A stretch of 64,000 bases of DNA from Fuscovulum ytuae (GTDB lineage: Bacteria > Pseudomonadota > Alphaproteobacteria > Rhodobacterales > Rhodobacteraceae). Each line of letters opens with the position of its first letter. The first letter of the stretch is position 1. The notes under the pieces are model-generated. The model ran no database searches and was not told where the DNA came from. It saw nothing but the letters and a program-made list of their open reading frames with translations. A program made the translations under genes and the position numbers. Shown here one piece after another: positions 1 to 64,000 of this stretch. The stretch spans positions 2,959,001 to 3,023,000 of the forward strand of contig NZ_CP124535.1 of NCBI RefSeq assembly GCF_029953595.1, in the 5' to 3' direction.

Positions 1-1
1 G

Positions 2-1822
2 TTCAGTTTTGGGCGTGGGCCGGTCGATCCTTCAGTGATCCAATCCATGGCAGGCAGCATCCGTCATCGCGGCCCTGATGCAACGGGCTACCACGCGGAT
101 GAGACGGCGGTGGTTGGCAATTGCCGACTGTCGATCCTTGATCTCAGCGAGGCAAGCAACCAACCGCTTGTTTCCGAGGATGGTAGGACCTTCGTCGTGC
201 AGAACGGCGAGATCTTCAATTTTATCGAACTGCGCGAAGAGTTGCAGAAGCAGGGGCACAGGTTCCACACCACCGGGGATACCGAAGTTATCCTGCGCGC
301 TTTCGAGGCTTGGGGGCCGGATTTCGTGACGCGGTTGAACGGCATGTTCGCGATCGCGGTATATGATGGCGCAGCTGGACGCCTGTACCTTTATCGTGAC
401 CGTCTCGGGGTTAAGCCGCTGTTTATTGCCGGGGGGCCAAAGGACGGGCGTTTGTGGTTTGCTTCAGAGATCAAGGCGATCTTGAGAAATGGTCGGGATT
501 ATGCGCCGAACATGTCGGCGCTGGCGCAATTTTTCGCGCTGAACTACGTGCCGCAGCCAGATACGATGTTTTCCGGGATTGCACATCTACCTCCCGGTCA
601 CATGGCGCGGGTTGACGCGTCGGGCCTATCGATCACGCGTTATTGGGACCTTTCGAGGCTATCGGCTGAACCGGATATGTCACCGGCCGAGGCACAAGCG
701 GGGCTATTGCGGTTGTTGGATGACGCAACGCGCATCAGGATGCGGTCGGATGCCCCCTTCGGCGCGTTCCTTTCGGGTGGGTTGGACAGCTCTTCCGTCG
801 TGGGATTCATGAGCCTCTACAAACCCAGCGGCCTGCACACCTTCTCGGTTGGTTTCGACGATCCGCGTTTTGACGAAAGTGCCTATGCTTTGGACGCCGC
901 TCGGCGCTTTGGCACGCTGCATGAACGAAACTTATCCGATCCGCAAAGCGCGTCGCTCTGGCCGCTTTTCATCTATCATTGCGACCAGCCGCATGGAGAC
1001 GTGTCCTTCATTCCGACCTTCCAAGTTTCCAGCGCGGCGGTGAAGCAAGTCAAAATGGTGTTGACCGGGGACGGCGGAGACGAACTGTTCGGCGGATACG
1101 AGAAGTATCTTCAGGTATTTCCCGGCGGCCGAACCGATCATCTAAAGGTCGGATGGGAGGATGCCTTTGTTCGTCAATCGGGTCTTTTGCAGGGGACTGA
1201 GGCGTCAGAACTATTGTCCGGAGCATTGGGTGAGGCCTTTGGGGATGACGATCCTTACCGCGCGCTCTCATCCGAGATTCGCAAAGTCGGACATATGGAC
1301 CCGATCAATCGTGTGCTCTTTGCCGAAACCGTCACGCTTTTGCCCGGCAACAACCTTGTGAAGCCGGATCGCATGGCGATGGCCAATTCATTGGAGGTGC
1401 GGTCGCCCTTTCTTGACTATCGTATGGCAGAGTTCGCCTTCACCGTTCCGGGTGAGATGAAGCTGAACGACGGCGAAACGAAATGGGTGATGAAGAAGGC
1501 TGTAGAGCCGCTTCTCGGGTCGGCCCTGACATGGCGTAAGAAGCAGATGTTCACCGTTCCGGTAGGTGAATGGTTCCGTCAGGCTCTGGCCGGAAGTTGT
1601 CGAGACATGTTGTTGAGCGGTCGGCTGGAAGCGCGGGGGATCGTCGACACGCACGTGGTGAAGGCGATGATCGACGCGCACGTGGTCGGGACCGCAAACT
1701 ACACGCGACAACTGAGGGCAATTTATTCCTTGGAATTGTGGTATCGGCTTTTCGTGGACCGTGATCCTGATTGGCTTGATCAGGCAAGATCACCCAATCC
1801 CGCCGAGGTGGGGTTCACCTGA
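2..1822 (+). CDS. asnB: Asparagine synthase (glutamine-hydrolysing) family protein, 5' end cut by window
   Basis: Class II glutamine amidotransferase plus ATP-dependent asparagine synthetase domain. The open frame runs off the left edge; the usual start (Met-Cys-Gly-Ile-Ala-Gly, with the catalytic Cys) lies just outside, and the visible codons continue with FSFGRGPVDPS and then HRGPD, as in the family. The glutaminase motif QNGEIFN and the ATP-binding SGGLDSS loop are present, as are GDGGDELFGGY and SLEVRSPFLD further on. In polysaccharide clusters such enzymes amidate sugar acids or aminate precursors, so asparagine may not be the product here. Its stop overlaps the next start (TGATG), which suggests translational coupling with the aldolase and neuB homologues downstream. 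Confidence 0.93.
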   Translation, partial: FSFGRGPVDPSVIQSMAGSIRHRGPDATGYHADETAVVGNCRLSILDLSEASNQPLVSEDGRTFVVQNGEIFNFIELREELQKQGHRFHTTGDTEVILRAFEAWGPDFVTRLNGMFAIAVYDGAAGRLYLYRDRLGVKPLFIAGGPKDGRLWFASEIKAILRNGRDYAPNMSALAQFFALNYVPQPDTMFSGIAHLPPGHMARVDASGLSITRYWDLSRLSAEPDMSPAEAQAGLLRLLDDATRIRMRSDAPFGAFLSGGLDSSSVVGFMSLYKPSGLHTFSVGFDDPRFDESAYALDAARRFGTLHERNLSDPQSASLWPLFIYHCDQPHGDVSFIPTFQVSSAAVKQVKMVLTGDGGDELFGGYEKYLQVFPGGRTDHLKVGWEDAFVRQSGLLQGTEASELLSGALGEAFGDDDPYRALSSEIRKVGHMDPINRVLFAETVTLLPGNNLVKPDRMAMANSLEVRSPFLDYRMAEFAFTVPGEMKLNDGETKWVMKKAVEPLLGSALTWRKKQMFTVPVGEWFRQALAGSCRDMLLSGRLEARGIVDTHVVKAMIDAHVVGTANYTRQLRAIYSLELWYRLFVDRDPDWLDQARSPNPAEVGFT

Positions 1823-2655
1823 TGCAGTTCCTTATGATCGTGAACGATTCCGAGATCGCGCGATTTGTGGCGCAGAACGGGGTTGACCGTCTGTTTGTTG
1901 ATCTGGAGTGGATGGGAAAGGATAGCCGCCAGAAGGGGCTGGACACGTGGAAAAGCCGGCAAACGCCGGCCGATGTGTCGCGGTTGCGCGAGGCCGTACC
2001 GGATGCCCATCTTCTGGTTCGGGTTAACCCACCCCATGACGGCACGGCAGCCGAAGTGGATGACGCTTTGGCGCGGGGTGCGGATAGCGTGATGCTGCCT
2101 ATGATCCGGACTGTGGATGAGGTGGCGCATTTCGTCGATTGTCTGGCCGGTCGGGCTGAAGCGGTCCCATTGATCGAAACGAAGTCGGCGCTGGATGCCA
2201 TTCCAAACATGGTGGAACGGGTGCCTCTGACCCGCATCCATATCGGGTTGAACGACCTTCACCTTGATATGAAGCTGTCCTTCATGTTTCAGCCTATTGC
2301 CAATGGACAGCTGGAAGTGGCCTGCGCCGCAATGCGGGCGGCGGGTGTATCCTTTGGCATCGGTGGAGTCGCGCGCGCGCGCGAAGGCATTGTCAGCCCC
2401 GAGATTTTACTTGGCGAACATGTGCGGCTTGGATCGGATGCGGCGATCCTTTCGCGGACCTTTCATCGCGGTACTGCCACGCTGGATGAATTAATGCAGA
2501 TCATGGATTTCCGAGCCGAGGTTGATGCGCTGCGCACGATTTATGAGGGGTTCCAGCGGGCAGATCCCATGACTTTGGAGGCAAACCGCGTTCTGGCCCG
2601 AGACAGGATTAATGATGTGGTGCGCCTCATTGAGGCGAAGAAGGAGGGCGCGTGA
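1822..2655 (+). CDS. HpcH/HpaI aldolase/citrate lyase family protein
   Basis: A 277-residue TIM-barrel protein of the HpcH/HpaI family, whose members carry out retro-aldol chemistry on 2-keto acids or acyl-CoA thioesters with a divalent metal. Visible family features are VDLEW near residue 25, LVRVNPP (substrate-binding Arg) near 65, PLIETKSAL (metal-ligand Glu) near 115 and GLNDLHLD (metal-ligand Asp) near 140. The start overlaps the asnB stop and the stop overlaps the neuB start, so the three genes are probably translated together. This placement argues for a role in making or editing a keto-acid sugar rather than in aromatic catabolism. The substrate cannot be told from sequence. Confidence 0.85.
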   Translation: MQFLMIVNDSEIARFVAQNGVDRLFVDLEWMGKDSRQKGLDTWKSRQTPADVSRLREAVPDAHLLVRVNPPHDGTAAEVDDALARGADSVMLPMIRTVDEVAHFVDCLAGRAEAVPLIETKSALDAIPNMVERVPLTRIHIGLNDLHLDMKLSFMFQPIANGQLEVACAAMRAAGVSFGIGGVARAREGIVSPEILLGEHVRLGSDAAILSRTFHRGTATLDELMQIMDFRAEVDALRTIYEGFQRADPMTLEANRVLARDRINDVVRLIEAKKEGA

Positions 2656-3707
2656 TGGCTGTGCCATATGCAACGCTGGGACCGCGCCGGGTGTCGGCTG
2701 AAGATCCCTGCTATATCATTGCCGAGATTGGCGTGAACCATAATGGCGATGTCAATCTGGCCCACAGGATGATTGATGCCGCAAAGCTGGCAGGCGCGGA
2801 TGCGGTAAAATTTCAGACCTTTCGCACTGACGATCTGGTGACGGCGTCGGCCCAGAAGGCCGATTATCAGACCGAAACGACCGGAAGGGGTTCGCAAGCC
2901 GAAATGCTGCGTCGGTTGGAGTTGCCAACCGAGGCGTTTGCCGCACTGCATCGCCATTGCAAAACGGTCGGCATCGATTTCATGTCGACCGCGTTCGACG
3001 CGCACAGCCTAGAAACGGTGATCGCTCTTGGCCCTGCCTGCCTGAAATGGCCGTCGGGAGAGTTGAATAATCTGCCCTTATTGCGACTGGCGGCGCGGAG
3101 CGGACTGCCGGTCATGCTGTCCACTGGCATGGGAAGCGTGACTGAAATCTCGGTGGCCGTCGACCAACTCGCCAAGTCTGGCTGTGACGACATCATTATA
3201 CTGCAATGCGTCTCCAACTATCCGGCACGGATTGAAGAGCAGAACCTTCGGGTCATTCCTGCCTTGAGCGCGGTTTTTGGGCGGCCGGTCGGATTTTCCG
3301 ATCACACGATCGGGCCATTTGCTGCGATCGCTGCGCGCGCGCTTGGCATGGCGGTGTTGGAAAAGCATTTCACGCTAGATCGTGCATTGGAGGGTCCAGA
3401 TCATGCCGCCTCAATCGAACCGGATCAATTCGCCGAGATGGTTTCGGTGATCCGGGCAGTGGAAGCAGGACTTGGCGATGGCGTGAAACGCGCTGTCGCT
3501 TCAGAGGAAGGGGTGCGCGCCGTAGCACGCAAGAGCCTTGTTTTCTGCAGGGCGCTGCCGCAAGGGCATGTGCTGTCAGAGGATGATCTGGTGGCCAAAC
3601 GCCCCGGCACTGGAATTAGCCCTGACAGGCTGGAGGTATTCCTGGGTCTGGCCCTGAAGCGGGGGGTGGAGAAGGACGAAATGTTGGTTATGGATCATGT
3701 CCGTTAG
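2655..3707 (+). CDS. neuB: N-acetylneuraminate synthase family protein (NeuB/LegI/PseI type)
   Basis: Condenses phosphoenolpyruvate with an N-acylated hexosamine to give a nine-carbon nonulosonic acid. The N-terminal NeuB TIM barrel shows IIAEIGVNHNGD and VKFQTF close to the start, KWPSGELNN in the middle and GFSDHTIGP with the EKHFTLDR metal and substrate region near residue 230. A C-terminal SAF (antifreeze-like) domain follows from about residue 290 (ARKSLVFCRALPQG). A GTG lies one codon upstream (2652), but the ATG at 2655 overlapping the aldolase stop is preferred. Together with neuC and neuA homologues it defines a nonulosonate pathway. Whether the product is sialic, legionaminic or pseudaminic acid needs a tree. 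Confidence 0.92.
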   Translation: MAVPYATLGPRRVSAEDPCYIIAEIGVNHNGDVNLAHRMIDAAKLAGADAVKFQTFRTDDLVTASAQKADYQTETTGRGSQAEMLRRLELPTEAFAALHRHCKTVGIDFMSTAFDAHSLETVIALGPACLKWPSGELNNLPLLRLAARSGLPVMLSTGMGSVTEISVAVDQLAKSGCDDIIILQCVSNYPARIEEQNLRVIPALSAVFGRPVGFSDHTIGPFAAIAARALGMAVLEKHFTLDRALEGPDHAASIEPDQFAEMVSVIRAVEAGLGDGVKRAVASEEGVRAVARKSLVFCRALPQGHVLSEDDLVAKRPGTGISPDRLEVFLGLALKRGVEKDEMLVMDHVR

Positions 3708-3719
3708 TGACGTGATCCA

Positions 3720-4361
3720 TTATAGGCTATTGCGTTTCAGCACCTTTCCGAAGGTTCGAAATAGGATCGACAGATAAAGACCAAAGGAGCGGGTCTGCAC
3801 CCATTGCAAATCGCGCGCTGTGCGGGCGGCCATGCTATCGACGGTTCCATCAATTTGGGCAAGTCCCGTGATACCCGGTCGCAGGACATGCCGATCTACC
3901 CATTCTTGTGGGCTGTAATCAGCCTGTTGCACGGGCACGTCAGGGCGCACGCCCACAAGCGACATATCCCCAGACAATACGTTCAGCATCTGCGGAAGTT
4001 CGTCCATGTGAAGTGGCCGAAGCACCCGCCCGATCCGCGTGATACGCGGATCGCCGGAAATCGTGGTTTCGAATTTCTGTCGATCCTCGGTCGTGACCGC
4101 CCCAGTAAAGGTACCGGTCGCGCGGTTCCTATCATGGGTCATCGTTCGAAATTTGAAGATCATGAAATGGCGTCCGCCCTGCCCCACGCGTGTCTGGCGG
4201 AACATGATCGGGCGACCATCGTCGAGAAAGATAAGCATCGCAATCATCAGCATGGGAATGGCCGTCAGCACCAGAAGCACGAAGGCAAGGACGACATCGG
4301 TCAGACGCATCAAGCCATCGCCTGCGACGGACTTGGGGATATCGGTAGACGGAACCATCAT
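3720..4361 (-). CDS. Sugar transferase (monotopic phosphoglycosyl transferase, WbaP/PglC-like)
   Basis: Transfers a phospho-sugar from a UDP-sugar to undecaprenyl phosphate, the first membrane step in making a repeat unit. The 213-residue protein has the PglC-like core: a membrane re-entrant hydrophobic helix at about residues 20-50, then KFRTM, MDELPQMLNVLSGDMSLVGVRPDVP carrying the catalytic Asp-Glu pair, and RPGITGLAQIDG. Its length fits the short, soluble-core form without the WbaP N-terminal membrane bundle. It lies 20 nt downstream of the neuC homologue on the same strand, so the two probably share a transcript. Convergent with neuB. The initiating sugar is not known. Confidence 0.92.
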   Translation of the reverse strand: MMVPSTDIPKSVAGDGLMRLTDVVLAFVLLVLTAIPMLMIAMLIFLDDGRPIMFRQTRVGQGGRHFMIFKFRTMTHDRNRATGTFTGAVTTEDRQKFETTISGDPRITRIGRVLRPLHMDELPQMLNVLSGDMSLVGVRPDVPVQQADYSPQEWVDRHVLRPGITGLAQIDGTVDSMAARTARDLQWVQTRSFGLYLSILFRTFGKVLKRNSL

Positions 4362-4381
4362 TCACTCACTGTTCAGACATC

Positions 4382-5512
4382 TCAGTACGCGTTGCGCTTG
4401 GCCAATACAGCCTGATCAAGCGGCAGGGAAGGGAGCACGGCTCCAAGGCGTTCGATAGTTCTGCCATCACCATAGAGGTTTTCAAACGGGCCTTTCATCG
4501 CAAGCGTACGCCGAAGGGCCTGACTGATGGCCGGTATGTTGAATTCCGCGCAATCCACGACATTCCCGTTGCGCAGGCGGCCATTCTGCCGGGAACCAAG
4601 GTTAAGGCAAGGGGTGCCCAAGGACGCGCTTTCAATGATGCCCGAGGAACTGTTGCCGACAAGCGCATCGGCCTGCGCCAAGGCGGCGAGATAGGATTCA
4701 CGATTGAAATGGTCGATCACCGTCAGCCAACCTTCAGCCTGCATCCTGTCGAGATAGGCGTTGATCGAGGCCCCGCCGGCATCGGAGTTCGGGCGCAGCA
4801 CCAGGGCCGCACAGCCTTCGTTGTTTAGCGTCTCTAGCAGGGTTTCGATTTGCTGCGCAGCGGATGCGGCCTCTTGCACCACAGGATGAAAGACGACGAG
4901 CGCGCGATGGTATTGACCAGGACGCAAGGGCAGGGTTCGGGCCAGCCATCCGTCATCGTGCCTGATGCCATCGGCAAGGCCGACAAGCCCTGGCGCGCCA
5001 ACGACCCAGATGTGTTCGGGCCTTTCACCCATCCGGCGAAGGCGTTCAGCAGACTCTTCGTTCGCAGCAAAATGGAAATGCGCCAATTTCGAAATCGCAT
5101 GGCGAAAACTTTCGTCGAGGGTGCCAGAGAGTTCACCACCGTGGAGATGGCCGACGGGGATGCCAAGATGGACAGCAGCCAAGGTGGCGGCCAACATTTC
5201 CCCGCGATCGCCCAACACCAAGACGAGATCAGGTCTATCCTTCGACCAAAGGTCCAAAAAACCCACAAGTTCAGTGGCAAGCGCCCGGCCCATCTCTGCC
5301 CCGTCAGCCCCTGAAAGGGCGACCGGTATCTGACCCGCCAAGGGTAAGCCGGAGGCAAGGATATCCTTGATCGTGTTGCCATAGGTTGGCAGCAGATGTT
5401 GACCCGTTACCACGACATAAATCTGCAGTTCTGGCAGACCAGACAGTCCTATCAGCGTTTTCTCCATCAAGCCGAAATCGGCACGGCTGCCCGATACGTA
5501 GTGAATAAGCAT
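4382..5512 (-). CDS. neuC: UDP-N-acetylglucosamine 2-epimerase (hydrolysing), NeuC/LegG type
   Basis: Hydrolyses and epimerises a UDP-HexNAc to a free ManNAc-type sugar, the substrate for the NeuB reaction. The 376-residue protein has the GT-B fold hallmarks of the family: GSRADFG at the N terminus, LVLGDRGEM near residue 100, HLHGGE followed by GTLDESFRHAISK near 125-140, and VGNSSSGIIE near 290, a UDP-binding loop. Proteins of this family act on UDP-GlcNAc (NeuC) or on 2,4-diacetamido sugars (LegG), and this sequence alone does not separate them. Its start lies close to a divergent flippase gene, so a shared promoter region (roughly 5513-5610) is likely. Confidence 0.92.
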   Translation of the reverse strand: MLIHYVSGSRADFGLMEKTLIGLSGLPELQIYVVVTGQHLLPTYGNTIKDILASGLPLAGQIPVALSGADGAEMGRALATELVGFLDLWSKDRPDLVLVLGDRGEMLAATLAAVHLGIPVGHLHGGELSGTLDESFRHAISKLAHFHFAANEESAERLRRMGERPEHIWVVGAPGLVGLADGIRHDDGWLARTLPLRPGQYHRALVVFHPVVQEAASAAQQIETLLETLNNEGCAALVLRPNSDAGGASINAYLDRMQAEGWLTVIDHFNRESYLAALAQADALVGNSSSGIIESASLGTPCLNLGSRQNGRLRNGNVVDCAEFNIPAISQALRRTLAMKGPFENLYGDGRTIERLGAVLPSLPLDQAVLAKRNAY

Positions 5513-5610
5513 GTGTGAACCACGAAATAACGGGTTTCGCGCTTGCGCGCTTTGGGTTGGAGTTTACAAGGGACTGGATGCCCAAGGTAGGGGTTGGTGG
5601 CGGTGCTTTG

Positions 5611-7119
5611 ATGAAATCGGTTCTTTTTGCCTCGGCTCTGGTCAGTTTTGTCCTTCTGCTCGGCCGTCTGTCCGGTTTTGTGCGCGAAACACTACTTGCG
5701 GCGAGCTTTGGCCCGACAGCGATGGCGGATGCAGCAATCGTGCTGCTGACTTTGCCGGATCTTATGGTGGGCTTGCTGTTGGCGGGCGGTTTCAATGCTG
5801 TCCTGATCCCGGCGATCAAGCAAGCCGAAGGCGATGCGCGGATTGCGCTGGTCCATCGTACAGCATTGTTAATCGGTCTTGGTTTTCTGGTGCTGGCTGG
5901 TGTGCTTGCGTCGGTTCCGCAATTCGCGATGGGCCTGTTGGCGCCCACCTTGGAAGAGGGGACATTGCCGCAACTGGACCTTGCCTTCCGGCTGAGCCTG
6001 ATTGCTTTGCCCATCGTGGGGGTGATCGGCGTGGCAGCGGCCTATTTGAATTCGATCGGGCGGTTTGCTGTGCCAAGCCTTTCGGTTCTTCTCTTCAACG
6101 TAACGCTTTGCTTTTATCTTCTGGGGCAACATCGGCCTGCCCATGGGCTCGTGGGATTTGCCTTGGCCATCCTTCTGGCGTCAATGCTGCGGTTCGGACT
6201 GCATCTGGCATTCATGGGGCCCGTCTTGCGCATGTCGCGTTTCAAGGCCCAAGCGCACGTGATCACGCCTTTGAGATTCGATTTTGCGAAACGGTTTTTC
6301 CTTGGGGTTTTGGGCCTTGGCATCACGGTCGCAGCACCCGTGGTTTTTCGCACGCTTTCTGCGGCGACTGGTGAAGGCAATCTCGCCCTTTTTAGTTTTG
6401 CGCTGAAGCTTTTTGAATTGCCTTCCGCAATCTTGATTGCACCGGTTGTGATAGTGATGATCCCGAAACTTGCTGCCATGACCGCCGCAGCGCAGGCATC
6501 GCAGTTTGAAGATGCGCTTCTGACTGCCATCCATGCGGGGGTGGCACTGGCGCTTTCTGCGGCCTGCGTTGCATACGTCTTTGCCCTACCCGTTGCGCAA
6601 TCCGTCTATGGCTATGGTGCGATGGGCGAGGCGGACGTGGAACAGGTTGCTCAGGTGACTGCCATTCTGATGCTGGGCCTGCCGGGACTGTGCGTGGTTC
6701 AGCTGGGCGCGGCGGCATTGAGTGCAAAGGGGCGGGTTGATCTGGTGGCGATTTGGGCGATCATGCTTTTGTGTCTATGTGGTATAGGGGCCTTTGTCGT
6801 ACAGCGCTGGTCGGCTTCCAACTACCTTGCCTTAGCTGCAATTGGTCTTTCGACCTACAATTCCATGCTGGCAGTCACCTATCTTTCTTGTCTGTTCGGA
6901 TGGCGCATACCTTCAGCCCTGCGGCTTTGGACGCTGATTTGGCTGATCGTGCGATGTGGGGGCGTGATCATTCCATTCGGCTTGATCCTGACTTATCTCG
7001 GCGACCGGATCGGGCATTGGGGAGGTGTCGGCTTGGCCTTGGTTGCAGGTGTTGTGCTACTGGTCGTCAATCTTGGGCCATTGCGGGCCTTAAGGCGGTT
7101 GCAGATCGATAGCGAATGA
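5611..7119 (+). CDS. MurJ/MviN-like lipid-linked oligosaccharide flippase
   Basis: Integral membrane protein of the MOP superfamily with about 13-14 hydrophobic segments across roughly 500 residues. The N terminus (KSVLFASALVSF, then GRLSGFVRETLLAASFG) matches the MurJ signature of TM1 with a conserved Arg. MurJ flips lipid II, but a copy inside a nonulosonate cluster more likely exports a polysaccharide or glycolipid intermediate. Start choice is open: ATG 5611 gives the MurJ-like N terminus. ATG 5578 (preceded by AAGGGA) and GTG 5515 are in frame upstream, but 5515 would leave almost no promoter between it and the divergent neuC homologue. Confidence 0.85.
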   Translation: MKSVLFASALVSFVLLLGRLSGFVRETLLAASFGPTAMADAAIVLLTLPDLMVGLLLAGGFNAVLIPAIKQAEGDARIALVHRTALLIGLGFLVLAGVLASVPQFAMGLLAPTLEEGTLPQLDLAFRLSLIALPIVGVIGVAAAYLNSIGRFAVPSLSVLLFNVTLCFYLLGQHRPAHGLVGFALAILLASMLRFGLHLAFMGPVLRMSRFKAQAHVITPLRFDFAKRFFLGVLGLGITVAAPVVFRTLSAATGEGNLALFSFALKLFELPSAILIAPVVIVMIPKLAAMTAAAQASQFEDALLTAIHAGVALALSAACVAYVFALPVAQSVYGYGAMGEADVEQVAQVTAILMLGLPGLCVVQLGAAALSAKGRVDLVAIWAIMLLCLCGIGAFVVQRWSASNYLALAAIGLSTYNSMLAVTYLSCLFGWRIPSALRLWTLIWLIVRCGGVIIPFGLILTYLGDRIGHWGGVGLALVAGVVLLVVNLGPLRALRRLQIDSE

Positions 7120-7208
7120 TGCGTTTCACCTTGCATGGGGAAACACTGGTAGAGCGGCGCCAGAATGCCAGAGATGGAATATCGACGTTTCGAAGGGTGG
7201 TAGAATAA

Positions 7209-7910
7209 ATGATCAGGTTTTGTTCCATCTGCGCGAGAGGCGGGTCCAAAGGAGTGCCGGGGAAAAACATCCGGGACCTGCATGGTCAGCCACTGATCGC
7301 GTATTCCATCGCACAGGCAAGGAAAAGCGGCCTCTTTGATCTTATTTATGTCAGCAGCGATGATGAGGATATTCTATCCGTCGCGGCGCGGTTTGGAGCG
7401 GATGAGGTGATCCGTCGCCCGGATGAATTGGCAAATGACCACGCCCCGAAAATACCTGCAATCCGACATGCGATGATCGAGGCTGAAGGCCGGTTTGGAA
7501 GGGAGTGTGACATTGTTGTCGACCTTGATGCGACATCTCCGTTGAGGTCCGTTGATGATATCGTTGCATCGGTGAACAGTCTTGTTGTGTCGGGGGCGTC
7601 CAACTTGTTTTCCGTGACACCGTCTCGAAAATCACCCTATTTCAACATGGTCGAATTAGGTGAAGGCGGGGTGCCCCACCTTTCCAAGACACTCGGCCAG
7701 CAGGTTGTGCGGCGACAGGATTCCCCGAAATGCTTTGACATAAACGGGTCAGTCTATGTTTGGACGCGCAAGGCTCTTCTGGAAAACGACCTGCTTTTTC
7801 TGGAAAACACCCAAGTGCATGTGATGCCGGAAGAGCGATCTGTCGACATCGACACGCAGCTTGATTTCCTGATTGTCGAACGGCTTATGTCGCTTCCTCA
7901 GGCGGGGTGA
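7209..7910 (+). CDS. neuA: Acylneuraminate cytidylyltransferase family protein (CMP-nonulosonate synthetase)
   Basis: Activates a nonulosonic acid with CTP to the CMP-sugar used by transferases. The 233-residue protein shows the cytidylyltransferase P-loop ICARGGSKGVPGKNI at residues 6-20, then ATSPLRS near 108, RRQDSPKCFDINGSVYVWT near 165 and the metal-binding SVDIDTQLDF near 215. It is preceded by a purine-rich site (GAAGGGTGG). The last 26 bases overlap the 3' end of the convergent membrane-protein gene, which is unusual and ties the two genes' evolution together. With the neuB and neuC homologues it completes the core CMP-nonulosonate route. No recognisable sialyltransferase is in this window. 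Confidence 0.94.
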   Translation: MIRFCSICARGGSKGVPGKNIRDLHGQPLIAYSIAQARKSGLFDLIYVSSDDEDILSVAARFGADEVIRRPDELANDHAPKIPAIRHAMIEAEGRFGRECDIVVDLDATSPLRSVDDIVASVNSLVVSGASNLFSVTPSRKSPYFNMVELGEGGVPHLSKTLGQQVVRRQDSPKCFDINGSVYVWTRKALLENDLLFLENTQVHVMPEERSVDIDTQLDFLIVERLMSLPQAG

Positions 7911-8934
7911 ACAGCCTGTAGTCGGAGGCAGGCCATAGACGGCGATCTGGCACGCGAGAGATCAGCAAAGCCGAGGCCACAACCAGCACTGGCAGCGCCG
8001 CCAAGGACAGAGTTGAAAATCCAAAGGCCCCGCAAACCATCGCGGCGAGCAGGATATGCAACATGAATGACTGTCGGAGACGATAAAGGAGCATTGCGAA
8101 AAGCACGGCCATTGCTAAGGCCAAGGCCACAACGGTCGGCAACCCAACGGCACTCAGCGCTGGATAAATCGAACGCCCAGCACCATGTTCAAGCATGCGC
8201 AAAAACCCATCGCCACCGCCGCCATAAAAAGCGATGTTCTTGTTTATCCCAACTAGGAAGAAACGGAAAAATAGCACACCCAGCACGAGGCAGGACAGTA
8301 AGGCAAACAGTGCCGTCCTGGTCAGCGAGACACGCTGGAAGGACCGGATAACTTCAAAATACAGCGCAATGACAAGGCAAAGCACCGCAGAAATCAGCGT
8401 ACCGCTACTGACCGAACTAAGGCCCAAACCCACCAGCGCCGAAACGGCGGAGAAAGCGTCAAAGCGTCGCTGATAGTAGTGGCGCGCCACAATCAGAAGA
8501 AGGATGGAATAGCCAAGGAAGGCAAATCCGATCCTGCCATTCATCAGGTAGAAAAGGATCACGACAATTGCAGCACAGCCTATTTGCACAAGGTAAGAGA
8601 CGTGATCGGTATTTGCGGTGATCGCGACGGTCCGAACTAGGTTTCTGACCGTGAAAAAGCAGAGGCCCACAAGTATATAGGAAAACAGCGTATCGTGATG
8701 CCATCCCATGAACTCCGCCGTCACAAGGACAAGGTAGAGCAGCATATATCGCAAGGAATGGGGGTTAATCTGCGCAAGTTCGACTAGGGGATTTGCGTCC
8801 GCTTCCCACATGTAGGTTATTTGGGACCAGATTTCGAAGGTCTTGAGTCCCAGCATCACGGAAAGCAGGAGCGGAAGTATTGCCGCGACGACCAATAGGG
8901 TCGAAATTCGGATATCCGGCAGTGCGAAAGTCAT
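7885..8934 (-). CDS. Polytopic membrane protein, Wzy/EpsG-like polymerase candidate
   Basis: About 349 residues with roughly nine to ten hydrophobic segments and a large periplasmic-type loop (WSQITYMWEADANPLVELAQ) after the first segment. Position and architecture fit an EpsG/Wzy-like O-antigen or exopolysaccharide polymerase. Such proteins have almost no conserved motifs, so the function is inferred from context only. The ATG at 8934 is chosen because AGGGG lies about nine bases upstream; a TTG at 8952 is also in frame. The stop lies inside the neuA 3' end (convergent overlap). The base composition is more AT-rich than the housekeeping genes of the window, as in the rest of 0-9 kb. Confidence 0.6.
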   Translation of the reverse strand: MTFALPDIRISTLLVVAAILPLLLSVMLGLKTFEIWSQITYMWEADANPLVELAQINPHSLRYMLLYLVLVTAEFMGWHHDTLFSYILVGLCFFTVRNLVRTVAITANTDHVSYLVQIGCAAIVVILFYLMNGRIGFAFLGYSILLLIVARHYYQRRFDAFSAVSALVGLGLSSVSSGTLISAVLCLVIALYFEVIRSFQRVSLTRTALFALLSCLVLGVLFFRFFLVGINKNIAFYGGGGDGFLRMLEHGAGRSIYPALSAVGLPTVVALALAMAVLFAMLLYRLRQSFMLHILLAAMVCGAFGFSTLSLAALPVLVVASALLISRVPDRRLWPASDYRLFTPPEEAT

Positions 8935-9076
8935 AACTTTAGCCCCTGTCAACCAAGGCTGCGTCTAGAACACACGCATGTAAGGGCGATCTGAACCTAG
9001 GCATCACTCTTGCCCCACTTTCCTTTCAACCCGGCCATTATGGCATCGGCTATGCGGTTTGTCGCGCTTTGCCGCT

Positions 9077-9083
9077 CTTGCTT
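9077..9083. repeat. Target-site duplication, left copy (CTTGCTT)
   Basis: Direct 7-bp repeat with 10569-10575. Both copies abut the TGT outer ends of the nested element. Collapsing them restores the frame of the interrupted glycosyltransferase gene. Confidence 0.85.
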
Positions 9084-9121
9084 TGTCAATCGGCGTGCAA
9101 AACTGACCCCTTATCGGCGCC

Positions 9122-9196
9122 CAATTTTGATGAGGTGGACGGCCCCTGACCCAACCGTGGCGCGCTTTGCCGCCGCGGTTCATGATCAGGGTTCCA
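9122..9196. repeat. Left copy of perfect 75-bp inverted repeat
   Basis: Identical to the reverse complement of 10480-10554 over all 75 bases, from CAATTTTGATGAGG to CAGGGTTCCA. Identity stops abruptly on both sides. The segment TGGACGGCCCCTGA inside it (9136-9149) recurs as a direct repeat at 9201-9214, just inside the boundary. Confidence 0.95.
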
Positions 9197-9441
9197 TGTC
9201 TGGACGGCCCCTGATGCGCAAGCTGGAAATTTGACGAGCCTATGCCGAAAGCAGTCATGTCTACGGCCTGTTGGTGCGATAGAGCCGCTGGCCCAGATGA
9301 AGTCCGCAGATCAGATCCCAATCAAAATTACGCGTTCGATTTGACGCCTTGACCCCCTGGGGTGTTCTGATCCCCGGTTCGACCGGTTTGTCATCTTTCC
9401 TCAGTCTCGACGCATTCAGTTTTGTCTGTCTCGCACCTCCG
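9197..9441 (-). other. Non-coding 3' end of the IS110 unit; candidate guide-RNA (bridge/seek RNA) region
   Basis: About 245 bp between the transposase stop and the left 75-bp repeat, without a convincing gene. In the IS1111 group of the IS110 family the long non-coding end downstream of the transposase is known to encode the guide RNA that specifies the target. This stretch has the right place and size. No secondary structure was computed. Confidence 0.4.
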
Positions 9442-10461
9442 TCAGGCGGATCGAGCTACGAATACTTCGTTTCTTCGCAAAATTGCCCAAGCGATGCGCG
9501 CGGTTTTATTCGCCTGAGCGACCGCAGCGACCTTGGGCCGCTTACGCTCCTTTATCCCCGCCAGCCATGCTTTGCCGGGATCGCCCTGACGCGTGAAGCG
9601 CATTACGGCACTCGCACCTGAGACGAGCAGTCGGCGGATATAGGCATCGCCCTGTTTGCTGATGCCCATCTGCCTCTCCTTACCGCCGCTGGAATTGGCC
9701 CTCGGCGTCAGCCCCAGCCACGCCGCGAACTGTCTGGCAGTCTTGAAGAGGCTCGCATCTGGCACATTGGCCGCGATGGCGCTGGCTATGATCGGGCCAA
9801 CGCCCGGGATAGTAGCAAGCCGATGGCTGGCATCGTTGGTTCGGTGCCAATCCAAGATACGGCTCTCAAGCCTTTCGATCTCTTCGACAAGCCCATCTGC
9901 CATTCGGAGCAAGGCTTGAAGAGCCCCTACGGCATGTCCCGGCAGCGATCCGATCACCCGATGGAAGTGCGCCTTTAAGCTGCTCAGCCCGTCGACGCCT
10001 TGGGCTGCAACGATGCCCAATTCCGCGAGATGGGCCCTGAGTGCATTGGTCTGCATCGTCCTCTGCCTGACAAGAAGTTCCCGCGTTTTGTGCAACATCA
10101 GTACCGCTTGTTGTTCCTCGCTCTTCACCGCCACAAATCGCATGGTCGGTCGCGTCACGGCCTCGCAAATGGCTTCTGCATCCGAGGCGTCGGTCTTCCC
10201 CCGTTTGACGTATGGCTTGACGTAAGCCAGAGGCATCAGCTTCACCTCGTGACCGAGCCCCGCAATCTCGCGCACCCAGAAATGCGACGATGCGCAAGCC
10301 TCCATCCTGACAAGACATGGTGATAGTTCGCCAAAGAATGCCAGAACCTCGGCACGCCGCAGCTTGCGGCGAACACAAACTCTACCGTCAGCATCGACGC
10401 CGTGGACCTGAAACACATTCTTCGCAAGGTCGAGCCCGACCGTCACGATCACATCAGACAT
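9442..10461 (-). CDS. IS110-family transposase (IS1111-like)
   Basis: A 339-residue DEDD transposase. The N-terminal RuvC-like domain shows VGLDLAKNVFQVHG (first Asp), RMEACASSHFW (Glu) and KRGKTDASDAEAI (Asp pair). The C-terminal Tnp_20 domain shows IPGVGPIIASAI and the Ser-containing ANSSGGKERQMGISKQG. A Shine-Dalgarno-like AGGGAGG precedes the ATG. Length and motifs are complete, so the enzyme could be active. IS110-family elements move through a circular intermediate guided by a structured RNA and usually lack ordinary terminal repeats, which makes the long perfect repeats around this gene unusual. Confidence 0.95.
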   Translation of the reverse strand: MSDVIVTVGLDLAKNVFQVHGVDADGRVCVRRKLRRAEVLAFFGELSPCLVRMEACASSHFWVREIAGLGHEVKLMPLAYVKPYVKRGKTDASDAEAICEAVTRPTMRFVAVKSEEQQAVLMLHKTRELLVRQRTMQTNALRAHLAELGIVAAQGVDGLSSLKAHFHRVIGSLPGHAVGALQALLRMADGLVEEIERLESRILDWHRTNDASHRLATIPGVGPIIASAIAANVPDASLFKTARQFAAWLGLTPRANSSGGKERQMGISKQGDAYIRRLLVSGASAVMRFTRQGDPGKAWLAGIKERKRPKVAAVAQANKTARIAWAILRRNEVFVARSA

Positions 10462-10479
10462 GGTGGAACCTCCCTAAAT

Positions 10480-10554
10480 TGGAACCCTGATCATGAACCG
10501 CGGCGGCAAAGCGCGCCACGGTTGGGTCAGGGGCCGTCCACCTCATCAAAATTG
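10480..10554. repeat. Right copy of perfect 75-bp inverted repeat
   Basis: Reverse complement of 9122-9196 without mismatch. It begins 19 bp upstream of the IS110 transposase start codon and ends 14 bp before the outer end of the nested element. Confidence 0.95.
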
Positions 10555-10568
10555 CACGCCGAAACACA

Positions 10569-10575
10569 CTTGCTT
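10569..10575. repeat. Target-site duplication, right copy (CTTGCTT)
   Basis: Partner of 9077-9083. In the disrupted gene, read on the minus strand, these bases encode Lys-Gln plus the first base of the next codon. Confidence 0.85.
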
Positions 10576-11220
10576 CGTGCCGCTGTCTTTTCTTCGCCTC
10601 AGCCCATCGATCATACCCGTGACCGCTGTGCCACGCCGTGAGAAATCGGCAACCGGGATCGCCATTCCATAGTCGCCATAGGGCGCGTCTTTGGCGAAGA
10701 CTGATCCTTCGACACTGATCAGCGGAACACCAACCAGATAGTCCTGAAGACCAACGGTGGAGCAGGTAACCACCACTAGATCGACAGCATGAATCACCAT
10801 GTTTACGTCATCGGCTCGCGGACTTGCCGAGATACGGTCGGCTGTGAGGATGGATTGATCCTCACTTGGATGGCGGCGGATCACAAGTTCCAGCCGTGGA
10901 TCGGCCTGCACGGCACGGCGTAACTCCTCTTCGACCCGGCAAGGCTATTCTGGGTTGGCGGGTTCGCCTGTGAACGGATGCCGCTCGGGTTCGGGTATAC
11001 TGGCCGAGAGGATGACAACACGATCCTGTTCGCCCCGTCCGCGTTCTGCGCGAAGGCGACGTCCCGCATCGATAAGAGCCGGGTCAAGTAGAGTATCGAA
11101 GGCCGGATTGCCAGTAATCGTCACCTCATCAGAGGAACGACCATTCTGGATCATCCTTTGGCGTACGATTTCATCCAGCACGAAAAGATGATGGCCAAAA
11201 TCGGGACGGGACAGGCTGTT

Positions 11221-11264
11221 GATTTCCATCCTGAACTGACCCGGCTCAGTTCCTAACGGAAATC
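11221..11264. repeat. Imperfect hairpin at a rearrangement junction
   Basis: Outer arms GATTTCC and GGAAATC enclose inner arms TGAACTGA and TCAGTTC around CCCGGC. It sits exactly where homology of the broken glycosyltransferase C-terminal half ends and before the GC-rich cassette, so it marks a probable recombination junction. It could also terminate the minus-strand cassette operon, but there is no clear T-run. Confidence 0.6.
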
Positions 11265-11376
11265 AACACTCGAAGGTCTTGAGCCCGCCGAGATGCAGGC
11301 CGTTGAACAGCGCCAGGACGAGCACCGGCATGAAATGGTGTCGGGACAGCTTCAGCGGCAGGCCTTTTGCTTGCAT
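11263..11376 (-). pseudogene. 37-residue hydrophobic reading frame, probable truncated gene
   Basis: Starts ATG at 11376, 14 nt after the stop of the upstream gene, and ends at a TGA inside the hairpin arm at 11263. The peptide begins MQAKGLPLKLSRHHF and continues with a hydrophobic stretch (MPVLVLALFNG), like the start of a membrane protein. The short length and its end at the rearrangement junction suggest it is the 5' stump of a further gene of the GC-rich cassette. No family recognised. Confidence 0.4.
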
Positions 11377-11390
11377 GGCGCGGGTTCCGG

Positions 11391-12737
11391 TCACGGGGCG
11401 ATGTCGAGGGTCTTCACGCAGGTCCGGCCAAGTGCGTCATTGGAACCCACGCCGATCCGGCGTACATCGTCGAAGGGCAGCGTGTCGCTGTGGAAGGCAT
11501 AGAACCAAGTTCCGTCCTCGGTGTCGAAATCGAAATTGTCATGGATGAAGCGCTGCCCACGCGTCTCGATCGCCAGGAACGGCTGCGGCCCGAAGACCTT
11601 GCCGGCCAGGGTGCGGACGGTGAGGTTGGGAACGTCGTCCGCCGGGGCGGCATCGAGATCCAGCGATAGGTCCAGCGGCGGGGTTTCGTCGATGGGCAGA
11701 TCCAGCGTGCGCTGGAACGCCTCGGTGGCCCGGCAGAAGCGGTAGGGCACATCCGGATAGGCGCGGCGCGCCCGATCGATCATGTCGCGCACCTCTTCCA
11801 CCTCGGGGCCGAGATCGCGGAAATCGTGGCTGGCCATGCCGACCAGCGCCGGCCGGCCCTCGGCGGCCTGGGCAAAGGCCTTTTCGATCTCGAAATATTC
11901 CAGGTTGGCAAAGCGGTTCATCAGGTTCAGCGCGCGCCCGATCCAGCGCCGGCAACCTCCCTCCAGCTGGTAATTGTCGTGATGCGGGTGATAGGGCGTC
12001 CAGTCGTGACGCGCCCGGCGCCAGTCGCCCGAGCGGCCGTTGCGCAGGTCGATGGAATCGGTCCAGGCTTGCCGCGGATCGAGCGCGGTGTTTGAGATGT
12101 CGAAGGGCAGCCATTGCTCCAGGAAGAGGTTGCTGTCGGGCCGCTCGGTCTGGAACCCGGCGCGAAAGACCGACGGGAAGAAGCCCCGTTCGATGATCCG
12201 CCGTGCCAGCGTTTCGTGCAGGTGCGGCGAGTTGACGAAGGACGTGGCACAGCGATGCGCCTCGCGATAGGTCGACATCGGGTGGAAATGCCACTGGATC
12301 TCGTCCGGGCAATCTGGCTGTTCGGCGATGCGCTGCAGGTAATGGTCGTGGATCGCATGATAGCCCATCGCCCGGCGCCGCGGGTTGACCCGGAACTCGA
12401 CATGATCGAGGCAAAACCAGTTGTAGACCCAGCCCTGTCCGAAACTGTCCGGGCGGCTCTGGCGGAATTCCGGATCCATAACCCGGTCGAGCATCGCGTC
12501 GACCTTGGGCCAATTGTCCATGTAGTTGATGCGGTGCCCGCGCAAGAGCTGGCGGATCTCATCCTGCTTGCCGCCTAGGTCGATACTGCCTTCCTGCAAC
12601 TGGCGCAGGGTATCGCGGGTGCGCGGCAGATGCGCGATGCCGAACAGCTCGTCTAGCCGTTCGAAACTGGCCTCGAGGGTTTCATAAAGTGGGCCCTCGG
12701 TGTCGATGGCGTGCAGGAAATGGACGGCGGCAGTCAT
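11391..12737 (-). CDS. Polysaccharide deacetylase-like protein of a surface-polysaccharide cassette
   Basis: A 448-residue protein starting MTAAVHFLHAIDTEGPLYET. The HAIDTEGP motif near residue 10 resembles the metal-binding Asp-Asp/His start of NodB-type deacetylases, and several later His-rich stretches (WHFHPMSTYREAHRC near 155, YHPHHDNYQ near 245) could supply ligands. The C-terminal part (from about 385) looks like a beta-rich accessory domain. The family match is weak and the function is inferred. It is the last full gene of a four-gene minus-strand run whose members overlap by 4 nt, so it probably modifies the same glycan as the methyltransferase, glycosyltransferase and sulfotransferase upstream. 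Confidence 0.5.
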   Translation of the reverse strand: MTAAVHFLHAIDTEGPLYETLEASFERLDELFGIAHLPRTRDTLRQLQEGSIDLGGKQDEIRQLLRGHRINYMDNWPKVDAMLDRVMDPEFRQSRPDSFGQGWVYNWFCLDHVEFRVNPRRRAMGYHAIHDHYLQRIAEQPDCPDEIQWHFHPMSTYREAHRCATSFVNSPHLHETLARRIIERGFFPSVFRAGFQTERPDSNLFLEQWLPFDISNTALDPRQAWTDSIDLRNGRSGDWRRARHDWTPYHPHHDNYQLEGGCRRWIGRALNLMNRFANLEYFEIEKAFAQAAEGRPALVGMASHDFRDLGPEVEEVRDMIDRARRAYPDVPYRFCRATEAFQRTLDLPIDETPPLDLSLDLDAAPADDVPNLTVRTLAGKVFGPQPFLAIETRGQRFIHDNFDFDTEDGTWFYAFHSDTLPFDDVRRIGVGSNDALGRTCVKTLDIAP

Positions 12738-13531
12738 GAACGGGCCTCTAGGTCGCGGAAGGTGCGGGAATGGTCCGAGGAGAAGGGCGCGAAGTCAGGC
12801 TTGTGCAGCACCTCGGGCCCCTCAAGGACCAGGAACCATTCGTAGAAGGGCGCATCGAGCGTGGTCGAATGGTGAAATGCGGCGAAATCACCTCGCCGGG
12901 CGAAACCGTAGGTGGCCACCTCGCGGCAGCCGGCACCGGCCAGCGCTGCGCGCATCGCCGGGACATCGGTGAAATAGTTCGGATGGCCCTTGCCGCGCGC
13001 GCCCTTCTCGGCGGCCAGCGCCAGGGCGTCATCGGCGGCGTAGCGGTCGTTCTTGCCGGTAAGGTAAAGCCGTCCGCCGGGCCGGAGCACGCGCAGGAAT
13101 TCGGCCGCCGCCAAGTGCTGGTAGGTGGCGTCGAAGACCGCAATGCAGACGAGGTTGTCAAAGCTGGCATCGGCAAAGGGCAGCGTCTCGGCGGTGGCCA
13201 CTTCCAGCGTCTCGATGCCCTCGCGCCCGGCATGGCCCTCGCGCGCGGCCTCGATCATCGCCTGAGATATGTCCACGCCCGACACTGCCAGCCCGTGATC
13301 GCGGTAGATCGGGAACATCCGCCCCCAGGCACAGCCCACATCCAGAACCCGACCCGGCCGGAAGGGATGCGCCGCAAAGACCCGCTCATAGACCCAGTCG
13401 CCCTCGGTGCGCGCATCGCCCTTCTGAACCTGCGATTCCGCCCCGGCCCCGGCTTCGGCCACACGTTCCTGCCAGTATTTGCGGTAGGTCTCGTTCCAGT
13501 AGGCGGCGCGGGGGTCTTCGATCCCGGTCAT
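12734..13531 (-). CDS. Class I SAM-dependent methyltransferase
   Basis: A 265-residue Rossmann-fold methyltransferase. Motif I is RVLDVGCAWGRMFPIY at about residues 60-75, followed by VSGVDISQAMIE (acidic SAM-ribose contact), TAETLPFADASFDNLVC (motif II) and LRVLRPGGRLYLTGKND (motif III). The start overlaps the end of the glycosyltransferase gene and the stop overlaps the next start (ATGA), so the three are coupled. In this setting it most likely O- or N-methylates a sugar or sugar acid of the surface glycan. The exact target is unknown. Confidence 0.85.
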   Translation of the reverse strand: MTGIEDPRAAYWNETYRKYWQERVAEAGAGAESQVQKGDARTEGDWVYERVFAAHPFRPGRVLDVGCAWGRMFPIYRDHGLAVSGVDISQAMIEAAREGHAGREGIETLEVATAETLPFADASFDNLVCIAVFDATYQHLAAAEFLRVLRPGGRLYLTGKNDRYAADDALALAAEKGARGKGHPNYFTDVPAMRAALAGAGCREVATYGFARRGDFAAFHHSTTLDAPFYEWFLVLEGPEVLHKPDFAPFSSDHSRTFRDLEARS

Positions 13532-14781
13532 TTTGGCTCTCCGTCGGTCTGATTGGGTAAAACTTTATCGGCATGCCGTGAAAGGATGTCGTCCACATAG
13601 GCCAGGACATTGGAGGTAGCGTCACCCAGCGGGGGCATATCGAATTCCGGGGCCGCATCCGCCTGACCCGCCCGCAGTATCCCCATGGCCTCGTCCATGT
13701 CCGACGCGGCCTGCCCGAGGCCGAACCCCGGATAGAGCAGATAATCGGCAAAGCCAACACAGATCACCGGCTTTCCGGTCAGCGCCGCCTGCAATCCCAT
13801 GGTGCTGGCCTCGACGCAGACGATGTCCGATACCAGAATCGCGTCCTCGGGGCCGAGCAGGCCGCCATCGTCCAGCATGCCGTGCCGGACGCCCTCGGGC
13901 AGGGCCATCGGCCGGTTGGGATGCTGCCGGATCAGGTAGGCGTGACGCGGATCGGCGCGGCAGAAATCCTCCAGGGCCGCGACCACGTCGGCCAGTTCGA
14001 GGAAGGGTCGGCCGATCATCGACATCTGCGCGCCGGGGGCAGGAAAGAGGATCACGGTCCTGTCCGCCAGTCCCAGCCGCGCCCGCAGGGCCGCGCGCCG
14101 TGCGGCATCCCCGGAGCCGGGGGCAAGGCGGTCGAACGCCGGGTTGCCGGTGACGCGGATGCCGCTTTCGGGGAAACCGTCGGCCACGAGCGCGCGCGCC
14201 ACCTCGCCCGACAGCACGGCCAGATGCGGCGCATAGCCCTCCTGAAGGATCCAGGCGCGGTCCTTGACCAGAAAGAGATCGCCCACTGCGAGGCCGGGGA
14301 TGCCCTCCAGCCGCGCGGCCTTTTGCAGGGCGCATTCGAAGCGCGGGCTGGTGGTGGTGATGACTATGTCGGGCCGGGTCCGGCGCAAGTGGCGGCGCAT
14401 CACGCCGACCGGCTCGAACGCGGTGCGGCCGGTCTCGCGCACCCGCGCCAGCGCCGCCTCGCGGCCCAGATCGTGCGCCAAGTCGCGCAGGCCGAGGGCG
14501 AAATAGGCGCAGGTTTCCTCGGGGGGAATGTCGGGATGCGTGGCCGCGCCGGTAAATTCCTCCGCCAGCGCCAGCCATTCGGCATCTTCCGCCGGGTCGA
14601 GCAGCGCCGAGACCGGCTGCGCCGCGATGCCCTGGCGGCGCAGTTCGGCATGCGCGGTGGTAAAGCCGATGACCTCGGGTGAGTCGCCGCGCGCCGCAAG
14701 GGCCCGCACCAGCGCCGCGACGATCTGCACATGGCCGCCGCCATAGCTGGCCAAGAGGGGGCGGAGGATGCGTGCGGTCAC
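13528..14781 (-). CDS. Glycosyltransferase-like protein (GT-B fold, capsule-synthesis type)
   Basis: A 417-residue protein starting with GTG that overlaps the sulfotransferase stop. The N-terminal half has a glycine-rich loop (ASYGGGHVQIVAAL, residues 12-25) as in GT-B enzymes such as MurG. The C-terminal half has VTGNPAFDRL near 220, LIRQHPNRP near 290 and CVEASTMGLQAAL near 330 with GKPVICVG, like UDP-sugar-binding domains. Broken relatives lie at 8997-11229 and 17092-17250, so this is the surviving member of a duplicated family. A role as a transferase of the CMP- or UDP-sugars made here is plausible but unproven. Visibly more GC-rich than the broken copies. Confidence 0.65.
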   Translation of the reverse strand: MTARILRPLLASYGGGHVQIVAALVRALAARGDSPEVIGFTTAHAELRRQGIAAQPVSALLDPAEDAEWLALAEEFTGAATHPDIPPEETCAYFALGLRDLAHDLGREAALARVRETGRTAFEPVGVMRRHLRRTRPDIVITTTSPRFECALQKAARLEGIPGLAVGDLFLVKDRAWILQEGYAPHLAVLSGEVARALVADGFPESGIRVTGNPAFDRLAPGSGDAARRAALRARLGLADRTVILFPAPGAQMSMIGRPFLELADVVAALEDFCRADPRHAYLIRQHPNRPMALPEGVRHGMLDDGGLLGPEDAILVSDIVCVEASTMGLQAALTGKPVICVGFADYLLYPGFGLGQAASDMDEAMGILRAGQADAAPEFDMPPLGDATSNVLAYVDDILSRHADKVLPNQTDGEPK

Positions 14782-15851
14782 GTCCGGCTGGTCCCGAAGA
14801 CGATGTCCATCTCGGTGCGGTAGGGATCGCTGCGATAGCCCTGCTCGGGCAGGCCGGTGGCCAGATATGTGCCGATCCGCCCGGCAATCCAGGGATCGGC
14901 CAGGAGCGCCCCCAGGGCGGCACCGTTGAGCCCCGAGACATCCTGGCCGCTGCCGGCATAGCCGAGGCCGGCCATCTCGGGCTGGCAGATCATCTCGACT
15001 AGGAAAAGCTCTTCAGGCGACAGCATCCCGGCCCAGCGGGGCGCGGCCTCGGCATAGTTGCGGCCCTCCTCGTCGAAGGACGAGTTGGTGCGCCAATCCT
15101 CGCCCTTGATGTCGCCGAACCCCTCGACCCGAGCCAGGTCGGGGCTGAAGGGCTCGCCCAGAAAGTCGCAGATCCGCACCATCTCGCCCGCCAGGTCCCG
15201 CGCCAGATCCTCGGCGCGCAGGATCATCAGCCGCTCCGCGCCATAGCGCGCCTGCATCCGCGGCAGCTCGATCATCGCCGCCTTGCAGTTCAGTCCGGCA
15301 TCGAGGAAGGCGGGCCAGGGTTCGTAGGTCATCTTCTTGTACGAAGCGGTCACGTCGCGCGGATCGCGGAATATGTGGATCGCCTGGCCATCGGGGAACA
15401 TCTCGAGAAAAAGCGGGATGTCGCGCCATTGCATCGCCAGCTTTTCCGCCCAGCGGGAGGCCCCCTCCGTCAGCAGAAGCGACCCCATCACCGCGTCATA
15501 GACCGCAGCATGGGTTTTCGGTCGCCCCTCCAGCGCGGCGAGGACCGCCGGGATGTCCAGCGTCAGCGACCAGCGCGTGCCGATCCGCGCCGCGATCTCG
15601 TCCAGCAGGCGCGACAGCGCCGCGGGATCGTCCAGCCCGTGGTGATGTGGCAGGCAGAAGCGCAGGTATTTGACCGTTGACGAGGCTGCAGCCACATTGG
15701 GGATGCTGTTGATCACCGCCGTCAGAAAGGTCGTGCCGCTGCGATAGACACCCGACAGCATGACCGGGCGTGTGCCTGGCAGCTCTCCCGGAGAATTTCC
15801 CGGGGATTGCCCCGGTGTTCGCCCGGCCTGCGATGATGTCGTCACTGGCAT
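14778..15851 (-). CDS. Sulfotransferase family protein
   Basis: A 357-residue PAPS-dependent sulfotransferase. The 5'-phosphosulfate-binding loop is LSGVYRSGTTFLTAVI at about residues 32-47, and the 3'-phosphate-binding motif is IHIFRDPRDVTASYKKM near 155, both in the expected order and spacing. The Pro/Gly-rich N-terminal 28 residues look disordered. The gene starts 14 nt after the hisH-like stop and overlaps the glycosyltransferase start, so it belongs to the cassette operon. Sulfation of a surface glycan is the likely job, and would give the polymer extra negative charge. No PAPS-synthesis genes are in the window. Confidence 0.85.
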   Translation of the reverse strand: MPVTTSSQAGRTPGQSPGNSPGELPGTRPVMLSGVYRSGTTFLTAVINSIPNVAAASSTVKYLRFCLPHHHGLDDPAALSRLLDEIAARIGTRWSLTLDIPAVLAALEGRPKTHAAVYDAVMGSLLLTEGASRWAEKLAMQWRDIPLFLEMFPDGQAIHIFRDPRDVTASYKKMTYEPWPAFLDAGLNCKAAMIELPRMQARYGAERLMILRAEDLARDLAGEMVRICDFLGEPFSPDLARVEGFGDIKGEDWRTNSSFDEEGRNYAEAAPRWAGMLSPEELFLVEMICQPEMAGLGYAGSGQDVSGLNGAALGALLADPWIAGRIGTYLATGLPEQGYRSDPYRTEMDIVFGTSRT

Positions 15852-15864
15852 TCGGGGCCTCGCG

Positions 15865-16515
15865 TTAGAGTTTCAAAAAACGGTCGAGCAGGGCTAGCCC
15901 GGCCTCGCCGCTGCGCTCGGGGTGGAACTGCACACCGAAGACGTTGTCCTTGCGGATCGCGGCGGGCACAGGTTGCTCGGCCTGGCTGACCGTCGCCAGC
16001 ACCGCGACTGGATCGGCGGGACGCACCGCGAAGGAATGGACGAAGTAATGGGCGTCGCCGTCAGGCGCTCCCTCCAGCGGCGTGCCGCGGAAGACGCTCG
16101 CGTCCTGCCCCGGTAGTGGGGTCATCAGGTACCAGCTGATCAGCGGCACGCGCAGCCGGCACCCGTCCTCTTCGGTGATGTCGACCTTGTCGACCGTGCC
16201 GGGGAAGATGCCCAGCCCGGAACGGGTGCCGAAGTCGTGCCCCTCCTCCATCAGCAGCTGCATGCCGACGCAGATCCCCAGGAAAGGCCGCCCGGTGGTG
16301 ATGAAGGCGCTGGTCGTCTCGTCGAACCCGAGGCCGCGCAGTCGCTCGGCGGTGCGCCTGAAGGCGCCGACGCCCGGCAGGACCACGCGGTCGGCGGCCA
16401 GGATGCGGTCCGGGTCACTGCTGAGATCGGCCTCGACCCAGAGGCTGAGTAGGGCATGCATGACTGAGAAGACGTTTCCGCTTCCGTAATCGATGACGAC
16501 ACATTTCGAACTCAC
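15865..16515 (-). CDS. hisH: HisH-like glutamine amidotransferase, second (GC-rich) copy
   Basis: Class I glutamine amidotransferase of 216 residues that would supply ammonia to a HisF-type synthase. Motifs are VVLPGVGAF, GICVGMQLL with the nucleophile Cys near residue 87, YFVHSF and VFGVQFHPERSGEAG with the catalytic His-Glu. The GTG at 16515 is chosen: AAGGAG lies nine bases upstream and the N terminus (SSKCVVIDYGSGN) matches the paralogue at 17247. No HisF or amidotransferase partner survives next to this copy; upstream lies only the tail of an acetyltransferase. It may be redundant, or work with the HisF-like protein at 18566. Confidence 0.9.
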   Translation of the reverse strand: MSSKCVVIDYGSGNVFSVMHALLSLWVEADLSSDPDRILAADRVVLPGVGAFRRTAERLRGLGFDETTSAFITTGRPFLGICVGMQLLMEEGHDFGTRSGLGIFPGTVDKVDITEEDGCRLRVPLISWYLMTPLPGQDASVFRGTPLEGAPDGDAHYFVHSFAVRPADPVAVLATVSQAEQPVPAAIRKDNVFGVQFHPERSGEAGLALLDRFLKL

Positions 16516-16646
16516 GCGAGGCTCCTTTTCGTCTCGGGCAGAGGCCGGGCCGGGACCCCGGCATACGTGCCGGGCCGGTAGAGGTCGCAAGCCACGAGTG
16601 CGCCCGCCCCGATCACGCTGTCCGTCGTCGAATGATTTGGAACGGG
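16512..16646 (-). pseudogene. NeuD-like acetyltransferase, C-terminal fragment
   Basis: Minus-strand frame reading DSVIGAGALVACDLYRPG and then TYAGVPARPLP, ending in TGA that overlaps the GTG of hisH (15865-16515). This is the last left-handed beta-helix turn and tail of a hexapeptide acetyltransferase, matching VTIGAGAVVTKSISRPGVYVG in the intact gene at 17914. It shows the lost upstream part of the GC-rich cassette had the same gene order as the second cluster. Too short for a normal gene finder; the upstream boundary is approximate. Confidence 0.7.
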
Positions 16647-16690
16647 CAGCGTGATTTTGGAGCGGAGAATTCGGGCTCATCTGTTTCAGG

Positions 16691-16812
16691 CTATGCTGCT
16701 TGACGCTGGTGGTTCAAGCGGCGGTTTTGGATGGTCTGCTGTTTGATGCGCCTTCTTTCAGCCAGGATGGTTTCACCGCGACCGAAATAGACGTCGGCCG
16801 AGGTGAGGTGTC
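16691..16812 (-). pseudogene. IS3-family transposase OrfB, C-terminal fragment
   Basis: Minus-strand frame reading HLTSADVYFGRGETILAERR and ending RRLNHQRQAA before TAG. This is the conserved tail of an IS3-family integrase-type transposase (TPADVYFGR in relatives). The catalytic DDE part is gone, so it is inactive. The upstream limit is approximate. Confidence 0.75.
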
Positions 16813-16893
16813 GTGCGATAATGGGATGAACTGCCTTCCTACCCAGCCGCAGCTATAGTTGCGGGTATCGGTAGGAGAGGAAGGAGGATTCCG

Positions 16894-17043
16894 ATTGAGA
16901 TCGCGGTTCTTGGAATTGACTTGGGCAAGACGGTTTGCAGTTTGGCGGGCGTTGACGGCACTGGTGCGGTCGTCATGTGCAAGCGTGTCCAACGCTTTCG
17001 GCTTCTGGAGTTTCTGTCGCGGTTGGCGCCTCGCGTTGTCGTG
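16894..17043 (+). pseudogene. IS110-family transposase, N-terminal fragment
   Basis: Plus-strand frame reading IAVLGIDLGKTVCSLAGVDG and on to LLEFLSRLAPRVVV, the first about 50 residues of an IS110-family DEDD transposase, from a subgroup different from the intact copy at 9442. Homology stops near 17043. An AGGAGG-type site precedes it, but the start codon is altered (ATT). Inactive relic. Confidence 0.75.
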
Positions 17044-17091
17044 TACCGGAAAACTCTGCCTTCGGGCGGTCCAACGTTGGGGGTCGGATCA

Positions 17092-17250
17092 TCAAGCTAC
17101 CGGCTCCGGTCGCGGCTGGATGAAAGACCAGTTGCGGGTCAGATCAAGTGCAAGGCGATGCGCGACCGGAAGCACCATCTGAACATGCCCGCCCCCGTAG
17201 GTGACAAAGAGCACGTCAAGAGATCTGGCCTGCGGATAGCCGCGGGTCAT
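17092..17250 (-). pseudogene. Glycosyltransferase-like gene, N-terminal fragment
   Basis: ATG at 17250 overlaps the stop of the hisH-like gene (ATGA). The peptide runs DVLFVTYGGGHVQMVLPVAH, matching the N terminus of the intact glycosyltransferase at 13528 (ASYGGGHVQIV), then loses homology after about 35 residues and stops at 17092. It is the natural 5' end of the gene whose 3' half lies at 8997-11229. The middle part (about 150 residues by comparison) is missing from both pieces. Confidence 0.75.
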
Positions 17251-17891
17251 TGCGCGAGGAAGCCGGAAAGGAAGGCCCGCCCGGCATCGGCCGACCGTTC
17301 TGGGTGGAACTGGACCCCCGTGATATTGTCGCGCTGAACCGCTGCAGTGATCACCCCTGCCCCGGCATGTGCGATTGCGGCCACGTCCAGCGGATCTGTC
17401 ACCTTGGCGGCATAGCTGTGGACGAAATAGAAATCCGACCCTTCCGACACAGTTGCGAAAGGTGTGTCCTGCCAACGTCCCGGCGCGGTCTGGCGGACCG
17501 AATTCCAGCCGATCAGTGGCACGCGAAGCGGTTTGTTGTCGCTGTCCTTCAGGTCGATCTGTTCGACTGTACCCTTGAAAAGTCCAAGCCCCTGATGCGT
17601 GCCGAATTCGAGGCCGTGTTCCATCATCACCTGCATGCCAACACAGATTCCAAGGAAAGGTCGGCCCGTATTGATGAAGTCAAAGATGACCTCATCCATA
17701 TGGATGGCCCGCAAGGTATCTACCGCACGACCAAAGGCACCGACGCCCGGAAGGATCACGCGATCAGCGGCGCGGATGGCAGCAGGATCCGATGTCAGGG
17801 TGACCGAAGCATCCAGATGCGCAAGCGCCTGCGACACGGAAAAGACATTTCCGATACCGTAGTCGATGATGACGCAGGATTTGGAGGCCAT
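17247..17891 (-). CDS. hisH: HisH-like glutamine amidotransferase subunit for sugar amidination
   Basis: Class I glutamine amidotransferase of 214 residues from ATG 17891 (GAGGAA upstream; ATG 17906 adds five residues). It shows VILPGVGAFGRAV, GICVGMQVM with the nucleophile Cys, HSYAAK and GVQFHPERSADAG with His-Glu. In WbpG/HisH2/HisF2 systems this subunit releases ammonia from glutamine and the HisF-like partner channels it to the amidotransferase, which turns an N-acetyl into an acetamidino group. The HisF-like and amidotransferase partners are upstream on the same strand, so this is probably not the histidine-pathway enzyme. Its stop overlaps the start of a broken glycosyltransferase gene. 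Confidence 0.9.
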   Translation of the reverse strand: MASKSCVIIDYGIGNVFSVSQALAHLDASVTLTSDPAAIRAADRVILPGVGAFGRAVDTLRAIHMDEVIFDFINTGRPFLGICVGMQVMMEHGLEFGTHQGLGLFKGTVEQIDLKDSDNKPLRVPLIGWNSVRQTAPGRWQDTPFATVSEGSDFYFVHSYAAKVTDPLDVAAIAHAGAGVITAAVQRDNITGVQFHPERSADAGRAFLSGFLAQ

Positions 17892-17913
17892 TCGCAGGTT
17901 CCTCATGCACCAT

Positions 17914-18546
17914 TCATATCACTGTCGGTTCCATCCGGCGCGCAGGCTGGCCGACATAAACACCCGGACGGCTTATCGATTTGGTCACCACGGCACCAGC
18001 CCCGATCGTGACATGCGCGCAGATACGCAGGCCCTGCAGGACGGTTGCATTCGCGCCGACCCAGACATCAGAGTCTATTTCAACATCGCCCGCGATAACG
18101 GCCCCCGGTGCAATATGGCAGTAGTCGCCAATCTTGCAGCCATGTTCAACAATGGCCCCGTTATTGATGATAACGCCTTCCGCAATTTGGGTTTCCGCAT
18201 TCACTACTGCACCCGAGAGGACAACACTTCCCCGCCCCGGTGGATTACCGAAGAAGCGATCAACGTCCGCAATGAAGTGTGTCACTGTTAAGCCGTGTTT
18301 GTATGCGCGTTCCTGTATGGCCCGCCGGTGGGCAGCGGACCCGACAGTCACGATCAAGGGATGCGCACCGATATCGTCAAGTTTGACAAAGCTGACCGTT
18401 GTTCCGGCCACCGCTGTGCCGATGGGAAGCGACTCATCGGCGAAGATCGGCATGCGCCCTGTCACGCGGGCGACCTGCGCAGCGATACCCCGCCCATGGC
18501 CACCTGCGCCAAAGAGACAGATCGGAGAGGAAACACCTGCCAGCAT
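17914..18546 (-). CDS. NeuD/PglD-like sugar O- or N-acetyltransferase
   Basis: A 210-residue acetyltransferase. The N terminus is a PglD-type Rossmann domain (ICLFGAGGHGRGIAAQVA, then LIVTVGSAAHRR) and the second half is a left-handed beta helix of hexapeptide repeats (VVNAETQIAEGVIINNGAIV, VEHGCKIGDYCHIAPGAVI) ending in IGAGAVVTK. The conserved His of EHGCKIGD is the expected catalytic base. Placed between HisF-like and HisH-like genes, it probably acetylates an amino group on the same diamino sugar or nonulosonate that is amidinated. A truncated relative lies at 16512-16646. Confidence 0.85.
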   Translation of the reverse strand: MLAGVSSPICLFGAGGHGRGIAAQVARVTGRMPIFADESLPIGTAVAGTTVSFVKLDDIGAHPLIVTVGSAAHRRAIQERAYKHGLTVTHFIADVDRFFGNPPGRGSVVLSGAVVNAETQIAEGVIINNGAIVEHGCKIGDYCHIAPGAVIAGDVEIDSDVWVGANATVLQGLRICAHVTIGAGAVVTKSISRPGVYVGQPARRMEPTVI

Positions 18547-18565
18547 CGCTTGCCCCCTCGCAGCC

Positions 18566-19330
18566 TCAGGTCAGCTTACGGACGAAGCAGCCGGTATCCT
18601 CAAGGGTGCTGCGAAGGTCGTCCAATTGCAGCTTTTTCCAATGCAGGGCCTGCGCTATGGAAGCCGCCGACGCATCGGTCTGCATGACAAGGTCACGTAG
18701 ATGCTCGGTGGTGCCGAGCCCGCCGCCACAGACCACAGGGACCCGCACCTGTTCGGTGATTAACTTGACGAGTTCGATGTCGTAACCGGTTCCAAGTCCA
18801 TCCTGATTAACCGAGGTGATGATGATTTCACCCGCGCCCTTTTCTGCCGCTTCTTTTGCCCATTTCACGGCATCGCGCCCGGTGTGATTACGGCCATTAT
18901 CGGTCATCGCCATCCAAGTGCCTGAATGCTTGACCGCCTCAATCGACACCACGGTTGCCTGAGAGCCGAACCGATTCGCAACCTCTGTGATGAGGTCAGG
19001 GTTGCGGGTTGCGGCTGTGTTGATTGCCACCTTATCTGCCCCACACGCCAACATGTCGCTAACATCTTCGACCGTACGGATGCCTCCGCCGACTGTCATA
19101 GGGATGAAGACCGACGATGCAACATTGCGGAGTATATCGTGCAGGCTGTTGCGCTCATATAAGCTGGCCACAACATCCATGAATAAAAGTTCGTCGGCCC
19201 CGGCGACCGCATATTCGGCAGCATATGCAGCAGGATCACCGACCTTGCGCCAACCTTCCATTTGGACGCCTTTGATCAACCACTCCATCTTTACATCTAG
19301 GCGTGGAATCAAACGGAAACTTCTTTTCAT
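18566..19330 (-). CDS. hisF: HisF-like synthase subunit of a sugar amidotransferase system
   Basis: A 254-residue beta/alpha barrel related to imidazole glycerol phosphate synthase HisF. Conserved parts are LIPRLDVKMEWL (Asp11 equivalent), TVGGGIRTVEDV, DKVAINTAA, ITSVNQDGLGTGYD and VVCGGGLGTTEH. The residue matching the second catalytic Asp (Asp130 in HisF, SIDAK) is Glu here (VVSIEAVK). The ATG at 19330 is chosen because it follows the upstream stop by 13 nt and matches the family N terminus. In WbpG systems this barrel only needs to conduct ammonia from HisH, which would relax active-site constraints. Neighbours on both sides support that role. Confidence 0.9.
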   Translation of the reverse strand: MKRSFRLIPRLDVKMEWLIKGVQMEGWRKVGDPAAYAAEYAVAGADELLFMDVVASLYERNSLHDILRNVASSVFIPMTVGGGIRTVEDVSDMLACGADKVAINTAATRNPDLITEVANRFGSQATVVSIEAVKHSGTWMAMTDNGRNHTGRDAVKWAKEAAEKGAGEIIITSVNQDGLGTGYDIELVKLITEQVRVPVVCGGGLGTTEHLRDLVMQTDASAASIAQALHWKKLQLDDLRSTLEDTGCFVRKLT

Positions 19331-19343
19331 CTGAGCGCCCCTA

Positions 19344-20672
19344 TCAGAGACGATCAATGCGCTGACGAAGCGACCAACCATTCTCGTCATGCTGCCAAAG
19401 GTGCGGTGATCGGAATTTGTTGGACAATGCTTCGAAATAAGCCCGGTTCATTTCCGGGTGCTCGAACATTCTATGGGCCTTGGGAAAACTTTTCTCGTCA
19501 ATAGAGAGGTAACGGAAAATCTCGTCAGCCCAGCGTTCCGGGAATTCACCGTCATAACGACGGATCAGGGCTACCGCCTCGTCCCGTGTCAGATCGCCCG
19601 ACCGTACCTCTTGGCTGGCATCATAGGTGGCTCGGCCAATGCCGAACTTTATGTAGGTCGTGTAGTAGTGGAAGTCGTCGATCTTGTCGTCGATAGAGTT
19701 ATATTTGGAGTAGGTCCCTGCTGTGCGTTCCGGCGATGCCTTGAAGCCACCATTTTCGACCGCGAAGTAATAGGCAGCCTGTGGGTGCCATTTCAGATAG
19801 TAACCAAGATAATGAACTTCGGCCCCCAGTTCCTTGAGCGGGGCGACGTCGGACGGCAGATAGGGGCTGAGGTCGGCCTGCGTCATTCCGAAATTCTCTT
19901 TCAGGCTAGCCACGCTTTCTCCGCCAAGGAACATATTTTCATCACCGGAGGCGGCGAAATAGTCATATGATCGCTGGGCATCCGTATTGTCTTCAATCGG
20001 GTTGCCGTATTCAGCTTCATTCTCGCCATAGAAGACCAGCGGGATCTTGAACATGATGGCCATCTTAGGAGCAAAGCACTTCTGCCCGATGATGAACGGC
20101 TGGAATGGGTGAAAGATGTTTTCGACCGCCAGACGGGTAAGCAGGCGTTTCGACCTGCCGGACGCCGTCATCATATAGTTGTCCATTCCGGAATGAATCC
20201 AGGAATCAAAGTTCGACCGACCCCATTCGGTATAGATGTTCGGTGCCCAAGTGACCGTCAGCGGGTTCATCCCGTATTTGTATTTCAGGACCCAAGACTG
20301 GTAGAAGCTGTCCTTTCCGCCTGATCCGGGAACAAGGCAGTCATAAGACCCGTTCCGGCTGCGAAAGCGGTCGCAGAGGGCGACCAGTTTGGCCTCGCGT
20401 TCGTCCCAGTCGATTTCCGCGGCCTTGCGGGCCGCAGTGCGGCAGGCATCGCAAACGCCGTTCTCGTCGAAGTTGATCGTCTTTTTTTCGGAGTCGGCGG
20501 TGTGCTGGAATTCGACGGCCGAGTTCGGGCGCTGGTTCGACACACCACAGCATGTGCAGAAAGCTACCGTCGCGGGAAGGCCGTATTTGCGCGGCGGATT
20601 GTTTGCACCCGGTGCGAACATCGACATGTCGAGGTTCCGGCTTATGTCCAGCGCACTTTGTTTACGAGCCAC
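19344..20672 (-). CDS. wbpG: N-acetyl sugar amidotransferase (WbpG/PseA/LegG-type amidating enzyme)
   Basis: ATP-dependent amidotransferase of 442 residues that converts an N-acetyl into an acetamidino group using ammonia from HisH/HisF. Two Cys pairs (FCTCCGVSNQRP near residue 38 and GVCDACRTAA near 72) look like a zinc site, and the PP-loop ATP site CLVPGSGGKDSFYQSW is near residue 108. Further family stretches are HPFQPFIIGQKCFAPKMAI and FYGENEAEYGNP. GTG start with GGAAAGGA upstream. It heads the block amidotransferase-HisF-acetyltransferase-HisH, the order expected for an acetamidino sugar such as those in Pseudomonas O-antigen or pseudaminic/legionaminic derivatives. The symbol marks the family; the actual substrate is not known. 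Confidence 0.9.
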   Translation of the reverse strand: MARKQSALDISRNLDMSMFAPGANNPPRKYGLPATVAFCTCCGVSNQRPNSAVEFQHTADSEKKTINFDENGVCDACRTAARKAAEIDWDEREAKLVALCDRFRSRNGSYDCLVPGSGGKDSFYQSWVLKYKYGMNPLTVTWAPNIYTEWGRSNFDSWIHSGMDNYMMTASGRSKRLLTRLAVENIFHPFQPFIIGQKCFAPKMAIMFKIPLVFYGENEAEYGNPIEDNTDAQRSYDYFAASGDENMFLGGESVASLKENFGMTQADLSPYLPSDVAPLKELGAEVHYLGYYLKWHPQAAYYFAVENGGFKASPERTAGTYSKYNSIDDKIDDFHYYTTYIKFGIGRATYDASQEVRSGDLTRDEAVALIRRYDGEFPERWADEIFRYLSIDEKSFPKAHRMFEHPEMNRAYFEALSNKFRSPHLWQHDENGWSLRQRIDRL

Positions 20673-21331
20673 AGTGGTCCTTTCCTATACTACTGACTTC
20701 GGCACGGATCTATGCGCGCCTATAGCAGACAGTTGCTGGCTTGTGCCAGATGATATGGCAGGTCTGTCCGGTACTGGGTCGAAATGCACCCCCTCCCTCG
20801 CAAATTTCTGTGCGGAGAGCCGCATAAGCAGAAATGTCATTCTGAGGGTAGTAGGCTTGAAAGCCCTGCGAGATGGACATAGTTGAAGTGTCGACCATGG
20901 GAATATCCGGTCGTGCGGGGCGAGCTTGGAGAATGTCCGGCAAGGCACGCTCTGTTTTCGAAGCGTTTGAGTGGGTGGTGTCCACCCGCGCTGCCTTTAC
21001 ATGTGTGTTCGAAGGCAAAGCCACGCGGAAAGAAATCTACTTCTTTGCTAGCCGATAAGGGGATGCTTGCGGCAATTTGTGCGTGCCCGTTGGGGTAGAC
21101 TATGAGGCGCGGTGGGTTTTTGGGACATAAGGATTGTATGGCCCTTCCTAGACGTCTTTAGTCCCGAAAACCCACGTAGGCTGCCAGAGGTTTCAGTTTC
21201 GCTTGCCATTCTAAGGCAAGCGGATCGGGTGCAAATGGTCCCGTTGGCTAGAGGTTGTATGAGGTCCGGCTGGTTAATTTTGGCAATTGACTTGTTTCTT
21301 CGGATCACCCTTTCAAACGGAAGTTTTCGCG
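20673..21331. other. Intergenic region between divergent genes, no convincing gene
   Basis: About 660 bp upstream of both the minus-strand amidotransferase operon and the plus-strand disrupted secreted-protein gene. Open frames here have no recognisable family or credible start sites. It should hold the promoters of both units. The only clear structure is an inverted repeat at 21112-21175. Confidence 0.6.
21112..21175. repeat. 15-bp inverted repeat with 34-bp spacer
   Basis: GTGGGTTTTTGGGAC (21112-21126) and GTCCCGAAAACCCAC (21161-21175) pair with one mismatch. The spacer contains the palindrome AGACGTCT. It lies about 160 bp upstream of the disrupted secreted-protein start. It could be an operator, a stem-loop or a small-element relic. 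Confidence 0.6.
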
Positions 21332-21571
21332 ATGAAACTATACGTGCTTATGGCGCTGATCGTGTCAGTTTCCCACTTATCTACTGTCCGCTCCGCTTCA
21401 GCCGACGAATATGTCGCACTCGGTAGATATTTTGGCTATGCGAAGGGGTCTGCCAGTTTGCCGCTGCGTCTTCCAGATGCGGACGGGATGTATAGAGACT
21501 GGCTGTCTTGGGGCTATCCCATTGGGCCTGACTATCGGGTCTGGCCTGCTGCCGGTTTTGTGGACAGCGGG

Positions 21572-22432
21572 TTAAGCTAGCATAGCGCGGGCCTCGAACT
21601 CCATGGGGCTGAGGTAGCCGAGTTTCGAATGCCGCCTGCGCGGGTTGTAGAAGCGCTCGATGTAGTCGAAGACATCGGCACGGGCTTCGTTGCGGGTGCG
21701 GTAGACCTTCCGTGCCACCCGTTCGGTCTTCAGCGAGGAAAAGAAGCTCTCCATCGCGGAATTGTCCCAGACGTTGCCCGCGCGGCTCATCGAGCAGGTG
21801 ATACCGTTGTCGGCCAGAAGCCTTTGAAACTGCTCGCTTGTGTATTGCGATCCCTGGTCCGAGTGATGAAGCAGCGCGTCGGCTTTGCCACGTCGCCAGA
21901 CGGCCATCATAAGCGCATCCATGACCAGAGATGCATCCCGTTCGGCCTTCATGGACCAACCGACCACGCGGCGCGAGAACAGGTCTAGCACGACCGCGAC
22001 GTAGAGCCAGCCCTCAGCTGTCCAGATATAGGTGAAGTCGGCTAACCACTTCTGGTTCGCCCGGTCGGCCTGGAAGTCCCGGTCGAGGATGTTGTCGGCG
22101 ATGACCGACCTTTCCCCATCGTCCTTCGGCTTTCCACGGCGTCTGGGCCGCGCCCGCAAGGCATTGATCCGCATCAGCCGTTCGATCCGGTGCAGGCCAC
22201 AGGCAAGCCCCTCTTCAAGGACATCCCGCCAGACGCGACGCGCGCCATAGGTCCGGTCGCTGGCTTTGAAGCTCGTCTCGATCGCCGTGACGAGCTTCTC
22301 GTCGTGGATCTCTCGGGCGCTGGTCGGGCGATTGAGCCAGGCGTGGAAGCCCGACTGCGAGACCTCCAGCACTTCGCACAGCCAGCTGACGGGCCAGATA
22401 TGGCGATGCTTGGCGATGAAGGCGAACCTCAT
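21572..22432 (-). CDS. IS3-family transposase OrfB (DDE integrase)
   Basis: The 286-residue catalytic subunit. An HTH_21-type segment (VSWLCEVLEVSQSGFHAWL) is followed by an rve integrase core with the DDE residues in WLADFTYIW (Asp), LLHHSDQGSQYTS (Asp) and NSAMESFFSSLKTE (Glu), ending RRRHSKLGYLSPMEFE. Its ATG overlaps the orfA stop by 4 nt. In IS3 elements the active enzyme is often an OrfAB fusion made by -1 frameshifting; no slippery site was confirmed here. All catalytic residues are present. Confidence 0.95.
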   Translation of the reverse strand: MRFAFIAKHRHIWPVSWLCEVLEVSQSGFHAWLNRPTSAREIHDEKLVTAIETSFKASDRTYGARRVWRDVLEEGLACGLHRIERLMRINALRARPRRRGKPKDDGERSVIADNILDRDFQADRANQKWLADFTYIWTAEGWLYVAVVLDLFSRRVVGWSMKAERDASLVMDALMMAVWRRGKADALLHHSDQGSQYTSEQFQRLLADNGITCSMSRAGNVWDNSAMESFFSSLKTERVARKVYRTRNEARADVFDYIERFYNPRRRHSKLGYLSPMEFEARAMLA

Positions 22433-22725
22433 GTCGCCTCGCGCGCGAAAAAAGCTGCCGCTTTCTTCAGGATGTCACGCTCCGCACGAAGACGTGCGAC
22501 CTCTTTCTTCAGGGCTGCAATCTCAGCCAGATCGGCCCGCATCTGCCCGTTCCCGGGAAACGCCGTCGCCGGTGTCGCGGTCAGTTCCCGCATCCAGCGG
22601 CGAAGAACGCTCTCGGCCACATCCAGGTCACGGGCGGCCTGCGCCACCGCAACGCCCCGATCCGTCACCAGCCTAACGGCCTCGATCTTGAACTCACGGC
22701 TGAACTTCCGTCTCGTCATATCCAC
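22429..22725 (-). CDS. IS3-family transposase OrfA (DNA-binding subunit)
   Basis: A 98-residue protein with an N-terminal helix-turn-helix (KFSREFKIEAVRLVTDRGVA, then QAARDLDVAESVLRRW) and a C-terminal leucine-zipper-like helix (EIAALKKEVARLRAERDILK). This is the usual IS3 OrfA layout for binding the terminal repeats. It is the first gene of the element and overlaps orfB by 4 nt. Confidence 0.94.
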   Translation of the reverse strand: MDMTRRKFSREFKIEAVRLVTDRGVAVAQAARDLDVAESVLRRWMRELTATPATAFPGNGQMRADLAEIAALKKEVARLRAERDILKKAAAFFAREAT

Positions 22726-23166
22726 TCTCCAGTTCCTTGGTCACGATCTTATCTTCGTGTCCACGAAACCGGCAGCAGGCCAGTCGAACCAATCATGGTG
22801 CCGGGCTGGCTGGTAAGTGAAGACTTGACGAAGCCGCCCTACAACCTGCCGAAAGACGCTAAGGCGGTACGCTTACACCTTAAGGCCAAGGTGGCAGGTG
22901 TCACTTGGGCGAACAACGAACTGGACGGGAGCTTGCAGGTAAAGCTGCGCCCTCATGGTAGTGATTTCGAACTCAATGAGGTGTTGCATTCGGCGACCGG
23001 AAAATCTGCCGGGGCAGCGCGTTATACACCCTACGACCTAAACCATATTGAGGTGGATGTGCCGATCGGTGAAGGGAACCGAATCGAAATCTTTCAGGAG
23101 GCCGCAATCGTCGGATTCTACATGCAGATCGACCTCGTCGCCTATATCGCGGGTTATTGGCGCTGA

Positions 23167-23589
23167 CCATTTTCTAATCCGATTGAGGACACCGGAATCA
23201 GGTGTGCGGGGCATCTGATCAGCTGGGGCAATGACGCAGGTTGATGCGAGCAATCAGATCCGTCGGTGGGAGTAGCGCGCGGCGCAGGCGGAGGGAGAAT
23301 TTTGCGGCGAGCAGGGGGCTGCTGTCCATGGAGTAGAGAAGGCAGTCTTGCCGCACCGGTGAATCTAGTATGCCCGAGGGCCAGTCATATGATGCCATCT
23401 CTGCTACGGTGGCCGCCGCGTTCATCTCGTGCCTCTTCGCAGGTGCGGGGTCGGCAGCGACAAGATCTACCTGACATGCCAACAGTCCGAGCGGCGGGTG
23501 TCAGCCTGCACCAAGAGGAATATGACCGTCGTTTGATCGCTCCGAAGGGCATGTTTGCTTCTTGATTAGGGCCATGGAGGAATTACACG
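23167..23589. other. Intergenic region, no convincing gene
   Basis: About 420 bp between the split secreted-protein gene and the acyltransferase. Open frames on both strands have no recognisable domain or good ribosome-binding site. The only functional sign is GGAGGA at about 23576, which serves the TTG start at 23590. Confidence 0.55.
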
Positions 23590-25638
23590 TTGAACTCTCG
23601 GCGTCTTCGTGCGTGCTTGTGTGGGGCAGGTAGGGTTCAGACAAAAGTGCAGTACAGACCTGAAATTGACGGTTTGCGGGCAATCTGCGTTATGTCCGTC
23701 ATTGTATACCATGCGCGGTTTACCGTGGGCGGCGACCGTATCCTTCAAGGTGGGTACCTTGGCGTCGATCTGTTCTTCTTGATCTCTGGCTTTCTGATCG
23801 GGGGGATTGTCACCAGCGAGTTGCGCGAGGGCAGATTTTCCCTTTGGAACTTCTACGAACGTCGGGCGCGTCGGATCCTTCCGGCGTTGGTTTGTGTTTT
23901 GGTGGCATCCTCTGTCGCCGCGGTACTGCTGATGACGCCCGCAGCGCTGCGTGAGTTTTCGCAGTCGTTGGTTTCGACGATTTTCTTCTTTTCCAATATC
24001 CATTTTCTTTTTCAGGACAGCTACACCGCCGCACCTAGCCAGTTGCAGCCGCTACTCCATACATGGAGTCTTTCGGTGGAAGAGCAGTTCTATCTTGTCC
24101 TGCCACTTGCCCTGCTTTTGTTGAGACGGCGCGCACAGTTTCAGATGGGCATCCTTAGCGTTCTGTCGGTGCTTTCCTTGATGCTTGCCAGCACTTTGGT
24201 GACGACAAACAATGCAGCAGCCTTCTTTTTGCCCTTCTCGCGGGCGTGGGAACTTTTGATAGGTGCGATCCTTGCGCAGGTCTTGCTTGACAGTGACAGG
24301 GTCGAACAGCCGTCGGCAGCGCGCTATCTGCCCAGCCTTGGCGCGGGGATTGTGGTGGTGTCGATTGCCTTTTTTGACGAGACCACACCGCATCCTTCCA
24401 TCATCACACTCCTGCCGATACTTGGCGGAGTGCTGATCATCGGCTGGGCAAACCCTTGGGACCCGGCGACCCGGCTGCTTGCCAGTCGGCCGTTGGTCGC
24501 CGTCGGGCTGGCATCATATTCTCTTTATCTGTGGCATTTTCCGATCTTCGCCTTTCTGAGGATCGGCAATGACGGAACCGGCACATCCGGGTTGATGGTG
24601 TCGGGTATGGTGCTGACCGCAGTGCTTTCGGCCCTGACTTGGCGTTGGGTGGAACAACCGTTTCGACGACGCGACTCGGTGCCGCTCCGCATGTTCTATC
24701 TCTGGGCCGGTCTGCCACTTGTGGGTTCTCTTGTGCTTGCGACCGTCGTTCTCACTAGGCCGGTGGAAGGAGCTTACCCGTCTATTCCGTCCGACTTCTT
24801 TGCGAGCTTTGAGGTCTTTGAGCCAAGCACCGGTCCGGCCGATTGTATAGACCAGAACGGATTTATGAACCCGACTACGTGGTGCCAGCTTGGCGTCGAC
24901 GGGTCGCGGCCAAGCTTTCTGCTGGTCGGTGACAGTCATGCTGAAGCTTTGGCTGCCAGCATTGACGCGGCGGCGCGGAAGATGGGTCTGTCGGGACGGC
25001 TCGTCGCTCGGTCAGGATGCCCGCTGCTTTTGGGGTTAGAGCCGCAGCGGGGCCAGCCGATGTCGCAGCAATGCGCGGACTTGGCAGAACGTGCCTTGGA
25101 CTATGTCGAGAGAGAGAGTATCAAGACCGTCATCTTCGCGTCTCGCTGGAACTATTACACTTGCGGTGAACCCAAGCCGGATTGTGGCTTCACCCAGAAT
25201 ATCCGCGCGCTTGGGGGGGAATGGCCAGCAAGTCTAGCCGAAAGGACGCTGGTCCTTTCCATTGCACTGAACCAGACACTTGCGGCCTATCTGTCTTCAG
25301 GTGCCGAGTTGCATATTGTCACGCAAGTGCCCCATCAACTTCGTGACCCGAAGGAAGTGTTTGAGGCATATTTTGCCGGGCAGGATGATGCGCTGACTGC
25401 GATGGCTTTGCCAGTAGCGGACCATCAAGTCTTTGGAGCAGCCATCGGAGAGATGTTTAGGTCGGCAGTGGCTGTTTATCCTGATGTAGTGATCCATGAT
25501 CCGGGCCGCGTTCTATGTGGAAAGGGAGGCATCTGCCGGATCGGGGCAGAATACGCGAGCTTCTATTCCGATGACGATCATCTCAGCGTTGGTTCTGCGA
25601 CCGTAATGTCAGACTGGGCCCAAGGCATCTTGCGTTGA
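23590..25638 (+). CDS. Acyltransferase family 3 protein with C-terminal SGNH domain (OafA-like)
   Basis: A 682-residue membrane O-acyltransferase. The N-terminal acyltransferase-3 domain (about residues 20-370) has YRPEIDGLRAICVMSVIVYH, the YERRARRILPAL region and WSLSVEEQFYLVLPL, with about ten membrane segments. The C-terminal periplasmic SGNH domain shows LVGDSHAEALAAS (Gly-Asp-Ser-His) and SDDDHLSVG (Asp-x-x-His). Such fusions acetylate surface polysaccharides or peptidoglycan. A TTG start is chosen because GGAGGA stands at ideal distance; a GTG at 23647 is an alternative closer to the family N terminus. The neighbouring polysaccharide genes fit O-acetylation of the same polymer. Confidence 0.9.
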   Translation: MNSRRLRACLCGAGRVQTKVQYRPEIDGLRAICVMSVIVYHARFTVGGDRILQGGYLGVDLFFLISGFLIGGIVTSELREGRFSLWNFYERRARRILPALVCVLVASSVAAVLLMTPAALREFSQSLVSTIFFFSNIHFLFQDSYTAAPSQLQPLLHTWSLSVEEQFYLVLPLALLLLRRRAQFQMGILSVLSVLSLMLASTLVTTNNAAAFFLPFSRAWELLIGAILAQVLLDSDRVEQPSAARYLPSLGAGIVVVSIAFFDETTPHPSIITLLPILGGVLIIGWANPWDPATRLLASRPLVAVGLASYSLYLWHFPIFAFLRIGNDGTGTSGLMVSGMVLTAVLSALTWRWVEQPFRRRDSVPLRMFYLWAGLPLVGSLVLATVVLTRPVEGAYPSIPSDFFASFEVFEPSTGPADCIDQNGFMNPTTWCQLGVDGSRPSFLLVGDSHAEALAASIDAAARKMGLSGRLVARSGCPLLLGLEPQRGQPMSQQCADLAERALDYVERESIKTVIFASRWNYYTCGEPKPDCGFTQNIRALGGEWPASLAERTLVLSIALNQTLAAYLSSGAELHIVTQVPHQLRDPKEVFEAYFAGQDDALTAMALPVADHQVFGAAIGEMFRSAVAVYPDVVIHDPGRVLCGKGGICRIGAEYASFYSDDDHLSVGSATVMSDWAQGILR

Positions 25639-25684
25639 GTGACAGGCGGCATATCGACCCCTAACCCGTGCCCGTTGGCGTGCG

Positions 25685-27664
25685 TCAGCCACCGGCGACC
25701 GATGGTAACTTTGTCGGACCTGTCATTGTGGGTTCCTTGGACTCAACCGTCTTTGCCGAATACCCTGTGCCTGCCCGCCGCATGAGATCCTGAACAGCGG
25801 CCACATCTTCGTCTTCTGTCGCCTTGTCCAAGGCAACCAAAAGCGGCGTCAGACGCTGCAGCGGGAAGAAATCTTCGTGCGCCGACATGATTTTGGGATG
25901 CGCCGTTGGCCGGGCATCGGCGGAGATGAGCAATTCCTCGTAAAGCTTTTCGCCCGGACGCAGGCCGGTGAAGCGGATTGCTATGTCGCCGTCTTCCCCC
26001 TCGTCTTCTTCCATATAGGGGCGCAGACCGGACAGGGATGCCATTTGCATCGCCAGATCAAGGATGCGGACGGGCTGGCCCATGTCCAGAAGGAAAAGAT
26101 CGCCGCCGCGGGCCATTGCGCTGGCCTGGATCACAAGTTGTGCCGCCTCGGGGATCGACATGAAATAGCGGGTGATGTCGGCATGGGTGACAGTGATCGG
26201 CCCGCCGGCCTGGATTTGCTGTCGGAACAGAGGGATTACCGACCCTGAAGAGCCCAGCACGTTACCAAAGCGGACCATGGAGATACGGGTATCGGTTTGA
26301 ACTTCGGCGAAAGCCTGACAGACCATTTCTGCCAAACGCTTGGACGCGCCCATGATGTTGGTTGGACGGACAGCCTTGTCGGTGGAGATGAGGGTGAAGG
26401 AAGAGACACCTGCGGCAATGGCGGCCTCTAGCATGGTTTTTGTGCCGAAAACGTTATTTCGGACACCTTCGGCTACGTTTTCTTCTACCAGAGGCACATG
26501 CTTGTAGGCTGCGGCGTGAAAAACGGTATCGACAGTATGGCGCGCCAGTGTGTCGCGCAGGCGGCGTTCTGATTGGACAGAACCAAGGACCGGATGCAGG
26601 CGCGGGACGTTTGCCAGCGTGGCCGCAAGCGCCTGCAGCTCCATCTGAATCGTATAAAGCGCCACTTCGGACTGTTCGAAAAGGATGAGGTCGCGCGGTC
26701 CTTCGCGAAGGATCTGACGGCACAGTTCGCTGCCTATGGACCCGCCCGCACCCGTGACCATGACCACCTTGCCGTTGACGTTCGCGGACATCAGTTCCGG
26801 CACAGGAGCAACTGGGTCGCGGCCAAGGAGGTCTTCCTCGGATACATCGATGATGTCCGACATGCGCGCCTTTCCGGCGATGATATCTTCCATGTTGGGA
26901 ACCGTGCGGACGCGCACATCAAGTTCGGCCATATGTTCGATAATCTCGCGCCGCAGAGATCGGGGTGCGCTCGGCATAGCGAGTAAGGCGAGGTCAATCC
27001 CAAAATTTTCGATCAGCAGGGGCATTTCCTTGGCTGAGATGACGCGGAGCCCGTTTACTTCACTTCCTTGGAGCGCAGGATTGTCATCTACTAGCGCCAG
27101 CGGCAAATAGTCATTGCCTCGGAGCAGCGAGGCGACGAGTTGCTGGCCCGACCTGCCAGCCCCATAGACGAGGACGGGTTTCAGGCCGCGCCGCAATTGG
27201 TGGCGAAAGAGTTCGCGCAAGAAGAAGCGCAATCCACCGACGGAGATCAGGGCGATCATCGCGTAGATGCCGGGGACGGAGCGTGGAACGGCCAGCGTGA
27301 GAAGCTGAGAGATGATGAAGAGAAACACCGCCGAAACCGCGATGCCCCGTCCGATGGTCATGAAGGCGCGGGACGAGATGTAGCGGATGACTGCCCGGTA
27401 GAAGCCTGTCACCGCAAAGACGAGGATCGTGACAGGCAGCGTCAGGCCTATGGCAATCCAGATGCGCGGATCGGACAGGAAGAAAAAGCTGTCATAGCGA
27501 AGGCCCATCGCAAGGATGAAGCTGCCGACAATGAGAAAGCTGTCCGCCGTGATCTGGAGCAGGCGTTTATGGATGCGTGAGAGTGACAGAAGGCGCACCA
27601 GTCCCGAACTGGTGGCGGAAGTTCTGGATTTCTGGGCGGGGTTAGATGGCATCCTGGCGGTCAT
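25685..27664 (-). CDS. Membrane-bound UDP-sugar 4,6-dehydratase (WbpM/CapD/FlaA1-like)
   Basis: A 659-residue nucleoside-diphosphate-sugar dehydratase. An N-terminal bundle of four membrane helices (residues about 35-150) is followed by a cytosolic Rossmann region (VLVYGAGRSGQQLV near 165) and the catalytic short-chain dehydrogenase domain with VTGAGGSIGSELCRQI near 305. It ends with ISTDKAVRPTNIMGASKR carrying the Ser-Met-Lys arrangement typical of WbpM in place of Ser-Tyr-Lys. Known relatives convert UDP-GlcNAc to the 4-keto-6-deoxy sugar, the entry to bacillosamine-, fucosamine- and legionaminic-type sugars. It could feed the amidinated sugar or nonulosonate made here, although no 4-aminotransferase is in the window. 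Confidence 0.9.
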   Translation of the reverse strand: MTARMPSNPAQKSRTSATSSGLVRLLSLSRIHKRLLQITADSFLIVGSFILAMGLRYDSFFFLSDPRIWIAIGLTLPVTILVFAVTGFYRAVIRYISSRAFMTIGRGIAVSAVFLFIISQLLTLAVPRSVPGIYAMIALISVGGLRFFLRELFRHQLRRGLKPVLVYGAGRSGQQLVASLLRGNDYLPLALVDDNPALQGSEVNGLRVISAKEMPLLIENFGIDLALLAMPSAPRSLRREIIEHMAELDVRVRTVPNMEDIIAGKARMSDIIDVSEEDLLGRDPVAPVPELMSANVNGKVVMVTGAGGSIGSELCRQILREGPRDLILFEQSEVALYTIQMELQALAATLANVPRLHPVLGSVQSERRLRDTLARHTVDTVFHAAAYKHVPLVEENVAEGVRNNVFGTKTMLEAAIAAGVSSFTLISTDKAVRPTNIMGASKRLAEMVCQAFAEVQTDTRISMVRFGNVLGSSGSVIPLFRQQIQAGGPITVTHADITRYFMSIPEAAQLVIQASAMARGGDLFLLDMGQPVRILDLAMQMASLSGLRPYMEEDEGEDGDIAIRFTGLRPGEKLYEELLISADARPTAHPKIMSAHEDFFPLQRLTPLLVALDKATEDEDVAAVQDLMRRAGTGYSAKTVESKEPTMTGPTKLPSVAGG

Positions 27665-27798
27665 CCTGAATCCACCACGTGGGCGACGGCGGCAATTTAC
27701 AAAGGCTTGCGAAAAAAATTGTCACTGCACCACCTGTACCGGCTAAGCGACCACCACGGTCCTGCTCCTAATGAAACAAACTGCCCTCTGCGGCAAGA

Positions 27799-27831
27799 CA
27801 AAAGGCCCCGGCATGTGATGCCAGGGCCTTC
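27799..27831 (-). terminator. Rho-independent terminator of pnp
   Basis: A 13-bp stem (AAGGCCCCGGCAT with ATGCCAGGGCCTT, one G-T type mismatch) with a GTG loop, followed on the minus strand by TTTTGTC. It lies just after the pnp stop. Confidence 0.85.
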
Positions 27832-27853
27832 CATCATCCGAAAGATATAGGCC

Positions 27854-29995
27854 TTACGCCTCTTCCGTCTCCCCCTTCTTCTCAACGATCTCTTCGCCGG
27901 TTTCCTGATCGACCATCTTCATGCCGAGCCGGACCTTACCGCGGTCGTCGAAGCCGAGGAGTTTCACCTTCACTTCCTGACCTTCCTTCAGCACCTCGTT
28001 CGGGTGGTTCAGGCGCTTGTTGGCGATCTGGGACACATGGACCAGACCGTCGCGCTTGCCGAAGAAGTTCACGAAGGCGCCGAAATCGACCAGTTTCACC
28101 ACACGACCCGTGTAGATATGGCCTTCTTCGGGTTCCGCCACGATCGACCAGATCATGTCATAGGCCTTCTTGATCGCATCGGCGGAGTTCGACGCGATCT
28201 TGATCACGCCGTCGTCGTTGATGTCGACTTTGGCACCCGAGGTTTCCACGATCTCGCGGATGACCTTGCCGCCCGAGCCGATCACTTCGCGGATCTTGTC
28301 GGTGGGGATGGTCAGCGTTTCGATCTTGGGCGCGTATTCGCTGAAGCCTTGCGGGGCGGACAGCGCCTTGTTCATCTCGCCCAGGATGTGCATGCGGCCA
28401 TCTTTGGCCTGTGCCAGCGCCTGTTCCATGATCTCGGGCGTGATGCCCGCGACCTTGATATCCATCTGGAGCGAGGTGATGCCGTCGGCGGTGCCTGCGA
28501 CCTTGAAGTCCATGTCGCCCAGGTGATCCTCGTCGCCGAGGATGTCGGTCAGCACAGCCCAGCGGCCATCGTCTTCGAGGATCAGGCCCATGGCCACACC
28601 CGCGACTGGTGCCTTCAGCGGAACGCCCGCATCCATCATCGACAGCGACCCGCCGCAGACGGAGGCCATCGAGGAGGAACCGTTCGATTCCGTGATCTCG
28701 GACACGACGCGGATGGTGTAGGGGAAGTCGGTCGGTGCGGGCAGGACGGCCTGAAGCGCGCGCCATGCCAGTTTGCCGTGGCCGATTTCGCGGCGTCCGG
28801 GGGAGCCGACGCGGCCCACTTCGCCGACCGAATAGGGCGGGAAATTGTAGTGCAGCAGGAAGTTCGACCGCGAATTGCCGTGCAGGGCGTCGATGATCTG
28901 CTCATCTTCACCGGTGCCCAGCGTGGTCACGACCAACGCCTGCGTTTCGCCACGGGTGAAGAGGGCCGAGCCATGGGTGCGCGGCAGGACGCCGGTTTCC
29001 GAGATGATCGGACGCACGGTCTTGTTGTCGCGCCCATCGATGCGCGCGCCGCCGGTGATGATATCGCCACGCAGGATGGAGCTTTCCAGCTTTTTGATCG
29101 CCGAGCCAAGGTTGATGTCGGCCTTGTCTTCGTCCGACAGCGCGGCCTTGATCGCATCCACGGCGGCAGAGATCGCGTTGGTGCGGTCCTGCTTGTCCTT
29201 GATGGCGAAAGCGGCGCGCATCTGGGTTTCGCCTGCGGCCTTCACGCGGGCGTAGAGGTCGGAATAATCCGGCGGCGAGAAGTCGAAGGGTTCCTTCGCG
29301 GCTTCTTCGGCAAGGTCGATGATCAGGTCGATGACCGGCTGCATCGCGGCATGGCCGAACTTCACCGCGCCGAGCATTTCGGCCTCGGTCAGTTCATAGG
29401 CCTCGGATTCCACCATCATCACGGCGTCCTTGGTCCCCGCGATGACGAGGTCGAGACGCTGATCCGGGTTGTTGCGCAGGTTCTGCAGATCGTCCACCGA
29501 CGGGTTCAGAACGTATTCGCCGTTCGAGAAGCCGACGCGCGCCGCGCCGATCGGGCCCATGAAGGGCACGCCCGAAATGGTGAGGGCGGCAGAGGCCGCG
29601 ATCATCGCCACGATATCGGGTTCGTTGTGCAGGTCATGCGACAGCACGGTCGCCATCACCAGAACTTCGTTCTTGAAGCCATCCACGAAGAGCGGGCGGC
29701 AAGGACGGTCGATCAGGCGCGAGGTCAGCGTTTCCTTTTCCGAAGGACGCGCCTCACGCTTGAAGAAGCCGCCCGGAATCTTGCCGGCGGCGTAGTATTT
29801 TTCCTGATAATGCACGGTCAGGGGGAAAAAGTCCTGCCCCGGCTTTGCCTGCTTGGCAAAGGTTACGTTGGCCATGACCGAGGTTTCGCCCAGCGTGGCG
29901 ATCACGGTGCCGTCGGCCTGACGGGCAACCTTCCCGGTTTCCAGAGTGAGCGTTTCATTGCCCCACTGGATCGATTTCTTGATAACGTTGAACAT
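27854..29995 (-). CDS. pnp: Polyribonucleotide nucleotidyltransferase (PNPase)
   Basis: A 713-residue 3'-5' phosphorolytic exoribonuclease, part of the RNA degradosome. It has two RNase PH-like domains (the first with [20 protein letters not shown] and RPCRPLF, the second with [17 protein letters not shown] and the catalytic [16 protein letters not shown]), then a KH domain ([14 protein letters not shown] near 570) and an S1 domain ([15 protein letters not shown] near 630). Length is normal for alphaproteobacteria. It is usually directly downstream of rpsO; here a plus-strand chemoreceptor-like gene lies between them, so pnp must have its own promoter at about 29996-30238. Confidence 0.98.
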
Positions 29996-30238
29996 CAGCG
30001 GATCCTATCTGAGGGTGTCCGGCCCCTGCCGGCCCCCCGTTTTCATGGCGGCCCCATTGCCGCCGCCCCCTATCCTTCGCATGTGGCCGGGGGCATGGCC
30101 TCACGTCGCAGATGGGGCGGCGCATACAGGAAAAGCGGGGCTTTGGAAAGGACGCAGATTCTTTCGCTTTGCCGTGCTGACGATAAGCAGATGTTAGGTT
30201 TTCCCGGCCAGCCTGCGCTGCATATGCAGGAGGACCGG

Positions 30239-31270
30239 ATGCTTGACGGCCAATCAACACTCGACCAGCGCATCAATCTGCGGCAGGTGCTGGATCAGGC
30301 GATCCATGCGATCGTGCTGATCGATGATCGCAATAGCATCATCTATTTCAACGCCGCGGCCGAACGGCTTTGGGGCTATGACCGCGCAGAGGTGATGGGA
30401 CAGAACGTCAAGATGCTTCTGCCCGTCGATATGCGCGGGCAGCACGATTCATGGGTGAACCGTCACCGCCGCACACAGGTGAACCACATCGTCGGATCGG
30501 CACGCGAGGTGCAGCTTGAACGCAAGGATGGGCGCAAGCTGTGGGTGTCATTGTCGTTGCTGCAGGTGCGCGGCGAAGAAGGGGCACAGAACTATGCCGC
30601 CTTCGTGCGGGACGTGACCGAAGACCGCAAGAACCGCATCGCCATTCGCCAGACGCTGGAAAGCACGATGGATGCGGTGGTGTCGATCGATGCCGAGAAT
30701 ACGGTCACCTTCTTCAACGCGGCGGCGGAAAAGCTATGGGGGTATAAGGCGGCCGAGGTGGTGGGCCAGAACGTCAAGATGCTGGTCCCGCCGCAAATGC
30801 AGGGCGATCATGACGGCTTCGTCAACCGCCACCGCAAAACAGGTGAGAATAGGATCGTCGGCACCAGCCGCGAAGTACCGATCTATCGCAAGGATGGTCA
30901 GATCAGCACGGCGATCCTGCTGTTGTCCCTGATCGATCTGGATGACGGCACGAAGCTATATACCGCCTTCCTGAAAGACATCACCGCGCAGAAGGCGATG
31001 GCAGGCCAGACGATCAAGGTGGTGCAGGATTTGCTGGGAAATATCATCCAGTTCAACCAACGCATCGGGTCCATCGCGCAGATGACGAACCTTCTGTCGC
31101 TGAACGCCTCGATCGAGGCGGCACGGGCGGGGGATGCGGGGCAGGGCTTTGCCATCGTGGCGCAGGAAATCCGCAAGCTGGCCAATCAGGTATCGGCCAT
31201 CACGGGCGAGATTGAGGGGCTTGTCGAAAGCGGAAAGTCCACTGTTCAAGAAATGGGCAAGCAGTTGTGA
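30239..31270 (+). CDS. Soluble double-PAS protein with a short methyl-accepting-chemotaxis-like domain
   Basis: A 343-residue protein without membrane segments. Two PAS domains (about residues 10-125 and 135-250) share [20 protein letters not shown] and [20 protein letters not shown], each with LWGY and GQNVKML. The C terminus ([20 protein letters not shown] then [13 protein letters not shown]) is the signalling tip of a chemoreceptor, ending soon after, so the helical hairpin is short. Such proteins sense redox, oxygen or a cofactor and feed a chemotaxis-type kinase or form cytoplasmic arrays. AGGAGG lies five bases before the chosen ATG. No che genes are nearby. The frame is also open far upstream, antisense to pnp, which is not coding. 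Confidence 0.88.
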
Positions 31271-31278
31271 CAAAGAAA

Positions 31279-31310
31279 AACGCCCGCGCGTATGGCGCGG
31301 GCGTTCCTGT
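31279..31310. terminator. Bidirectional rho-independent terminator
   Basis: An 11-bp perfect stem (AACGCCCGCGC with GCGCGGGCGTT) with a 5-nt loop. On the minus strand it is followed by TTTTTCTTTG, serving rpsO; on the plus side a weaker TTCCTGTTT serves the PAS gene. Confidence 0.85.
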
Positions 31311-31327
31311 TTCGGCGGCTGGCCCTT

Positions 31328-31597
31328 TTAGCGGCGCAGGCCGAGGCGCGCGATGAGCGAGGCATAGCGCCCCTCATCCTTGGCCTTCAGATAGTCCAGC
31401 AGCTTGCGGCGCTGGGCGACCAGCATCAGAAGGCCACGACGCGAGTGGTTGTCCTTCTTGTGGGTCTTGAAATGCTCGGTCAGGGTCGCGATGCGCGACG
31501 ACAGGATCGCAACCTGCACTTCGGGCGAACCGGTGTCACCTTCCTTGGTCGCGTATTCCTTGATCAGGCGGGTCTTTTCTTCGACGGTGATCGACAT
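31328..31597 (-). CDS. rpsO: 30S ribosomal protein S15
   Basis: An 89-residue protein starting [20 protein letters not shown]. It shows the S15 core [30 protein letters not shown] and RRKLLDYLK, and binds the central domain of 16S rRNA. AGGAGAT lies just upstream of the ATG at 31597; the open frame extends further upstream but without homology. A terminator follows. In most alphaproteobacteria it sits between truB and pnp; here it is separated from both by other genes. Confidence 0.98.
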
Positions 31598-31902
31598 CGG
31601 ATATCTCCTGTTAAGAGGGTGAAGGCACAAGCCGGGATGTCGTCCAGCAGGGCCGTTGAAACCGCAGCCTGAGTCGCAAGACATGGTGCGGATGCGGGCG
31701 TATAGGGGCAATCTGCCAGAAAGGAAAGCCCTTTTGCAGAAGGCCGCTGGTGGTTGTCTGAGCCTCAAAGCGCCGTTTACCAAAGGTGCAGATAGGGGCC
31801 AAGGCAGGCAGCCTTTTTGTGGAACCTTTGGGGTGATTCTGGCACCATCACATCTGTGGGTTGCATCGGGGGCGATGCGCAGGGTGTGGTCAGGGGTGTG
31901 GC
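31598..31902. other. Divergent promoter region between rpsO and a GGxGxD-repeat protein gene
   Basis: About 305 bp that must carry the rpsO promoter (minus) and that of the repeat protein (plus). No gene or clear repeat is seen. Confidence 0.5.
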
Positions 31903-32943
31903 ATGTTGGCCTTGATGGGTCTTCTTGGTCTTTTGGCCGCCGGTGTCGCGGCGGATGCAGTTCTCAGCAGCACGGAAGAAGAGCCTGACACTGATGCCGA
32001 CGGCGCGGCGGAGCAGGGCGATCTGTCCACGCCGGAAACCGTGCAGTCCGAATCCACGATGGCCGAAACCGCCGAGCTGGCGGCGGTGCAGTCGGCGCTG
32101 GCCGATAGCTATGTCGAAGAGGGCGTCGCCTTGTCCGACGACCTGCCCGACTTGCCCGATCCCGACTTGCGCCTGATGGGCACTGTCGGGGGCGACATTT
32201 TGAACGGCGGCGGGGGCGATGACACCTTGATGGGAGGTGACGGGCAGGACGCGCTGGCCGGTGCGGGTGGGAATGATTTGCTTTGGGGCGGTAGCGGCGA
32301 TGACCAACTTGATGGGGCGGCGGGCGAAGATCTGCTGAATGGCCGTGCCGATGACGACCTGCTCAAGGGCGGTGCCGGGAACGATACGCTGCGCGGCGGT
32401 GTCGGGAATGACCAACTGGCAGGGCAATCCGGTGATGACCGGATGGCCGGGGGACAGGGCGATGACACAGTCTGGGGCGGCGAAGGCGACGATACGGCCT
32501 TGGGCGGCGCGGGGAATGATTGGCTGGATGGCGGCTGGGGCGATGATGCGCTGTCGGGTGGTGCCGGGAATGACACGCTGGATGGCGGCGCAGGGAATGA
32601 CACGCTGAATGCCGGGACGGGCACCGATTTCCTAAATGGCGGCGACGGGGATGATCTGATGCGGCTGACAGGTGGGACCATCGCCACAGGGGGCGCAGGC
32701 GCGGATACCTTCACGCTAATGCCCGATACGCTGCAAGGCGGGCCTGCGACGGTGATGGATTACGATCCCTCGGCGGACCGTCTTGTCGTGGTTCTTGATC
32801 CATCCGACACCGCCCTGCCGCCCGAGGTTGCGGTGCAGGATGACGGGGCGGATGCCTTGGTCCTTGTCGATGGCGATGTGGTGGCGCGGGTTCTTGGCGC
32901 GGCGGGATTGCGGGCGGATCAGTTGATCCTTCAATCGGCCTGA
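31903..32943 (+). CDS. Calcium-binding RTX-type repeat protein with hydrophobic N terminus
   Basis: A 346-residue acidic protein. Residues 1-20 are hydrophobic ([20 protein letters not shown]), followed by an acidic linker, then about 17 GGxGxDxxx nonapeptides from about residue 95 to 250 ([16 protein letters not shown]) that would form a calcium-filled beta roll. A C-terminal module contains [18 protein letters not shown] proteins are normally exported by type I secretion; the hydrophobic start here is unlike the usual soluble N terminus and could be an anchor. The ATG at 31903 is chosen over an upstream TTG. The last 13 bases overlap the convergent hydrolase gene. A protein with the same plan lies at 55033. 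Confidence 0.85.
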
Positions 32944-33827
32944 GTGAAGAAGGGCAGGAAGGCATCCAGCACGGCCTGCGGGTTTTCCTCCATCACGAAA
33001 TGGCCTGAGTCACAGGACGTGTCTGTTACCTGATCGGCCCAGCGCCGCCAGATACCTGCCGGATCGCCCGTCCGGGCGGGAAAGCCGTGGCGACCCCAAA
33101 GGAAATGCAGCGGTGCCGTAATGCGGTGGCCTGCCGCACGGTCGGCGATATCCTGCGCGCGGTCAGTCGTGGCCCCGGCGCGGTAATCGGCGCACATGGC
33201 ATGGATGCGGGCCTTGTCCTTCGCCTGCGCGCGATAGGCGGCCAGAGAAGCAGGCGGGAACGCATCCAGCGATTTGGCCAGCGTCCAGCCTTGCAGCGTA
33301 TGGTCCAGCCATGCCACGGGGTCAGAGCCGATCATCCGTTCAGGCACCGGGGCAGGTTGGGCAAGGAAGGTCCAATGCCATGCCGACATGGCAAGGTCAT
33401 AGCCCCATGCATCCCAATATTCCGCCGTTGGCGCGATTTCGATGATGCCCAGCCGCCGCACACGCGCGGGATGGTCCAGTGCAAGGCGATAAGACACCCG
33501 CGCGCCCCGGTCATGCCCAAGGATATGGGCCGCTGGCAGGCCAAGGTGATCCATCAGCGCGACGATATCGTTCGCCATCTGCCGTTTGGAATAGGCATCG
33601 TGGGCGGCATCGTCCGGGGGCGCATCGCTTTGCCCATAGCCGCGCAGATCGGGGATGATGACGCGGAATCGCTCTGCGAAGGCGGGGGCCACGTGGTGCC
33701 AGCAAAGGCCGTTTTGTGGAAAACCGTGCAAAAGGATCAGGGGATCGCCCGCCCCTGCCTCCTGCATCGAAAGGGCGATGCCGGGCAGGGCGATGCGGCG
33801 GCGGGTGAAACCGGGGATTTCGGTCAT
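32931..33827 (-). CDS. Alpha/beta hydrolase (haloacid dehalogenase/epoxide hydrolase-like)
   Basis: A 298-residue alpha/beta hydrolase. LILLHGFPQN gives the oxyanion HGFP motif, PDLRGYGQSD follows, and ILGHDRGARVSYRLA carries an Asp nucleophile (Gly-His-Asp-Arg-Gly), typical of fluoroacetate dehalogenases and soluble epoxide hydrolases; CDSGHFVMEE holds the catalytic His. The substrate is unknown. The ATG at 33827 overlaps the stop of the DUF1643 gene (ATGA), so the two are coupled. The 3' end overlaps the RTX-type gene on the other strand. Confidence 0.88.
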   Translation of the reverse strand: MTEIPGFTRRRIALPGIALSMQEAGAGDPLILLHGFPQNGLCWHHVAPAFAERFRVIIPDLRGYGQSDAPPDDAAHDAYSKRQMANDIVALMDHLGLPAAHILGHDRGARVSYRLALDHPARVRRLGIIEIAPTAEYWDAWGYDLAMSAWHWTFLAQPAPVPERMIGSDPVAWLDHTLQGWTLAKSLDAFPPASLAAYRAQAKDKARIHAMCADYRAGATTDRAQDIADRAAGHRITAPLHFLWGRHGFPARTGDPAGIWRRWADQVTDTSCDSGHFVMEENPQAVLDAFLPFFTQAD

Positions 33828-34333
33828 GGCCAAAGCTCCGGTTGCTGCTCATAGCCGATATAAAGCGGATGTTTCGGATGGCCGTCCTTTGACAGGCCAA
33901 GGGTGTAAAGGGGGCGCCCGGTGGCGCGCAGCAGCGCCTCGACCTGCGGGCCACGGTTCAGATGCGTGCCATGCGTGCCCCATGCGCAAAGGATGCGGTC
34001 GGCCCAATCGGTGGCGCTATCACGGATGGCGTCGTCGTTGCCGGGGCCGACTGGATCGGGCTGTGCGCGCATGACGCGCGGGTCGGTGGCGCGGAAGGCG
34101 AATATATTTGTCACGCGGAATGACCCAAAGCCCAAGGCGCGGGCGCGGCGTTCGCAGCGTTCCACTGTAGGGTCGTTTTGGAATTCGGTCGCGGTGGAGG
34201 GGTTGAGCATGACGAAAAGCGCCCTCTCGCCCGCCGGGTTCCAGACGCGGGTCAAGAGATAGCGGTAAGACTCGCAGGGTGAATAGACGGCGGTGGAGGC
34301 GGCGTCGCCCTTCTGGTGGTGGCGGGTGATCAT
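33824..34333 (-). CDS. DUF1643 domain-containing protein
   Basis: About 169 residues with the DUF1643 hallmarks RYLLTRVWNPAG, LFVMLNPSTATEFQNDPTVE, RCERRARALGFGSFRVTNIF and CAWGTHG. Members are widespread and of unknown function; no catalytic role is established. The ATG at 34333 is preferred because the extra residues from 34366 have no homology or ribosome-binding site. It is coupled to the downstream hydrolase by a 4-nt overlap and lies after truB on the same strand. Confidence 0.88.
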   Translation of the reverse strand: MITRHHQKGDAASTAVYSPCESYRYLLTRVWNPAGERALFVMLNPSTATEFQNDPTVERCERRARALGFGSFRVTNIFAFRATDPRVMRAQPDPVGPGNDDAIRDSATDWADRILCAWGTHGTHLNRGPQVEALLRATGRPLYTLGLSKDGHPKHPLYIGYEQQPELWP

Positions 34334-34422
34334 TCGGTTTTGCCTTTGGCTGGCCGCTGGGGGCATTCAGCCCCGTTTGCCACGGTTCTTGAACCAGTGG
34401 CGAGCCGTGGCACACCCCCTGA

Positions 34423-34444
34423 GAGTATTTTTCCCAAGATGAAG
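34423..34444 (+). repeat. 22-nt dispersed intergenic repeat, copy 1
   Basis: GAGTATTT-TTC-CCAAGATGAAG. It lies 10 bp past the truB stop, in antisense orientation to truB. See the copies at 44054, 49889 and 61257. Confidence 0.85.
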
Positions 34445-34454
34445 TTGGAAGAGG

Positions 34455-35357
34455 TCAGTTGAAGACCCGCGACGGGTGCAGTTCGCCCGCCTGATAGCGG
34501 CCTATTGCGATGGCGCGGCCTTGATGGCTGGCCCAGACCTCGGTCCCCCATTCGATGCCAGAGGCGATAACCATCCCGGGATTGCCGTTCTTGATGCGCG
34601 CCGCGCCCTCTGGCGTGGCGGTCACTTGCGGCAGGTCGTCCAGCGCGATTTCCAGCGGTTTGAGGTGGGTGTCGAGTTCTGGGCTTTGGGCCAATTGGTC
34701 AATCATTTCCATGGTGATCCCGTCTTCGGCATGGAAGGGGCCGGACCATTCCCGCCGCAGCCAAAGAACATGGCCAAGGCAGCCAAGCGCCGCGCCCAGA
34801 TCGCGGGCGATGGACCGGACGTAGCCGCCTTTGCCGCAGACCATTTCCAAAAGCGCATGGTCGGGATCGGGGCGTTCGATCAGTTCAAGGCTGTCAACCC
34901 AAAGCGGGCGAGGGGCGAGGTCAAGCCTTTCGCCCTCACGGGCAAGGTCATAAGCGCGTTCGCCATCCACCTTTACGGCGGAAAACTGCGGCGGGACCTG
35001 TTCGATCTGACCCCGGAAGGCGCCAAGGGCGGCGCGTAGCGCGTCGTCCGTGGGGCGGGTGGCGGCGGTCGCGATGACATCGCCTTCGGCATCGTCGGTG
35101 GTGGTGGCGGCCCCGAAGCGGACCATGAAACGATAGCATTTCAGCGCATCGGTGATGTGCGGGACGGTCTTTGTCGCCTCGCCCAGCGCCACGGCCAGAA
35201 CGCCCGTTGCGGCGGGGTCCAATGTCCCGGCATGGCCTGCCTTCTGGGCGGCCAGCGCCCATTTCACCTTGTTCACCACAGCGGTGGAGGTGATTCCGGC
35301 GGGCTTGTCCACGATCAGCCAGCCTGAAACCGCCCTGCCCTTTTTCCCGCGCGCCAT
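34455..35357 (-). CDS. truB: tRNA pseudouridine(55) synthase
   Basis: A 300-residue enzyme that makes pseudouridine 55 in the T-loop of tRNAs. The catalytic Asp lies in [13 protein letters not shown] near residue 48; [14 protein letters not shown] begins the domain and [14 protein letters not shown] near 180 is the RNA-contacting motif, followed by a short PUA-like C terminus. The ATG at 35357 has GGAGGC upstream, while the longer frame to 35411 lacks homology. The rbfA-truB-rpsO-pnp order common in the class is broken downstream by at least three genes. Confidence 0.97.
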
Positions 35358-35470
35358 GCTTGCCTCCGTCGGTGAAGGCGGCCTGCTAGCGAAGCGCCGC
35401 GCGCGCGTCAACCTTGCGGCTGTGTGATTGCTCTTTAACTTAGTGGCGTTCCCCTGCTATCCCTGCGCGC

Positions 35471-36136
35471 ATGAACTGGAACTTGCCGAATATCCTGACG
35501 GTGATCCGTCTTCTGGCGGCGCCCGGTGTGGCGGTGATGTTCCTTTATTTCCATCGGCCTTGGGCAGATTGGCTGGCACTGGCGCTATTTGTCAGCGCGG
35601 CGGTGACGGATTGGTTTGATGGCTATCTGGCCCGCGCATGGAAGCAGGAATCGAAATTCGGCGCGATGCTGGACCCGATTGCCGATAAGGCGATGGTGGT
35701 GATCGCGCTGGTCATTATCACGGGCTATTCGGGGATGAACCCGTGGCTGATCCTGCCTGTGACGGCGATCCTGTTCCGTGAAGTGTTCGTTTCCGGCCTG
35801 CGCGAATTCCTTGGGTCCACGGCTGGGCTTTTGAAGGTGACGAAGCTGGCCAAGTGGAAGACGACCGCGCAGATGGTGGCAATTGCGGTCCTGTTCCTTG
35901 GCACGGGGTTGGAACATGTGGAAGGCATCGCCCGTCAGGGCCTGACGGTGGAACAGTATGCAGATCTGGTTAGCCAAGGGCTGGCCGATCCGATCCGGTC
36001 TTGCGGGACGCGGGGCTGTTCGTCTTATGCGACGCTGGTGGGGCTGGTGCTGATCTGGATTGCGGCGGTGCTGACGCTGGTCACCGGGTGGGATTATTTC
36101 CGCAAGTCGCAGCCCTATCTGAGGGATGGCACATGA
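35471..36136 (+). CDS. pgsA: CDP-diacylglycerol-glycerol-3-phosphate 3-phosphatidyltransferase
   Basis: A 221-residue integral membrane enzyme that makes phosphatidylglycerol phosphate. The CDP-alcohol phosphotransferase signature is present in DWFDGYLAR followed by GAMLDPIADKAMV (D-x2-D-G-x2-A-R-x8-G-x3-D-x3-D). About five hydrophobic segments follow. An extra polar segment (ADPIRSCGTRGCSSYA) near residue 175 before the last helix is longer than in many homologues. Its stop overlaps the moaD start, an arrangement also seen in relatives. Confidence 0.96.
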   Translation: MNWNLPNILTVIRLLAAPGVAVMFLYFHRPWADWLALALFVSAAVTDWFDGYLARAWKQESKFGAMLDPIADKAMVVIALVIITGYSGMNPWLILPVTAILFREVFVSGLREFLGSTAGLLKVTKLAKWKTTAQMVAIAVLFLGTGLEHVEGIARQGLTVEQYADLVSQGLADPIRSCGTRGCSSYATLVGLVLIWIAAVLTLVTGWDYFRKSQPYLRDGT

Positions 36137-36381
36137 TCGATGTCCTTTATTTCGCATGGGTGCGGGAACGGATCGGCCTGCCAAAGGAACGGGTTGAGAC
36201 TTCGGCAGCGACTGTGATGGAGCTGGTGGAAGAGTTGCGGGCGCGGGAAGACCGCTATGAGATGGCCTTTGCCGATTTGGCCAGCCTGCGCGTTGCATTG
36301 GATCAAGAGCTTTCGTCCTTTGACGCCCCCTTGGCGGGGGTGCGCGAGGTGGCGTTTTTCCCGCCAATGACGGGGGGCTGA
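36133..36381 (+). CDS. moaD: Molybdopterin synthase sulfur-carrier subunit
   Basis: An 82-residue ubiquitin-like protein starting MIDVLYFAWVRERIG and ending FPPMTGG, the C-terminal Gly-Gly that is adenylated and converted to a thiocarboxylate. It donates sulfur to precursor Z in molybdopterin synthesis. The start overlaps the pgsA stop (ATGA) and moaE follows 3 nt after the stop, giving a pgsA-moaD-moaE operon. Confidence 0.95.
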   Translation: MIDVLYFAWVRERIGLPKERVETSAATVMELVEELRAREDRYEMAFADLASLRVALDQELSSFDAPLAGVREVAFFPPMTGG

Positions 36382-36384
36382 CGC

Positions 36385-36822
36385 ATGCGCATCGCGGTGC
36401 AGGAAGCGGCCTTTGATCTGGGCGATGAGGCGCGGGCTTTTGCGGCGGGCGCAGGTGGCGCGGGCGCGGTTGTCACCTTCACGGGCGTGGTGCGTGGCGA
36501 TGGAGCTATGGCCGCGATGGAGATCGAACATTACCCCGGCATGACTGAAAAGGCGATTGCCGGGATCGCGGCGCAGGCGATGGAGCGCTGGGCCCTGATC
36601 GACGCGCTGGTGATCCATCGGCATGGGCGACTGGCGGTGGGTGAGGCGATCATGATGGTGGCCACCGCCGCGCCGCATCGGGCCGATGCTTTTGCGGCGG
36701 CAGAATTCCTGATGGATTACCTGAAATCCCGCGCCCCCTTCTGGAAGAAAGAGATCGGGGCCGATGGCGCGGCATGGGTTGCGGCCAAAGAGGCCGATGA
36801 GGCGGCGCTTACCCGCTGGTGA
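36385..36822 (+). CDS. moaE: Molybdopterin synthase catalytic subunit
   Basis: A 145-residue partner of MoaD. Family motifs are VTFTGVVRGD near residue 33, EHYPGM near 48, IHRHGRLAVGE near 75 and LKSRAPFWKKE near 118 with the catalytic Lys. It forms the heterotetramer that inserts the dithiolene sulfurs. The last 14 bases overlap the convergent P1-peptidase gene. Confidence 0.95.
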   Translation: MRIAVQEAAFDLGDEARAFAAGAGGAGAVVTFTGVVRGDGAMAAMEIEHYPGMTEKAIAGIAAQAMERWALIDALVIHRHGRLAVGEAIMMVATAAPHRADAFAAAEFLMDYLKSRAPFWKKEIGADGAAWVAAKEADEAALTRW

Positions 36823-37804
36823 AGCGGGTCTTGTAGGCGGGCTGCCGGTCGCCAGGCATCGGATCTGCCAGATAGACGGCGCGTGCGATGGCGCGGGCAA
36901 GGCAGCAGGCGGCGGCGTGACCAAGGGCGAAGCTGTCAGCCACCGGATCGGACAGAGGCCGCGCGCCCGTGCTTGCTGCAAAGACCAGATCGCCATCCAA
37001 GAGCGTATGGGAAGGGACAAGCGCGCGCGCCATGCCATCCTGTGCGGCTGTGGCAAGCCGCCGGCATTCGGCCTGCGTGAGCACGGCATCCGTGGCGACG
37101 ATGGCGATGGTGGTGGCCTCTCCCATCCTTTTCATGGGCGGGGGTTCGTGGCCGGGGTCATGGTTGGGGGCAGGGCCTTTGCCGCCGAATTCATCTCCCA
37201 TCTCCCACGGGGCGGCCCAGAAATGCGGGCCGTCCCCCACGGTTGCGGAACCCAGCGCGTTCACCGCGACCACCGCACCCACCATATGCCCTGAGGCGAG
37301 GATGGCAGAGGCGGAGCCAAGGCCCCCTTTCCAGCGCCCCGTCAGCGCGCCATAGCCCGCGCCAGCGCTGCCCAAGGCGGGGGTATCTGTTGCGGCGGCC
37401 AGCGCGGCGCGGCCAAGGGCGGAATAGGGGTTGCGGTCCCAGTCTTTAGCCCCGCCATTCAGCAGGTCGAACAGGATTGCGCCGGGGACGATAGGGACGC
37501 GCTGATCGCCCACGGCAAAGCCGCGCCCCTGCGCGCGCAGCCCATCGGCCACGCCGGAACAGGCATCCAGCCCGAAGGCCGACCCGCCTGACAGGACGAG
37601 CGCATCCACCTGCTGCACCAGACGGTCCGGGGCAAGAAGGTCCGTCTCACGCGTTCCCGGTGCGCCGCCCATGACGTTGACGGCGGCGGTGAAGGGGCGG
37701 TCAGCGGTCAGAACCGTGACGCCTGACCGCAAGTTGGCGTCATGGGCGTTGCCGAGGCGCAGCCCTGCGAGATCGGTGATGAGATTGCGGGGGCCGGGGC
37801 GCAT
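36809..37804 (-). CDS. P1 family peptidase (DmpA/S58-like)
   Basis: A 331-residue member of the DmpA-like, self-cleaving N-terminal-nucleophile family (aminopeptidase/amidase). Conserved stretches are NLITDLAGLRLGNAHD at the N terminus, NVMGGAPGTRETDLL, LVLSGGSAFGLDACSG near 90 and GGLGSASAILASG near 170, ending with ATDAVLTQAECRRLA. The actual substrate (D-amino-acid amides, beta-peptides, others) is unknown. It overlaps moaE at the 3' ends. Confidence 0.88.
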   Translation of the reverse strand: MRPGPRNLITDLAGLRLGNAHDANLRSGVTVLTADRPFTAAVNVMGGAPGTRETDLLAPDRLVQQVDALVLSGGSAFGLDACSGVADGLRAQGRGFAVGDQRVPIVPGAILFDLLNGGAKDWDRNPYSALGRAALAAATDTPALGSAGAGYGALTGRWKGGLGSASAILASGHMVGAVVAVNALGSATVGDGPHFWAAPWEMGDEFGGKGPAPNHDPGHEPPPMKRMGEATTIAIVATDAVLTQAECRRLATAAQDGMARALVPSHTLLDGDLVFAASTGARPLSDPVADSFALGHAAACCLARAIARAVYLADPMPGDRQPAYKTRFTSG

Positions 37805-37988
37805 GGTGCTAGCGGCCCAACCGGATGCGCGTGATTGTCCATGGTGACGACGGCGTCATGGGGTCCCCCTTCCTGCCCTAGGGGTGGCACGTCATCAGAC
37901 AGGCCGCAAGCGAAACGGGCGACCTCCGAAGGAAGGCCGCCCGTCCCGCCAAAAGGTGCCGTCGGAGGATCGGCACCAGAGAAATTGT

Positions 37989-38348
37989 TCAGAAGTCGAA
38001 GATGTCGCGCAGAAGCGATTTCCGCTTCTTCGGGTAATGGCCGTGGCGGCGGTAATATTCATCATCGTTGTGATCGTCGCTGTCCCATTTGCCACGGGCA
38101 TAGCCCTGTTGCGGGTAGGGCTGCCCCTGCGGAAAGCCGGGTTGCGGCGGCGGGGCGTAGCCCTGCGGCTGCGGCGGGGGCGGCGGTGCTGCTGCTTTGG
38201 CCGGGCCCGCGCCTTCGCCTGCTCGTTCGATGATCTTGTCCAACTCGCCCCGATCCAGCCAGACGCCCCGGCATTTCGGGCAATAGTCGATTTCAACCCC
38301 ATTGCGATCGGCCATGACGAGGGTTTCGTTATCCACCGGGCATTGCAT
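37989..38348 (-). CDS. TFIIB-type zinc-ribbon domain protein with Pro/Gln-rich linker
   Basis: A 119-residue protein. The N-terminal zinc ribbon is MQCPVDN with YCPKCRGVWLDRGELDKI (Cys-x2-Cys pairs plus the conserved WLDRGELD). A low-complexity Pro/Gln/Gly tract (residues about 55-85) leads to a charged tail ending KRKSLLRDIFDF. The function is unknown; such proteins are common small proteins in Proteobacteria. AAAAGGAG lies upstream of the ATG at 38348. Divergent from the L,D-transpeptidase across about 210 bp. Confidence 0.88.
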   Translation of the reverse strand: MQCPVDNETLVMADRNGVEIDYCPKCRGVWLDRGELDKIIERAGEGAGPAKAAAPPPPPQPQGYAPPPQPGFPQGQPYPQQGYARGKWDSDDHNDDEYYRRHGHYPKKRKSLLRDIFDF

Positions 38349-38559
38349 GGGGCCTACTCCTTTTTCCATCGGGTCTCGGTCGAAGATGGGCACGATATGC
38401 TGCGCCGCAAGTCGGTCGAGCAAAGATTTGCCGGGCTGGGCACCCCGGAACGTGCAGGTGTGGGGGGTAAATCGGCCTGGATCGGGCGAGCAGGGCTTGA
38501 CGGGAACATATTCAAACGTGCTTTTAGCATTGAACGAACCCCAGCGCCGGGAGCGCAAC

Positions 38560-39492
38560 GTGCCGAATTTCCTGATCCGACTGACCGCCTTGATCGCCCT
38601 TCTGGGCCTTGCCGCCTGTGCCGACCGGCCAAGCCGCGAAGCCCCGCCCGCGCCGGAACCGCAAGTGCCTGCGCATTATCAGGCCGTGCAGGATGGCGAA
38701 TACGTGATCCCGGCGGTCGAGCCGCTGCATCTGTTCGGGGCGAACCCGCGCACCGAGGTGGCCTATGCCGGGTCGGAAGAGCCGGGGACCATCGTCGTCG
38801 ATACCTATGCCCGCGTCCTGTATCACGTGCAGGAAGGGGGGCAGGCGATGCGCTATGGCATCGCTGTGGGGCGTGAGGGGATTTCGTTCCGTGGCACCGG
38901 CTATGTCGGGCGCAAGCAGGAATGGCCGTCGTGGCAGCCGACCGCCAACATGATCCGCACCCGGCCCGATCTTTATGCCGATTACGCCGCTGGTTTGCCG
39001 GGTGGCTTGGACAATCCTTTGGGCGCGCGGGCGCTGTATCTGTATCGCGGCGGGCGGGACACGATGTTCCGAATCCATGGCACGATCGACAATGCCTCGA
39101 TCGGGCGGGCAACCAGTGCGGGGTGCATCCGCCTGTTCAATCAGGATGCCATCCACCTGTTCGAGAATGCCGAGATCGGGGATCGCATCGTGGTGCGGAC
39201 GGCTGAGGAAAGCCTAGCCGCCGAAGGTCCTTATATGGACGACGCCTATGGTCGCGCCGTGCCGGACACGCCGGAAAACCGCGCGCAGTTCCAAGCCGAC
39301 CAAATCGCCATCGCCGAGGCCGAGGCGCAGCGGGTGGAAAACGAACGCCTTGCCGCCGAGGCTGCGGCGGACCAGGCTGCCAAGGACGAACGCCGTCGCC
39401 TGCGCATCTGCCGCAATCGCGGCATCGATCAAACGGAATGCCCGACCTTGGCCGAACTGACCGGGGAAGCGGTTGCCGTTCCGGCAAGCTGA
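38560..39492 (+). CDS. L,D-transpeptidase (YkuD domain) lipoprotein
   Basis: A 310-residue peptidoglycan cross-linking or Lpp-attachment type enzyme. From GTG 38560 the N terminus is a lipoprotein signal (LTALIALLGLAACADR, lipobox LAAC). The YkuD domain runs over about residues 60-220 with the catalytic MFRIHGTIDNASIG and TSAGCIRLFNQDAIHL (His and Cys). The tail is a charged Ala/Glu-rich coiled region followed by RICRNRGIDQTECPTLAELT. A start at TTG 38530 would add ten residues. A strong terminator follows. Confidence 0.93.
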   Translation: MPNFLIRLTALIALLGLAACADRPSREAPPAPEPQVPAHYQAVQDGEYVIPAVEPLHLFGANPRTEVAYAGSEEPGTIVVDTYARVLYHVQEGGQAMRYGIAVGREGISFRGTGYVGRKQEWPSWQPTANMIRTRPDLYADYAAGLPGGLDNPLGARALYLYRGGRDTMFRIHGTIDNASIGRATSAGCIRLFNQDAIHLFENAEIGDRIVVRTAEESLAAEGPYMDDAYGRAVPDTPENRAQFQADQIAIAEAEAQRVENERLAAEAAADQAAKDERRRLRICRNRGIDQTECPTLAELTGEAVAVPAS

Positions 39493-39512
39493 TCCCGCCT
39501 AACGGAAAGCAG

Positions 39513-39544
39513 AAAGGGGCACCCGCCGGGGTGCCCCTTTTTGT
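39513..39544 (+). terminator. Rho-independent terminator after the L,D-transpeptidase gene
   Basis: An 11-bp perfect stem (AAAGGGGCACC with GGTGCCCCTTT), 6-nt loop, then TTTTTGTTG. It can also end the convergent cupin gene transcript because the A-rich left side gives U residues on the other strand. Confidence 0.88.
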
Positions 39545-39556
39545 TGCGCGGACCCG

Positions 39557-39898
39557 TCAGGTGATGATGACGTAATCTTTCAGCGTGGTTTCCACGACTT
39601 CCCATGTGCCGTCGAAACCGGGGCGGATGATATAGCTGTCGCCCCCCTTCAGGTGGGTCACGCTGCCGTCTTTGTCCGTCAGGATGGAATGGCCGGAATG
39701 GATATGGACATATTCCCATTCGCTATAGGACATCTTCCACTTGCCGGGGGTGGATTGCCACAGGCCGGAATAGATGTTGCCGCGTTCCTCGATGCTCCAT
39801 GTCGTGTGGACGGGATCGCCGGAAATTACCTTGGCCGGATCGGGCCTTTCGACCTCGGGCGTGATGCCGTCGCGGATGACGCGCTGGATATTGGACAT
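39557..39898 (-). CDS. Cupin domain-containing protein (DUF861/EutQ-like)
   Basis: A 113-residue single-domain cupin. Core motifs are WKMSYSEWEYVHIHSGHSIL (metal-type His-x-His region) and GDSYIIRPGFDGTWEVVE, with KDYVIIT at the end, as in the cupin_3 group. Many members are small sugar- or amine-related enzymes or stabilisers, and the substrate is unknown here. Single gene, convergent with the L,D-transpeptidase. Confidence 0.87.
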   Translation of the reverse strand: MSNIQRVIRDGITPEVERPDPAKVISGDPVHTTWSIEERGNIYSGLWQSTPGKWKMSYSEWEYVHIHSGHSILTDKDGSVTHLKGGDSYIIRPGFDGTWEVVETTLKDYVIIT

Positions 39899-40076
39899 GG
39901 GTTCCCCTCTGTGATGCCCGCTTGTCTGATGCCGGAATGGGAGGGTACGGCGTGGCGCGGGTCAAGCCCTTTGGTGGGGCCGTAAAGGCAGGGTCATGCC
40001 GCGACGCAGCGATGACAACTTGCCGTCCCGGCGCGGCTGTGCCTCTATATCGGGCAGATTGTGAATGGAGACGCCC

Positions 40077-40901
40077 ATGAGCGCGACCGCCCCCACCCGG
40101 CCCGTGCTGCCGCCCGATATCAAGGCCCGCAAGGGCGGCGTGCCGCTGGTGGTGTTGACAGCCTATACCACACCGATGGCGCGGCTCGTCGATGCGCATT
40201 GCGACATCGCGCTGGTGGGGGATTCGGTGGGCATGGTGCTGCACGGGATGCCATCGACCCTTGGCGTCACGCTGGAGATGATGATTCTGCATGGCCGCGC
40301 CGTGGTGCGCGGGCTTTCAAAGGCGATGGCGGTGATCGACATGCCCTTTGGAAGTTACGAGGAAAGCCCGGCGCAGGCCTATCGCAATTCGGCCCGGCTG
40401 ATGGCCGAAACGGGGGCCCCGGCGGTAAAGCTGGAAGGTGGCCAGCACATGGCCGAAACCATCGCCTTCCTGACGGCGCGCGGGGTGCCGGTGATGGCAC
40501 ATGTGGGGCTGACACCGCAGGCGGTGAACACCTTGGGTGGATACAAGGTTGTGGGCCGGGATGATGAGGCCGCGCGTGTCATGGCCGATGCCAAGGCCTG
40601 CGAGGCGGCGGGGGCCTTTTCCATCGTGCTGGAAAAAGTGCCGGTCGGTCTGGCCGCGCGAATCACGCAGGACCTATCCATCCCAACCATCGGGATCGGC
40701 GCGGGGGTGGACTGTGACGGGCAGGTTCTGGTCATTGATGACATGCTGGGGATGTTCACGGCCTTTCGCCCGAAATTCGTCAAGCGCTATGCCGAATTGG
40801 GGGCTGCGGCGGATCAGGCCATCGCGGCCTATGCCGAAGAGGTGCGGTCGCGGGCCTTTCCGGGGCCGGAGCATGGCTTTGCGGATCAGGTGAAATCTTG
40901 A
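40077..40901 (+). CDS. panB: 3-methyl-2-oxobutanoate hydroxymethyltransferase
   Basis: First enzyme of pantothenate synthesis, moving a hydroxymethyl group from methylene-tetrahydrofolate to alpha-ketoisovalerate. The 274-residue barrel shows [28 protein letters not shown] (metal Asp), [32 protein letters not shown] and [18 protein letters not shown] with the catalytic Glu in FSIVLEKVP. The ATG at 40077 is preferred because GGAG stands before it; ATG 40065 is in frame. The stop overlaps the panC start. Confidence 0.97.
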
Positions 40902-41737
40902 CGGTAATCATCCGCACGGTGGCCGAACTGCGCGAGGTCGTGCGCAGCTGGAAGGCCGAGGGGCATCTGGTGGGCGTCGTACCCACCATGGGCGCATTGC
41001 ATGACGGTCACCTCAGCCTTGCGCGGCGGGCCAAGGCGGAATGCGGGCGGGTGATCACGACGATCTTCGTGAACCCCAAACAGTTCAACAACCCCGATGA
41101 CCTGAAGAAATATCCGCGCAGCGAGGATGCCGATGCCGCCCTTCTGCGTTGGGTCGGGGTGGAGGTGGTGTTCTGCCCGTCCCCGGAAGAGGTCTATCCC
41201 GAAGGCTTCGTGACGACCGTGTCGGTGGGCGGGGTGTCGGAACCCTTGGAAGGCGCGTTGCGGCCGGGGCATTTCGATGGTGTGGCGACTGTGGTGGCCA
41301 AGTTGTTCGGGATGACGCAGGCGGATCGGGGCTATTTCGGGCAGAAGGATTGGCAGCAGTTGCAGGTGGTGCAACGGCTGGTGGCCGACCTGAACTTGGC
41401 CGTCACGGTTGTGGGCTGTGAAACGGTGCGCGATCCTGACGGGTTGGCCATGTCATCCCGCAATGTGCGGCTGACGGCAGCGGGGCGGCAACGCGCGCCC
41501 GCGCTTTATGCCGCGATGCTGGCAGCGGCGCGGGATGTGCGGTCGGGTCTGCCGCAAGATCAGGCAATGGCCAAGGCGGCGGCGGCGGTGATGGCCGAAG
41601 GCTTTGAAAGCGTGGAATATATCGAGCTGCGCGATGCCGAAACGCTGGGTGCTGTGGTCGATTTGGGCCGCCCTATCCGAATGCTGGCCGCGGCATGGCT
41701 GGATGGCGTGCGGCTGATCGACAATATCGCGGTGTGA
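40898..41737 (+). CDS. panC: Pantoate-beta-alanine ligase
   Basis: A 279-residue ATP-dependent ligase joining pantoate and beta-alanine. Motifs are [19 protein letters not shown] near residue 28 (HxGH nucleotide site), [47 protein letters not shown] and the KMSKS-like [10 protein letters not shown]. It starts at TTG within the panB stop (TTGA), so the two are coupled. The pair forms a two-gene operon ending 3 nt before the convergent peptidase gene. Confidence 0.96.
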
Positions 41738-41740
41738 CGT

Positions 41741-43012
41741 CTAAGCCAGCAGGTCGCGCAGCACCAAGGCCATGACCTTGGCGCTGTCGGCCATATCCTG
41801 CACCCCCACCCATTCATCCGGCTGATGCGCCAAATGCAAAAGCCCCGGCCCATAGGCGATGCAGTTCTTCAGGCGACCGATGCGGTCGATATGCTTCTGG
41901 TCATAGGTGCCGGGGCTGACCACGTAATCGGCCACCTGACCCAGCACCCGTTCGATGGCCGCAGCGGTGGACCTGACCACGGGCGCGTCGCGATCTGTCA
42001 TCACGGGCTGCACCTCGAACAGGTCGCGGATTGTGTAGCGGAAACCGGGGCGGCGGGCCTGCACCCGGTCCAGCATGGCACGCATTTCGGCCTTCACCTC
42101 TTCCACCGCCTCTTCGATCAGGAAACGGCGATCAAGGACGATGCGGCAGCGGTCGGCCACGCAAGGGGCGGGCAGGGCGGTAGAGCCTTCTGGCGGTTCG
42201 GGTTCACCACCATGGATGGAATTGATGTTCAGCGTAGATTGCCGCGCCTGTGGCGGCACCACGGGCATGGCGGTGGTCCGGGTTTCCAGCATTGGGTAGA
42301 GGTGATCCTCAATCTCTTCCAGCACCGCGCCCATATGGCGGATCGCACTGTCGCCAAGAAACGGCATGGAGCCATGTGCGATACGGCCATGGGTTTCCAC
42401 CTCGGCCCACCAGACGCCGCGATGGCCAAGGCAGATGCGATCCTTGTGCAGCGGTTCGGGGATGATGACATGCTGCACACGGTCCGGCGCGAAATATCCC
42501 CGCTCGGCCAGATAGGCGACACCACCGTAACCGCCTGATTCTTCATCTGCCGTAGCGCTGATTTCGATACTGCCCCGCCAATCGGGGGTGGTGGCGAGGA
42601 AGGCCTCAACCGCGATGACGCTGGCCGCAAGCCCGCCCTTCATGTCGCAGGCGCCACGGCCATAGATACGGTCGCGGTCGAGTTCGCCGCCAAAGGGATC
42701 GCGGGTCCAGCCATGGCCCACCTCGACCACGTCATGATGGCTGTTGAAATGCACGCAATCGCCCGCGCGGCCCGAATCTATTCGCGCAACCATGTTCCAG
42801 CGGGGAAAGGCGTCGCTGTCGCCGGGGGCACCTGTGGCGCGGATCAACTCCACCGTCCAGCCCTGCGCCATAAGGCGGGCGGCGAGGTAATCGCAAATCT
42901 CACGGTAATTCCGCCCCGGCGGGTTCAGCGTCGGGATACGGATCAGGTCCTGCGCCAGCCCGATCAGGGCGGTGCGGCGGTCGTCGATTGTCTGGATCAA
43001 GGCGTCCGTCAT
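41741..43012 (-). CDS. M20 family metallopeptidase (ArgE/DapE-like deacylase)
   Basis: A 423-residue zinc hydrolase. Metal ligands and catalysis are visible in VHFNSHHDVVEVGHGWTRDP (His-x-Asp), GRGACDMKGGLAASV (bridging Asp), ISATADEESGGYGG (general base Glu plus ligand Glu) and the C-terminal HLAHQPDEWV (His). A dimerisation domain lies between about residues 200 and 320. It resembles the acetylornithine deacetylase/succinyl-diaminopimelate desuccinylase group, but the substrate is open. The ATG at 43012 is chosen because the upstream extension has no homology. Confidence 0.9.
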   Translation of the reverse strand: MTDALIQTIDDRRTALIGLAQDLIRIPTLNPPGRNYREICDYLAARLMAQGWTVELIRATGAPGDSDAFPRWNMVARIDSGRAGDCVHFNSHHDVVEVGHGWTRDPFGGELDRDRIYGRGACDMKGGLAASVIAVEAFLATTPDWRGSIEISATADEESGGYGGVAYLAERGYFAPDRVQHVIIPEPLHKDRICLGHRGVWWAEVETHGRIAHGSMPFLGDSAIRHMGAVLEEIEDHLYPMLETRTTAMPVVPPQARQSTLNINSIHGGEPEPPEGSTALPAPCVADRCRIVLDRRFLIEEAVEEVKAEMRAMLDRVQARRPGFRYTIRDLFEVQPVMTDRDAPVVRSTAAAIERVLGQVADYVVSPGTYDQKHIDRIGRLKNCIAYGPGLLHLAHQPDEWVGVQDMADSAKVMALVLRDLLA

Positions 43013-43112
43013 GCCCCAATGGTGGGTGCAGCGCGGCCTTCTGCCAAGGGGAAAGCTTGCGAAGCCGTGCAGGCAGGGCCACATTGGTGACGTAGGATAG
43101 GGGTTTTGCGAC

Positions 43113-43379
43113 ATGGTCGCCTTCTTCAAGCTGGCGCTGTTCGGCTATATCGCCTTGACGATCATCTATTGGCTGCTGGCCCTCTACTTCCGGTCGGTCG
43201 AGAGGGAGAGGCTTGAAAAGGAATATGACCATGGCGGCATTCCCGGCACGCGCGATGGCCATGTGGCACAAGGCCTAGCTGCATATGAGCGCAGCCTGCG
43301 CAGGCGGTTGATCGGTCTGGTCTTCGTCATTCCCACGGCGGTGGTAATCGCCTTGGTCTGGATTTTGAATTTTTCCTGA
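43113..43379 (+). CDS. Small membrane protein, two hydrophobic segments
   Basis: 88 residues: a first membrane helix (FGYIALTIIYWLLALYF), a charged loop (RSVERERLEKEYDHGGIPG) and a second helix (LIGLVFVIPTAVVIALVWIL). Function unknown. It is followed after 7 nt by a DUF1523 gene, so the two probably form a small operon and may act together at the membrane. Confidence 0.8.
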   Translation: MVAFFKLALFGYIALTIIYWLLALYFRSVERERLEKEYDHGGIPGTRDGHVAQGLAAYERSLRRRLIGLVFVIPTAVVIALVWILNFS

Positions 43380-43386
43380 GGCAGCA

Positions 43387-44031
43387 ATGCGTTATCTGAA
43401 ATGGACCGTCCTTGTCACGCTGGCGCTCTTGGTGTTTTCCTTCCTGCATTACACCCTGCCGCAGACCGATATCGTGCGCATCGTGGGCACCGAAAACCGC
43501 CGCATGGATCTCGGCGAGAATAGCTGGTTCTGGGCCTCGCCCGATGTGGGGACGGCGCCCAGCAACAGCCGAGACATCTTTTTCATCAATGCCGTCTATC
43601 CCGATGGCAGCACGATGGAATACCGCAACGAAGATACGGGCTGGGGCTGGCCGCCCTATTTCAAGATGGACAGCTCCTCGCTCAATACCTCGGCGAAGGA
43701 ATTGCAATCGACGGCGGATGCGCCGAAATGGGTGGCGGTGACGCATTACGGTTGGCGCAATCAGCTGTTCACGATCTTTCCCAATGCCATTTCCCTGCGG
43801 CTGGTTGATGGGCCAGAGGCGCGGATTATTCCTTGGGTCAATATTGTGATCCTGTCCTTCCTTGCCTTTGTCCTTTTCATGGCTTGGCGCATGTGGGCGC
43901 AGTTCAAGGAGCGGATGATCGAACCCGCCGTGATTGAGGCGCAGGAAACGCTTGATGATCTGGACCGCAGGGCCGATCGCGCCAAGGCGGGGATCGGCGG
44001 CTGGTTCAACCGCCTGTTCGGGCGGAAGTAG
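43387..44031 (+). CDS. DUF1523 family membrane protein
   Basis: 214 residues with an N-terminal helix (WTVLVTLALLVFSFLHYTL), a periplasmic domain carrying TDIVRIVGTENRRM, NSRDIFFINAVYPDG, YRNEDTGWGWPPYFKMDSS and VTHYGWRNQLFTIFPNAISL, and a second helix near residue 150 followed by a charged coiled tail. This is the DUF1523 pattern seen in Alphaproteobacteria. The role is unknown. It follows a small membrane protein in an apparent operon. Confidence 0.85.
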   Translation: MRYLKWTVLVTLALLVFSFLHYTLPQTDIVRIVGTENRRMDLGENSWFWASPDVGTAPSNSRDIFFINAVYPDGSTMEYRNEDTGWGWPPYFKMDSSSLNTSAKELQSTADAPKWVAVTHYGWRNQLFTIFPNAISLRLVDGPEARIIPWVNIVILSFLAFVLFMAWRMWAQFKERMIEPAVIEAQETLDDLDRRADRAKAGIGGWFNRLFGRK

Positions 44032-44053
44032 GTGGGTTAAGCGCGACCTTTCT

Positions 44054-44075
44054 CTTCAGCTTGGAAAAAATACTC
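44054..44075 (-). repeat. 22-nt dispersed intergenic repeat, copy 2
   Basis: On the minus strand GAGTATTT-TTT-CCAAGCTGAAG. It lies 6 bp past the stop of the GMC oxidoreductase gene and in the same direction. Confidence 0.85.
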
Positions 44076-44081
44076 AAAAAA

Positions 44082-45701
44082 TCAAACATCTGACATCTCG
44101 CGCGCGGCGCGGATCAGGTCGGCGGCGCGTTCAGCGATCATGATTGTAGGGGCATTCGTGTTTCCTCCGATCAGGCGTGGCATCACACTGGCATCTACCA
44201 CACGAAGCCCTTCCAAACCCTTAACGCGCAGGTCGGGGTCCACCACCGCCATCGTATCGCGGCCCATCCGGCAGGTGCCGACAGGATGATAGATTGTGTC
44301 GGCGCGGGCGCGGATATCGGCTTCAAGCCCGGCATCGCTGTTGTCATGGGGATAGAGGCGCTGCCCACGCCACGGTGCGAGGGCGTCAGCGGACATTGCC
44401 TGTTCCAGCAGGCGGACCCCTGCCTTGAGCGTGGCGAGATCGCGGGGATCGGACAGGAAGTTCGGATCGATGCGCGGGGGGCTCGCGGGGTTGGCGTCGC
44501 GCAGGCCGACATGGCCACGGCTTTCGGGACGCAGCAGACAGACATGCGCCGACCAGCCATCTGCAAGATGGATGCGGCGCATGTGGTCATCCACGATCGC
44601 CACGACGAAATGCACTTGCAGATCAGGTATTTGCAGGTCGGGGCGCGACATGAGGAAGGCCCCGCCTTCCGCCCCCGGCGTGGTCAGGACGCCCGTTCCA
44701 TGTTCGCGAAACGGCCGCCAGCCGCGCAGCAGGCGCATCAGGCCCGCCGGGTTGAACCCCACCACATCAGGGCGGGGAGAGCGCCAGATAAGCGTATGAT
44801 CCAGATGATCCTGAAGGTTTCGCCCCACACCTGGCAGGGCATGGGCAACGGGGATGTTATGGGCGCGCAACTCTTCTTCCGGGCCGATCCCAGAGAGGAG
44901 GAGGAGTTGGGGCGACCCGAATGCCCCCGCCGAGAGGATCACCTCGCGCCGGGCCTTCAACGAGAGGCGGCGGTTTTTCTGCTTTGCGATCAGTCCCTTG
45001 GCGCGGTTTCCATCAAGGACGATCCGCTCTGCCCGCGCATGGGTCAGGACGGTCAGGTTGGGGCGGCTCATCACCGGATGCAGGAAGGCTGCAGCGGCCG
45101 AGCAGCGGCGGCCTTTGCGGGGGCCGGTATGGAATTGGGTGACCTGATAAAGACCCGCGCCGAACTGAGTTTCGCCGTTGAAATCGGGGTTTTCGGGCAG
45201 CTGAATATCCGCCATCGCCTGCACGAAGGCGTGGGTGATGGCGTGGGGGCTTTGCTGATCAGTGACTTGAAGCGGACCTTCGGCATTGTGCAAGGGGCCA
45301 ACGGCCGCGGAATTTCCTTCTGATTTCAAGAAGTAAGGCAGGACCGACTGCCAATCCCAACCATCGGCGCCAAGGTCGGCCCACTGGTCGTAATCTGATG
45401 GATGACCGCGCACATAAAGCATGGCGTTGATGGCAGAAGACCCGCCAAGCGCTTTTCCCCGTGGTTGATAGCAGCGCCGATTGTTCAGATGCGGCTGCGG
45501 TTCGGTGCGGAAGGCCCAGTTATGCAGCCGGGGCCTGCCCGAAACCATGGCGGCGACCATGGCTGGGGTGTTGATGAGAAAGGATTTTCCCTGCCCCCCT
45601 GCCTCGATCAGGCAGACGGTGATGCTGGGGTCTTCCGACAGGCGGGCGGCCAGCACGGCGCCTGCGGAACCGCCTCCGGCGATGATGTAATCGTACTCCA
45701 T
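44082..45701 (-). CDS. GMC family FAD-dependent oxidoreductase (choline dehydrogenase-like)
   Basis: A 539-residue glucose-methanol-choline oxidoreductase. The FAD-binding motif is DYIIAGGGSAGAVLAARLSE at the N terminus, with RGKALGGSSAINAMLYVRGH near 85, SAGAFGSPQLLLLSGIGP near 255 (GMC signature 2) and YHPVGTCRMG with GNTNAPTIMIAERAAD near the C terminus carrying the active-site His and Asn. It oxidises an alcohol to an aldehyde or further; choline, long-chain or polyethylene-glycol alcohols are family options. Single gene. The ATG at 45701 is chosen over the longer frame because it starts the FAD motif. Confidence 0.92.
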   Translation of the reverse strand: MEYDYIIAGGGSAGAVLAARLSEDPSITVCLIEAGGQGKSFLINTPAMVAAMVSGRPRLHNWAFRTEPQPHLNNRRCYQPRGKALGGSSAINAMLYVRGHPSDYDQWADLGADGWDWQSVLPYFLKSEGNSAAVGPLHNAEGPLQVTDQQSPHAITHAFVQAMADIQLPENPDFNGETQFGAGLYQVTQFHTGPRKGRRCSAAAAFLHPVMSRPNLTVLTHARAERIVLDGNRAKGLIAKQKNRRLSLKARREVILSAGAFGSPQLLLLSGIGPEEELRAHNIPVAHALPGVGRNLQDHLDHTLIWRSPRPDVVGFNPAGLMRLLRGWRPFREHGTGVLTTPGAEGGAFLMSRPDLQIPDLQVHFVVAIVDDHMRRIHLADGWSAHVCLLRPESRGHVGLRDANPASPPRIDPNFLSDPRDLATLKAGVRLLEQAMSADALAPWRGQRLYPHDNSDAGLEADIRARADTIYHPVGTCRMGRDTMAVVDPDLRVKGLEGLRVVDASVMPRLIGGNTNAPTIMIAERAADLIRAAREMSDV

Positions 45702-45869
45702 ACGTCCCCCGCGATCTGAGGTTAAGCTATTCGCAGAACGGAGAAATTTGGAAGAGGAACCTTGCGGCGGTTGTGCCCTGTTTTGTGCCGCCTTTTGTGC
45801 AGCAAAGTGTGCATACAAATTTGGGCAGATTCACTGTGCAAAACGTGGTTAAAGGTGCGCTGATGCGTA

Positions 45870-45891
45870 GGATGGGCAATATTGCCCATCC
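45870..45891. repeat. Perfect 22-bp palindrome
   Basis: Two 11-bp arms (GGATGGGCAAT and its complement) meet with no loop. It is 11 bp past the pheT stop and about 170 bp upstream of the GMC oxidoreductase start, so it could be a dimeric regulator site for the latter. A similar palindrome occurs at 63451-63469. Confidence 0.75.
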
Positions 45892-45902
45892 CGCATTCAG
45901 GA

Positions 45903-48311
45903 TCACCCCCGCAGCGTTCCGCCCGTGGCCTTGGTCACCTTTTCGATGATCTTGGCAGAGACGGCCTCGATCTCGGCCTCGGTCAAGGTCTTTTCGCTGG
46001 GTTGCAGCCGCACGGTCAGGGCGATGGATTTCTTGCCCGGTCCCATCTGTGCCTCGGCCTTGTCACCCGTGAACTGGTCGAAGAGGCGGACGCTTTCGAT
46101 CAGCACCTTGTCCGCGCCCTGCGCGGCGTTGATCGCAACCAGCGCCTCAACCCCCTTGTCCACGACGAAGGCGAAATCGCGATCCACCGCTTGCAGGTCG
46201 CTGATCGTCAACGCCGGGCGGGTGGGTGTCTTGACCTTGGGCATGGGGACGTTGGCGACAAGGATGGTGAAGGCCACGGCAGGCCCCTTGACGCCCATGG
46301 CAGACAGGATGCGGGGATGCACCTCGCCAAAACTTGCCAGCGTGTTGGGGCCAAGCCCGATCACGCCGGACCGACCCGGATGCCACCACGCGGCCACCTT
46401 GCGGGTGATCTGCGTGCGTGCGGGTGCGCCGAGGGCGGCCAGAACCGCCTCGGCATCGGCCTTGGCATCGAAGACATCCACCGGGCGGCGGCTGCCAAAG
46501 GGATCGCGCGGGGCGCTGTAGCCGACCAGCAGGCCAGTTGCCTGCAAATGCTGTTCGCCCGGCTCGCCGCCATGGAAGGCGGGGCCAATCTCGCACAGCG
46601 CAAGGTCGGCAAAGCCGCGTGCCTGATTGCGGGCGGCGGCGCGCAACAGGCCGGGCAGCAGATCGGGGCGCAGATGCGTCATTTCCGACGAGATCGGGTT
46701 GTCCACCCGCACCGCATCGGACCCGCCGCCGAAGAGCGTGGCGGCCTCGGCGTCGATGAAGCTGTAGGTGACGCATTCATTGTAGCCCAGCGCCGCCAGC
46801 GTGCGGCGTGCGGCCTTTTCACGGGCCTGAAGCGGCGTGAGGATCGGCTTTGGCACGCCTGCCTGCAGACGCCGCAGGGGCTTGCCTTCCAGTTTGGTCA
46901 GGCTGGCAACGCGGGCGACTTCTTCGACGAGATCAGCCTCGCCCAGAATATCGGGCCGCCATGTGGGGGGGGTTGCCATGTCGCCGTTCAGGGTGAAGCC
47001 CAGCGCTTCGAGCGTGCGGCGCTGTTCTGCCTCGGGGATATCCATGCCCACCAGCGAGATGACGCGGGCGGGATCAAGCTTGTAGGCGCGCGAGACGTCC
47101 GGCACCGCACCATCCAGTGCCAATTCGGACGGTTCGCCGCCGCAAAGGTCGATGATCATCTGGGTGGCAAGGTCCAGACCCGGCAAGGTGAAGGCTGGGT
47201 CCACCCCGCGTTCAAAGCGGTAGCGGGCATCGGAATTGATCTTCAGCGCGCGGCCCGTGGTGGCGATGGTGATTGGGTCCCAATAGGCGGATTCAAGGAA
47301 GACATCGGTGGTGGTTTCGGTGCAGCCCGACACCTCGCCCCCCATGATGCCGGCAAGCGATTCTGGGCCATTGTCATCGGAAATGACCATCATGCCGGGC
47401 TGAAGCCGGTAGGTCTTGCCATCAAGCGCGAGCAGTTCCTCGTCCCCTTGGGCGGGATGGATGCGCAGGGGGCCATGCACCTTGGCGGCGTCGAAGACGT
47501 GCAAGGGGCGGTTCAGCGCGAAGGTGAAGAAATTGGTGATATCGACCAGCGCCGAGATCGGGCGCAGGCCGATCGCGGTCAGCCGCGCCTGAAGCCAAGC
47601 GGGTGAGGGACCGTTTTTGACGCCCCGGATTAGGCGGCCCGCGAAGAGGGGGCAACCCTTGGCCTTCAGCGCCGGGTCAATCTGCACGGTGACGGGTGAC
47701 GCGAAGCTGCCCTTGATCGCCGGGATGTCCAGCGGTTTCAGGGTGCCAAGGCCCCGCGCCGCAAGATCGCGGGCCAGCCCGCGCACGCCCAGCGCATCGG
47801 GGCGGTTCGGGGTGATCTTGATGTGGATCATCGGATCCACCACTTCGGGCCGGTTCTTGGCCAGCCAGTCGGCGAATTTCTCGCCCACCTCGCCCGAGGG
47901 CAGTTCGATGATGCCGTTATGTTCGTCAGACAGTTCCAGCTCGCGTTCCGAGGCCATCATGCCGTGGGATTCCACGCCCCTGATCTTGCCCACGCCCAGC
48001 GTGACGTCGATGCCCGGCACATAGTCGCCCGGCTTGCACAGGACGACGGTGATACCTGCGCGGGCATTGGGCGCGCCGCAGACGATTTGCTTTTCGCCTT
48101 CATCCGTCAGGACGCGGCAGACGCGCAGCTTGTCGGCATCGGGGTGCTGTTCGGCATGCAGCACACGCGCGATGGTAAAGGGGGCGAGTTTGGCGGCGCG
48201 ATCCGACACCTCTTCGACTTCCAGACCAAGATCGGTCAGGGCGTAGAGGATCTCGTCCAGCGTGGCCGTGGTGTCGAGATGGTCCTTCAGCCAGGAGAGG
48301 GTGAACTTCAT
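45903..48311 (-). CDS. pheT: Phenylalanine-tRNA ligase, beta subunit
   Basis: An 802-residue beta subunit of the (alpha-beta)2 synthetase. It has a tRNA-binding EMAP-like domain (residues about 40-150), the B3/B4 editing domain, a B5 domain, the catalytic-like core and a C-terminal ferredoxin-like anticodon-binding domain (FAFVVDKGVEA near 715). Length is normal. In this genome pheT is separated from pheS by about 360 bp that carries a small plus-strand reading frame and terminator, so they are not a simple operon. Confidence 0.98.
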   Translation of the reverse strand: MKFTLSWLKDHLDTTATLDEILYALTDLGLEVEEVSDRAAKLAPFTIARVLHAEQHPDADKLRVCRVLTDEGEKQIVCGAPNARAGITVVLCKPGDYVPGIDVTLGVGKIRGVESHGMMASERELELSDEHNGIIELPSGEVGEKFADWLAKNRPEVVDPMIHIKITPNRPDALGVRGLARDLAARGLGTLKPLDIPAIKGSFASPVTVQIDPALKAKGCPLFAGRLIRGVKNGPSPAWLQARLTAIGLRPISALVDITNFFTFALNRPLHVFDAAKVHGPLRIHPAQGDEELLALDGKTYRLQPGMMVISDDNGPESLAGIMGGEVSGCTETTTDVFLESAYWDPITIATTGRALKINSDARYRFERGVDPAFTLPGLDLATQMIIDLCGGEPSELALDGAVPDVSRAYKLDPARVISLVGMDIPEAEQRRTLEALGFTLNGDMATPPTWRPDILGEADLVEEVARVASLTKLEGKPLRRLQAGVPKPILTPLQAREKAARRTLAALGYNECVTYSFIDAEAATLFGGGSDAVRVDNPISSEMTHLRPDLLPGLLRAAARNQARGFADLALCEIGPAFHGGEPGEQHLQATGLLVGYSAPRDPFGSRRPVDVFDAKADAEAVLAALGAPARTQITRKVAAWWHPGRSGVIGLGPNTLASFGEVHPRILSAMGVKGPAVAFTILVANVPMPKVKTPTRPALTISDLQAVDRDFAFVVDKGVEALVAINAAQGADKVLIESVRLFDQFTGDKAEAQMGPGKKSIALTVRLQPSEKTLTEAEIEAVSAKIIEKVTKATGGTLRG

Positions 48312-48488
48312 CGGTGCCGTCCTTCAGAAATGCAGGGGAGGGGATAGCCTAAAGGGGCGGGAAGGGGAAGCGGTCTGGCACAGGGATGGATCGGGGTTTC
48401 CGATGTGGAAACGGGTTGTTCAAGGGGTGCCCTCTATAATGCAAGGGGTCGCCACATTTTCGCGCCGGTCGGGCGGCAGGGTGCCTGC

Positions 48489-48596
48489 ATGGACCCGATG
48501 TTTACACCCCCCGAACCCTCTCGCCGTGTGCCGGCTTGGCGCTTGATCACGATCATGGGCCTGTCGCTTGTGGCTATGCTGATGCTGGCGTTCTGA
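48489..48596 (+). CDS. Small single-helix membrane protein, 35 residues
   Basis: The ATG at 48489 encodes MDPMFTPPEPSRRVPAWR, then a hydrophobic stretch LITIMGLSLVAMLMLAF to the stop. A strong terminator with a T-run follows on the same strand 28 nt later, which supports real expression. The N-terminal Pro-rich cytosolic segment and C-terminal membrane helix resemble tail-anchored micro-proteins. No family recognised. It lies between pheT and pheS on the opposite strand. Confidence 0.5.
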   Translation: MDPMFTPPEPSRRVPAWRLITIMGLSLVAMLMLAF

Positions 48597-48623
48597 GTGC
48601 CGTATCTGCCTGTTGCGATTGAG

Positions 48624-48651
48624 AAAAGCCCCGCTTTGGCGGGGCTTTTTT
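48624..48651. terminator. Bidirectional rho-independent terminator
   Basis: An 11-bp stem AAAAGCCCCGC/GCGGGGCTTTT with a 4-nt loop. T-runs on both sides: TTTTTT on plus (after the small reading frame) and TTTTCTC on minus (after pheS). Confidence 0.88.
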
Positions 48652-48670
48652 CTTTGCGGCGTGCCCAGGA

Positions 48671-49753
48671 TTAGCGGCTGAGGCCGCCGGGAAGATCGGG
48701 CATGTCGAGCGCGGCAAAACCGTAATGGCGCAGCCAGCGCAGATCGCTTTCAAAGAAGGCGCGCAGATCGGGGATGCCGTATTTCAGCATCGCCAAGCGG
48801 TCGATCCCCATACCGAAGGCGAAGCCCTGCCATTCGTTCGGGTCCACGCCCGCCGCTGCCAGCACCTTGGGATGCACCATGCCGGAGCCGAGGATTTCCA
48901 TCCACTTGTCCCCCTCGCCGATGCGGAGCTGGCCGCCCACGTTGGAATAGCGGATGTCCACTTCGGCCGAGGGTTCGGTAAAGGGGAAGTGGGAGGCGCG
49001 GAAGCGGAGTTCGACCTTGTCCACCTCGAAGAAGGCGCGGCAGAATTCTTCCAGCACCCATTTCAGATTGGCCATGGAAATGTCGCGGTCGATGGCCAGC
49101 CCTTCGACCTGATGGAACATGGGCGTATGGGTCTGGTCCATGTCCATGCGGTAGACACGGCCGGGCGCGATGACGCGGATGGGGGCGCCCTTGTCCGTCA
49201 TGGCACGGATTTGCACCGGCGACGTATGGGTGCGCAGCACATGCGGCGGGCGGTCGTCGCCCGGCGCGCGATGCATGAAGAAGGTGTCATGTTCCTGCCG
49301 GGCGGGGTGTTCCGGCGGGATGTTGAGGGCGTCAAAGTTATACCAATCGCTTTCGACCTGCGGGCCTTCGGCCACGGCAAAGCCCATATCGGCGAAGATG
49401 GCGGTGAGTTCTTCCATCACCTGACTGACCGGGTGGATTGTTCCCGTCCGACGCGGGCGACCTGGCAGGGTGACATCCAGCCATTCGGTGCGCAGCCGTT
49501 CATCGAGCGCGGCATCGGCAAGGCCTTGCTTGCGGGCGCGCAGCGCGGCGTCAATCTCATCCTTGAGGGCGTTCAGCGCGGCCCCTGCTGCCCTGCGGGC
49601 GTCGGGGTCCATCTTGCCGAGGGTGGCCATCATGGCGCTGATTTCGCCCTTTTTGCCAAGGGCCGCGACCCGCACCTCTTCCAGCGCGGATTCATCGGCC
49701 GCGGTGGAAACGGCGGTCAGATACTTGGCCTTGAGCGTGTCGAGCCCGTCCAT
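48671..49753 (-). CDS. pheS: Phenylalanine-tRNA ligase, alpha subunit
   Basis: A 360-residue catalytic subunit. The N-terminal coiled coil binds tRNA ([17 protein letters not shown]). The class II core shows [37 protein letters not shown] (motif 2), [20 protein letters not shown] and [18 protein letters not shown] (motif 3). AGGAGG precedes the ATG at 49753. Ends at a bidirectional terminator. Confidence 0.98.
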
Positions 49754-49888
49754 CGAAGCCTCCTGCAGGTGCGAGGCGGTGGTAACGGCACGGGGGGCGC
49801 GATGCAAGGGGAAGACCCAAAGCGGAGGCCCTGACCCCACCGTTGCAGGGGGCGGCTGCCCCCTCGCCCCTGCGGGGCTCACCCCCGC

Positions 49889-49910
49889 GAGTATTTTGGC
49901 CAAGCTGAAG
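49889..49910 (+). repeat. 22-nt dispersed intergenic repeat, copy 3
   Basis: GAGTATTT-TGG-CCAAGCTGAAG. It lies between pheS and the SGNH gene, 15 bp past the SGNH stop and antisense to it. It is preceded by GC-rich, hairpin-prone sequence, as is copy 4. Confidence 0.85.
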
Positions 49911-49925
49911 GGGCAGGATGCGCGG

Positions 49926-50615
49926 TCAGTTTTCGGCCTTGCGGATGGTGGCCGCGATGCGTGCGCCGATGGCGGCGCTGCCCTTGGGCGAGGGGTGCAT
50001 CAGATCCTGCTGGTGCAAGGACGGATCGCCGCGCGGGACGAGGTCGGACATCGGCAGGAAGAAGAAACCGGGATCGGCGGCATCAAGGCGCGCGAGGCGG
50101 CGGTCCAACTCATCGCCAAAGGGTTTGCAGGCCCGCACGGGGGTATAAAGGCCGGGATTGCGCAAGTAGCCGGAAAAGACCACGCGTGCGCCGTTGGCCC
50201 GGATGCGGCCGACCAATTCGGGGATCGCGCCAGATTTGCCATCCTTGGAGATCAGGCGATCCACCATTCCACTGCAATAGCCGCAGCCGCAACCGAACAT
50301 CAGGTCATTGCCGCCGCCGTTCAGGACGACCCAATCCCACTTGCCGGGCAGGTATTGCGAGGGCAGCCGCAGTCCTGCCGCACCTGTGAGGGGGAGGTAG
50401 TAGAAATAGCGCGCGGCGATGATGGAACGGTCGATCACCTCTTCGCCGAGGCGGCGCTCGATTTCATCTGCCACGGCGTTGTTCGACCCGCGATTGGCGG
50501 CCATCATCGAATCGCCCATCAGCAGGATGCGGGCATCCTTGGTGCTTTCGGTGACCATCTCGCCGCAGGAGATCAGGAAAGACAGGGTCAGAAGGGCGAT
50601 GAGGGCACGCAGCAT
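49926..50615 (-). CDS. SGNH/GDSL hydrolase family lipoprotein
   Basis: About 229 residues. The N terminus is a lipoprotein signal ([20 protein letters not shown], lipobox LISC). The SGNH fold shows [14 protein letters not shown] (block I Ser), [17 protein letters not shown] (block III Asn) and [14 protein letters not shown] (block V Asp-x-x-His). It probably deacylates a lipid or cell-envelope ester in the periplasm. An unusual Cys-rich CGCGYC follows block III. Single gene on the minus strand. Confidence 0.88.
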
Positions 50616-50722
50616 GACGGGAATCCACAAAGAACGTATCGCGCACAGGTTGCCTGTGGAAGGCGGCGGGTTCAAGGCAGGGTTGCGGCGGCAACAGGAT
50701 CGCAGAGGGAAGAGTTAAAGCA

Positions 50723-50753
50723 AAACGCCCCGCCGGGATGCGGCGGGGCGTTT
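50723..50753 (-). terminator. Rho-independent terminator of rpmI-rplT
   Basis: A 13-bp perfect stem (AAACGCCCCGCCG with CGGCGGGGCGTTT), 5-nt loop, followed on minus by TTTTGCTTT. It lies 24 bp past the rplT stop. Confidence 0.88.
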
Positions 50754-50776
50754 CGTTTTCTTTCGTTGCAAGCCGA

Positions 50777-51139
50777 TCAGGCCAGCGCGGCCTTGGCCTG
50801 CGCGGCGATGGCGTTGAACGCTTCGGGTTCATGCACGGCGAGATCGGCGAGAACCTTGCGGTCCACTTCGATCCCGGCCTTGGCCAGACCGTTGATGAAC
50901 TTGGAATAGGTCATTTCAAGGTCGAACAGACGCACGGCGGCGTTGATACGCTGGATCCACAGGGCGCGGAAGTTGCGCTTGCGAGCCTTGCGGTCGCGGG
51001 TCGCATACTGGTTTGCCTTGTCGACAGCCTGCGTGGCTGTGCGGAAGTTGCGCGAGCGGGCGCTGTAATAGCCAGCGGCCTGCTTGATGACCTTGCGGTG
51101 ACGGGCGTGGGTCACCTTACCGGATTTGACGCGGGACAT
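50777..51139 (-). CDS. rplT: 50S ribosomal protein L20
   Basis: 120 residues with the L20 N-terminal extension ([20 protein letters not shown]) and the globular part [28 protein letters not shown] and [16 protein letters not shown]. It is needed for early 50S assembly and in many bacteria represses its own operon. It follows rpmI with an 11-nt gap. The usual infC neighbour is not upstream here. Confidence 0.98.
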
Positions 51140-51150
51140 GTCTTAGCTCC

Positions 51151-51351
51151 TCAGCGGTCGTAGGGCATGTATTTCTTGACGATCTTCGCATCGCTGTCGC
51201 AGAGCAGCATGGTGCCCGATGCGTCGCGAATGAATTTCGTCGTGCGCTTGATCATGCCGTGGCGCTTGCCGGCGACGCCGGCCTTCACCCGACCGGAGGC
51301 CGTGAAGCTGAAACGCTTCTTCGCCGCCGACTTGGTCTTCATCTTGGGCAT
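51151..51351 (-). CDS. rpmI: 50S ribosomal protein L35
   Basis: 66 residues, [20 protein letters not shown], ending [10 protein letters not shown]. It has the basic [12 protein letters not shown] start of the family. The ATG at 51351 is chosen; the frame extends 13 codons upstream without homology. First gene of the rpmI-rplT operon. Confidence 0.97.
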
Positions 51352-51481
51352 TTCCATCTCCGTGGTTGCAGGCGCGACTCGGCATGCCACATTGGCCGGC
51401 CGCGCGGGTATCGCAAGGTGGGCCGTATAGGCGGGGCAAGGCGGCGGTGCAAGGGGAAAACGTGTGGGGTGGGCGGCAGGA

Positions 51482-51706
51482 TCAGAGGATGTAGCGACCG
51501 ATCACGGTGAACAGAACATCTGGCAGGGCACGGGGGTCAAGCCCACGTTCGCCAGAGAGGACGGCCCAGCCCGCAAGCCCGGTGCCGACGGTAAGGCCGA
51601 TTCCCGCAGCAAAGGGCAACCGATCCTCGATCAATGCTGCAAAGAGAGAGGGGAGGGCCAACATCATCAGGCTTAGACCGATGATAAGCATCAAATCGTA
51701 ATCCAT
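51482..51706 (-). CDS. Small membrane protein, tandem paralogue A
   Basis: 74 residues with two hydrophobic helices ([18 protein letters not shown] and [19 protein letters not shown]) and a C-terminal [17 protein letters not shown]. It aligns along its full length with the neighbour at 51802 (LPSL, then PQVFLRVMGRL), so the pair arose by duplication. Function unknown. The ATG at 51706 gives the alignable start; 51736 is in frame. Confidence 0.72.
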
Positions 51707-51801
51707 CACCCACCTGCACCGCAGTCCATCCGGCATACTAGGCCATGCCCTTGGCCAGGGATCAAGCCCGCAGCCTGCGGTTCCGGGATGGCGGGCGCGG
51801 A

Positions 51802-52026
51802 TTAGCCAAGCAAGCGGCCCATGACCCGAAGAAAGACCTGCGGGATTTCATCGGCGGCATAGCCCTGCCTGCTGACGGCGACGCCGACAAGGACCATCCC
51901 CCCGATCGAGAGAAGCGCGCCGAAACGCGGCACCCGGCCTTCGACCCAAGCGTTCAGCAGGGAAGGAAGCGACAGGATGAAGAAAAGGATGCCAAGGACG
52001 AGGAAGAGATCGTTGGTGCTGACCAT
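51802..52026 (-). CDS. Small membrane protein, tandem paralogue B
   Basis: 74 residues: MVSTNDLFLVLGILFFILSL and then PSLLNAWVEGRVPRFG, a second helix (SIGGMVLVGVAVS) and a tail DEIPQVFLRVMGRLLG. Same layout as paralogue A downstream. Function unknown. It lies between pyk and the rpmI operon on the same strand as pyk, about 70 bp after the pyk stop. Confidence 0.72.
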   Translation of the reverse strand: MVSTNDLFLVLGILFFILSLPSLLNAWVEGRVPRFGALLSIGGMVLVGVAVSRQGYAADEIPQVFLRVMGRLLG

Positions 52027-52040
52027 GCGGACCCCCAGAT

Positions 52041-52065
52041 GACATAAGGGCCCGCGCGACGGCGG
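52041..52065 (-). terminator. Possible stem-loop after pyk
   Basis: A GC-rich inverted repeat (GGGCCCGC...GCGGGCCC type) 30-50 nt past the pyk stop. It lacks a strong T-run, so intrinsic termination is uncertain. Confidence 0.4.
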
Positions 52066-52093
52066 GCCCTGTCTACCGTGACGTAGCGTCAGC

Positions 52094-53542
52094 TTATTCA
52101 GGATCGACGCGGTAAATCAATCTTTCGTCGCAGGGCGCGACTCGCAGGATGTTCGTCGTGCCCTGCACGTTGAAGGGCACGCCTGCGGTCAGGACGATCT
52201 GGTCCTTTTCGGTGGCGAAACCATAGGTGCGCGCGGCGCGGACGGCCGAGATGACGGCCCCTTTGAAGCGGTCCTGTTCTTCGGTGATCACGCAATGCGC
52301 GCCCCATGTCAGGCACATGCGGCGGGCGGTTTCCATCAGCGGGGTCAGCGCGATGATCGGCACGCGGGGGCGTTCGCGCGCCACGAGGCTGACCGTGGTG
52401 CCGGATTGCGAGAAGCAGCAGATCGCCTTGATATCGGCGCTTTCCGCAATTTCGCGCGCGGCAGACACGATGGCATCGGCAACAGAGGTGCGGTTGACGC
52501 TGCGGCTGGCTTCGATGATCTGGCGGTAGACGGCATCGCCCTCGACGCTGATTGCCACGTTGTTCATCGTGGTAACCGCCTCGACCGGGTATTTTCCGGC
52601 GGCCGATTCGGCCGAGAGCATGACAGCATCCGCGCCTTCATAGATGGCGGTGGCGACGTCCGACACCTCGGCCCGGGTGGGCATGGGCGATTCGATCATC
52701 GATTCGAGCATCTGGGTCGCAACGATCACCGGTTTTGCCGCAGCCCGCGCGCCGCGGACCAGTTTCTTCTGGATCGGCGGCACGGAATGGACGGGCAGTT
52801 CGACGCCAAGGTCGCCGCGGGCGACCATGATGCCGTCCGACACATCAAGGATGGCGTCATAGGCCTTTACCGCCGCGGGCTTTTCGATCTTGGACAAGAC
52901 GGCGGCGCGGCCACGGGCCAGATCGCGCGCCTCGATCACATCTTCGGGGCGCTGGACGAAGGACAGGGCCAGCCAGTCGACACCCAGTTCGCAGGCAAAT
53001 TCTAGATCCTTGCGGTCTTTGTCCGACAGAGCGGCGAGCGGCAGCACAACGTCGGGGACGTTCACACCCTTGCGGTTCGAGATGGTGCCGCCCACCGTCA
53101 CGGTGCAGTTGGCAAAGTCCTTGCCGCAGGTTTCCACCTTGAGCCGGATCTTGCCGTCATTCACCAGAAGCGAGGCGCCGGGTTCGAGGGCGGCGAAAAT
53201 CTCAGGATGCGGGAGTTGCACACGGGTCGCATCACCCGGTGCGGGATCAAGGTCCATGCGGAAGGCTGCGCCATCAGCCAGTTCCTCGCCCGCAGGATTG
53301 GCGAAGGTGCCAACGCGCAGCTTGGGCCCCTGAAGATCAGCCAGAATGGCGATGGGGCGGCCCGTATCGGCTTCGACCTGACGGATGATCGTGTGGCGCG
53401 CACGGATATCGTCATGCGTGCCGTGCGACATGTTCAGGCGGAACACATCGGCGCCTGCTTCGAACAGGGCGCGGATGGTTGCGTAATCACTGGAGGCCGG
53501 TCCGAGTGTGGCCACGATCTTGACGTTCCGAAGGCGTCTCAT
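52094..53542 (-). CDS. pyk: Pyruvate kinase
   Basis: A 482-residue glycolytic enzyme converting phosphoenolpyruvate and ADP to pyruvate and ATP. Motifs are KIVATLGPAS and FRLNMSHGTHDD at the N terminus, ADLQGPKLRVG near 68, AVLSKIEKPAAVKAYD with the catalytic Lys near 215, MVARGDLGVELP near 240 and VATQMLESMIESPMPTRAEV near 270. A C-terminal allosteric domain is present (CFSQSGTTVSLVARERP). Normal length; single gene. Confidence 0.98.
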   Translation of the reverse strand: MRRLRNVKIVATLGPASSDYATIRALFEAGADVFRLNMSHGTHDDIRARHTIIRQVEADTGRPIAILADLQGPKLRVGTFANPAGEELADGAAFRMDLDPAPGDATRVQLPHPEIFAALEPGASLLVNDGKIRLKVETCGKDFANCTVTVGGTISNRKGVNVPDVVLPLAALSDKDRKDLEFACELGVDWLALSFVQRPEDVIEARDLARGRAAVLSKIEKPAAVKAYDAILDVSDGIMVARGDLGVELPVHSVPPIQKKLVRGARAAAKPVIVATQMLESMIESPMPTRAEVSDVATAIYEGADAVMLSAESAAGKYPVEAVTTMNNVAISVEGDAVYRQIIEASRSVNRTSVADAIVSAAREIAESADIKAICCFSQSGTTVSLVARERPRVPIIALTPLMETARRMCLTWGAHCVITEEQDRFKGAVISAVRAARTYGFATEKDQIVLTAGVPFNVQGTTNILRVAPCDERLIYRVDPE

Positions 53543-53683
53543 ATGCCTCGTTCCTTATGCAGTTCTTCATTTTGTCGTGGGCCGAGGCGGGTTATGGCGC
53601 AATCGGGGGCCTGCCGCAACTGGCGCTTTCCCTTTCGTCAGAATAAATGACGAATTCATGAAGAGAGCAGGGGGTCGGCGGCG

Positions 53684-54418
53684 GTGACTGCCTATCGGAT
53701 CATCGGGGAAGACAGGCCGGGGCGCTGGCTTGTGACCTGCGACCATGCGACGAACCGGGTGCCGGATTGGGTGGCGGGGGGCGATCTGGGGATCGGGCCT
53801 GCGGATATGGGCCGTCATATCGCCTATGACATCGGTGCGGCGGGGGTGGCCGAGGCGCTGGGTGCGGCGCTGAACAGCCCGGTGGCGATGTCTGATTTCA
53901 GTCGCTTGGTGATCGACCCGAACCGGGGCGAGGATGACCCGACGCTGGTGATGCGGCTTTATGACGGCACGATCATCCCGGCGAACCGCCACATTGATGC
54001 GACCGGGGTGGAAGAGCGATTGGCGCGGCTTTATCGCCCCTATCACGACGCGCTGGCGCGGCTGGCGGGGCGGCGGCCCGATGTGGTGATCGTGGCGGTG
54101 CATTCCTTCACCCCCTGCCTGAAGGGGCGCGCGCCCCGGCCTTGGCATGTGGGCGTGCTGCATTCGCATCTGGACGAACGGCTAAGCCGCGCGTTGATCG
54201 AGGTGCTGCGGGGCGAAGTCGATCTTTGCGTGGGTGACAACGAGCCCTATTCCGGCCATCTGCCCGGTGATGCGATCGACCGCCACGCCCTGCGCTGGGG
54301 GCGGCAGAACACGCTGGTCGAGGTGCGGAATGACCTCATCGCCACGCCCGCGGCGCAGGCTGCGTGGGGTGCGCGGCTGGCACCGCTTTTGGAACAGGCG
54401 TTGGCCCTTGTGGACTAA
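53684..54418 (+). CDS. N-formylglutamate amidohydrolase family protein
   Basis: A 244-residue FGase-like zinc hydrolase. Conserved are VTCDHATNRVP near residue 18, HIAYDIGA, SRLVIDPNRGEDDP near 75, ANRHID, HSFTPCLKG near 142 (metal and substrate region) and VGDNEPYSG near 185. Classic members remove the formyl group of N-formylglutamate in histidine breakdown, but no hut genes are here. Alternative roles on other formyl or acyl amides are possible. It is followed by a DUF1244 gene on the same strand. Confidence 0.9.
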   Translation: MTAYRIIGEDRPGRWLVTCDHATNRVPDWVAGGDLGIGPADMGRHIAYDIGAAGVAEALGAALNSPVAMSDFSRLVIDPNRGEDDPTLVMRLYDGTIIPANRHIDATGVEERLARLYRPYHDALARLAGRRPDVVIVAVHSFTPCLKGRAPRPWHVGVLHSHLDERLSRALIEVLRGEVDLCVGDNEPYSGHLPGDAIDRHALRWGRQNTLVEVRNDLIATPAAQAAWGARLAPLLEQALALVD

Positions 54419-54514
54419 GGATCGTGGGGTGGAGCCCCACCCTACGCCGGGACGGTGGGGGGGTGGTGCATGGGTCGTCGCTGCCCTACCTTTGCGAAAA
54501 CACAGGAGCGTGCC

Positions 54515-54823
54515 ATGCCCGAGATCGATGATGCCACCATGCAGGCCCTTGAAGCCGCAGCCTATCGCCGGCTGCGCGATCACCTGCGCGCGCGGACCGA
54601 TGTGCAGAACATCGACCTGATGAACCTTGCCGGGTTCTGCCGCAACTGCCTGAGCCGCTGGATGGCCGAGGCCGCTGCCGAGGCGGGCGTGCCTTTGGGC
54701 AAGGAAGAGGCCAAGACGCTGGTCTATGGGATGCCCTATGACGATTGGAAAGCCCTGCACCAGGCGGAGGCGACCGATGCCCAAAAGGCCGCCTTCACCG
54801 AGGCCTTCAAGACCCACGGCTGA
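54515..54823 (+). CDS. DUF1244 family protein
   Basis: 102 residues, mostly helical, with the conserved AAAYRRLRDHLRARTDVQNI and LMNLAGFCRNCLSRWM and GMPYDDWK of DUF1244. Two Cys in FCRNC may bind metal. Function unknown. CAGGAG precedes the ATG at 54515. Encoded about 100 nt after the FGase-like gene. Confidence 0.9.
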   Translation: MPEIDDATMQALEAAAYRRLRDHLRARTDVQNIDLMNLAGFCRNCLSRWMAEAAAEAGVPLGKEEAKTLVYGMPYDDWKALHQAEATDAQKAAFTEAFKTHG

Positions 54824-55032
54824 GTCGATTCTGACGGAGGGGTAAGGAATGGGGCCGTGGGCGGGGCGCGGCTTGCCCGTGATTGTTTCCGAATCGGGGA
54901 CGATCTGCGCCGTTACCTAGAAATGCTTTCGAAACCCTTTCAATTTCGCGCCTTTGGCAAAAGGAATTTGTCAGAATCATGGCGGCAGTGGCAGGTTCAG
55001 ATCCGTGATGTGCCTGTTCGTGGGGTTTTGTA

Positions 55033-56403
55033 ATGAGTGCGCTTTTGCTTTTGCTGGCCGGTTTGCCGCTTTTGTCTGTGATGGATGGCCAGAACGACGA
55101 CGATCTGACCACCGATGACGACACGCCGGATATGCCCGATGACAATGGCACCGATCTTGTCGCCGAGGCGATGTCGTTCAGCGTAGCCCCGGCAGCCGCT
55201 GCAGAACCCTCGGCTACAGCCGATGGCGAATTGCGGGGTGGCACGGCAGCGGATGACCGCATTTTCGGTCAGACGGGCAATGACACGCTCCTTGGCAGGG
55301 GTGGCGATGACCTGTTGCAGGGCGGCGCGGGTGACGACAGCATCTATGGCGGCGCGGGCAATGATGTCGGCGGGGGCGGGACCGGGAACGACCTTCTGGT
55401 GGGTTTGGCGGGGAATGACACGCTGCGCGGCGGCTTTGGCGCGGATCGGTTGTTCGGCGGAGAAGATGACGATCAGCTTTACGGCAATGCCGGCAATGAC
55501 CTGCTTGCAGGGGGCGAGGGGGATGACCTGATCCTTGGCGGGGCGGGCGAGGATGCCATCTCTGACGGGCTGGGCAAGGATACTGTCTTTGGCGGTGCCG
55601 GGGACGATCTGGTGGTGGCCCTTGGCGACAGGGATGTCGATGCCTTCTACCTTGGGGCCGGGAATGACGAATTCGGCGGTGCCGCGGATGACAGCGGTCA
55701 CTTGGTGCGCGGTGGCGCGGGCAATGATGCCATCGTCGGCGGCGGGGGCGCAGATGACCTGTTCGGCGAACTTGGCAACGACACGTTGATCGGCGGCGCG
55801 GGGGACGATTCCCTGAATGGCGGCTTTGGGGTGGATAGCCTTGATGGCGGCGACGGGGCGGATACGCTGCTGGGCGGGACCCAGAATGACATTCTGGTGG
55901 GTGGCAGTGGCAATGACAGCCTCGACGGTGGTGCCGACGACGACTGGCTGATCGGTGGGAGCGGCAATGACAGCCTGACCGCGGGGGGCGGCAATGACAG
56001 GCTGTTCGGGGGGACCGGCGATGATGTCATTGATGGCGTGGACGAGCCGGCCGGCCCTCCGGCTGAGGTGATCGGTCAGGACGTGATCGATGCCGGGGCC
56101 GGGAATGATTCAGTGCGTGCGGACGGCATCGACTCTGTGACGCTGGGTGCAGGGAATGACAATCTTTTCGTGGCTGATCCCTCCAACGTGGTTGTGACCG
56201 ACTTCAACCCGGCCGAGGATTCGATCGAGATCGGCTATGAGGGCACGGTCCAGCCGGCACTGGGGCTGCGGGATGTGGATATCGGCAATGGCCGGACCGG
56301 GGTGGTCGTGGAACTGGATGGCGAGGCGTCCATGCTTTTGGAAGGCCAAACCGTGGCTGCCCTGAGGGATGTGACCTTCGTCTTTTCGCGGCTGACGGCG
56401 TGA
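55033..56403 (+). CDS. Calcium-binding RTX-type repeat protein with hydrophobic N terminus
   Basis: A 456-residue acidic protein. It begins with a short hydrophobic helix ([19 protein letters not shown]), then an Asp-rich linker ([17 protein letters not shown]), then more than 20 GGxGxDxxx repeats from about residue 80 to 340 ([20 protein letters not shown]). The C-terminal module has [18 protein letters not shown], the VxDFxPxxDxI motif also found in the protein at 31903. Such proteins bind calcium outside the cell after type I secretion; the hydrophobic start suggests membrane tethering instead or as well. Single gene, no secretion genes adjacent. Confidence 0.86.
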
Positions 56404-56446
56404 TCAGGGGCGGGGCGGCCCAAGGGTCGCCCCAGTCCGAAAGCCG

Positions 56447-57307
56447 TTAGATCGCCGCCTTGCGCATCTCGTCGATGTAAAGTTCGCGCAGGCGGGTGGC
56501 GACGGGGCCGGGTTTGCCCGTACCGATCGCCGCGCCGTCGATTTCGACCACCGGCATGACGAAGATGGTGGCGGCGGTGGCGAAGGCCTCGTCGGCCTGT
56601 TTCACCTCATCCACCGTGAAGGGGCGTTCCTCCACCTCGAACTGCGCCTCGGCGGCAAAGCGGAGGACCGCGGTGCGGGTGATCCCGTGCAGGATATCGT
56701 TCGACAATTGCCGCGTGATGATGCGGTTGCCCTTGATGATATAGGCGTTGTTCGAGGTGCCTTCGGTCACGACGCCATCCTCGACCATCCATGAATCATC
56801 CACACCCGCCTTCTTGGCCATCATCTTGGCCATGGAAGGGTAAAGGAGTTGCACCGTCTTGATGTCGCGCCGGCCCCAGCGGATGTCGGGGACCGAGATC
56901 ACGCGAAAACCGGTCTTGGCGGCGGGAGCATCGGCAAGGTTGGGGATATCCTGCGTGAAGGCCACGATGGTGGGTTTCACCGACTCGTCGGGAAAGACGA
57001 AGGACCGGTCGCCCGGATTGCCGCGCGTGACTTGCAGATAGATCATGCCCTGATCGATGCCGTTCAGACGGATCAATTCGCGATGCATGGCGATCAGGTC
57101 ATCATCTGAACAGGGGGCCTGCATATCCAGCGCCTCAAGGCTGCGGTGCAGGCGTTTCGTGTGGCCGTCGAAGTCCACCAGCTTGCCATCAAGGACAGAG
57201 GTCACCTCATAGACGCCATCGGCCATCAGGAAACCCCGGTCAAAGACCGAAACGGTGGCCTGATCTTCGGGCAGGTAGCTGCCGTTGACATAGACGGTGC
57301 GGGTCAT
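56447..57307 (-). CDS. dat: D-amino-acid transaminase (class IV, PLP-dependent)
   Basis: A 286-residue fold-type IV aminotransferase. FDRGFLMADGVYEVTSV near residue 23 opens the domain, YLQVTRGNPGDRSF near 92 and VTEGTSNNAYIIKGN near 183 are family motifs, and the PLP Lys lies in RDIKTVQLLYPSMAK near residue 150. The sequence fits D-alanine/D-glutamate transaminase better than branched-chain or aminodeoxychorismate enzymes. A dipeptide-epimerase gene lies about 290 bp upstream on the same strand, consistent with handling D-amino acids from peptidoglycan turnover. Confidence 0.9.
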   Translation of the reverse strand: MTRTVYVNGSYLPEDQATVSVFDRGFLMADGVYEVTSVLDGKLVDFDGHTKRLHRSLEALDMQAPCSDDDLIAMHRELIRLNGIDQGMIYLQVTRGNPGDRSFVFPDESVKPTIVAFTQDIPNLADAPAAKTGFRVISVPDIRWGRRDIKTVQLLYPSMAKMMAKKAGVDDSWMVEDGVVTEGTSNNAYIIKGNRIITRQLSNDILHGITRTAVLRFAAEAQFEVEERPFTVDEVKQADEAFATAATIFVMPVVEIDGAAIGTGKPGPVATRLRELYIDEMRKAAI

Positions 57308-57598
57308 GGGTGTCTCCCTGCGCTATTGGTTGGCTGCGGTTAGGGCGCATGGGGCGCGCTGGGTCAAGGGGGAATTGCGCCTTCCCTTGAGCCGGACGGG
57401 ATAGCCTTGGATGAGGCTGCCGAGTTCCTTTGGGGCATGCGGCGATTGTGCCATGTGGTGGGTCTGACCGTCGCGGCCCGCACTGAGGGATGGGGTCGTG
57501 GCTGCGCGCCATGGCCTGTCGATCCATGATGCCATGAGTGTCGGGGCGGCCTTGGTGGCGGGTTGCGGGCGGGTCTGTGCCGGCTTGCCCGGTCCTCT

Positions 57599-58561
57599 CT
57601 ATCCCCACAACGCGGCATCGGGTGGGTGCACCCCGTCATCGTCATAGCGCAGCGCATGGTCCCGGTCCCGCGCCAGCAGAAGCGGGCCGTCCAGATCGGT
57701 GAAGGCCGCCGCCTGCGCGGGCAGGATCGCGGGGGCCATGGCAAGCGAGGTTCCCACCATGCAGCCGACCATCAGGCCGAACCCCATATTGCGGGCGGTA
57801 TCGGCCATGAGCAGCGCCTCGGTCAGGCCCCCGGTCTTGTCGAGCTTCAGGTTCACCATGTCATACTTGCCGCGCAGGGCGGTCAGGCTGTGGCGGTCAT
57901 GCGCGCTTTCATCGGCGCAGATGGGGATGGGGTGGGGGATTTCGGCCAGCATGTCATCCGCCCCGGCGGGCAGGGGCTGTTCTACCAGCGCCACGCCAAG
58001 GCGCAGAAGATGGGGCGCAAGGTCGGCATATATTTCGGGCGTCCAGCCTTCGTTGGCGTCGATGATGATGGTGGCGCGCGGTGCGCCTGCCCGGACGGCC
58101 TCAAGCCGTGGCATGTCGTCCGGGGTGCCGAGCTTGATCTTCAACAGCGGGCGGAGGGCATTTTCCAGCGCCTGTGCGCGCATCGCATCGGGCGTATCGA
58201 GTGACAGGGTGAAGGCGGTGATGCAGGGGCGAGGTGCGGGCAGGCCCGCAAGGTGCCAGACGCGGGTGCCTTTGACTTTCGCCTCCCAATCCCAGAGCGC
58301 GCAGTCGACGGCATTGCGCGCCGCGCCGGGGGGAAGGGCTTCTTGCAGGGTGGCCCGCATGATGCCGTCGGGCAGGGCGGCGATCTGGGCCAAAACCCCT
58401 TCGGGTGTTTCGCCATAGCGCGGATAGGGGACGGCTTCGCCCCGTCCCGTGATACCCTGGCGGGTAACGGTCACCGTCACCGCCCGCGCCTCAGTCTTTG
58501 ATCCGCGCGAGATGGTGAAGGCGCGGGCAAGGGGGAAACTTTCCAGCGTGGCGGTGATCAT
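57599..58561 (-). CDS. Dipeptide epimerase (L-Ala-D/L-Glu epimerase type, enolase superfamily)
   Basis: A 320-residue enolase-superfamily enzyme. The N-terminal capping domain starts SFPLARAFTISRGSKTEAR; the barrel carries LLKIKLGTPDD (Lys-x-Lys), TIIIDANEGW (metal Asp), ALVEQPLPAG (Glu), ICADESAHDRHSL (Asp-Glu) and NLKLDKTGG with the second catalytic Lys. These are the residues of L-Ala-D/L-Glu epimerases used in murein peptide recycling. Other dipeptide specificities cannot be excluded. Its product would feed the D-amino-acid transaminase homologue next to it. Confidence 0.9.
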   Translation of the reverse strand: MITATLESFPLARAFTISRGSKTEARAVTVTVTRQGITGRGEAVPYPRYGETPEGVLAQIAALPDGIMRATLQEALPPGAARNAVDCALWDWEAKVKGTRVWHLAGLPAPRPCITAFTLSLDTPDAMRAQALENALRPLLKIKLGTPDDMPRLEAVRAGAPRATIIIDANEGWTPEIYADLAPHLLRLGVALVEQPLPAGADDMLAEIPHPIPICADESAHDRHSLTALRGKYDMVNLKLDKTGGLTEALLMADTARNMGFGLMVGCMVGTSLAMAPAILPAQAAAFTDLDGPLLLARDRDHALRYDDDGVHPPDAALWG

Positions 58562-58636
58562 CGGGGCCTCCTGTCGCGGCGGAGGGGGCGCGAGGTGGGC
58601 CGCGCTGTCAAGTCATGCTGCACCTGCGAAATGCCG

Positions 58637-58656
58637 CTTGCGCAGTGCAGCGCAAG
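58637..58656. promoter_or_regulatory. Operator-like inverted repeat upstream of mcl1
   Basis: Perfect 7-bp arms CTTGCGC and GCGCAAG separated by AGTGCA, 50 bp before the mcl1 ATG and between the divergent mcl1 and dipeptide-epimerase genes. Size and place fit a dimeric regulator site. The regulator is unknown. Confidence 0.5.
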
Positions 58657-58705
58657 AATATAACTCTAGCGCAGCCTGATCCGAAATTTCCTTGCGAGAA
58701 CGACC

Positions 58706-59662
58706 ATGAGCTTTCGCCTGCAACCCCCCGCCCCCGCCCGCCCGAACCGCTGCCAATTGTTTGGCCCCGGATCGCGGCCTGCGATCTTTGCCAAGATGGC
58801 GGCAAGCGAGGCGGATGTGATCAACCTTGATCTGGAGGATTCCGTCGCGCCATCCGACAAGGCCATCGCGCGCGAGAACGTCATTGACGCGATTTCATCG
58901 GTCGATTGGGGGCGCAAGACGCTTTCGGTGCGGATCAACGGTCTGGATACGCCGTGGTGGTATCGCGATGTGGTGGACCTTCTGGAAAAGGGCGGCGAAC
59001 GACTGGATCAGATCATGATCCCCAAGGTGGGCTGCGCCGAAGATATCTATGCCGTCGATGCGCTGGTCACGGCGGTGGAGCGGGCAATGGGGCGGACAAA
59101 GCCGATTGCTTTTGAGGTCATCATCGAATCGGCGGCCGGGATTTCCCATGTGGAAGAGATCGCCAAGGCCTCGCCGCGCTTGCAGGCCATGAGCCTTGGG
59201 GCTGCGGATTTCGCGGCCAGCATGGGGATGCAGACGACGGGCATCGGTGGGACGCAGGAAAACTATTACATGCTGCGCGAGGGAGCGAAGCATTGGTCCG
59301 ACCCGTGGCATTGGGCACAAGCGGCCATCGTCGCGGCCTGTCGGACTCATGGCATCCTGCCCGTCGATGGCCCCTTTGGTGATTTCTCTGATGATGAAGG
59401 CTTCCGCGCGCAGGCGCTCCGGTCGGCGACGCTGGGCATGGTGGGGAAATGGGCGATCCACCCGAAACAGGTGACGCTGGCGAATGAGGTCTTCACACCA
59501 TCCGCGCAGGCGGTGGCCGAGGCGCGCGAAATTCTAGAGGCGATGGAGGCCGCCAAGGCGCGGGGCGAGGGCGCTACGGTCTATAAGGGTCGTCTGGTGG
59601 ATATCGCATCGATCAAACAGGCCGAGGTGATCGTGCGGCAGTCTGAATTGATCGCCGGTTGA
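58706..59662 (+). CDS. mcl1: L-malyl-CoA/beta-methylmalyl-CoA lyase
   Basis: A 318-residue CitE/HpcH-type lyase that cleaves malyl-CoA to glyoxylate and acetyl-CoA and forms or cleaves beta-methylmalyl-CoA, as in the ethylmalonyl-CoA pathway of Rhodobacter. Motifs are NRCQLFGPGSRPAIFAKM, VINLDLEDSVAPSDK near residue 38, SVRINGLDTPWW, EVIIESAAGI (metal Glu near 140), SLGAADFAASMGMQTTGIGG (metal Asp) and [14 protein letters not shown] related lyase-like gene sits at the right edge of the window. It probably has its own promoter with the operator-like repeat upstream. Confidence 0.94.
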   Translation: MSFRLQPPAPARPNRCQLFGPGSRPAIFAKMAASEADVINLDLEDSVAPSDKAIARENVIDAISSVDWGRKTLSVRINGLDTPWWYRDVVDLLEKGGERLDQIMIPKVGCAEDIYAVDALVTAVERAMGRTKPIAFEVIIESAAGISHVEEIAKASPRLQAMSLGAADFAASMGMQTTGIGGTQENYYMLREGAKHWSDPWHWAQAAIVAACRTHGILPVDGPFGDFSDDEGFRAQALRSATLGMVGKWAIHPKQVTLANEVFTPSAQAVAEAREILEAMEAAKARGEGATVYKGRLVDIASIKQAEVIVRQSELIAG

Positions 59663-59944
59663 CGCTGCGTCAACAATGAATCGTTGACAGGCCGCCTGTC
59701 CTGCGGGCAGGGTCTGGCAATCAAAGCGACAAAAACAGGCGCTTTGCAAAGATTACCCGCGCTGCGACCCACGGGGAGAGGAGGCCCCGCGCAGCATAGG
59801 GGAGGATGCACGCCCCGTGGCCCGGCCGCGGGGCGCTGCTGTTTCAACAAGGTGGCTTCTTGTCCTTGCGGATGCTCTATGCGGGCGAGTTGCATCTTGC
59901 CCCGCCTCTGGCCATATAGGGGCGATGCGCTTAGGGGGTGCCCC
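59663..59944. other. Intergenic region upstream of accA
   Basis: About 280 bp without a gene. It holds a palindrome CTTTGCAAAG at 59742-59751 and a GC-rich hairpin-prone stretch near 59810-59840. The first resembles TTTGCAAA-type sites reported for short-chain acyl-CoA regulators in this group, but only a single half is present. Confidence 0.45.
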
Positions 59945-60904
59945 ATGAACTATCTGGAATTCGAAAAGCCGCTGGCCGAGATCGAGGGCAAGGCGGAAGA
60001 GCTGCGCGCGATGGCGCGGGGCAATTCCGGCATGGATGTGACGAAAGAGGCCGAGGCGCTTGACCGCAAGGCGGAGGCGCTGCTCAAGGACCTGTATAAG
60101 GACCTGACCCCTTGGCGGAAATGTCAGGTGGCGCGGCACCCGGACCGCCCGCATTGCAAGGATTACATCGACGCGCTGTTCACCGAGTTCACCTCGTTGG
60201 CGGGGGATCGCAACTTTGCCGATGACCATGCCGTGATGGGCGGTGTGGCGCGGTTCAACGATCAGCCCGTGGTGGTGATTGGGCACGAGAAGGGCAACGA
60301 CACGAAAAGCCGGATCGAACGGAATTTCGGCATGGCCCGCCCCGAAGGTTACCGCAAGGCGATCCGCTTGATGGATATGGCGGATCGCTTCCGCCTGCCG
60401 GTGGTGACATTGGTCGACACGCCCGGCGCCTATCCCGGCAAGGGCGCAGAGGAGCGGGGGCAGGCCGAGGCCATCGCCCGATCCACGGCGAAATGCCTTG
60501 AGATCGGGGTGCCGCTGATTTCCGTCGTGATCGGCGAAGGCGGGTCGGGCGGGGCTGTGGCCTTTGCGACGGCCAATCGCGTGGCGATGCTGGAACATTC
60601 CGTATATTCCGTAATTTCGCCTGAAGGCTGCGCCTCGATCCTGTGGAAGGATGCTGAAAAGATGCGTGAGGCGGCGGAAGCGCTGCGCCTGACGGCGCAG
60701 GATCTGCAAAAGCTGGGAGTCATCGACCGGATCATCAAGGAACCCTTGGGTGGCGCCCAGCGGGGCCGGAAGGAAACGATCGAGGCGGTGGGCAAGGGCA
60801 TCGAGGCGATGCTGAAGGAATTGGCGGGGAAAAAGCCCGACGCTCTGATCAAGGACCGTCGCGCCAAATTCGTTGAGATGGGGTCAAAGGGTCTGGCCGC
60901 GTGA
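59945..60904 (+). CDS. accA: Acetyl-CoA carboxylase carboxyltransferase, alpha subunit
   Basis: A 319-residue subunit that transfers the carboxyl group from biotin to acetyl-CoA to start fatty-acid synthesis. It begins [20 protein letters not shown] with the family coiled N terminus, then [51 protein letters not shown] and [14 protein letters not shown], ending with [18 protein letters not shown] precedes the ATG at 59945. The stop overlaps the start of the SMR transporter gene. Confidence 0.97.
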
Positions 60905-61215
60905 ATGCCTGGGTGATCGTTCTGATCGCGGGCTTGTTGGAAACCGGCTGGGCGCTGGGGTTGAAATATTCGGACGGTTTCACCAAGCCCATCCCGTCGA
61001 TCCTGACAGTGGTGGGGGCGACGGCGTCCTTCTGGCTCTTGTCCATCGCGATGAAGGACCTGCCCGTCGGTACGGCCTATGCTGTCTGGGTGGGGATCGG
61101 AGCGGTGGGGACGGCGGTGCTGGCCGTGTTCCTGTTCGGGGACCCGGTCAATCTGATGCGGGTGGTGGGGATCTTGCTGATCATCGCGGGGATCGTGGCG
61201 TTGAAATTCGCCTGA
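60901..61215 (+). CDS. sugE: SMR family transporter (SugE/Gdx-like)
   Basis: A 104-residue four-helix small multidrug-resistance protein. The conserved Glu lies in [19 protein letters not shown] near residue 13 and [21 protein letters not shown] near 60 is the SugE/Gdx signature, whose characterised members export guanidinium. GTG start within the accA stop (GTGA), so it is coupled to accA translation. No guanidine riboswitch is expected since the gene has no leader of its own. Confidence 0.92.
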
Positions 61216-61256
61216 CGGCGCGGGGGGAAAGCCCCGGGGCGCTGCCCCGGACCCCG

Positions 61257-61278
61257 GAGTATTTGGGCCAAGATGAAG
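61257..61278 (+). repeat. 22-nt dispersed intergenic repeat, copy 4
   Basis: GAGTATTT-GGG-CCAAGATGAAG, 41 bp past the SMR gene stop and on the same strand. It is preceded by a GC-rich GCCCCGGGGC-type palindrome. Confidence 0.85.
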
Positions 61279-61292
61279 CCAAGAGCATGACA

Positions 61293-61327
61293 AAAGGGGC
61301 GGCCACCGGGACCGCCCCTTTGTTTGT
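61293..61327. terminator. Bidirectional rho-independent terminator
   Basis: A 10-bp stem AAAGGGGCGG/CCGCCCCTTT with T-rich tails on both sides (TTTGTTTG on plus; TTTTGTC on minus). It serves accA-sugE and the minus-strand mtkB gene. Confidence 0.85.
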
Positions 61328-61339
61328 CTCGCTGTCTGG

Positions 61340-62239
61340 TCAGGCCGCCGCGCGGCGCATGGACAGGACGCGGGCCACCGTTTCGCCCATGGCGGACGGG
61401 TTCGGCGCGATGGTGATGCCGGCGGCAGAGAGGATTTCCACCTTTTCTTGCGCGCTTTCGCCGAAGGCCGAGATGATCGCCCCGGCATGGCCCATCTTGC
61501 GGCCCTTGGGGGCGGAAAGACCGGCGATATAGGCGACGACGGGTTTCTTCATATGGTCGCGGGCATAGATCGCGGCCTCGGCCTCTTGCGGGCCGCCGAT
61601 TTCGCCAATCATCATCACGGCATCCGTTTCAGGGTCCGCCTCGAAGAGTTCAAGGATGTCGCGGAAGCTGCTGCCGTTGATCGGGTCGCCCCCGATGCCG
61701 ACCGAGGTGGACACGCCAATGCCCAAGGCCTTCATCTGGGACGCCGCTTCATAGCCCAGCGTGCCGGAGCGTCCCACAATCCCCACGCGACCGGGCATGT
61801 AGATATGCGGCGGCATGATGCCCATGAAGCCCTTGCCGGGTGAGATGATGCCCGCGCAGTTGGGGCCCACGAGGCGCATCTTGCGGTCGGCCTGATAGCG
61901 TTTCAGGAACCGCTTCACCTTCATCATGTCCTGCGAGGGGATGCCGTCGGTGACGCAGACGGCGGTCTTAATGCCCGCATCCGCAGCCTCCATGATCGCA
62001 TCCGCCGCAAAGGGCGGGGGCACGAAGACGAGAGAGGCCTCGGCCCCCGTGGCCTCTACCGCCTCGCGCACGGTGTTGAAGAGGGGGCGGCCCAAGAGCG
62101 TCTCGCCGCCTTTGCCGGGGGTCACGCCGCCCACGACATTGGTGCCGTGCTTGATCATGTCCTCGGCATGGAACTGGCCGATGCGGCCCGACATGCCCTG
62201 CACGATGACGCGGGTCTTTTCGGTGATGAGAATGGCCAT
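61340..62239 (-). CDS. mtkB: Malate-CoA ligase, alpha-type subunit (MtkB-like)
   Basis: 299 residues of the succinyl-CoA synthetase alpha family: CoA-binding N terminus (VIVQGMSGRIGQFHAEDMIK), VGGVTPGKGGETLLG, VGPNCAGIISPGKGFMGIMP and the phosphohistidine region APKGRKMGHAGAIISAFGES. Several stretches (GPNCAGIISPGK, YEAASQMKALGIGVSTSVGI) resemble MtkB of methylotrophs more than SucD. The enzyme would make malyl-CoA from malate, ATP and CoA. It follows mtkA by 12 nt and ends at a terminator. A plain succinyl-CoA synthetase role is the alternative. Confidence 0.85.
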   Translation of the reverse strand: MAILITEKTRVIVQGMSGRIGQFHAEDMIKHGTNVVGGVTPGKGGETLLGRPLFNTVREAVEATGAEASLVFVPPPFAADAIMEAADAGIKTAVCVTDGIPSQDMMKVKRFLKRYQADRKMRLVGPNCAGIISPGKGFMGIMPPHIYMPGRVGIVGRSGTLGYEAASQMKALGIGVSTSVGIGGDPINGSSFRDILELFEADPETDAVMMIGEIGGPQEAEAAIYARDHMKKPVVAYIAGLSAPKGRKMGHAGAIISAFGESAQEKVEILSAAGITIAPNPSAMGETVARVLSMRRAAA

Positions 62240-62251
62240 CTGCGTTCCCCC

Positions 62252-63424
62252 TTATGCGGCAAGTTGCTGGCGCGTGGCGACGGCCTTCATGGCAGCGTCC
62301 TCCAGCGTGTCGGCAGTGATCAACGGTAGGCCGGAAGCGTCGATGATGCGGCGGCCTTCTTCGACATTCGTGCCCGCAAGGCGGACGACGACGGGCAGCG
62401 TCAGGCCCAGTTCCCGATAGGCCAGAACCACGCCTTGGGCGACCCAGTCGCAGCGGTTGATGCCGGCGAAGATGTTCACGAGGATGACGCTGACATTACG
62501 GTCGGCCAGCACGGTGCGGAAAGCCCGCACTACCCGCTCCGGGCTGGCCCCCCCGCCGATATCGAGGAAGTTTGCAGGCTCCCCCCCGGCGAGTTTGATC
62601 ATGTCCATCGTCGCCATGGCCAGACCCGCACCGTTGATGATGCAGCCGATATCGCCATCAAGGCCGACATAGGCGAGGCCGTGGTCGCCCGCCGTGCTTT
62701 CGCGGGGGTCTTCCTGGCTGCGGTCGCGGAGTTCCGCGATTTCCGGGCGGCGGAAGAGGGCATTGGTGTCGAAAGACATCTTGGCGTCGAGCGCGACAAG
62801 GTCGCCCGTGCCGGTGATGACAAGTGGATTGATCTCGACCATCATGGCGTCAAGATCGCGATAGGCGCGATAGCAGGCCTTGAGGATGGTCACCATCTGG
62901 GCGATCTGGCCGCCCTTCAACCCCAGTTGAAAGGCCAGTTCGCGGGCCTGAAATTCCGACAGGCCCACGGCGGGGTCGATCGTCATGCGGCGCAGCGAAT
63001 TGGGGTCTTTTTCGGCAAGATCCTCGATCTCCATCCCACCATGGGCGGAGGCGACGATCATGATGCGTTCGGATTTCCGGTCGAGGACGAAGCCGAGATA
63101 AAGCTCTTGCTTGATGTCCGATGCGCCTTCGACCCAAAGGCGGTAGACGCCCTTGCCATTGGCGTCGGTTTGTTTGGTGACAAGCTGGCGGCCGAACAGG
63201 GTGGCGGCGAATTCCTGCACCTCGGCCTCGGACCGGCAGAGCTTTACCCCACCTGCGGCGCCCCGGCCACCGGAATGGATCTGCGCCTTGACGACCCATG
63301 CGCTGCCGCCCAATTCGCGGGCGCGGTAACCCGCCTGTTCGGGGCTATAGGCAAGGCCGCCACGCGGGACGGGCACGCCGAAGCGAGCGAGGATTTCCTT
63401 GGCCTGATATTCGTGGATGTCCAT
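62252..63424 (-). CDS. mtkA: Malate-CoA ligase, beta-type subunit (MtkA-like)
   Basis: 390 residues with an ATP-grasp domain: [71 protein letters not shown] and the CoA-binding end [20 protein letters not shown] then [13 protein letters not shown]. Relative to SucC, the wording of these motifs follows serine-cycle malate thiokinase. Upstream on the same strand lies a malyl-CoA lyase-like gene, as in mtk-mcl operons of methylotrophs. The ATG at 63424 is chosen; the frame extends upstream without homology. Confidence 0.86.
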
Positions 63425-63450
63425 GTTCTTCCTCCCTGTTGCGGTAGGTT

Positions 63451-63469
63451 GATGGGCCATTGGCCCATC
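63451..63469. repeat. Palindrome between mtkA and the malyl-CoA lyase-like gene
   Basis: Arms GATGGGCCA and TGGCCCATC around a single T. It shares the GATGGGC...GCCCATC pattern with the palindrome at 45870-45891. It lies 27 bp upstream of the mtkA ATG, where it could influence translation or bind a regulator. Confidence 0.65.
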
Positions 63470-63480
63470 CGCCCCTGCGG

Positions 63481-64000
63481 TCACTTTCCGGCGATGGCTT
63501 CGGCAATCACCAACACGTTGCGCGCCATTTTTTCCGATGCGGCGTCGATCATCTTGCCATCAAGGCTGGCCGCGCCCTTGCCTTGGGCCTCTGCGATTTT
63601 CAGTTCCTCGATGATGCGCTGGGCCTTGGTCACTTCGGCGTCGGTCGGGCTGAACACCTCGTTCGCCATGGAAACCTGGCTTGGGTGGATCGCCCATTTC
63701 CCTTCGCAACCCAAGGCGGCTGCGCGGCGCGCGCCTTCCTTGTAACCCTCGGGGTCCGAGAAATCACCAAAGGGCCCGTCGATGGCGCGCAGGCCATAGG
63801 CGCGGCAGGCGATGACCATGCGCGAGATGGCGGCATGCCACTGGTCGCCCGGATAATGCGGGTTCAACCCGCCGATATTCGTGGTGCGGGCGCGCATGGA
63901 GGCGGCATAGTCAGCCACGCCGAAATGCAGTGCCTCAAGCCGGCCGCCGAATTGGGCGATGCTTTCGACATTGGCCATGCCAAGCGCGGTTTCAATCAGC
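63481..64000 (-). CDS. mcl: HpcH/HpaI family lyase (malyl-CoA lyase-like), 5' end cut by window
   Basis: The C-terminal part (173 codons) of a CitE/HpcH-type lyase. Visible are [13 protein letters not shown] (metal Glu region at the window edge), [20 protein letters not shown] (metal Asp), [16 protein letters not shown] and [19 protein letters not shown], the same framework as mcl1 at 58706. The order lyase-mtkA-mtkB on one strand matches serine-cycle type clusters. The enzyme would split malyl-CoA to glyoxylate and acetyl-CoA. Whether it is malyl-CoA lyase or a thioesterase-type homologue (Mcl2/Mct) needs the full sequence. Confidence 0.85.

What the first reader, a model, noticed from the sequence alone, without database searches (positions are those of the whole stretch)
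9122..10554. IS110-type gene sits between perfect 75-bp inverted repeats
IS110-family elements normally have no long terminal inverted repeats. Here the transposase unit is bounded by two flawless 75-bp inverted copies that end abruptly at 9196/9197 and 10479/10480. Either the IS110 element entered the centre of a 150-bp palindromic MITE, a site type some IS1111-group elements favour, or the repeats were captured to make a new mobile unit. Lack of any mismatch implies it is recent or actively maintained.
Basis: partly seen in the sequence, partly recalled or inferred. Interest (0 to 1): 0.7.

Follow-up and report, generated by a model that had tools for sequence, protein, structure and literature searches.

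The report
RNA-guided IS110 repeatedly self-rearranged
A jumping gene that seems to use an RNA guide to land in the ends of other jumping genes has its tail joined to a back-to-front copy of its own head, and relatives in other bacteria carry the same joint, which suggests that its enzyme sometimes acts on a look-alike site in its own DNA.

Summary
The perfect 75-bp inverted repeats are real, but they are not a palindrome around an IS110. The right arm lies inside the IS110: it is the element's own transposase-side end (LE). The left arm is a second, inverted LE fragment fused precisely to the element's other end (RE). Both LEs abut the two different ends of an IS21-family element whose genes are gone; a 7-bp direct repeat flanks the whole. 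The element is IS1111-type; its non-coding RE carries two stretches matching the IS21 end (AATTTTG / ACCCCC), and a relative sits in exactly such an end. The same RE-TG-inverted-LE joint occurs in 10 elements, plus one truncated, including sphingomonad, Azospirillum and Komagataeibacter elements, always at a TG in the transposase leader. Transposase trees need 6 and 7 changes. Close copies without the arm exist. Best reading: two copies entered both ends of one IS21, then the recombinase joined one copy's RE to a cryptic target in the other's leader, deleting what lay between. One relative looks like the one-copy inversion product. The leader's likeness to the guides is fair in three clades and weak in this window's clade, so the catalysis is inferred.

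The parts
9077..9083 (.). left copy of the 7-bp direct repeat CTTGCTT
   Evidence: read; equals 10569-10575
9084..9129 (+). left (L) end of an IS21-family element, TGTCAATCGG...CAATTTTG; istAB lost
   Evidence: 98% to G191:C74 over 9083-9130; there the intact element has IstB (PF01695) and an IstA-like ORF with rve; in the 15 listed plasmid records other than Pseudosulfitobacter the match stops at this boundary
9122..9196 (+). left arm of the perfect inverted repeat
9130..9194 (+). LE fragment (65 nt) of a second IS110 copy 'a', rest absent
   Evidence: 65 of 65 identical to LE of copy b
9195..9196 (-). core TG of the RE / inverted-leader joint
9197..10546 (-). complete IS110 (IS1111-group) copy 'b', 1350 bp
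   Evidence: ends set by the same rule in 90 of 126 hits
9201..9214 (.). subterminal inverted repeat, RE copy
   Evidence: read; partner 10527-10540
9197..9441 (-). non-coding RE region, predicted bridge RNA / seekRNA
   Evidence: aligned among 18 elements, window included; Rfam found nothing
9350..9358 (-). right-target guide AGGGGGTCA (complement of TGACCCCCT)
9322..9330 (-). left-target guide TAATTTTGA
9442..10461 (-). IS110-family transposase, 339 aa
   Evidence: Pfam PF02371 and PF01548
10462..10546 (-). LE and leader of copy b
10480..10481 (+). antisense TG in the leader of b, the position at which the joint lies in copy 'a'
10480..10554 (-). right arm of the perfect inverted repeat
10527..10540 (.). 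subterminal inverted repeat, LE copy
   Evidence: read
10547..10568 (-). right (R) end of the IS21-family element, TGTGTTTCGGCGTGCAATTTTG
   Evidence: same letters as the R end in L123
10569..10575 (.). right copy of direct repeat CTTGCTT
   Evidence: read

Best explanation
This is an IS1111-group IS110 element whose RNA guides fit the terminal repeats of IS21-family elements. Two copies entered the two ends of one IS21, in inverted orientation with LE outward. The recombinase then recombined the RE of copy b with a cryptic, antisense target-like site in the transposase leader of copy a. Because both sites then point the same way, the IS21 genes and most of copy a were deleted, leaving IS21 end / LE of a / RE-to-LE of b / IS21 end. 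The long inverted repeat is the two LEs. Shown by sequence: element ends, IS21 ends, guide matches, exact joint, recurrence. Inferred: order of events, and that the element's own recombinase made the joint.
For: Ends: LE ATGNNG-TGGA and RE TCCA+4 nt set in 90 of 126 transposase hits (a few are the same element fetched twice); the 2-nt core agrees on both sides in 77 of 90. Target: relative L041 has LE flank CCAATTT-TG and RE flank TG-ACCCCC, an IS21-type end split exactly. Guides TAATTTTGA / AGGGGGTCA match it; in Komagataeibacter CAGAGGTGA / ACGGGACCA match the IS3-family end TGAGG-TG-GTCCCG beside L149; L161, L162, L163 fit as well. The window has both IS21 ends, different in sequence. Same joint RE-TG-inverted leader in 10 elements, window, L006, L119, L048, L051, L152, L157, L158, L160, L169, and in L172, cut upstream. 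Trees: 6 changes, 7 changes, 6 forced by well-supported branches in each. Direct repeats outside the unit in 4 of the 9 two-LE cases, read by eye (window 7, L152 4, L157 4, L160 3 bp). L051 has the joint and no LE before its transposase, as one-copy inversion would give. IS621 recombinase excises between same-strand sites and inverts between opposite-strand sites (passages of PMC11208160).
Against: Likeness of the leader site to the own left guide, rank among TG sites of the element: Komagataeibacter L048 5/6, 3 of 191; Azospirillum L160 5/6, 2 of 164; sphingomonads 4/6, 7 of 190, 9 of 183, 12 of 170; L006 3/6, 17 of 177; but window 2/6, 83 of 182 and L119 2/6, 63 of 182; with the right guide added: window 14 of 182, L119 23 of 182, L152 20 of 190, L158 51 of 170. 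Across 61 relatives the leader-target likeness is not above shuffles (5 of 61 at p<=0.05). In L048 the flank of the extra LE runs into IS256-family transposase DNA, not into an evident end of the same host IS. No direct repeat seen at L006, L119, L048, L158, L169. No precursor with two full copies and no deleted circle was found. The upstream joint of L051 shows no clean core (AGCC where CACG is expected). Right guides fit the actual right flanks of several sphingomonad copies poorly. The window RNA alone does not fold better than shuffles (z -0.80).
Confidence: 0.6

Rival explanations
1. A third copy is involved: an IS110 circle inserted antisense into the leader of copy a, giving the RE joint by ordinary insertion; homologous recombination with another copy in the far host-IS end then deleted the rest.
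For: The RE-TG-leader joint is exactly what insertion at the leader site would give; no new reaction needed.
Against: Needs two events each time; in all 9 two-LE cases copy b's LE has a target-like flank (AATTT/AAAAT/GAGA/GACG/GAGG before TG), never the leader remainder.
Confidence: 0.17
2. An old two-LE element with long true inverted repeats, kept identical by gene conversion or inversion and moved by the host-IS transposase.
For: Window, L006 and L119 share the architecture at about 82% identity, with the IS21 ends swapped relative to the transposase in L006 and L119; their arms vary together.
Against: Close copies lack the arm (L149, L150 beside L048; L147, L148 beside L157; L133 beside L158); the arm lies outside the IS110 and should not travel with it; only the Rhodobacterales-type cases show IS21 ends.
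Confidence: 0.1
3. One reading: insertion into the centre of an existing 150-bp palindromic MITE.
For: L143 (G712) does show an IS110 relative inside an imperfect palindrome of about 34 nt a side (by eye).
Against: In the window the right arm is the element's own LE with its subterminal repeat; no empty palindrome found in the 390 genomes and viral contigs searched.
Confidence: 0.03
4. Replication template switching or other repair made an inverted duplication of LE.
For: Short inverted repeats at both ends could prime it (inference).
Against: The two LE copies have different outer flanks, here the two distinct IS21 ends; the joint is at a TG in 10 elements.
Confidence: 0.05

Closest known systems
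IS4321 / IS5075 (IS1111 family) in terminal repeats of Tn21-family transposons (Partridge and Hall 2003; seen only as a reference title in PMC11208160)
   Same: IS1111-group element with subterminal repeats that targets terminal inverted repeats of another mobile element
   Different: Hosts here are an IS21-family and, in Komagataeibacter, an IS3-family IS; plus a precise RE-to-inverted-LE joint
IS621 bridge RNA system (PMC11208160, passages)
   Same: RNA-guided DEDD recombinase, dinucleotide core; insertion, excision and inversion reported
   Different: IS621 is IS110-group with its RNA in LE; here the RNA region is in RE, and a natural self-rearrangement is inferred
seekRNA of IS1111 elements (PMC11187229, abstract and passages)
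   Same: non-coding region downstream of tnp; top-strand complement precedes bottom-strand match, the order seen here
   Different: no long inverted repeats or self-joint in the passages seen
Piv invertase (named in passages of both papers)
   Same: related recombinase that inverts DNA
   Different: Piv inverts pilin-gene DNA; here the inverted part would be the element itself (L051)

Membership tests
IS110 family, IS1111 group | DEDD / Transposase_20 transposase | tested here: met
   PF02371 94.5 bits, PF01548 58.5 bits
IS110 family, IS1111 group | subterminal inverted repeats of 7-17 bp (range from PMC11208160) | tested here: met
   14-nt repeat 9201-9214 / 10527-10540; 11-17 nt pairs in 61 of 80 relatives
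IS110 family, IS1111 group | long non-coding RE, short LE | tested here: met
   245-nt RE, 85-nt LE
IS110 family, IS1111 group | GL-P----S(T)G motif (PMC11187229) | tested here: met
   GLTPRANSSG in the translation
IS110 family, IS1111 group | RNA that guides target choice | tested here: inconclusive
   guide stretches match real targets in several relatives, some right guides poorly; expression and function not testable here; single-sequence fold not above shuffles
IS21 family (host remnant) | terminal sequences shared with an istA/istB element | tested here: met
   L and R ends match L123, which has PF01695 IstB and an ORF with rve
IS21 family (host remnant) | istA and istB present | tested here: not met
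   only the IS110 lies between the ends
palindromic MITE with IS110 in its centre | both arms lie outside the IS110 | tested here: not met
   right arm is the IS110 LE

The most novel reading that the evidence does not exclude
In one clade of IS1111 elements the transposase leader holds a built-in antisense target, so that the RNA-guided recombinase acts on itself: between two copies it deletes the host IS, within one copy it inverts the transposase away from its LE. This would be a programmed self-rearrangement that limits or resets the element, not an accident.
Probability: 0.25. Interest if true: 0.78.

Novelty: new variant of a known kind. Interest (0 to 1): 0.6.

Why it matters
Bridge recombinases are being developed as genome editors. 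Natural evidence that one repeatedly recombines its own end with a cryptic site in its own leader would show self-target chemistry outside the laboratory and hint at which mismatches are tolerated. It also adds ends of IS21-family and IS3-family elements to the landing sites of IS1111 elements, and suggests how such elements can erase the ISs they colonise.

Tried and rejected
Palindrome-centre insertion: rejected, see above. Captured repeats as true ends of a mobile unit: not needed; near copies occur without the arm. A family-wide leader self-target: tested on 61 relatives, not significant. Rfam: 0 matches at E<=1. Viral contigs: 6 relatives; none of them reached the inverted-repeat score of 30 in the scan. 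That scan held 127 transposase hits in 123 loci and gave 7 rows with score 30 or more, two of them the same place (L010, L119) and one the palindrome case L143; it could not see L051, which has no upstream LE and was found by eye. A first end-finding script failed and a second used a wrong motif; one search replaced them, dropping 36 of 126 hits whose ends were not found. An unconstrained rank test put the window's leader site among the best 3 of 2670 positions, but in a register with core GG, so I do not use it. In one search two elements (L006, L158) were not scored because their arms are imperfect; one search replaced it. The combined p values (0.0007 to 0.014) are post hoc and two of the three sets hold such unscored elements; I do not rely on them. 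Komagataeibacter rhaeticus pENS3 shows only 15 nt of arm before the record's end and was not counted. The choice of plasmid hits was steered partly by BLAST coverage past RE, so the share of arm-bearing elements is not an unbiased rate. On the second tree three rows (L045, L046, L151) were left out of the count of 7 changes; the figure of 6 forced changes treats them as armless. Papers: seven searches; no title or abstract start in the listings describes this joint, but three of the listings were capped (15 of 87, 15 of 24 and 15 of 6,163 papers). Only PMC11208160 and PMC11187229 were opened, by passages.

Full report
What is there. The window holds perfect inverted arms at 9122-9196 and 10480-10554 around an intact IS110-family transposase ORF (9442-10461, minus strand). 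The 75-mer occurs nowhere else in the genome, and a search with the whole unit found only itself and its arms. A second IS110-type transposase domain lies on C2; it was not found by the DNA search.

Where the IS110 really ends. In 61 of the 80 there is an 11-17 nt inverted repeat, TGGACGGCCCC-like, roughly 70-95 nt before the transposase match and 245-330 nt after it; one of the 80 (L048) showed a long pair. Ends could be set by rule in 90 of 126 transposase hits, the window included: LE begins ATGNNG-TGGA, RE ends TCCA plus four bases, and the dinucleotide next to both ends agrees in 77 of 90, mostly TG. For the window this gives an element of 1350 bp, 9197-10546. The right arm is therefore the element's own LE, apart from 8 outer bases. 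The left arm is a 65-nt piece of a second LE, inverted, joined to RE through the core TG.

The host element. The bases outside both LEs are the two ends of an IS21-family element: L end TGTCAATCGG...CAATTTTG (9084-9129) and R end (10547-10568). An intact element with IstB, an IstA-like ORF and the same ends is in G191. In the 15 listed plasmid records other than Pseudosulfitobacter that match the L end, the match stops at the IS110 boundary (63 more records not listed). A 7-bp direct repeat, CTTGCTT, lies outside both ends (read). No istA/istB is left inside. The own genome has two IstB-domain hits, but one search found no second copy of these IS21 ends.

Targeting. The region 3' of the transposase is highly similar between the window and L006 and was aligned among 18 elements. 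Two short stretches vary with the target: TAATTTTGA and AGGGGGTCA in the window, matching AATTT-TG and TG-ACCCCC of the IS21 end. Relative L041 sits in precisely such an end. In Komagataeibacter the stretches CAGAGGTGA and ACGGGACCA match the far end of an IS3-family element, TGAGG-TG-GTCCCG, whose near end adjoins the IS110 L149, with a possible 3-bp repeat ATC. L161, L162 and L163 fit too. For several sphingomonad copies the right guide fits the actual right flank poorly. The order of the two stretches is the one reported for IS1111 seekRNAs (PMC11187229, passages). This is evidence by sequence only; the window RNA alone does not fold better than shuffles, and Rfam has no match. That the hosts of the sphingomonad and Azospirillum units are IS3-like is an inference from their flank letters (TGACG, TGAGG) and short direct repeats.

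Recurrence. The same joint, RE-TG-inverted leader-LE, is in Pseudosulfitobacter (L006; 30 plasmid records align across it), G328 (L119), Komagataeibacter oboediens (L048), Blastomonas (L152), Novosphingobium (L157), Sphingomonas naphthae (L158), Azospirillum brasilense (L160), Azospirillum sp. B510 (L169) and Sphingomonas yabuuchiae (L051), and, cut upstream, in L172. With the window that is 10 elements plus one. In the 9 that also have a normal LE, the two LEs differ at 0-2 of 55-67 positions, while elements differ from each other much more. By eye no two share surroundings beyond the host-IS ends. On the first tree (102 transposases, 8 arm rows; L051 was still labelled armless and L169 not yet fetched) all arm rows fall in one supported set of 31 and need 6 changes. 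On the second (37 rows, 10 arm rows) 7 changes are needed, 6 forced by well-supported branches. Since the extra LE lies outside the IS110 and should not travel with it, most cases are probably separate events. The sampling was partly steered by BLAST coverage, so no rate is claimed.

Orientation. In L006 and L119 the IS21 L end is next to the transposase side; in the window it is next to the extra LE. Either the retained copy differs, or the inner part was inverted through the arms. L051 lacks LE before its transposase and carries it inverted behind RE, as a one-copy inversion would give, though its upstream joint is not a clean core.

Mechanism. Two copies in both host ends, then recombination of RE(b) with the leader site of copy a, explains the two different host ends, the TG at the joint, the lost host genes and the direct repeats seen in 4 of 9 two-LE cases. 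Two copies in direct orientation would instead give an inversion with the same joint, which may suit L048, where the extra LE runs into IS256-family DNA rather than an evident host end. The likeness of the leader site to the own guides supports the model in three clades and hardly in the window's own clade (window 83 of 182, L119 63 of 182, L006 17 of 177), and is not a family rule. I therefore hold the recombinase-made deletion as most likely (0.6) but not shown.

Comparison. IS1111 elements that land in transposon ends are known (Partridge and Hall 2003, seen as a reference title), and bridge recombinases can excise and invert (PMC11208160, passages). A recurrent, exact self-joint of this kind is not described in any title or abstract start listed by seven searches, three of them capped, in an open-access library that lacks most subscription papers.

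Noticed in passing
   Followed up: partly
L151/L154 (Komagataeibacter rhaeticus pENS3) and L170/L171 (p9b3): Both plasmid records begin or end inside this IS110; in pENS3 the break comes after 15 nt of inverted leader, perhaps an assembly effect of inverted repeats.
   Followed up: partly
L043, 1-138: The LE is missing; sequence that looks like the end of an IS5-type transposase (by eye, recalled) abuts the leader, while RE has an ACCCCC flank.
   Followed up: no
L044, 4571-4581: A short inverted LE-like motif about 300 nt beyond RE, without the joint.
   Followed up: no
window 4382-8952: Neighbouring ORFs look like surface-sugar genes (epimerase-like, flippase-like, cytidylyltransferase-like), by eye from the translations, no search.
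   Followed up: no
window 10546-11268: Short ORFs right of the element resemble pieces of the 417-aa ORF at 13528-14781 (by eye), with an imperfect 52-nt palindrome at 11217-11268.
   Followed up: no
L007, L008, L009 (Phaeobacter, Salipiger plasmids): Fragments of a related IS110 lie between TniQ/TniB genes and a conserved ORF; the match starts at about the RE end (window 9188-9191).
   Followed up: no
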